From: a virus
Direction: 5' to 3' (one strand)
IMG/VR virus record: IMGVR_UViG_3300021963_000788
Location: 1 to 20,878 of that record
DNA: 20,878 nucleotides
Within the stretch, counting starts at the first letter, position 1. Each line of letters opens with the position of its first letter. This document shows positions 1 through 20,878 of the stretch, piece by piece. Below the pieces are notes generated by a model. It saw nothing but the letters and a program-made list of their open reading frames with translations, ran no database searches and was not told the origin of the DNA. A program made the translations under genes and the position numbers.

Positions 1-2
1 AT

Positions 3-1820
3 GTAGTTGTCCCTTATGGCGCAAGTAATTTAGAAACTGCCAACCGTATGACCCATGTCATGCGCAAAACCAAGAATGAAATGCGCCGATTGATGGTTGC
101 CGGCTTCTATAAAGACATAGATCTGCCAGAACCACAGAATACGTTGGACGATGTAGAGAAAAAGATAGCCGAACGCATGGGATTCCGTGCTACGTCGGAC
201 GATAGGTACAAACTTCTGGAAATGCAGGTGTATTTAGATCTGCCGGGCTACGAAGATAAAGATGATAAGGGCAAAGAGACGGGTATTGGTCTCCCATACA
301 TTGTAACTATCGAAAAAACTTCCCAAGAGATTTTAGCTATCAGACGGAACTGGCATCCTGACGATGAAACCTGCCAGAAGAGGAACCATTTTGTTCACTA
401 CCCATACATACCTGGCTTTGGCTTCTATGCCTTCGGCCTTATTCATCTCATTGGCGCTTTTGCTAAGTCTGGTACTTCTATTATTAGGCAGCTTGTTGAT
501 GCTGGCACTTTATCGAACCTTCCTGGGGGTCTTAAGACTAAGGGAATGCGGGTCAAGGGAGATGACACTCCAATTTCTCCCGGCGAGTTCCGAGATGTGG
601 ACGTCGCGTCCGGCACGATCAGAGACAACATCCTCCCTCTCCCATATAAAGAGCCAAGCCAAGTCCTCTTAGCATTGATGGACAAGATCGTCGAAGAAGG
701 CCGACGGTTTGCTGGCGCATCAGATCTCAAGATTGCAGACATGTCATCCAACTCACCAGTTGGTACGACGTTAGCTATTCTTGAGAGAACTCTAAAGGTA
801 ATGTCAGCAGTGCAAGCGCGTATTCACTACGCAATGAAGCAAGAGCTGAAGTTATTGAAAGAGATTATTCGTGACTACACCCCAGATCAGTATGACTATG
901 ACCCGGTAGAAGGATCGCGCCGCGCTAAAAAATCTGACTACGACCATGTAGATGTAATACCGGTATCAGATCCAAACGCCGCAACCATGGCTCAGAAGGT
1001 AGTCCAGTATCAAGCGGTTATGCAAATGGCTCAAGCCAATCCACAGATATATGACTTAGTGGAATTAAACCGGCAGATGCTAGAGGTTCTAGGTATTAAG
1101 AATATCGGCAAGTTAGTCCCAAGCGCCGAAGACTTCAAGCCTAAAGACCCAGTGCAAGAGAACATGAACATATTGAACGGCAAGCCAGTCAAGGCATTTA
1201 TATATCAGGATCATCAAGCGCACATTACTGTCCACCAGTCGGCCATGCAAGATCCAAAGATCATGCAGATTGTTGGTCAGAATCCTAAAGCACAGATGAT
1301 TGGCGCGGCAATGATGGCGCATATAAATGAACACGTTGCGTTTGAGTATCGCAAGCAGATAGAAGAGCAACTTGGTATTCCGTTGCCAGACATGGACAAG
1401 GAACTACCGAAAGATTTGGAAGTAGAAGTATCCCGCATGATGGCTCTGGCAGCACAAAAACTGCTACAGAAAGATCAAGCGGAAGCTGCACAAGCGCAGG
1501 CGCAGCAAGCGGCTCAAGACCCGCTGGTGCAAATGCAACAGGCAGAGTTGCAACTCAAAGCCAAAGAAGTGGATCTCAAAGAGAAGAAGCTCGCGGCAGA
1601 TGCAGCAGCTCAAGCCGACAAGCTGGAGTTGGAAAAAGCACGTATCGACGCTCAGAAGGAGATTGCTGGTATGCAGGTCGGAGCAAAAGCCGCAGCAGAG
1701 AAAGCAAGATTCGAGGGCGAGATGGAAGTAAAAGGATTAGAACTTGGCTCCAAACTAGCCAAAGAACGCATGGATATGCTTCGGCCAGAACCGAAGAAAC
1801 CTACCAAAAAAGGTGAATAA
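3..1820 (+). CDS. Portal protein, 5' end cut by the window edge
   Basis: The portal forms the ring at the capsid vertex through which DNA enters and leaves and to which the tail attaches. The frame is open back to the first bases of the window, so the N-terminus is missing; the first in-frame ATG at 48 is internal. About 605 residues are visible. The body (for example RRLMVAGFYKDIDLPEP, a DIxxLPYKEPS stretch and a long helix with SPVGTTLAILERTLKVMSA) looks like portal proteins of P22-like environmental podoviruses. The last 120 or so residues are Ala/Gln/Lys/Glu-rich and form a long helix or coiled coil, like the barrel of P22 portal. A co-chaperonin, scaffold and capsid gene follow, which is the expected head order. 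The family call rests on recognition and gene order. Confidence 0.85.
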   Translation, partial: VVVPYGASNLETANRMTHVMRKTKNEMRRLMVAGFYKDIDLPEPQNTLDDVEKKIAERMGFRATSDDRYKLLEMQVYLDLPGYEDKDDKGKETGIGLPYIVTIEKTSQEILAIRRNWHPDDETCQKRNHFVHYPYIPGFGFYAFGLIHLIGAFAKSGTSIIRQLVDAGTLSNLPGGLKTKGMRVKGDDTPISPGEFRDVDVASGTIRDNILPLPYKEPSQVLLALMDKIVEEGRRFAGASDLKIADMSSNSPVGTTLAILERTLKVMSAVQARIHYAMKQELKLLKEIIRDYTPDQYDYDPVEGSRRAKKSDYDHVDVIPVSDPNAATMAQKVVQYQAVMQMAQANPQIYDLVELNRQMLEVLGIKNIGKLVPSAEDFKPKDPVQENMNILNGKPVKAFIYQDHQAHITVHQSAMQDPKIMQIVGQNPKAQMIGAAMMAHINEHVAFEYRKQIEEQLGIPLPDMDKELPKDLEVEVSRMMALAAQKLLQKDQAEAAQAQAQQAAQDPLVQMQQAELQLKAKEVDLKEKKLAADAAAQADKLELEKARIDAQKEIAGMQVGAKAAAEKARFEGEMEVKGLELGSKLAKERMDMLRPEPKKPTKKGE

Positions 1821-1822
1821 CT

Positions 1823-2014
1823 ATGGATAAGGCGTTTGAAATTCTCATTCAACAATTGAGAGATAAGCGTCAGCAGGTAGTCGAGGCGGTTTCAACCAAC
1901 TGTGCCAAAGACTATTCTGAGTACCAAAAACTTTGCGGCGAGATTCGGGGTCTCTCGATTGCAGAGGGTTTTATATTAGACCTTGCAAAAACTATGGAGT
2001 TATCTGATGAGTGA
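1823..2014 (+). CDS. Small helical phage protein of unknown function
   Basis: This 63-residue protein is predicted to be almost all helix, with no signal peptide or membrane segment. It starts at an ATG two bases after the portal stop, with an AAGGTG ribosome site inside the end of the portal gene. Its end overlaps the next gene by 8 bases, so it is probably translated with its neighbours. The middle holds Cys, Tyr and Leu residues (CAKDYSEYQKLCGEIRG) that could make a short helical hairpin. Its place between portal and scaffold suggests a role in head assembly, but no function can be read from the sequence. It is not recognised beyond being typical of this phage group. Confidence 0.75.
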   Translation: MDKAFEILIQQLRDKRQQVVEAVSTNCAKDYSEYQKLCGEIRGLSIAEGFILDLAKTMELSDE

Positions 2015-2408
2015 AATCGCAATCGCCACCGAAGACGGCGAGGTATCAACTCTGCCACAAACAGCAGAAGAGAAGGCGAAACAATTACCGGTTCCTACGG
2101 GATATCACATCTTAGTTGGGTTACCGGACAAGGAAGAAAAATTCGAGAGCGGCCTGCTAAAAGCAGACTCGACTATGAATCACGAACAGATTCTAGCCAC
2201 CGTATTTTTCGTAATCAAAATGGGGCCGGATTGCTACAAAGATGAGAAACGGTTTCCAAATGGCCCATGGTGTAAGGAAGGGGATTTTATTCTCGCCCGC
2301 CCTAACACTGGTACTCGTCTCAAGATACATGGTCGTGAATTCAGATTGATTAATGACGATGTAGTTGAGGCAGTTGTGGATGATCCTCGCGGTATATCCA
2401 GGGTTTAA
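2007..2408 (+). CDS. GroES-like co-chaperonin
   Basis: This 133-residue protein has the layout of the Cpn10/GroES family. A beta strand (GYHILVGLPDKEE, from residue 32) is followed by a mobile-loop-like stretch (residues 42-65) with the hydrophobic tripeptide GLL at 49-51, where GroES has IVL. Then come KMGPDCY, the GDFILARPNTGTRLKIHG strands and a C-terminal REFRLINDDVVEAVV strand. GroES caps GroEL; phage versions such as T4 gp31 replace it so that the large capsid protein can fold. The location between portal and scaffold, upstream of the capsid gene, fits this role. The ATG at 2007 is chosen over an upstream TTG at 1983 because GGAG lies 7 bases before it. The protein is longer than GroES (97 residues), with about 30 extra acidic residues at the N-terminus and an insert near residue 80. 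Confidence 0.8.
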   Translation: MSEIAIATEDGEVSTLPQTAEEKAKQLPVPTGYHILVGLPDKEEKFESGLLKADSTMNHEQILATVFFVIKMGPDCYKDEKRFPNGPWCKEGDFILARPNTGTRLKIHGREFRLINDDVVEAVVDDPRGISRV

Positions 2409-2422
2409 CAAAGGAGAAACAA

Positions 2423-3373
2423 ATGGCTACAAACAAAATGGATGCGGATGAGTTCAAGTTTCCCGATGAACAAGAGGAGGTATCTGCTGCGGCGGATGAC
2501 TTCGAGATAGAGATTGAGGACGATACTCCCCCGGAGGATCGCAACCGGCAGCCTTTACCCAAAGAGATGGTTCAAGATCTTGAAGAAGATGAACTTGAAG
2601 ACTATAGCGAAGGGGTGAAGGAACGTCTGAAGCAGATGAAGAAAGTCTGGCATGACGAACGCCGCGAGAAAGAACAGGCATTACGCGAACAGCAAGAAGC
2701 TTTGGCTTATGCCCAGCGTATGCAGGAAGAGAACAAAGCTCTAAAAGGCAGGCTATCTGTAGGCGAGCAGACATTTGTTAGTACCTATAAGAATGCTGCC
2801 GAGATGGAGTTGGATAACGCTAAGCGGGATTACAAAGAAGCCTACGATATGGGCGACTCTGACCGTTTGCTGGAGGCGCAGGAAAAGCTGTCGGCGGCAC
2901 AGTACAAGTTGCAAAAAGCAAACGAGTATGTTCCGTCTAGACAAGAGGAAGAAGTTGATGTACAACCCGCAACAAATCCAGTGCCTCGCCCTGACCAACG
3001 AGCGATTGCGTGGCAAGAGCGCAATGAATGGTTTGGTAAGGACGAGGAAATGACTAGCCTGGCGCTGGGGCTACATCAAAAGCTAGTTGCTCAGTATGGG
3101 ACGAGTTACCCATCTACTGACGAATACTGGAAGAAGGTCGATGACACAATGCGTCGTCGATTCCCAGAGCAATTTGGGGAAAAGGAAGAGGAAGCTGCGC
3201 CACAAAAAACGCAGCGTGCCAAAGCCGCTCCTGTCGTTGCTTCGGCAGATCGCAGCACACCCTCCAAAAAGGTGAGGCTGAAACAGTCGCAAGTCTTAAT
3301 TGCCAAGAAATTAGGATTAACCCCGGAGCAGTACGTCAGAGAAATGATGAAATTGGAGGCTTCAAATGGCTGA
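2423..3373 (+). CDS. Scaffolding protein (probable)
   Basis: Scaffolding proteins fill the procapsid and guide assembly of capsid subunits, then leave. This 316-residue protein has a strongly acidic N-terminus (residues 1-65, many D/E), a long charged coiled coil (about 65-170, rich in K/E/Q/R), a linker with Pro and Gln, and a basic C-terminal helical segment with KKVRLKQSQVLIAKKLGLTPEQYVREMMKLE. An acidic coiled coil ending in a small basic domain that binds coat protein is typical of P22-type scaffolds. Its position between portal and capsid genes matches P22 (portal, scaffold, coat). A clear AAGGAG ribosome site precedes the ATG. The call is from architecture and synteny, not from a diagnostic motif. 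Confidence 0.7.
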   Translation: MATNKMDADEFKFPDEQEEVSAAADDFEIEIEDDTPPEDRNRQPLPKEMVQDLEEDELEDYSEGVKERLKQMKKVWHDERREKEQALREQQEALAYAQRMQEENKALKGRLSVGEQTFVSTYKNAAEMELDNAKRDYKEAYDMGDSDRLLEAQEKLSAAQYKLQKANEYVPSRQEEEVDVQPATNPVPRPDQRAIAWQERNEWFGKDEEMTSLALGLHQKLVAQYGTSYPSTDEYWKKVDDTMRRRFPEQFGEKEEEAAPQKTQRAKAAPVVASADRSTPSKKVRLKQSQVLIAKKLGLTPEQYVREMMKLEASNG

Positions 3374-3812
3374 GAATAGAACACCCCGAACTGTAGAAAC
3401 ACGCGTCCAAGCGGAACGCCCTAAGCAGTGGAAACCCGCAGAGCTTCTGCCAGAACCAGATAAGCTCCCAGGATATGCGTATAGATGGATTCGAGTTTCT
3501 CTTCAAGGAACTTCAGATCCCCGTAACTACTCTGCCAAACTCAGAGAAGGTTGGGAACCAGTGAAGATTGAAGAGCAACCACAATTTCAACTGCTAGTCG
3601 ATGAAGGTAGCCGTTTTAAAGATGGCATCGAAGTCGGCGGATTGTTGCTTTGCAAGACCCCGCTAGAGTTTGTGGATCAGCGTAACAACCACTACCTCAA
3701 GCAATCTGATGATCAGATTAAGGCTGTAGATAACAATCTCATGCGACAAAACGACCCTCGTATGCCTCTGTTTAAAGAGTCGAAATCATCGACTTCTAAG
3801 AGTGGTGGCTAG
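3366..3812 (+). CDS. Conserved phage protein, probably head-associated
   Basis: This 148-residue protein overlaps the scaffold gene by 8 bases, which suggests coupled translation. It has a basic N-terminus, a Trp/Tyr-containing core (PGYAYRWIRVSLQGTSDPRN, then REGWEPVKIEE), a strand-rich middle (DGIEVGGLLLCKTPLEFVDQR) and a disordered Ser/Lys tail. There is no signal peptide or membrane segment. I have seen similar proteins just upstream of the capsid genes in environmental podoviruses, where they are unnamed. It may be a minor head or assembly protein; this is inferred from location only. Confidence 0.7.
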   Translation: MAENRTPRTVETRVQAERPKQWKPAELLPEPDKLPGYAYRWIRVSLQGTSDPRNYSAKLREGWEPVKIEEQPQFQLLVDEGSRFKDGIEVGGLLLCKTPLEFVDQRNNHYLKQSDDQIKAVDNNLMRQNDPRMPLFKESKSSTSKSGG

Positions 3813-3832
3813 TTAATTTTTTGGAGTAAACA

Positions 3833-4486
3833 ATGGCATATCCAACTGTAAGCAAGCCCTACGGGCTTCTACCGGTCAATTTGATCGGTGGACAGGTGTT
3901 CGCCGGTTCTACTCGCCTGATGTCTATTGCCAGCGGCTATGGCACTGATATCTTCTTTGGCGATGTAGTTAAGCGCGCATCTAACGGTACGATCGAGAAA
4001 GACACCGGCACTAGCACAGCTACGCCTGTTGGTATCTTTATGGGTTGTACTTACACCAATCCAAGTACAAAGCAAAAGCTGTTCTACCAGAGCTATCCTG
4101 CTGGTACTTCTGCGTCAGATATTCAGGCTTATGTAGCTGATGATCCTGATGTATTGTTCAAAGTGGCATCTGTTTCTTCCGGTACAACCGTGGCTTTCTA
4201 TGGCCCTAATGTTATTGGTGAGAACGCTGTTTTGTGCCAGAACGCTGGCTCGAACAACACTGGTGATTCAGCAGTTGCGATTTTCGGTGGCAACACTGCA
4301 ACTACAGCATCATTCCCAATCCGCATCGTTGACGTTGTGCCAGATACTGGCAACGGCTCGAACGGCTATTGCGAATTTATCTGTAAGTTCAATGCACCTT
4401 ACGTCACAATTTCCGTGAATCTTTCTGGCGCTAATACCGCTACTGTTACCGGCGGGCATGCGTACCTCAACCCGACTGGCGTTTAA
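3833..4486 (+). CDS. Probable capsid decoration or head structural protein
   Basis: This 217-residue protein is almost entirely beta-strand, with Thr/Ser/Gly/Asn-rich sequence and very few charged residues, as is common in exposed virion proteins. The N-terminus (YPTVSKPYGLLPVNLIGGQ) and the segment with ASGYGTDIFFGDVVKR, TPVGIFMGCTY and ADDPDVLFKV resemble small proteins coded immediately before the major capsid protein in this phage group. A GGAG site lies 8 bases before the ATG. A decoration (cement) protein is the most likely job because it sits 10 bases before the capsid gene, as decoration genes do in several phages. No catalytic motif is seen. Confidence 0.65.
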   Translation: MAYPTVSKPYGLLPVNLIGGQVFAGSTRLMSIASGYGTDIFFGDVVKRASNGTIEKDTGTSTATPVGIFMGCTYTNPSTKQKLFYQSYPAGTSASDIQAYVADDPDVLFKVASVSSGTTVAFYGPNVIGENAVLCQNAGSNNTGDSAVAIFGGNTATTASFPIRIVDVVPDTGNGSNGYCEFICKFNAPYVTISVNLSGANTATVTGGHAYLNPTGV

Positions 4487-4496
4487 GGAGTAAGAC

Positions 4497-5405
4497 ATGG
4501 CTATTTCACGCGCACAACTACTGAAAGAGCTGCTGCCTGGCCTGAACGCTTTGTTCGGTTTGGAGTATGCTCGTTACGGCGAAGAACACAAAGAGATCTA
4601 CGAAACAGAGACCTCCGAGCGTTCTTTCGAAGAAGAAACAAAACTGTCTGGTTTCTCAGCCGCGCCAGTCAAAAACGAGGGCAGTGCCATTCGTTATGAC
4701 AACGGTCAAGAAGCTTGGACAGCACGATACAACCACGAAACTATTGCACTTGGTTTCTCGCTGACCGAAGAGGCCATCGAGGATAACTTGTACGACTCAC
4801 TGTCGGCTCGTTACACCAAGGCTCTGGCTCGTGCGATGTCGTACACCAAGCAGGTTAAAGCTGCTGCCGTCATTAACAATGGCTTCTCCAACACCTACCC
4901 AGGTGGCGATGGCGTTGCTCTGTTCTCGACAGCACACCCTTTAGTCTCCGGTGGCACTAACAGCAACACACCGTCTACTCAAGCTGACTTGAATGAAACT
5001 TCGTTGGAAAACGCAGTTATTCAGATCGCCGCTTGGACTGACGAACGTGATCTGTTGATCGCCGCTAAACCACGTAAGCTGATTGTTCCATCGGCTCTCC
5101 AGTTCGTTGCTACTCGTCTGTTAGAAACCAGCCTCCGTGTTGGCACTAACGACAACGATATCAACGCCCTGAAGAACAATGGTTCGATCCCAGAAGGCTA
5201 TACGATTAACCACTTCTTGACCGACACAAACGGCTGGTATTTGACTACCGACGTTCCAAACGGCATGAAGCACTTTATTCGTACACCGCTGTCGAACTCC
5301 ATGGACGGAGATTTTGATACAGGGAATGTACGCTACAAGAGCCGTGAGCGTTATAGCTTTGGTTGGTCGGATCCGCTTGGTATGTTTGGTAGCCAAGGCG
5401 CATAA
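4497..5405 (+). CDS. Major capsid protein (Mu gpT-like, HK97 fold)
   Basis: This 302-residue protein is the likely shell protein. It resembles the Mu gpT-like major head subunits: an N-terminal helical region with many Glu residues (about 30-50), the segment with ETIALGFSLTEEAIEDNLYD (about 80-99), a long helix SLSARYTKALARAMSYTKQVKAA that would be the HK97 spine helix, and a C-terminal strand-rich region with KPRKLIVPSALQFVATRLL. The AAGGAG ribosome site and favoured codons suit high expression. It follows the scaffold and ends just before a strong terminator, which marks the end of the head transcript. No separate protease or long N-terminal delta domain is seen, so the scaffold is probably a separate protein. 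Confidence 0.85.
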   Translation: MAISRAQLLKELLPGLNALFGLEYARYGEEHKEIYETETSERSFEEETKLSGFSAAPVKNEGSAIRYDNGQEAWTARYNHETIALGFSLTEEAIEDNLYDSLSARYTKALARAMSYTKQVKAAAVINNGFSNTYPGGDGVALFSTAHPLVSGGTNSNTPSTQADLNETSLENAVIQIAAWTDERDLLIAAKPRKLIVPSALQFVATRLLETSLRVGTNDNDINALKNNGSIPEGYTINHFLTDTNGWYLTTDVPNGMKHFIRTPLSNSMDGDFDTGNVRYKSRERYSFGWSDPLGMFGSQGA

Positions 5406-5426
5406 TCTAGTATTTATGCGGTATCT

Positions 5427-5456
5427 CAAGGGGGCTTCGGCCCCCTTGTTTTATTT
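5427..5456 (+). terminator. Rho-independent terminator after the capsid gene
   Basis: CAAGGGGG (5427-5434) pairs perfectly with CCCCCTTG (5441-5448). A closing C-G pair at 5435/5440 encloses a TTCG tetraloop, giving a 9-pair hairpin with the very stable C(UUCG)G loop. It is followed directly by TTTTATTT (5449-5456). This is a textbook intrinsic terminator and would end, or strongly reduce, transcription from the head genes. Confidence 0.92.
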
Positions 5457-5474
5457 CCAGCTTTAATTTATGAT
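5446..5474 (+). promoter_or_regulatory. Possible sigma70-type promoter for the HNH gene
   Basis: TTGTTT (5446-5451) and TATGAT (5469-5474) are 17 bases apart. They match the -35 box at 3 of 6 bases and the -10 box at 5 of 6. The -35 lies in the T-run of the terminator. A promoter here would explain how the endonuclease gene is expressed behind the terminator. The -35 match is weak, so this is tentative. Confidence 0.35.
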
Positions 5475-5500
5475 TCCTCGTATCGTATAAGGAGGAGATT

Positions 5501-6076
5501 ATGGATTACAGCGAATACCCAAATAACCGCAAAGAAGCACAGAAACTCGGCAATAAGTATTATTTCACTGGACAGCCTTGCATTCGTGGGCATATAGCTT
5601 TACGCAAAACCAAGGGTTCTTGCCTTGAGTGTATGAAGGAAGACTGGGTTATAGACAATAAAAAACGTAGTGAAAAGCCTAAGTCAGAAGCATCCAAGGC
5701 AGCTGGTCGCAGGTATTACGAGAAAAATAAAGAAGCTGTTAAAGCTAGAGCAAATGCACGGCCTAAAGATGAAGTTTCTCAATACAGAAAAAAACATAAA
5801 GAAAACAATCCTGAATACTACAAAGCACTTACCAGCGTAAGAAAACGTAGGCACAGAAGCGCCAGCCCACCTTGGCTAACCAAAGAACATAAGCTGGCTA
5901 TGCGGCAGCTCTACTTGCAGGCGATGAAACTGACCAAGCTAACTGGCGAGCGGTATGTGGTGGATCACATAGTTCCACTGATATCAGATGCTGTCTGCGG
6001 CCTGCACGTTCCATGGAATTTGAGGGTGATTACGCAGGAAGAAAACCTTCGTAAATCAAATAAGTTAGAACCATAG
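5501..6076 (+). CDS. HNH endonuclease (freestanding homing type)
   Basis: This 191-residue protein is a probable DNA-cutting enzyme. The N-terminus has a zinc-binding pattern C27-x3-H31 then C41-x2-C44 (CIRGH and CLECM). A basic Lys/Arg/Tyr-rich middle would contact DNA. The C-terminus holds the HNH core: D155-H156 (VVDHIVPL), H169 (GLHVPWNLRVI), N173 and N182/K185 (EENLRKSN). A strong AAGGAGGA site ends 4 bases before the ATG. The gene sits alone between the capsid terminator and the next structural gene, and it is visibly richer in A and K codons than its neighbours. Both points suggest a mobile homing gene placed in a non-essential gap. There is no sign of an intron around it. Confidence 0.88.
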   Translation: MDYSEYPNNRKEAQKLGNKYYFTGQPCIRGHIALRKTKGSCLECMKEDWVIDNKKRSEKPKSEASKAAGRRYYEKNKEAVKARANARPKDEVSQYRKKHKENNPEYYKALTSVRKRRHRSASPPWLTKEHKLAMRQLYLQAMKLTKLTGERYVVDHIVPLISDAVCGLHVPWNLRVITQEENLRKSNKLEP

Positions 6077-6084
6077 AATTCCTC

Positions 6085-6113
6085 TTGCATTTCCTTTCTC
6101 CTCATAGTATAAG
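6085..6113 (+). promoter_or_regulatory. Possible sigma70-type promoter for the small-protein and tail genes
   Basis: TTGCAT (6085-6090) and TATAAG (6108-6113) are separated by 17 bases, matching the consensus at 3 and 5 of 6 positions. It lies after the HNH gene and about 90 bases before the next ATG. Transcription of the downstream genes must restart after the terminator at 5427-5456 unless readthrough is enough. The phage may instead use its own polymerase or promoter motif, so confidence is modest. Confidence 0.4.
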
Positions 6114-6123
6114 ACTATTAATT

Positions 6124-6156
6124 CCGGGAATTTCTCGGTTCGTCGAACAGTCCCGG
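6124..6156 (+). other. Leader hairpin 1
   Basis: CCGGGA (6124-6129) is the exact reverse complement of TCCCGG (6151-6156). Inside the loop GTTC (6138-6141) pairs with GAAC (6145-6148). The stem is not followed by a T-run, so it is not a terminator. It begins close to where transcripts from the proposed promoter would start and may protect the 5' end. Confidence 0.45.
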
Positions 6157-6160
6157 CTGA

Positions 6161-6194
6161 CTTCATGCAGATCGACGCACCTAACCGCATGAGG
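6161..6194 (+). promoter_or_regulatory. Leader hairpin 2, covering a ribosome binding site
   Basis: CTTCATGC (6161-6168) can pair with GCATGAGG (6187-6194): eight pairs including one T-G wobble, extended by a G6170-C6185 pair after one mismatch. The 3' arm contains GAGG (6191-6194), the only Shine-Dalgarno-like site before the ATG at 6204. When folded, this stem would hide the site, so it could set or regulate translation of the next gene. Confidence 0.45.
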
Positions 6195-6203
6195 AAAAAT
6201 TAG

Positions 6204-6677
6204 ATGCCTATTTCAACCACCCAAAGTATTTGGCGCTCGGGCGGCGGCGACACGACCCGTCAAGCATATTGTGGCTCAGGCCTCATGGCTGCTACTTTCT
6301 ATGACTCAAACGTAGCTGTATCTAGCAACGCAACTGTTGCATCCGGTCAGACTGCGCAAGTTATTCTTCCAGCAAACGCTGTAGTAACGTCAGTCGTTAT
6401 TACCAGCCCTATTACGTCTGGCACTATCAATGTTGGCTATACAACCATTACTGGTGGTATCTCCAATGCTTCTTACTATGTTGCTGCTTTGGCTGCTACA
6501 TCGGCTAAGACAATCACCCCTGGTGCTACTGGCGCAGGCGGCGGTATTGGTACCGTAGCTAACGCAACAGTTAACACAGTGTTGACAATTGAGAGCGCAA
6601 GTTCTGGCGTTGGTACAGTTGGCGGGTTTGTTACTTACTACGTTACTGATTATTTGTTCGGCCAGCAAAACGTCTAA
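6204..6677 (+). CDS. Beta-rich virion structural protein, unknown role
   Basis: This 157-residue protein is rich in Ala, Thr, Ser, Gly and Val, low in charge and predicted to be nearly all beta-strand, like head or tail decoration proteins. The N-terminus (SIWRSGGGDTTRQAYC) is followed by alternating strands (QVILPANAVVTSVVI, GTINVGYTTITGG) and ends with FVTYYVTDYLFG. It is the first gene after the HNH insertion and has a structured leader. There is no membrane segment or enzyme motif. The C-terminal aromatic YYVTDYLF may form an interface. A structural role is likely from composition and neighbours; the exact role is unknown. Confidence 0.65.
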   Translation: MPISTTQSIWRSGGGDTTRQAYCGSGLMAATFYDSNVAVSSNATVASGQTAQVILPANAVVTSVVITSPITSGTINVGYTTITGGISNASYYVAALAATSAKTITPGATGAGGGIGTVANATVNTVLTIESASSGVGTVGGFVTYYVTDYLFGQQNV

Positions 6678-6689
6678 TAGGAGGCCATT

Positions 6690-6959
6690 ATGGCTATGCA
6701 AACAGACGTTAAAGCTACAAGCCTTGGTGCATCAGGAGTGGTGTTTGAAGGACGCGCTAGGGTAAAGGGCCTGATTATTGGCCCTACCGGAAACGCTGGC
6801 AACGTTACATTATCTAATGGCGGTACGAATGTATTTGCCATACAGACTACTGCTAACGGCGAAACCTTTAACGCGCTAATTCCCGGTGAGGGTGTTGTGT
6901 TTACAAGCAACGTATATGCAACTTTGCTTAATGCAACGGTGACTGTATTTTATGGCTAA
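6690..6959 (+). CDS. Small beta-rich phage structural protein
   Basis: This 89-residue protein starts after an excellent AGGAGG site and overlaps the next gene by 8 bases. It is a likely single small beta domain (ARVKGLIIGPTGNAGNVTL, then VFAIQTTANGETFNALIPGEGVVF and a strand ending in VTVFYG). It is low in charge and lacks Cys, a signal peptide or a membrane segment. Similar small proteins follow capsid genes in related environmental phages. It may be a decoration or connector protein. Confidence 0.65.
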   Translation: MAMQTDVKATSLGASGVVFEGRARVKGLIIGPTGNAGNVTLSNGGTNVFAIQTTANGETFNALIPGEGVVFTSNVYATLLNATVTVFYG

Positions 6960-7206
6960 GACTCCGGCATGGCAGCGCAAGGCAGGGAAAGCACCCTCTG
7001 GCGGATTAAACGCCAAAGGGCGGGCATCCTACAACGCAGCCAATCCGGGGAAGCCAGGTTTGAAAGCCCCTCAACCAGAAGGTGGTTCACGGAAGAAGTC
7101 ATTCTGTGCCCGCATGGAGGGGATGAAAAAGAAACTTACATCATCGAAGACAGCAAGCGACCCAAACAGCCGTATAAATAAATCACTAAGGAAGTGGAAA
7201 TGCTAG
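6952..7206 (+). CDS. DUF6321-like small basic protein
   Basis: This 84-residue, strongly basic protein matches the pattern I know as DUF6321: an N-terminal PAWQRKAGK, then GGLNAKGRASYNAANPGKPG (about 17-36), a KSFCARMEGMKK segment (49-60) and an ending RKWKC with a C-terminal cysteine. The function of the family is unknown; it is widespread in phages of aquatic bacteria. The gene overlaps both neighbours (8 bases upstream, 7 downstream). Two Cys residues (51 and 84) are positioned in conserved segments and might bind metal or form a disulfide. The family name is from memory and should be confirmed. Confidence 0.75.
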   Translation: MAKTPAWQRKAGKAPSGGLNAKGRASYNAANPGKPGLKAPQPEGGSRKKSFCARMEGMKKKLTSSKTASDPNSRINKSLRKWKC

Positions 7207-7442
7207 ACATTAGTGGCTTGTGGATGACTGTATTGAGTTTATTCACAGCTCTTTTTGCTTATGTTGCGCACGAAAAATTTACTGAACTAGCGCGCATTAC
7301 TATTTTATTGAACAAAACTCGTGAAGAAATAGCACGGGATAATGTTACGAATGCTGAAGTAGAGCGAATAACTGACCACATTGATCAGCGTTTTGACAAG
7401 TTGGAAGCGCGTATTGATCAGCTTATTTCCCAAAAAGGATAA
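7200..7442 (+). CDS. Small membrane-anchored coiled-coil protein
   Basis: The start is placed at the ATG at 7200, with AAGGA 7 bases before it, rather than at the GTG at 7194. The 80-residue product has one hydrophobic segment (about residues 4-22, LWMTVLSLFTALFAYVA) followed by a charged helical region to the end (ARITILLNKTREEIARDN, then IDQRFDKLEARIDQLI with heptad-like spacing). This is a single N-terminal membrane anchor with a coiled coil, the general shape of inner-membrane spanins and of some phage accessory proteins. It lies among virion genes and far from the holin and endolysin, so spanin is only a possibility. Confidence 0.65.
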   Translation: MLDISGLWMTVLSLFTALFAYVAHEKFTELARITILLNKTREEIARDNVTNAEVERITDHIDQRFDKLEARIDQLISQKG

Positions 7443-7445
7443 ATC

Positions 7446-8141
7446 ATGAAACGCAAAGTTAAACGTTATCAAGAAGGCGGCGTTCTTACTGATAGATTTG
7501 GAAACCCAGTTCGTTCTGGTTCTGGAGAAACAGTTAAAACTCGTTTTGCTTCAACCCCCAAGTCAAGTTCTGTAGAAGTAGAAGAGCGTTCTACTAAAAG
7601 TCCAAGTGTAATGGCTGAAGAACTAGGGCAAGGCCCGATGGATTACGCAACTATGGGTAAGCGAGCCGGAGCAAGTTCGCCATTCTCTGGCCCTAAAGAA
7701 TATATATCTGAATCTTTAAAAGAAGATACAGAAACAGAATCAGAGTCCCCTCGTGGTATAGCCTCTGGCTTTAAGTCAGGCGAATCAAAATTTGAGCGAA
7801 AAGACAATGAAGTAAAAATGCCTGAAGTAAAGAAGAAGGTAATAAAGAAAGCGCCTGCAAAACCAGCATCTCAATCATTTCCTACTCGTGATAGAGATCG
7901 TGCTGATCAATCTTTTCCGCTTAAAACTGATGACAAAAAAGTTCCTCCGCTTCGCAAGATTGGTGAGGCAATTATGGGTACGATGGAAAATAAACCATTC
8001 CGTTCTTCTATGTACGACAAGATGAAAGGTCGTAAGGCTGGCGGTTCCATCAAGATGGCGTCTGGCGGCAAAACATCCAGCGCATCCTCCCGTGGTGACG
8101 GTATAGCCCAACGCGGCAAGACAAAGGGAAGGATCTGTTAA
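7446..8141 (+). CDS. Basic, largely disordered protein with KKGG/GKT-type C-terminus
   Basis: This 231-residue protein is rich in Lys, Arg, Ser, Glu and Pro and has low complexity through its middle (about 40-190), so it is probably disordered. The N-terminus (KRKVKRYQEGGVLTDRFG) and C-terminus carry Gly-basic elements. Residues 211-231 hold the signature SASSRGDGIAQRGKTKG, followed by a terminal Arg-Ile-Cys. The same signature recurs in the next two genes. An AAAGGA site precedes the ATG. It may be packaged with DNA or act in assembly; no function is known to me. Confidence 0.7.
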   Translation: MKRKVKRYQEGGVLTDRFGNPVRSGSGETVKTRFASTPKSSSVEVEERSTKSPSVMAEELGQGPMDYATMGKRAGASSPFSGPKEYISESLKEDTETESESPRGIASGFKSGESKFERKDNEVKMPEVKKKVIKKAPAKPASQSFPTRDRDRADQSFPLKTDDKKVPPLRKIGEAIMGTMENKPFRSSMYDKMKGRKAGGSIKMASGGKTSSASSRGDGIAQRGKTKGRIC

Positions 8142-8386
8142 TGGCTAAGACTAAGTACGCAGATGGCGGCATGACACAGCAGCCTACGTATCCTTTCTAT
8201 GGCAACCAGCCGCAAGCTGGCGGTCAGAATGGTGGCACGAATCAGACATTTAACATGCAGCCACAGGCCAATGCAGCGCCTAATCCGCAGCAACAGCCTA
8301 TGCAGACATTTAAAAAGGGTGGAAGCGTTTCCAGTGCTTCTAAACGTGCTGATGGTTGTGCTATCCGGGGTAAGACTCGTGCCTAG
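8141..8386 (+). CDS. Small Gln/Asn/Pro-rich protein with the same C-terminal signature
   Basis: The start ATG shares its first A with the upstream TAA stop, so translation is probably by restart. The 81-residue protein has a Gln/Asn/Gly/Pro-rich, disordered body (about residues 8-56) and then KKGGSVSSASKRADGCAIRG (residues 58-77) ending in KTRA. The last 20 residues align with the end of the upstream protein and with the middle of the next one, although the DNA differs at many third positions. It has no signal peptide or membrane segment. The function is unknown. Confidence 0.7.
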   Translation: MAKTKYADGGMTQQPTYPFYGNQPQAGGQNGGTNQTFNMQPQANAAPNPQQQPMQTFKKGGSVSSASKRADGCAIRGKTRA

Positions 8387-8822
8387 CGTTAGCAAAAAGC
8401 AAGAACGGTTTATGCAGGCGGTTGCCCACAATCCTGCATTTGCTAAAAAGGCCGGTGTGCCGCAATCTGTGGGTAAAGAATTTACAAAATCTGGAGGCGG
8501 TATGGCTGAGTCAAAGAAGATGGTCGGTAAAGAAATAGCGTTCATGAAGAAGAAGGGCGCTCCTAAGTCCATGGTTAAACATGAGATGGGCGAAATGACC
8601 GGCATGAAAAAAGGTGGCGCTACTAAGAAAATGGCTGGTGGTGGTATGGGTGCATCCAAGATGGGTGCTGTTAAAACTGCTGCTCCTAGCCGCGATGGTG
8701 TTGCTGTCAAAGGCAAAACCAAAGGTAAAAACCTTGGTGACTCTGGCAAGACCGTAGGCATCATGGGCGGCGGCATGAAAAAAGGCGGCATGTCCAAGAT
8801 GAAAAAAGGCGGGTACTGCTGA
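8379..8822 (+). CDS. Small basic modular protein (KKQ-FM-AVA and KKGG modules)
   Basis: The GTG at 8379 is chosen as the start because GGGGTA lies about 7 bases upstream and the conserved domain begins at once; further upstream the frame only shadows the previous gene. The 147-residue protein has an N-terminal module SVSKKQERFMQAVAHNPAFA ending in GVPQSVGKEF (3-35), common in small phage proteins. A second module KEIAFMKKKGAPKSMVKHEM (51-70) follows, then several MKKGG units (76-80, 133-137, 141-145), the signature TAAPSRDGVAVKGKTKGK (100-117) and a terminal Cys. It is rich in Met and Lys. It seems built by shuffling short modules; its role is unknown. Confidence 0.72.
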   Translation: MPSVSKKQERFMQAVAHNPAFAKKAGVPQSVGKEFTKSGGGMAESKKMVGKEIAFMKKKGAPKSMVKHEMGEMTGMKKGGATKKMAGGGMGASKMGAVKTAAPSRDGVAVKGKTKGKNLGDSGKTVGIMGGGMKKGGMSKMKKGGYC

Positions 8823-8823
8823 T

Positions 8824-9090
8824 ATGAGGCCATCTCGGGGCATGGGCGACATAGCCAAATCTAAAATGCCAGCGGGCACTAAGAAAGCCCGTCGGGATGA
8901 TACTGACTTCACCCAGTATAAAAAGGGTGGGAAGGTAAAACCAATATGGGATAGACCGCGTCCGAAGAAATTGGGTAAGCCGTCTGTGTTAACTGCTGTA
9001 AAGAAAGCATCCGCTAAAGCAGCGGCTAAAGCAGCAGGTAGACCTTATCCAAATTTAATCGACAATATGCGGGCTGCTCGGAAAGGATGA
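8824..9090 (+). CDS. Small highly basic phage protein
   Basis: The 88-residue protein begins one base after the preceding stop. It starts with MRPSRGMGDIAKSKMP, has a YKKGGKV element (about 37-43), a Pro/Arg/Trp segment (WDRPRPKKLGKPS) and a basic Ala-rich helix with KKASAKAAAKAAGRPYPNLI (about 60-79). The end is strongly basic. It has no acidic patch, membrane segment or enzyme motif. The Lys/Ala helix resembles the tails of nucleic-acid-binding proteins, so DNA binding in the virion is possible, but this is inference from composition. Confidence 0.7.
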   Translation: MRPSRGMGDIAKSKMPAGTKKARRDDTDFTQYKKGGKVKPIWDRPRPKKLGKPSVLTAVKKASAKAAAKAAGRPYPNLIDNMRAARKG

Positions 9091-9096
9091 TTTGAA

Positions 9097-9372
9097 ATGG
9101 CAAGCAAGTTTCCAGATTTGACAGGCGACGGCAAAGTTACGCAAGCAGATATCCTTAAGGGCCGTGGTATTGAGGGCATGAAAAAGGGTGGCAAGACGGG
9201 GGGCAAATGGATACAAGAAGCAATAAAGAAACCTGGCGCATTGCGCAAGTCGCTTGGTGTAAAGGCTGGGAAGACCATCCCGGCAAAGAAACTAGCAAAG
9301 GCCGCAAAGGCTCCGGGCACCCTCGGTAAGAGAGCGCGTTTAGCAGAAACTCTTAAAGGCTTGAAGAAGTAA
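9097..9372 (+). CDS. Small basic protein with a calcium-loop motif and KPGALR module
   Basis: This 91-residue protein has three parts. Residues 7-18 (DLTGDGKVTQAD) fit a dockerin or EF-hand calcium loop, with D7, T9, D11, T15 and D18 at ligand positions. Residues 27-32 are GMKKGG, the peptide shared with neighbours. From about residue 36 comes KWIQEAIKKPGALRKSLGVK and a Lys/Ala-rich helical end (KRARLAETLKGLKK), a module seen in many small phage proteins. AAGGA lies upstream of the ATG. It may be a virion protein stabilised by calcium; the motif is seen, the binding is inferred. Confidence 0.72.
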   Translation: MASKFPDLTGDGKVTQADILKGRGIEGMKKGGKTGGKWIQEAIKKPGALRKSLGVKAGKTIPAKKLAKAAKAPGTLGKRARLAETLKGLKK

Positions 9373-9374
9373 TC

Positions 9375-10115
9375 ATGCCATACACAACCAGCACTACAGC
9401 GTTTAACCCAACTCTTAATGATCTCTGCGAAGAGGCATTCGAGAGGTGCGGTCTTGAGATGCGTACTGGTTATGATTTCCGCACGGCTCGTCGCAGTCTT
9501 AACTTGCTGCTGACAGAGTGGGCTAATCGCGGTATCAACTTATGGACTATAGACAGCGGTACGATTCCACTTATACAGGGAGTAAACACGTATGACCTTC
9601 CTAACGATACTGTTGATCTTATCGAGCATGTTATTCGTAATTACCCTGGCTCCCAGGCGAACCAGATCGACATCAACATCAACCGAATAAGTGTATCTAC
9701 GTACTCCACAATACCGAATAAGCTGACGCAAGGCCGTCCTATTCAGGTGTGGATTAACCGTCGTTCAGGTCAGACTACAGATGAAGTAGGAGCTACAACA
9801 AAGGTTCCGCAGATAGTCGTATGGCCTACGCCAGATCAGGGGACAGTCGATGCTCCATTCTATTATTTTGTTTACTATCGCCTTCGTCGCATGGTTGATG
9901 CTGGTAATGGTGTGAATGTAGAAGAGATTCCATTCCGCTTCCAAGAGTGCTTGATTTGCGGCTTGGCTTACAGGCTGGCTATGAAACTGCCAGGCGGCTT
10001 AGAGCGCATACAGTTGCTGAAGTCTCAGTACGATGAGGCATGGGAAATGGCGGCAGGAGAAGACCGCGAGAAAGCGCCAGATCGTTTGGTGCCTCGCATG
10101 ATTACTTACAGGTGA
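9375..10115 (+). CDS. Head-tail adaptor, P22 gp4-like (probable)
   Basis: Adaptor proteins form a ring under the portal and join it to the tail. This 246-residue protein has the characteristic start: LNDLCEEAFERCGLE, then DFRTARRSLNLLLTEWANRG (residues 34-53), INLWTI, and a strand pair TYDLPNDTVDLIEHVI. A helical C-terminus (PFRFQECLICGLAYRLAMKL, about 185-204) follows. These elements are typical of gp4-like tail accessory factors and of T7 gp11-type tubular proteins. In P22 gp4 lies just after the coat gene; here it is separated from it by the HNH gene and the small-protein cluster. At 246 residues it is longer than P22 gp4 (166). Confidence 0.7.
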   Translation: MPYTTSTTAFNPTLNDLCEEAFERCGLEMRTGYDFRTARRSLNLLLTEWANRGINLWTIDSGTIPLIQGVNTYDLPNDTVDLIEHVIRNYPGSQANQIDININRISVSTYSTIPNKLTQGRPIQVWINRRSGQTTDEVGATTKVPQIVVWPTPDQGTVDAPFYYFVYYRLRRMVDAGNGVNVEEIPFRFQECLICGLAYRLAMKLPGGLERIQLLKSQYDEAWEMAAGEDREKAPDRLVPRMITYR

Positions 10116-10118
10116 TGT

Positions 10119-10541
10119 ATGCCTAGTAAATATACAGCCGGAAAAAAAGCCATCGCCGAGTGCGATAGGTGCGGCTTTCGTTATTTACTTAAAGAACTTA
10201 AAAAGCTTACGATTAAAACAAAGAATGTAAATATTAAGGTGTGCCGTACTTGCTGGGAGCCAGACCAACCACAATTGAGCCTTGGCTTATATCCTGTGAA
10301 CGATGCGCAAGCTGTACGTGATCCACGGCCTGACAAGTCTTACTGGCAGTCTGGTTTTACTGGCGTACAGACAGACATACAATCTGGGCCATTGATTACA
10401 GAAGATGGTTATCCTGGCGGTGGTAGCCGGATAATTCAGTGGGGCTGGAATCCAGTAGGCGGAGCAAGAGGTATAGACGATGGACTGACACCAAACAATT
10501 TGGTAGCTAGTACGTCAGTTTCAAACGTAACCATAAACTAG
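10119..10541 (+). CDS. Zinc-finger-like phage protein, possibly virion
   Basis: This 140-residue protein has an N-terminal pair of Cys-x2-Cys knuckles: C15-C18 (ECDRCGFRY) and C42-C45 (KVCRTCWEP), separated by a Lys-rich linker, which would make a zinc ribbon. After it comes a Pro/Asp segment ending in RDPRPD and a Gly/Trp-rich tail (GGGSRIIQWGWNPVGG, about 101-116). I have seen related genes in aquatic podoviruses where the Cys pairs are partly lost, usually labelled structural. The gene lies 3 bases after the adaptor gene, with AGGTGA before the ATG. A role in the neck or tail is likely from the context. Confidence 0.7.
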   Translation: MPSKYTAGKKAIAECDRCGFRYLLKELKKLTIKTKNVNIKVCRTCWEPDQPQLSLGLYPVNDAQAVRDPRPDKSYWQSGFTGVQTDIQSGPLITEDGYPGGGSRIIQWGWNPVGGARGIDDGLTPNNLVASTSVSNVTIN

Positions 10542-10550
10542 GAGTACAAG

Positions 10551-10715
10551 ATGGACACAAAGCAAGTTAAACAGATCGCCAGCAAAGAAGTGAAATCGCA
10601 CGAAAAGCGTATGCACAAGATGGCAAAAGGTGGCGTTACTACTGAATCCATGGAAAAATACGGTCGCAATATGGCTCGTGTTATGAACCAGAAATCTAAC
10701 GGAAGAGGTCGCTAA
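10551..10715 (+). CDS. 54-residue basic helical protein
   Basis: This short gene has an AGGAG site 5 bases before its ATG and ends with a TAA whose last A begins the next ATG (TAATG). The product is very basic and mostly helical: TKQVKQIASKEVKSHEKRMH, then KMAKGG and a tail with EKYGRNMARVMNQK. It carries a KGG element like the cluster at 8141-9372. Its length, phase with neighbours and site all support a real gene, and I recognise the KEVK...H..RMH pattern from similar phages. Function unknown; nucleic-acid binding is possible. Confidence 0.75.
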   Translation: MDTKQVKQIASKEVKSHEKRMHKMAKGGVTTESMEKYGRNMARVMNQKSNGRGR

Positions 10716-10972
10716 TGGCTAAGTTCTCGCAAAAGGTTAAGGGTAAGGAAGTAGGTCAAGCATCTACTTATGCCCAGCCTCACACTATGAGCGGCAAAGA
10801 AGTAAAAGGTGATCTGCCTTATACAGCTGGCGCGAAGGTTATAGATGACATGAACATCTCTGTTGCTGGTCTTAGCAAGGGTAACTACAAAGAGGCCAAG
10901 ACTGACGGCATCAAGATGCGCGGCGCTGGTGCTGCGACCAAGGGCACAATGTGCCGGGGGCCGATGGCTTAA
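10715..10972 (+). CDS. Small basic phage protein with TDGIKMRG ending
   Basis: The 85-residue product begins at the overlapping TAATG. It has a basic start (KFSQKVKGKEVGQAS), a middle with YTAGAKVIDDMNIS and a C-terminus KTDGIKMRGAGAATKGTMCR (about 63-82) that ends in GPMA. The DGI-x-x-RG stretch looks like a variant of the DG-x-A-x-RGKT signature of the cluster, but the GKT part is replaced by GAGAATKGT. It has no membrane segment. It is followed with no gap by the next gene, so coupled translation is likely. The function is unknown. Confidence 0.7.
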   Translation: MAKFSQKVKGKEVGQASTYAQPHTMSGKEVKGDLPYTAGAKVIDDMNISVAGLSKGNYKEAKTDGIKMRGAGAATKGTMCRGPMA

Positions 10973-11650
10973 ATGAACTACACCCAGTTAAAAGCTGCGA
11001 TTCAGTCGTACACGGAGAACTACGAGACCGAGTTTGAGTCTTATATTCCTACGTTTGTACAACAGACCGAAGAACGTGTTTATAACACTGTTCAGCTGCC
11101 GTCATTACGCTCTAACAAAACGGGCGTATTGACTACTGGTAACAAGTATTTGCCCTGCCCGCTGGACTTTATGTCGGTGTATTCGTTGGCTGTTATTGAG
11201 AACTATAATACTTCAAATGAGGTATATCACTATCTTTTAAACAAAGATGTGAATTACATTCGTGAAGCGTATCCAACGCCAGCAGATACAGGACTGCCAT
11301 CGTACTACGCAATCTTTGGCCCAGCGGTAAGCAGCAACACAGTATCAAATGAGCTGACATTTATTCTTGGCCCAACGCCAGACAGTTCATACTATGCTGA
11401 ACTTCATTATTACTATTACCCAGAATCAATTGTCACTGCTGGTACGAGCTGGCTAGGTGACAATTATGATCCAGTGCTGTTGTATGGCTCTTTGCGCGAG
11501 GCTTACCTTTATATGAAGGGTGAGCAGGATTTAATCGCTAATGTAGAAGCAAAGTACAACGAAGCATTAGGTCAGTTGAAACGTCTGGGTGATGGCCTTG
11601 AAAGGCAGGATGCGTATCGTAGTGGTCAGACTAGAGTGAGAGTCACATGA
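10973..11650 (+). CDS. Second adaptor-like connector protein (SU10-type)
   Basis: The 225-residue protein has the layout of phage adaptor proteins: helices NYTQLKAAIQSYTEN and IPTFVQQTEERVYNTVQLPS (44-63), then strands RSNKTGVLTTGNKYLPCPLDF, a variable tyrosine-rich middle, and C-terminal helices YGSLREAYLYMKGEQ and VEAKYNEALGQLKRLGDG. This pattern is like the SU10 adaptor family. A second connector protein beside the gp4-like one is common in podoviruses with a two-ring neck. The ATG follows directly after the preceding stop and there is no good ribosome site close by, so re-initiation is likely. Its end overlaps the next gene by 4 bases. Confidence 0.7.
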   Translation: MNYTQLKAAIQSYTENYETEFESYIPTFVQQTEERVYNTVQLPSLRSNKTGVLTTGNKYLPCPLDFMSVYSLAVIENYNTSNEVYHYLLNKDVNYIREAYPTPADTGLPSYYAIFGPAVSSNTVSNELTFILGPTPDSSYYAELHYYYYPESIVTAGTSWLGDNYDPVLLYGSLREAYLYMKGEQDLIANVEAKYNEALGQLKRLGDGLERQDAYRSGQTRVRVT

Positions 11651-12069
11651 CAATCTATCAGGGACTGACTACAAGCTTCAAGGTTGACATGTTGGAGGGT
11701 AAGCAGAACGTAGCCTCTGACACGCTGAAGATGTCGCTGTACACCGCGTATGCCACGCTAGATCAGGATACGACCGCGTACACATCGGCGAATGAAATTA
11801 GTGGTACTGGCTACACTGCGGGCGGTCAAACACTGTCTAACGTGACCATAAATAGCGGTAGCAATACAGTGTATGTAAGCTTTAGCAATGTGGTTTGGAG
11901 TCCTGCTCAGTTTACAACTAGGGGTGCATTGATTTATAACGCAACAAAATCGAACGCCTCGATAGCAGTATTGGACTTTGGTTCGGACAAGATTCAAACT
12001 GGCAACAACACATTTACAGTAACTTTGCCGCCTGACACAGAGTCCAGTGCGCTAATTCGTATAACGTAA
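11647..12069 (+). CDS. Beta-rich tail or neck structural protein
   Basis: The start overlaps the adaptor stop in an ATGA. The 140-residue protein is predicted as a beta sandwich: the N-terminal TTSFKVDMLEG, then DTLKMSLYTAYATLDQ, a GTGYTAGGQTLSNVTI stretch and VYVSFSNVVWSPAQFTTRGA before a final ALIRIT. This arrangement is common in small phage proteins coded with adaptors and tail fibres. It is not toxin-like or enzymatic. The role is unknown; a tail or neck attachment protein is likely. Confidence 0.7.
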   Translation: MTIYQGLTTSFKVDMLEGKQNVASDTLKMSLYTAYATLDQDTTAYTSANEISGTGYTAGGQTLSNVTINSGSNTVYVSFSNVVWSPAQFTTRGALIYNATKSNASIAVLDFGSDKIQTGNNTFTVTLPPDTESSALIRIT

Positions 12070-12078
12070 GGAGTAATC

Positions 12079-12654
12079 ATGGGTATCGAAAATTCTAAAT
12101 CCAGTGAAATTGTTGCAGGCACTACTGCACGTAAGACTGGTTTTGTTGAGGGCATGTCTGCTGGTGGCGCGTTTACCGTTACCTGCATGGACAAAGACGG
12201 CAACGAGAAGTGGGTTGATATTGCGTCAAACTTGGTGGTAAACACAGGTTTGCAAGACATGAACACTAAGTTTTTTAGTGGTTCTGCTTATACAGCTGCT
12301 TGGTATGTTGGTCTGGTAAATGGCTCATCATCTAGCACAACATTCTCTGGTGGCGATACGTTGGCATCTCACGCTGGTTGGGATGAGAACACCAGCTACT
12401 CTGGCAACCGCAAGGCAGCTACGTTTGGCGCAGCTACGTTGAATGACCCATCTAACATCAACAACTCATCGTCTACAGCATCGTTTACTATGAATGCAAA
12501 TGCCACTATTGCTGGCGCGTTCTTGACGAATGTAGCGACAGGCACCACAGGCTTGTTATTCTCTGAATCAGATTTCCAATCGCCTGGTGACCGTACAGTG
12601 GTAAGCGGTGACGTTCTGCTTGTTACATACTCGTTCAACCTTGACGCGACCTAA
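12079..12654 (+). CDS. Beta-rich virion structural protein, unknown role
   Basis: The 191-residue protein starts after an AAGGAG site. The N-terminus (IVAGTTARKTGFVEGMSAGG) leads to a core with NLVVNTGLQDMNTKFFSG, AAWYVGLVNGSSSS, TLASHAGWDENTSYSGN and repeated Thr/Ser/Asn strands, then a last strand VSGDVLLVTYSFNLD. The AWYVGL...LASHAGW...Y pattern recurs in phage structural proteins. It may be a minor tail or decoration protein. There is no signal peptide, membrane segment or enzyme motif. Confidence 0.7.
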   Translation: MGIENSKSSEIVAGTTARKTGFVEGMSAGGAFTVTCMDKDGNEKWVDIASNLVVNTGLQDMNTKFFSGSAYTAAWYVGLVNGSSSSTTFSGGDTLASHAGWDENTSYSGNRKAATFGAATLNDPSNINNSSSTASFTMNANATIAGAFLTNVATGTTGLLFSESDFQSPGDRTVVSGDVLLVTYSFNLDAT

Positions 12655-12666
12655 TAGGAGATAAAG

Positions 12667-12843
12667 ATGCCAGCATTTAAAAAAGGCGACGTAGTTAAGG
12701 TCAATACAGTTTTGCCGGAAGGCCCGATTGTTAAGATGCGCATGGATGACGACGGTACTATTTATTACCTGTTGGCATGGACTGCCGACGGCGTTGAGCA
12801 TGAGCGTTGGTTTATGGAAGATCAGCTTGTTTCTGTGGGGTAA
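12667..12843 (+). CDS. 58-residue DUF2158/YodC-like small protein
   Basis: The gene has an AGGAG site (taggagataaag) and a 58-residue product: PAFKKGDVVKVNTVLPEGPI, then VKMRMDDDGTIYYLLAWTADG and a final stretch with HERWFMEDQLVSVG. The FKKGDVV start, central -DGT-YYL-AW strand and an end with QLV are like the small SH3-like barrel of DUF2158/YodC proteins. Their function is not known to me. It ends 3 bases before the next gene's GTG. Phages often carry such small barrels; the family match is from memory. Confidence 0.7.
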   Translation: MPAFKKGDVVKVNTVLPEGPIVKMRMDDDGTIYYLLAWTADGVEHERWFMEDQLVSVG

Positions 12844-12846
12844 TGT

Positions 12847-13524
12847 GTGGCCCAAGTCGATGGCGGCTATAGCAGTGGTAGCTGGGGTGAGCCTGCGGCG
12901 TGGGGCTGCTCGGTTTACTACCCAATAATCTCTAACGCAGGTTGGGGGTTAGGCGCTTGGGGTTCTGATGTATGGGGTTTAGGTAACGGCGGTTTAGTAA
13001 GTGCATCTGACGCGGTAGGATATTTAGCTGCAAAAGAAGGCACTGTATCTGAATCAGCTATTGTGTCTGAATCGGTTGCAAGACCTAGCGAAAATATTGC
13101 GGTAGGAATTACTGAAGCAGCTAACATTGCCGACGTAGTATCTGGTAACACAGCAATACCTATAATCAGCATTGTTTCAGAAACGGCTATAGCAGTAGAT
13201 GATTCAAGCGCAGACACAACAACGGCGATAATTAGTTATGTAAATGAAGCGGCAGTAATTACTGACACCGCAAGAGCAAATGCAAATTTTGTTGTATCGG
13301 TTAAAGAAACAGTTAATGCAGAGAGCATATTAAGTACGCTAGGAATTTTTGTTGTAGTTGTAGGTGAAACAGGAAACGTAACAGATCTAGTTTTCCCTAA
13401 CGGCGTGTATGCTCAAAATATTAGTGAGTCGGTTACCGCGCAGGACATTGTAAACAGAAGGTCACTGTGGGAGCCAATTGATACTGGCATTACAGAAGAT
13501 TGGGTTCTCATAAACACTTATTAG
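12847..13524 (+). CDS. Repeat protein with 20-22 residue repeats and Gly/Trp N-terminus
   Basis: The GTG at 12847 is the only usable start, since the stop TAA is just upstream in frame; GGGGT lies 5 bases before it. The 225-residue protein begins with a Gly/Trp-rich part (YSSGSWGEPAAWG, then GWGLGAWGSDVWGLG, residues 8-46). About six degenerate repeats follow, each near 20-22 residues and built as [VI]-x-E-[TAS] with an acidic residue about 6 further on (E69, E90, E112, E134, E154, E174, E194). The end (WEPIDTGITEDWVLINTY) is not repeated. It is acidic and low in Lys. A fibre or adhesion role is likely from the neighbours (tail fibre, glycine-rich protein). Confidence 0.72.
   Translation: MAQVDGGYSSGSWGEPAAWGCSVYYPIISNAGWGLGAWGSDVWGLGNGGLVSASDAVGYLAAKEGTVSESAIVSESVARPSENIAVGITEAANIADVVSGNTAIPIISIVSETAIAVDDSSADTTTAIISYVNEAAVITDTARANANFVVSVKETVNAESILSTLGIFVVVVGETGNVTDLVFPNGVYAQNISESVTAQDIVNRRSLWEPIDTGITEDWVLINTY
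13051..13446 (+). repeat. Degenerate tandem protein repeat, 20-22 residues
   Basis: The repeats have glutamates at residues 69, 90, 112, 134, 154, 174 and 194 of the product, giving periods of 21, 22, 22, 20, 20 and 20. An aspartate follows at about +6 in most (D96, D118, D140, D180, D200). The DNA copies are diverged, so selection is probably on the protein. Confidence 0.65.
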
Positions 13525-13536
13525 TAAGGACGAATC

Positions 13537-14508
13537 ATGGCAAGCACATATAGCAGCCTAAAGATTGAACTTATCGGCACAGGCGATCAGGCCGGTACGT
13601 GGGGTAACACGACAAACACTAACCTTGGTACAGCCATTGAAGAAGCTATCACTGGTTCTGCCAACGTAACCTTTGCTAGCTCGAACGTGGCGATAGCACT
13701 GACAGATACGAATGCGGCTCAAACTGCGCGTAACTTACGATTGAACTTGGTAGGTACTATCACCAGTGTTCAGACATTGTTTGTGCCTGCGATTGAGAAG
13801 CAGTATTTAGTAACAAACGGTTTATCCAACTCTGTCATTATTTCCAACGGTACTAACGCCTCTCCGACAGGAACGACGTTTACTTTGCCTGCTGGTAGAA
13901 GCACGATTGTGTTTAATGACGGTATAAACATCAATGACGTAATAACGTATGTTTCGTCGTTAGGTAATGTCACTATTACTGGCGGTACAGCAAACGCACT
14001 GACGTTAACAAATGTAAGCATTACTAGCGGGAACATAAACAGCGTTACATCAAATGCTTCTACGTTTAGTAATGTAACCATTAACGGTGGCACGGCTAAT
14101 GGGCTAACAAGCACAAACGTAACTATTACTAGCGGATCTGCTAACGGCATAACTGTCAGCAATTCAACATTAGTTAGCTCACAAATCAACGCATATACAG
14201 AAGGTATTACTACTGGTTATGTAAATACAGGTAGTGCGTTTACTTTAAACATCGCAAACAGCACCATAATTACAGCAAACTTGTCGGCTACATGTACATT
14301 TACTATGCCTAGCAACACGGCTGGTAAGTCGTTTATCTTGTTCTTGAAGACAGGTGCTGGCACTAACACGGCTACATTTACTGGCGTTAAGTTTGTTGGT
14401 AATACAGCTCCTACCATTACTGCTGTTGCAAACCGCATGGATATTTTGACGTTTGTGGCCGATGGTTCAAATTGGTATGGCAACTATTCTCAAGGATATG
14501 TACCTTAA
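13537..14508 (+). CDS. Tail fibre-like protein with tandem beta repeats
   Basis: This 323-residue protein starts with SLKIELIGTGDQAGTWGNTT (7-26), then NLGTAIEEAITG, a domain I recognise from phage tail-fibre and tail-associated proteins. The middle (144-212) has 15-residue repeats NVTIT-GG-TAN-type that would stack as a beta-helix. The C-terminal part (225-323) includes SATCTFTMPSN, FVGNTAPTITAVANRMDILT and a final DGSNWYGNYSQGYVP, a common fibre end. It lacks Cys except one and is low in charge. Host recognition is the likely role; the glycine-rich gene next to it supports this. Confidence 0.78.
   Translation: MASTYSSLKIELIGTGDQAGTWGNTTNTNLGTAIEEAITGSANVTFASSNVAIALTDTNAAQTARNLRLNLVGTITSVQTLFVPAIEKQYLVTNGLSNSVIISNGTNASPTGTTFTLPAGRSTIVFNDGININDVITYVSSLGNVTITGGTANALTLTNVSITSGNINSVTSNASTFSNVTINGGTANGLTSTNVTITSGSANGITVSNSTLVSSQINAYTEGITTGYVNTGSAFTLNIANSTIITANLSATCTFTMPSNTAGKSFILFLKTGAGTNTATFTGVKFVGNTAPTITAVANRMDILTFVADGSNWYGNYSQGYVP
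13966..14172 (+). repeat. 15-residue (45-base) imperfect repeats in the fibre gene
   Basis: Asn residues at 144, 159, 179, 194 and 209 begin units of the form N-V-[TS]-I-[TN]-[GS]-G-x-[AI]-N. Periods are 15, 20, 15 and 15 residues; one unit has a 5-residue insertion. Part of the repeat is visible in DNA as repeated aat-gta-acy-att segments. The pattern suggests one strand or turn of a solenoid per unit. Confidence 0.7.
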
Positions 14509-14521
14509 TAGGGGTTAATAG

Positions 14522-16123
14522 ATGTTTGCTTATTCAAAGATTATGCAAGCGTTGGCTGTTGGCGGTGGCTCTGTAACCGTCATTCAGCGTTTCCTTGCGT
14601 CTGGTACGTGGACTTGTCCGACTGGTGTTACCACAGTTGATTACCTTGTGGTAGCTGGTGGTGGTGGTGGTGGTCAACGTGGTGGTGGCGGCGGTGGCGC
14701 TGGAGGATTCCGTACAGGCACAGGACTAAGTGTTACTGCTGGTACTGATTACACAATTACCGTTGGTGCAGGTGGTGCTGGTGCTGTTGGTAGTTCTAGT
14801 GGAAACAATGGAACGGTTGGAGGTAATTCAACATTTAATTCTGTCACTTCTAATGGTGGTGGATATGGTGCAGGTTGGTTAGGACAATCAACTGCTGGAA
14901 CGGCTGGCGGAAACGGTGGCTCAGGCGGTGGCGGTGCTGCACAATTTGGTGCTAGTAGCGTAGGTGCTGCTGGTTCTGGAAATACTCCATCAACTTCGCC
15001 AGCACAAGGTAGCAATGGCGGCTCTGGTGGTTCTGGTTCAGGTGGTGGCGGTGGCGGTGCTGGAGCTACAGGAACATCAGGATCAGGTACAACAGGCGGC
15101 AATGGAGGCAATGGAACTGCGTCAACTTTGTCTGGTTCGTCTGTTACTTATGCTGGCGGTGCTGGTGGTGGTGCTGATACAGCGGGTACTGGTGGTACTG
15201 GCGGCGGCGCAAATGGAATTGCAGGAACTGCTACTGCTCCATCTGGAACTGCAAATACAGGTGGCGGTGGTGGTGGCTCTAGAAATGATAGTGATGGGAC
15301 TGGTGCAATAGGCGGTGCTGGCGGCTCCGGCATAGTCATTCTTTCTTATTCCGTAGCATCACAAACAGTCTTTACATTTAAATCATCGACTACATGGGTA
15401 TGCCCTACAGGTGTGACTAGCGTGGATTATTTAGTCGTGGCTGGTGGTGGTGGGGGTGGCGGTGACGTAGGTGCTGGCGGCGGTGCTGGAGGTTTTAGAA
15501 CCGGAACATCTTTATCGGTTACGGCTGGCACAGAATATACGATTACTGTTGGGGCTGGTGGGTCTGGTGGAGCTGGCTCTGGTCTTGGAGTAAACGGCAG
15601 CAATTCTGTATTTAGCTCTATTACGTCTGCTGGCGGTGGTTATGGTGGTACGGCAACTGCTGGCGGTGGTAGTGGTGGTTCTGGCGGTTCTGGTGGTGGA
15701 GCAGCACATAACGCTGGTACTGCTGGTTCTGGAAACACTCCTTCAACAACTCCATCACAAGGAAATAATGGTGGTGGATATAATGGTTCTGGTAATGCAA
15801 GCGGTGGAGGAGGTGGTGCTGGTGCTGTAGGTGCTACTGTAGCTAATTCATCCTCACCTAATGGCGGTGCTGGTGGTACTGGAACTGCTAGTAGTATTAG
15901 CGGTTCTAGCGTTACGTATGCTGGAGGCGGTGGTGGTGGCTCTCGTACAACTCCTCAAGGTGCTGGTGGTTCCGGTGGTGGCGGTGCAGGTGGGCAAACA
16001 GGTTCTAATGGAACGGCTGGAACTGCTAATACTGGTGGTGGTGGCGGTGGTGGTACATCAAGTCCAAATCCCAATGGCGGAACCGGCGGCTCTGGCATCG
16101 TAATTATTAAAATCAACCAATAA
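14522..16123 (+). CDS. Glycine-rich receptor-binding-type protein, internally duplicated
   Basis: This 533-residue protein is dominated by Gly, Ser, Thr and Ala. Two halves are alike: each starts with TWxCPTGVT and VDYLVVAGGGGGG, has GAGGFRTGT-x-LSVTAGT and YTITVGAGG, and ends with GGSGIVI (first half about 24-277, second about 284-533). This is the glycine-rich domain often found in phage tail tips and adhesins, which fold as polyglycine-II helix bundles in the T4-like gp38 adhesins. It follows the fibre gene, so a fibre tip or receptor-binding protein is likely. The long Gly stretches are variable between phages, as expected for host-range determinants. The start has an AGGGG ribosome site. 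Confidence 0.75.
   Translation: MFAYSKIMQALAVGGGSVTVIQRFLASGTWTCPTGVTTVDYLVVAGGGGGGQRGGGGGGAGGFRTGTGLSVTAGTDYTITVGAGGAGAVGSSSGNNGTVGGNSTFNSVTSNGGGYGAGWLGQSTAGTAGGNGGSGGGGAAQFGASSVGAAGSGNTPSTSPAQGSNGGSGGSGSGGGGGGAGATGTSGSGTTGGNGGNGTASTLSGSSVTYAGGAGGGADTAGTGGTGGGANGIAGTATAPSGTANTGGGGGGSRNDSDGTGAIGGAGGSGIVILSYSVASQTVFTFKSSTTWVCPTGVTSVDYLVVAGGGGGGGDVGAGGGAGGFRTGTSLSVTAGTEYTITVGAGGSGGAGSGLGVNGSNSVFSSITSAGGGYGGTATAGGGSGGSGGSGGGAAHNAGTAGSGNTPSTTPSQGNNGGGYNGSGNASGGGGGAGAVGATVANSSSPNGGAGGTGTASSISGSSVTYAGGGGGGSRTTPQGAGGSGGGGAGGQTGSNGTAGTANTGGGGGGGTSSPNPNGGTGGSGIVIIKINQ
14591..16120 (+). repeat. Internal duplication of the glycine-rich unit
   Basis: Copy 1 covers about 14591-15352 and copy 2 about 15371-16120. 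Both encode the same order of motifs (CPTGVT, VDYLVVAGG, GAGGFRTGT, YTITVGAGG, SVTYAGG, GSGIVI). The DNA differs at many third positions, so the duplication is old or has been diversified. Short GGTGGTGG runs are frequent inside both copies. Confidence 0.8.
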
Positions 16124-16127
16124 TCAC

Positions 16128-16382
16128 ATGGAAACTAAACTCTACAGAATGTACGGTATCGATGTAGCTATGTCATTGCTTCGTCCAAATGCTAAATGGG
16201 AAATATCCAATACGACATTTACACGTTGGGATGATCCTAGACCATGTCCTAGCTGGGAAGAAGTGCAATGGGTAATGGATAAGATACGTGAGTTTGAGGA
16301 TAGTATTCCTACAATATGGCTTGATGAAGATTTAAAGAAAATGAAAGCTGATGCTGAAGAATTTGAGAAGGCGGTTGCATGA
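16128..16382 (+). CDS. Small Trp-rich protein, possible tail fibre chaperone
   Basis: The 84-residue protein starts METKLYRMYG, has SLLRPNAKWEISNTTFTRWD and PRPCPSWEEVQWVMDKI (about 39-55), and ends in a charged helix (DEDLKKMKADAEEFEKA). The W-x(n)-P-x-PSWEEV arrangement is shared by small proteins next to tail-fibre genes, some in the XkdW or fibre-assembly group. It has no membrane or signal segment. Location after the glycine-rich gene supports an assembly role. Its end overlaps the next gene by 4 bases. The family link is weak. Confidence 0.6.
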   Translation: METKLYRMYGIDVAMSLLRPNAKWEISNTTFTRWDDPRPCPSWEEVQWVMDKIREFEDSIPTIWLDEDLKKMKADAEEFEKAVA

Positions 16383-16981
16383 ATATGCACAACCTTTTTC
16401 CTGTGCCTATTGGTATGTTTGATCTTGACCGTGATTTAACGGACGAGGAAATGTTGTTTGTTCGTGGGCAAGATACACGCGCTAACGAAGGCAATACCAC
16501 TAGCAAGAATAACTTTGTTTTGCGTGATTCCGTAATGACATCGTTGCGTGGTTGGGTGGAAGATTGTGTTGCTGAATACTTTAATGCTACCAGTAACCCT
16601 AAGCATGACGTTCAACTAAGAATTACGCAAAGTTGGTTTAATTACAGCGAACAAGGTCAATGGCATCATAAACATGCGCATCCAAATAGCTTTGTATCTG
16701 GTGTGTTTTATTTGAATACAAATCCTGATGACAAGATTTATTTCTATCGTTCAGGCTGGCAGCAAATTAAGTTTCCACCAGAGGACTGGAATATCTATAA
16801 CTCTGAAAGCTGGTGGTTTGAGGCTACCAAAGGCAGATTGATATTGTTTCCATCGTCGTTAGAACACAATGTTCCGACGGTTCAAGGTGATGAGACACGC
16901 ATAAGTATGTCGTTTAATACGTTCCCTGTTGGAGTGGTTGGCGACGAATTAAGTTTGACCGGATTGAAATTGGAGGCATAA
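16379..16981 (+). CDS. 2-oxoglutarate/Fe(II)-dependent oxygenase
   Basis: Enzymes of this fold use Fe(II), oxygen and 2-oxoglutarate to hydroxylate or otherwise oxidise a substrate. The 200-residue protein fits the PF13759-type (2OG-FeII_Oxy_5) members seen in aquatic phages. QSWFNYSEQGQWHHKHAHPN (84-103) and SFVSGVFYLNTNPDDKIYFY (104-123) contain the metal ligands, probably H99 and H101. LEHNVPTVQGDETRISMSFN (161-180) gives the distal His H163 and R174, which would bind 2-oxoglutarate. The first metal motif is H-x-H, as usual in this subgroup, not H-x-D. The substrate is unknown. The gene overlaps its neighbour in an ATGA and lies among receptor-binding genes. Confidence 0.82.
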   Translation: MNMHNLFPVPIGMFDLDRDLTDEEMLFVRGQDTRANEGNTTSKNNFVLRDSVMTSLRGWVEDCVAEYFNATSNPKHDVQLRITQSWFNYSEQGQWHHKHAHPNSFVSGVFYLNTNPDDKIYFYRSGWQQIKFPPEDWNIYNSESWWFEATKGRLILFPSSLEHNVPTVQGDETRISMSFNTFPVGVVGDELSLTGLKLEA

Positions 16982-17344
16982 ATGGCTCACTTTGCACAAA
17001 TTGATGAAAACAATATCGTCACTCAAGTTATCGTAATAGATAACAAAGATACGGCAGACGCTAATGGCGTAGAGAAAGAATATATCGGTGCTGCGTTTTG
17101 TGAGCGTCTATTCGGTGGTACGTGGAAGCAGACCAGCTACAACGGCAACATTCGTAAGAATTATGCTGGCATTGGTTATACCTACAATGCAGATATAGAT
17201 GCGTTTGTACCTCCTAAGCCTTATGCAAGCTGGACACTAGACGCTAATGCTCAATGGCAAGCCCCCACAGCCATGCCTACTGATGGCGGTATGTATTCGT
17301 GGGACGAGGCCACAACATCGTGGAAAAAAGCGGAGGCAGCATGA
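16982..17344 (+). CDS. Conserved phage protein, unknown function
   Basis: This 120-residue protein is of a type widespread in cyanophages and aquatic phages: MAHFAQIDENNIVTQVIVID at the start, a central segment with GTWKQTSYNGNIRKNYAGIG (46-65) then YTYN and DAFVPPKPYASWTLD (73-87), and an end with YSWDEATTSWKK. It looks like a small beta domain followed by Trp-containing turns. It often lies near tail-fibre and oxygenase genes. There is no recognised enzyme motif. An AAATTGGAGGC ribosome site lies upstream. A virion or fibre-linked role is likely. Confidence 0.78.
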   Translation: MAHFAQIDENNIVTQVIVIDNKDTADANGVEKEYIGAAFCERLFGGTWKQTSYNGNIRKNYAGIGYTYNADIDAFVPPKPYASWTLDANAQWQAPTAMPTDGGMYSWDEATTSWKKAEAA

Positions 17345-17505
17345 AAGACTACATACTTGACCGTGTAAAAGAGCCATCAACATGGCGTGGTTTTATTCTG
17401 TTTCTAACAGCTATCGGCGTGCCTATTGCTCCTGAACTTCAGACAGCAATTGTATCGGCTGGTTTAGGTATTGCTGGTTTGGTTGGTGTAGTTACTAAGG
17501 GATGA
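17341..17505 (+). CDS. Holin (small two-helix membrane protein)
   Basis: The start is the ATG at 17341, which overlaps the previous stop (ATGA); a longer GTG-started reading at 17299 only repeats the upstream gene. The 54-residue protein has a charged N-terminus (KDYILDRVKEPSTWRG), a hydrophobic helix (about 17-31, FILFLTAIGVPIA) and a second helix (about 36-51, TAIVSAGLGIAGLVGVV), with a short basic end. This matches short phage holins whose pores let endolysin reach the cell wall. The EPSTWRG segment is a familiar feature of this group. It lies directly upstream of the endolysin and overlaps it by 4 bases. Confidence 0.78.
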   Translation: MKDYILDRVKEPSTWRGFILFLTAIGVPIAPELQTAIVSAGLGIAGLVGVVTKG

Positions 17506-17921
17506 TAAACAGCCGCAGTCTGGATGATCTTATTCCACCCGCCAAAGCGCGGGTTCAAGCTTTTCTGGAGGCTGCAAAAAAGCAAGGTATAGACTTGCTG
17601 GTTACTAGTACTTACCGCGATAATGCTAGTCAGAACGCGCTATACGCGCAGGGGCGCACAACGCCGGGGAAGATTGTAACTAATGCAAAAGCTGGGCAGT
17701 CTTGGCATAACTATAAATGCGCTGTGGATGTCGTGCCTATAGTGGCAGGTAAACCCCGCTGGGATGTCAAAGATGAAGTCTGGCAACAGGTGGGTAAGCT
17801 AGGTAAAGCCGCTGGACTTGAGTGGGCAGGCGACTGGAAACGGTTTAAAGAGTACCCGCACTTTCAATATACAGGTGGCCTGACACTTGCACAGCTTCAA
17901 TCAGGTGCAAAGATTGGATAA
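17502..17921 (+). CDS. Endolysin, L-alanyl-D-glutamate peptidase type (M15C)
   Basis: This 139-residue enzyme would cut the L-Ala-D-Glu bond in peptidoglycan stems to release progeny. It has the M15/VanY-type zinc motif: GQSWHNYKCAVDVVP (65-79) with H69 and D76, and a distal FKEYPHFQYTGG (115-126) with H120. E117 is in the position of the catalytic acid (D-x-P-H in many relatives). STYRDNASQNALYAQG (36-51) is the substrate-binding region. Its size equals that of T5-type endolysins. There is no signal peptide, so the holin must release it. No spanin gene is seen next to it. Confidence 0.9.
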   Translation: MINSRSLDDLIPPAKARVQAFLEAAKKQGIDLLVTSTYRDNASQNALYAQGRTTPGKIVTNAKAGQSWHNYKCAVDVVPIVAGKPRWDVKDEVWQQVGKLGKAAGLEWAGDWKRFKEYPHFQYTGGLTLAQLQSGAKIG

Positions 17922-17923
17922 AA

Positions 17924-20062
17924 ATGCCATTACAAAAACTGCAACTCCGCCCAGGTGTGAATCGTGAAGGAACCACGCTTGCTAATGAAGGCGGTTGGTT
18001 TGAGTGTGACAAGATACGATTTCGTTCAGGCTATCCACAAAAGCTAGGCGGATGGACTCCGCTATCAAGTAATACGTATGAGGGTGTAGCCCGTTCATTA
18101 TGGAACTGGGTAACACTGCGCGGATATAACTTGCTTGGCGTCGGCACCAATCTTAAATACTACGTAGAGAACGGTGGTGTATATAACGACATCACGCCTA
18201 TACGTAAGGTAACTACACTTACTAATCCATTTACTACTGTTAGTGGATCTGCTGTGGTAACGGTTACTGATGCCGGCCACGGTGGTATTAACGGTGATTA
18301 TGTAACGTTTGCGGGTGGGTCAACAGTTGCCGGTCTAAACCTTAATAACGAATATGTTATTTTTTCTGTAGATACCAACTCCTACAAAATTACTGCTGCC
18401 ACTACAGCAAATGCTAGTACGACTGGCGGCGGCACGGTTACAGCTTCCTATCAGCTTAATACCGGCTTGGCTACCTTTGGTTATTTAACTGGTTGGGGCG
18501 CAGGTCTGTGGGGTGGTTTTATTTACGGCACGGCTCAGACTAAATTAAGTCTGCCACTAAGTACTAGTAATACGACAATCGCTGTCACATCTACCACAGG
18601 GTTTGCTAATGCTACTGGCACTCTGATGATTGACAATGCAGAGTTAGTTACATACTCAGGCAACACTGCCACAACATTTACTGGCGCAACGCGCGGAGTT
18701 AGCGGCACTATTCCTACGGCATTTCCTGCAAATACGGCTGTCTACAATGCGGCAACGTTTACAGGCTGGGGTCAATCTGCTGCTTATGGTATTGCAGAAC
18801 AACCCCGCTTATGGTCAGAAGCTAATTATGGTGAGAATTTACTTATAAATCCGCGCGGTGGTGCTTTATATCTTTGGATACCAGACTACAGCGGGTCAGG
18901 TAATTTGCAATTTGCCGTAAGAGCTAAGTTACTTTCTCCTACAAGTTCTGGCGCGTATCAAACAGATACAAGCTGCCCATCTGTAGCCAACTATATTATG
19001 GTGTCAGACGCCTCGCGATTTGTAATTGCTTTTGGTGTAAACGATTACAACGAAACTGTACAAGATCCTTTGCTAATCCGTTGGTCTGCGCAGGAAGATT
19101 ATCAAACATGGGCACCGGCAATCACCAATCAGGCTGGTAGCTATCGTTTATCTAGCGGCTCTCAGATCATCACTGCCCAACAGACTAGGCAGGAAATACT
19201 GGTATTTACGGATGCTGCACTGTTCTCTATGCAGTATCTTGGCCCACCGTATGTGTGGGGATTCAACATTCTGTCTGACAATATATCTATTGCCGGCCCG
19301 AACGCTGTGGCAACGGCTAACAATCTGACCTATTGGATGGGCGTAGATAAGTTCTATGTTTACACGGGCCGGGTGGAAACGTTGCCATGCTCGCTGCGTC
19401 AGTATGTGTTTGGCGATATCAATTTACAGCAGAGCTATCAGTTCTTTGCTGGCACAAATGAGGGCTACAGCGAAGTATGGTGGTTCTATTGTTCGTCTAA
19501 CTCTACGACTATAGACCGCTATGTGATCTACAACTATCTGGATCAGGTATGGTATTACGGCACACTTGGGCGGTCTGCTTGGTCTGACAGCCCGCTGCGC
19601 GAGTTTCCGATGGGCGCTACGTACAGTCAGACGATTGTGTACCACGAGAGCGGTACTAATAACGTAGAGGTAAACGGCACAATCTTGCCTATCACTTCAT
19701 TTATCCAGTCATCTGATTTTGATATTGGTGACGGTCACAACTTTGGATTTGTGTGGAGAATGATTCCTGACATTACGTTTGACGGATCAACTACGTCTTC
19801 TCCTGATAAGCCGCAGGTGACATTTAGCCTGCGTCCACGGCAGAATCCTGGCGCTCCTTACGGCACGGCAGATACGCCAACAGTACAGTCAGCACAGTCC
19901 TACAACACGGTGAAAAACTACAACGTTCAGGAGTTTACTCAGATTGTGTATACAAGACTGCGCGGTCGCCAAATGGCTTTTAAGATCAGCTCAGATCAGT
20001 TGGGATGTCAGTGGCAATTAGGTGCGCCACGTATAGACATCAGGCCGGATGGACGTAGATGA
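17924..20062 (+). CDS. Tail hub / DNA stabilization protein, P22 gp10-like, with inserted modules
   Basis: In P22, gp10 sits at the portal-tail junction and holds in packaged DNA. This 712-residue protein begins LQLRPGVNREGTTLANEGG, then CDKIRFRSGYPQKLGGW (29-44), and ends with FTQIVYTRLRGRQMAFKISS and a final RIDIRPDGRR, both as in gp10-like phage stabilisation proteins. It is longer than P22 gp10 (472 residues). Two modules near the N-terminus account for much of the difference: one at about 96-176 (TVSGSAVVTVTDAGHGGING, GDYVTFAGG) and one at about 206-276 (TTIAVTSTTGFANATGTLMI, ELVTYSG, ATRGVSGT). Both occur in many phage tail proteins. The end overlaps the next gene by 4 bases. Confidence 0.78.
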   Translation: MPLQKLQLRPGVNREGTTLANEGGWFECDKIRFRSGYPQKLGGWTPLSSNTYEGVARSLWNWVTLRGYNLLGVGTNLKYYVENGGVYNDITPIRKVTTLTNPFTTVSGSAVVTVTDAGHGGINGDYVTFAGGSTVAGLNLNNEYVIFSVDTNSYKITAATTANASTTGGGTVTASYQLNTGLATFGYLTGWGAGLWGGFIYGTAQTKLSLPLSTSNTTIAVTSTTGFANATGTLMIDNAELVTYSGNTATTFTGATRGVSGTIPTAFPANTAVYNAATFTGWGQSAAYGIAEQPRLWSEANYGENLLINPRGGALYLWIPDYSGSGNLQFAVRAKLLSPTSSGAYQTDTSCPSVANYIMVSDASRFVIAFGVNDYNETVQDPLLIRWSAQEDYQTWAPAITNQAGSYRLSSGSQIITAQQTRQEILVFTDAALFSMQYLGPPYVWGFNILSDNISIAGPNAVATANNLTYWMGVDKFYVYTGRVETLPCSLRQYVFGDINLQQSYQFFAGTNEGYSEVWWFYCSSNSTTIDRYVIYNYLDQVWYYGTLGRSAWSDSPLREFPMGATYSQTIVYHESGTNNVEVNGTILPITSFIQSSDFDIGDGHNFGFVWRMIPDITFDGSTTSSPDKPQVTFSLRPRQNPGAPYGTADTPTVQSAQSYNTVKNYNVQEFTQIVYTRLRGRQMAFKISSDQLGCQWQLGAPRIDIRPDGRR

Positions 20063-20727
20063 CTACACAGATTGTTACTACAGAGGTTTTGGATCTTGCT
20101 AGGACGAAAGCTCCTGCGCTTCCTATCGCGCCAGTAGATTACAGCCGCCAGTATCTGGATCAACTTAATAACGTCTTACGTCTGTACTTTTCCCAGATAG
20201 ATAACTTTATAGGCCAGTTATCGTCTAATAATTCTGTTACTACAGCTAACTTGCGGGTTCCTTACGGAGCATTCTCCAGCAACCTTACGCAAACAACAAC
20301 AGCTAACACCGCAACTTTGATGACGATGAACACGACGGATTTTTCTAGCAACGTCACGTTGAACTCGTCAAACATTACTGTTGAGTATGCTGGCATATAC
20401 AACTTGCAGTTTAGTGCGCAGTTAGAAAATGCTGATAATGCGCCGGAAGATGTGTTTATCTGGTTAAAACAAAACGGTGTTGATATTCCCGGTTCTGCTG
20501 GCAAAGTTGGTATGCCTGCTCGTAAAGCTGTAAGCAATCCATCTCATGACATTAAAGGCTGGAATTACTTTTTGTCTATGAATGCTGGAGATAATGTGGC
20601 TATTTATTGGTCACCTACACAATCTAATGTAACCATACCTTTTTATGCTGCGTCTGGCAGCCCGACGAAGCCATCTACTCAATCAGTGGTGACTACGCTA
20701 ACCTTTGTTTCGGCGTTACCCACATGA
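20059..20727 (+). CDS. Tail protein with helical start and TNF/C1q-like C-terminal domain
   Basis: The 222-residue protein starts with a helical region (SRQYLDQLNNVLRLYFSQID, about 29-48, then NFIGQL) that could form a short trimeric coiled coil. The rest is a beta-rich domain with NTATLMTMNTTDFSSNVTLN, VEYAGIYNLQFSAQLENAD, EDVFIWLKQNGVDIPGSAGK and MNAGDNVAIYWSPTQSNVTI. This is the pattern of the C1q/TNF-like jelly-roll found at phage fibre and needle tips. It follows the gp10-like gene directly, where P22 codes its tail needle, so a needle or plug with a knob is possible. The domain similarity is recognised by pattern only. Confidence 0.68.
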   Translation: MTTQIVTTEVLDLARTKAPALPIAPVDYSRQYLDQLNNVLRLYFSQIDNFIGQLSSNNSVTTANLRVPYGAFSSNLTQTTTANTATLMTMNTTDFSSNVTLNSSNITVEYAGIYNLQFSAQLENADNAPEDVFIWLKQNGVDIPGSAGKVGMPARKAVSNPSHDIKGWNYFLSMNAGDNVAIYWSPTQSNVTIPFYAASGSPTKPSTQSVVTTLTFVSALPT

Positions 20728-20758
20728 TACTATTGACAAAATTTTCTAAAGGTGCGTT

Positions 20759-20878
20759 ATGAGCCTGCATACCCTAGCAAACCATCTGCAATCTGCTGGC
20801 AGAGGCGAGGATAAAGTACTCGTTCACATGACACCGGGTGAGGTAAATGGCCTGCAATCGTTGGCTATGGCGCACGGC
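20759..20878 (+). CDS. N-terminal 40 residues of a further virion gene, cut by the window edge
   Basis: The frame opens at ATG 20759, with AAGGTG 5 bases upstream, and stays open to the end of the window. The visible start (SLHTLANHLQSAGRGEDKVL, then VHMTPGEVNGLQSLAMAHG) is one I recognise from genes placed after tail-hub genes in aquatic podoviruses. These are often large and may encode internal or ejection proteins. This position in P22-like order would suit an injection protein. Nothing more can be said from 40 residues. Confidence 0.7.
   Translation, partial: MSLHTLANHLQSAGRGEDKVLVHMTPGEVNGLQSLAMAHG

Follow-up and report, generated by a model that had tools for sequence, protein, structure and literature searches.

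In bacteriophage T4, the internal proteins have only a packaging leader in common, and they are injected and inhibit restriction (PMC3012670, PMC12373910). The T-even proteins IPI, IPII and IPIII carry a capsid targeting sequence (CTS) at the N-terminus and are processed, and the bodies of the T-even internal proteins differ between close relatives (PMC3012670, PMC12373910). A comparable arrangement was found in a viral contig of 20,878 bases, the whole of which is called here the window, and in related loci: as in the T-even phages, several small proteins per phage bear a short terminal signal, on bodies that likewise differ between close relatives. This signal, named here the class-1 tag, is C-terminal and of a different sequence and, unlike in T4, no prohead protease was recognised among the head genes of the 20.9 kb window fragment; for these three reasons the system is placed outside the T4 family. 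No description of the C-terminal tag, which is borne by dozens of unrelated proteins, was found in the open papers searched.

The window holds the greater part of a portal protein, together with a GroES-like protein and tail genes; open reading frames were called mechanically, and the genes and tags listed here, from the scaffold position to the class-3 gene, lie on the plus strand. An acidic protein (2423..3373, net charge -19, phrog_28737 of unknown function) occupies the scaffold position, a scaffold role being suggested by position alone. The major capsid protein (4497..5405; PF25209, E 2e-13; phrog_371, E 2.4e-22) and an SU10/Pam1-type adaptor (9375..10115; PF24175, E 7.3e-9), whose homologue in DSL-LC04 is annotated as a Pam1 adaptor homologue, form the left and right borders of the interval of interest. 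The order of the capsid, GroES and adaptor genes is the same in the Pam1/HTVC023P-type podoviruses, and the nearest cultured relatives, judged by the adaptor, are DSL-LC04, the Roseobacter phages CRP-901/902, the Pelagibacter phages HTVC023P/027P and the Planktothrix phage Pag-Yong1. Within the interval, a DUF6321 protein of 84 aa ending in KWKC (6952..7206; PF19846, E 6.4e-19, with 68.8 bits against a Pfam gathering threshold of 28.5) is followed by two tagged genes. The first (7446..8141, 231 aa) has an N-terminal KRKVKRYQEGG, a variable middle, an SGGK hinge and the class-1 tag; it matches no Pfam family above cut-off and no PHROG, and relatives of it do exist. The second (8141..8386, 81 aa) has an FKKGG hinge at 8309-8323 and then a shortened tag. 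Three further small genes follow, namely 8379..8822 (147 aa, GTG start, ending in GGYC; phrog_16759, E 4e-19, and an alignment of orthologues), 8824..9090 (88 aa, a YKKGG hinge and then an RPKKLGKP..GRPYPNLIDNM module; phrog_34011, E 1e-20) and 9097..9372 (91 aa, an EF-hand-like loop, a GMKKGG hinge and a KWIQ..KKPGALRKSLG module; phrog_20603/15706, about 1e-3). Downstream of the adaptor are a basic protein of 54 aa, conserved in relatives, with a MAKGG hinge (10551..10715) and a protein of 85 aa with a different C-terminal tag, of class 3 (10715..10972). Genes 6952, 7446, 8379, 8824 and 9097 encode very basic proteins, with net charges of +18 to +24. Elsewhere in the window, a basic protein of 191 aa between the capsid and the small head genes (5501-6076) resembles by eye an HNH-type homing endonuclease and has no Pfam match, and the tail gene region includes a protein of 533 aa (14522-16123) with 36% glycine and seemingly two similar halves.

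The preliminary description had reported KKGG-type peptides in five adjacent genes of this interval, at coordinates that proved correct to within one codon. Six copies are present in four of the five genes, one each in 8141 (8312-8323), 8824 (8920-8931) and 9097 (9181-9192) and three in 8379 (8607-8618, 8778-8789 and 8802-8813), and none in 7446, which has only KAGG and SGGK. The MAKGG of 10551 was also found (10620-10634), KKGG is absent from every other gene in the window, and the GTG start of 8379 is accepted because its homologues begin MPSVSKKQ. The proteins concerned are rich in lysine and glycine, and an artefact of this composition might thus be suspected; however, shuffles gave a mean of 0.40 KKGG when composition was kept (none of 20,000 reaching six) and of 0.88 when dipeptides were preserved (none of 5,000), so that the six copies exceed the 0.4-0.9 expected for Lys/Gly-rich sequences and are not due to chance. 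Since, in addition, the tag is near-invariant across unrelated proteins, the probability of a composition artefact is negligible. Related phages retain the peptide beside the capsid and adaptor genes: over 116 related loci, KKGG occurs at 1.92 per 1000 residues between these two genes, against 0.09 elsewhere (a difference of about 20-fold) and 0.19 in shuffled sequences, and the looser form [MFYL][KRA]xGG is also well over the shuffled level. KKGG is also conserved in position: in the orthologues of 9097, out to HTVC027P, it is flanked by the EF-hand-like loop on one side and the KWIQ module on the other. The DNA core thought to surround the units (atgaaaaa-r-gg-y-gg) is, on the other hand, ordinary coding sequence, in which the codons vary (AAA/AAG, GGT/GGC, GGC/GGA/GGG). 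The idea of a short peptide common to unlike neighbouring proteins beside the capsid and adaptor genes therefore holds in part: the shared element is a larger C-terminal tag that had been overlooked, which follows a GG hinge in genes 7446 and 8141 and is internal in gene 8379, while KKGG is a hinge, placed before the tag or between modules in 8824, 9097 and 8379.

Similar tails on many unrelated proteins were first seen by listing the C-termini of related proteins. The consensus of the class-1 tag is GG-x-V-x-SAS-x-R(A/G)DG(I/C)AQRGKT(K/R)G(R/K)(M/I)(V/C)-COOH or, over 140 distinct tails, GG-(K/S)-V-S-S-A-S-(S/K)-R-(A/G)-D-G-(I/C)-A-Q-(R/K)-G-K-T-(R/K)-G-(R/K)-(M/I)-(V/C), the tag itself being the C-terminal RxDGxAxRGKTxG sequence of about 16 residues. 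Its R, D, G, G, T and G are present in 100% of these 140 tails, and several positions are 99-100% invariant. A total of 355 class-1 tags was collected across 207 loci, and the match ends exactly 3 residues before the stop in 332 of them and 9-15 residues before it in the other 23. In the window, the tag SRGDGIAQRGKTKGRIC closes gene 7446 (8088..8138), the shortened form KRADGCAIRGKTRA closes gene 8141 (8342..8383), and a class-1-like tag, SRDGVAVKGKTKGK, is internal to gene 8379 (8688..8729) and stands at or near the C-terminus in several of its orthologues. An alignment of 111 representatives of the bodies showed no clear conservation outside the hinge and the tag, and in the KKGG-type hinge each of the two glycines was invariant. 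An N-terminal motif like MKRKVKRYxEGG (7446-7480 in the window) is common to 62 of 286 distinct tagged proteins, so that many tagged genes have two conserved ends around a variable middle. Furthermore, in one related locus (L276, 1374-1727) a DUF6321 protein carries a class-1-like tag past its usual C-terminal cysteine, two elements that are separate in the window.

The class-1 tag is conserved at the protein level. In pairs of tagged genes from one locus with unrelated bodies, the last 20 residues are 79% identical in protein, and the same codon is used at 41% of the shared residues, compared with 33% expected from codon usage. The preliminary description had suggested, among other possibilities, a recombination point for the shuffling of modules; this is not supported, because codon sharing is only slightly above expectation and a Shine-Dalgarno bias of the last codons may account for part of the excess. 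A recombination site acting at the DNA level was likewise rejected, as the codons vary. The bias in question concerns codons -4/-3: these are mostly GGA/GGG followed by AAG/AGG, which resembles a Shine-Dalgarno sequence and differs from the other glycine codons, and the bias is a separate, small effect. In gene 7446 the final codons of the tag (8088-8141) double as the ribosome-binding site for the next gene. It could be argued from these codons that the conserved ends as a whole are RNA signals supplying the ribosome-binding site of the following gene, but they involve the last few codons only, and the invariant R, D, G, G, K and T upstream use varied synonymous codons; codon variation refutes this explanation for the whole tag, and we consider it very improbable.

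The tagged genes are confined to one place in the genome. Both border genes are present in 116 loci, and the 165 tagged genes of these loci all (165/165) fall within the interval that the major capsid and adaptor genes enclose; this interval also holds 21 of the 21 tag matches in seven larger phage contigs (43-67 kb) that were searched in full. The number of tagged genes per locus ranges from 0 to 5; the tag is not universal, since 28 of the 116 two-border loci lack it by the pattern used, and as resemblance to the tag or to proteins of the window decided which loci were gathered, none of these frequencies is unbiased. Homologues of the structural genes of the window were found in 206 of the 207 tag-bearing loci, the exception being a fragment of 8.6 kb. 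In 84,980 prokaryote genomes only three tag loci occur, each on a contig that comes from a metagenome or uncultured assembly; the class-1 tag is thus essentially phage-only, and its carriers are a family of freshwater viruses that infect bacteria. A search with tblastn gave no match to the tag among cultured phages, in part because short low-complexity queries are insensitive, and in cultured phages the tag was seen only as a divergent version, GRDGCAKRGRTKGRFI, in Planktothrix phage Pag-Yong1, where it ends a 308-aa protein encoded two genes upstream of the adaptor gene (OL906435.1, 51312-52238). The strict C-terminal position and the basic residues followed by a hydrophobic end recall C-terminal ClpX signals, and the tag might accordingly be one that a host or phage factor reads in the course of infection, for degradation or regulation; a tag could as well have a part in regulation or turnover within infected cells as in loading. 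The class-1 tag, however, is restricted to a single gene interval in a single phage family and, to our knowledge, known degrons are shorter and less conserved; we therefore regard this reading as improbable.

The bodies to which the tag is attached are many and change rapidly. By single-linkage grouping, the class-1 bodies fall into 79-112 clusters according to the linking stringency, an outcome that depends on the settings as the bodies are of low complexity. Nearly all of these clusters lack a convincing Pfam or PHROG match, the tagged proteins have no sequence match in the PDB, and 81% of the cluster representatives have a net positive charge. Where the capsid proteins of two loci are 90-97% identical, 8% of the comparisons gave a recognisable counterpart of the tagged body; the corresponding values were 57% for untagged genes that lie in the interval and are similarly long, and 64% for all other genes; this test does not separate replacement from very rapid divergence of disordered bodies, and the low value could reflect either.

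Some genes of the region contain modules that recur in proteins of other phages. Gene 8379 is built of an SKKQ..GVPQSVGKEF module, an ESKKMVGKE..KHE module and a tail with three KKGG and the internal tag; in its structure model the chain is helical to residue 74 and pLDDT is below 50 for nearly all of residues 80-147, hinge and tag included (the models of 8379 and 9097 were of low confidence and were not used in fold searches). Its N-terminus belongs to the same family as the phrog_16759-type module (MPSxSKxQxxFMxAVAHNP..VGKEF) of jumbo and other phages, which stands nearly alone in PHIKZ165.1 of phiKZ and in Klebsiella phage N1M2, whereas in 8379 it is fused to a second helical module and to the KKGG/tag tail. 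The same module also begins CBB_322 of Pectobacterium phage CBB, a protein detected in purified CBB virions by mass spectrometry with 30 unique peptides and 44% coverage (PMC5259590). This link, in which the shared module is not the tag, is the firmest indirect support for virion entry; neither virion proteomics nor a structure was found for any class-1 tagged protein in the open literature searched. In gene 9097, the EF-hand-like loop DLTGDGKVTQAD (9097-9159), DLNKDGEVTKAD in relatives, is conserved in 28 aligned relatives, although the EF-hand Pfam gives no hit for the 9097 protein and only a sub-threshold one for gp53 of HTVC023P; the EF-hand calcium loop with which it was compared has 12 residues and the pattern Dx[DNST]xDGx[IV]xxx[DE]. 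A 427-aa protein of the T4-like Synechococcus phage S-B43 (L192, 2957-4240), annotated as structural, concatenates the modules KWVDIG, YPSAYAN, VPNCVP and DUF6321, the last forming its C-terminal part; in the podoviruses HTVC027P, HTVC023P and DSL-LC04 the modules of this protein are separate small genes. Gene 6952, which encodes a stand-alone protein of 84 aa, is to be compared with other DUF6321 proteins and with the cyanomyovirus T4-GC119 protein, to which annotation gives a virion role.

These likenesses bear on the possibility that the tagged and KKGG proteins, instead of being cargo, belong to the head-neck junction as fixed minor structural components, such as connector or cement accessories. 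The location of the genes between the capsid/cement and adaptor genes and the structural annotation of the S-B43 protein would agree with it, and it fits well the untagged conserved genes 6952, 8824, 9097 and 10551, as well as 10715. For the tagged proteins it is contradicted by bodies that differ among phages with nearly identical capsid proteins and by a number of tagged genes that varies from 0 to 5 per locus, and overall it appears unlikely. Three unrelated families of this region end in cysteine, with KWKC in 6952-7206, GRIC in 7446-8141 and GGYC in 8379-8822. A C-terminal cysteine is found, at the last position only, in 22% of the distinct genes between capsid and adaptor compared with 0.8% elsewhere, an excess which is dominated by these few families but may point to a shared terminal-thiol chemistry.

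Of the roles that can be proposed for the class-1 tag, the virion loading or docking of fast-changing basic proteins is the likeliest, with a probability a little short of even, because the terminal signal, the basic bodies, their presence in several copies per genome, their turnover and their location among head genes match the T4 internal proteins. A shared binding partner or packaging tag had already been put forward, and it is still the best explanation, the signal being the C-terminal tag of about 16 residues and not KKGG. We infer that the tagged proteins would enter the virion, that a docking partner would receive them and that their bodies would act inside a new host. More precisely, the tag would dock, while the particle is being assembled, on a single partner specific to the lineage, the candidates being the acidic scaffold-position protein (2423..3373, net -19), the inner surface of the capsid, the portal and the adaptor, and docking would load unrelated, fast-changing proteins into the virion. 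The KKGG-type sequence would serve as a flexible hinge joining the tag, or a module, to the body, and the bodies could be active in the newly infected host, whose defences are one conceivable target. That the tagged bodies are injected effectors is possible, if doubtful. On the same footing, we tentatively propose that a widespread group of freshwater podoviruses has its own C-terminal cargo-loading code for rapidly exchanged injected effectors, independent of the N-terminal signal of T4 and with distinct tag classes in marine relatives. Should the tag load cargo, there would be a second, C-terminal route for loading phage particles besides that of T4; any protein with this ending could be suspected of being an injected effector or an anti-defence protein of common freshwater phages, and a large set of otherwise unannotatable phage proteins would become recognisable at a glance. 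Even if it merely docks structural parts, dozens of orphan families would be tied to one location and one partner.

A different role is suggested by the charge of several of these proteins (net +18 to +24) and by the G-x4-G-K-T that class 1 keeps almost invariantly: the tag and the KKGG modules could bind nucleic acids, the proteins being protamine-like DNA condensers and GIAQRGKT a phosphate-binding loop. General DNA binding, however, needs neither near-invariant residues nor an exact distance from the C-terminus, and the GKT is not kept in the other two tag classes, so that this reading seems quite unlikely. A P-loop NTPase was rejected, as the bare GxxxxGKT string stands in a tail of about 16 residues, has no Pfam NTPase match and is not kept in the other classes.

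Besides the class-1 tag, two other classes of C-terminal tag were recognised. Class 2, RGGGAAIRGTKFKGVF, occurs in marine HTVC023P-type phages, where all 32 matches are C-terminal and several different bodies bear it; the seed alignment was composed in part by hand as a search probe, and the matches are real loci. In HTVC023P itself, class-2 tags end gp51 (RGGGAAVRGMGFKGVF) and gp32 (RGVGAAIRGHKFIGVK). Class 3, KTDGIKMRGAGAATKGTMCRGPMA, differs from class 1 and forms the C-terminus of gene 10715, where it reads TDGIKMRGAGAATKGTMCRGPMA (10901..10969); the 10715 family is one homologous group, of which a genome has at most one member, encoded shortly after the adaptor gene. All three classes share R-x-x-G-(I/A)-A-x-(R/K)-G and the C-terminal position, and classes 2 and 3 do not retain the GKT of class 1. 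Profile comparisons support a probable kinship between classes 2 and 3 (E 8e-6, probability 84%), to which class 1 appears weakly linked (E 0.0025 and 12% with class 2; E 0.0073 and 5% with class 3). Because the class-1 comparisons are weak, homology of class 1 with the other two was not accepted, and the three are treated as separate classes with a common pattern and not as proven homologues. A possible further C-terminal pattern, GGxV..GxGSGxGRLxK, was noticed in Pag-Yong1 (L193, 11716-11967) and in ct7L0027 (L282, 4258-5406).
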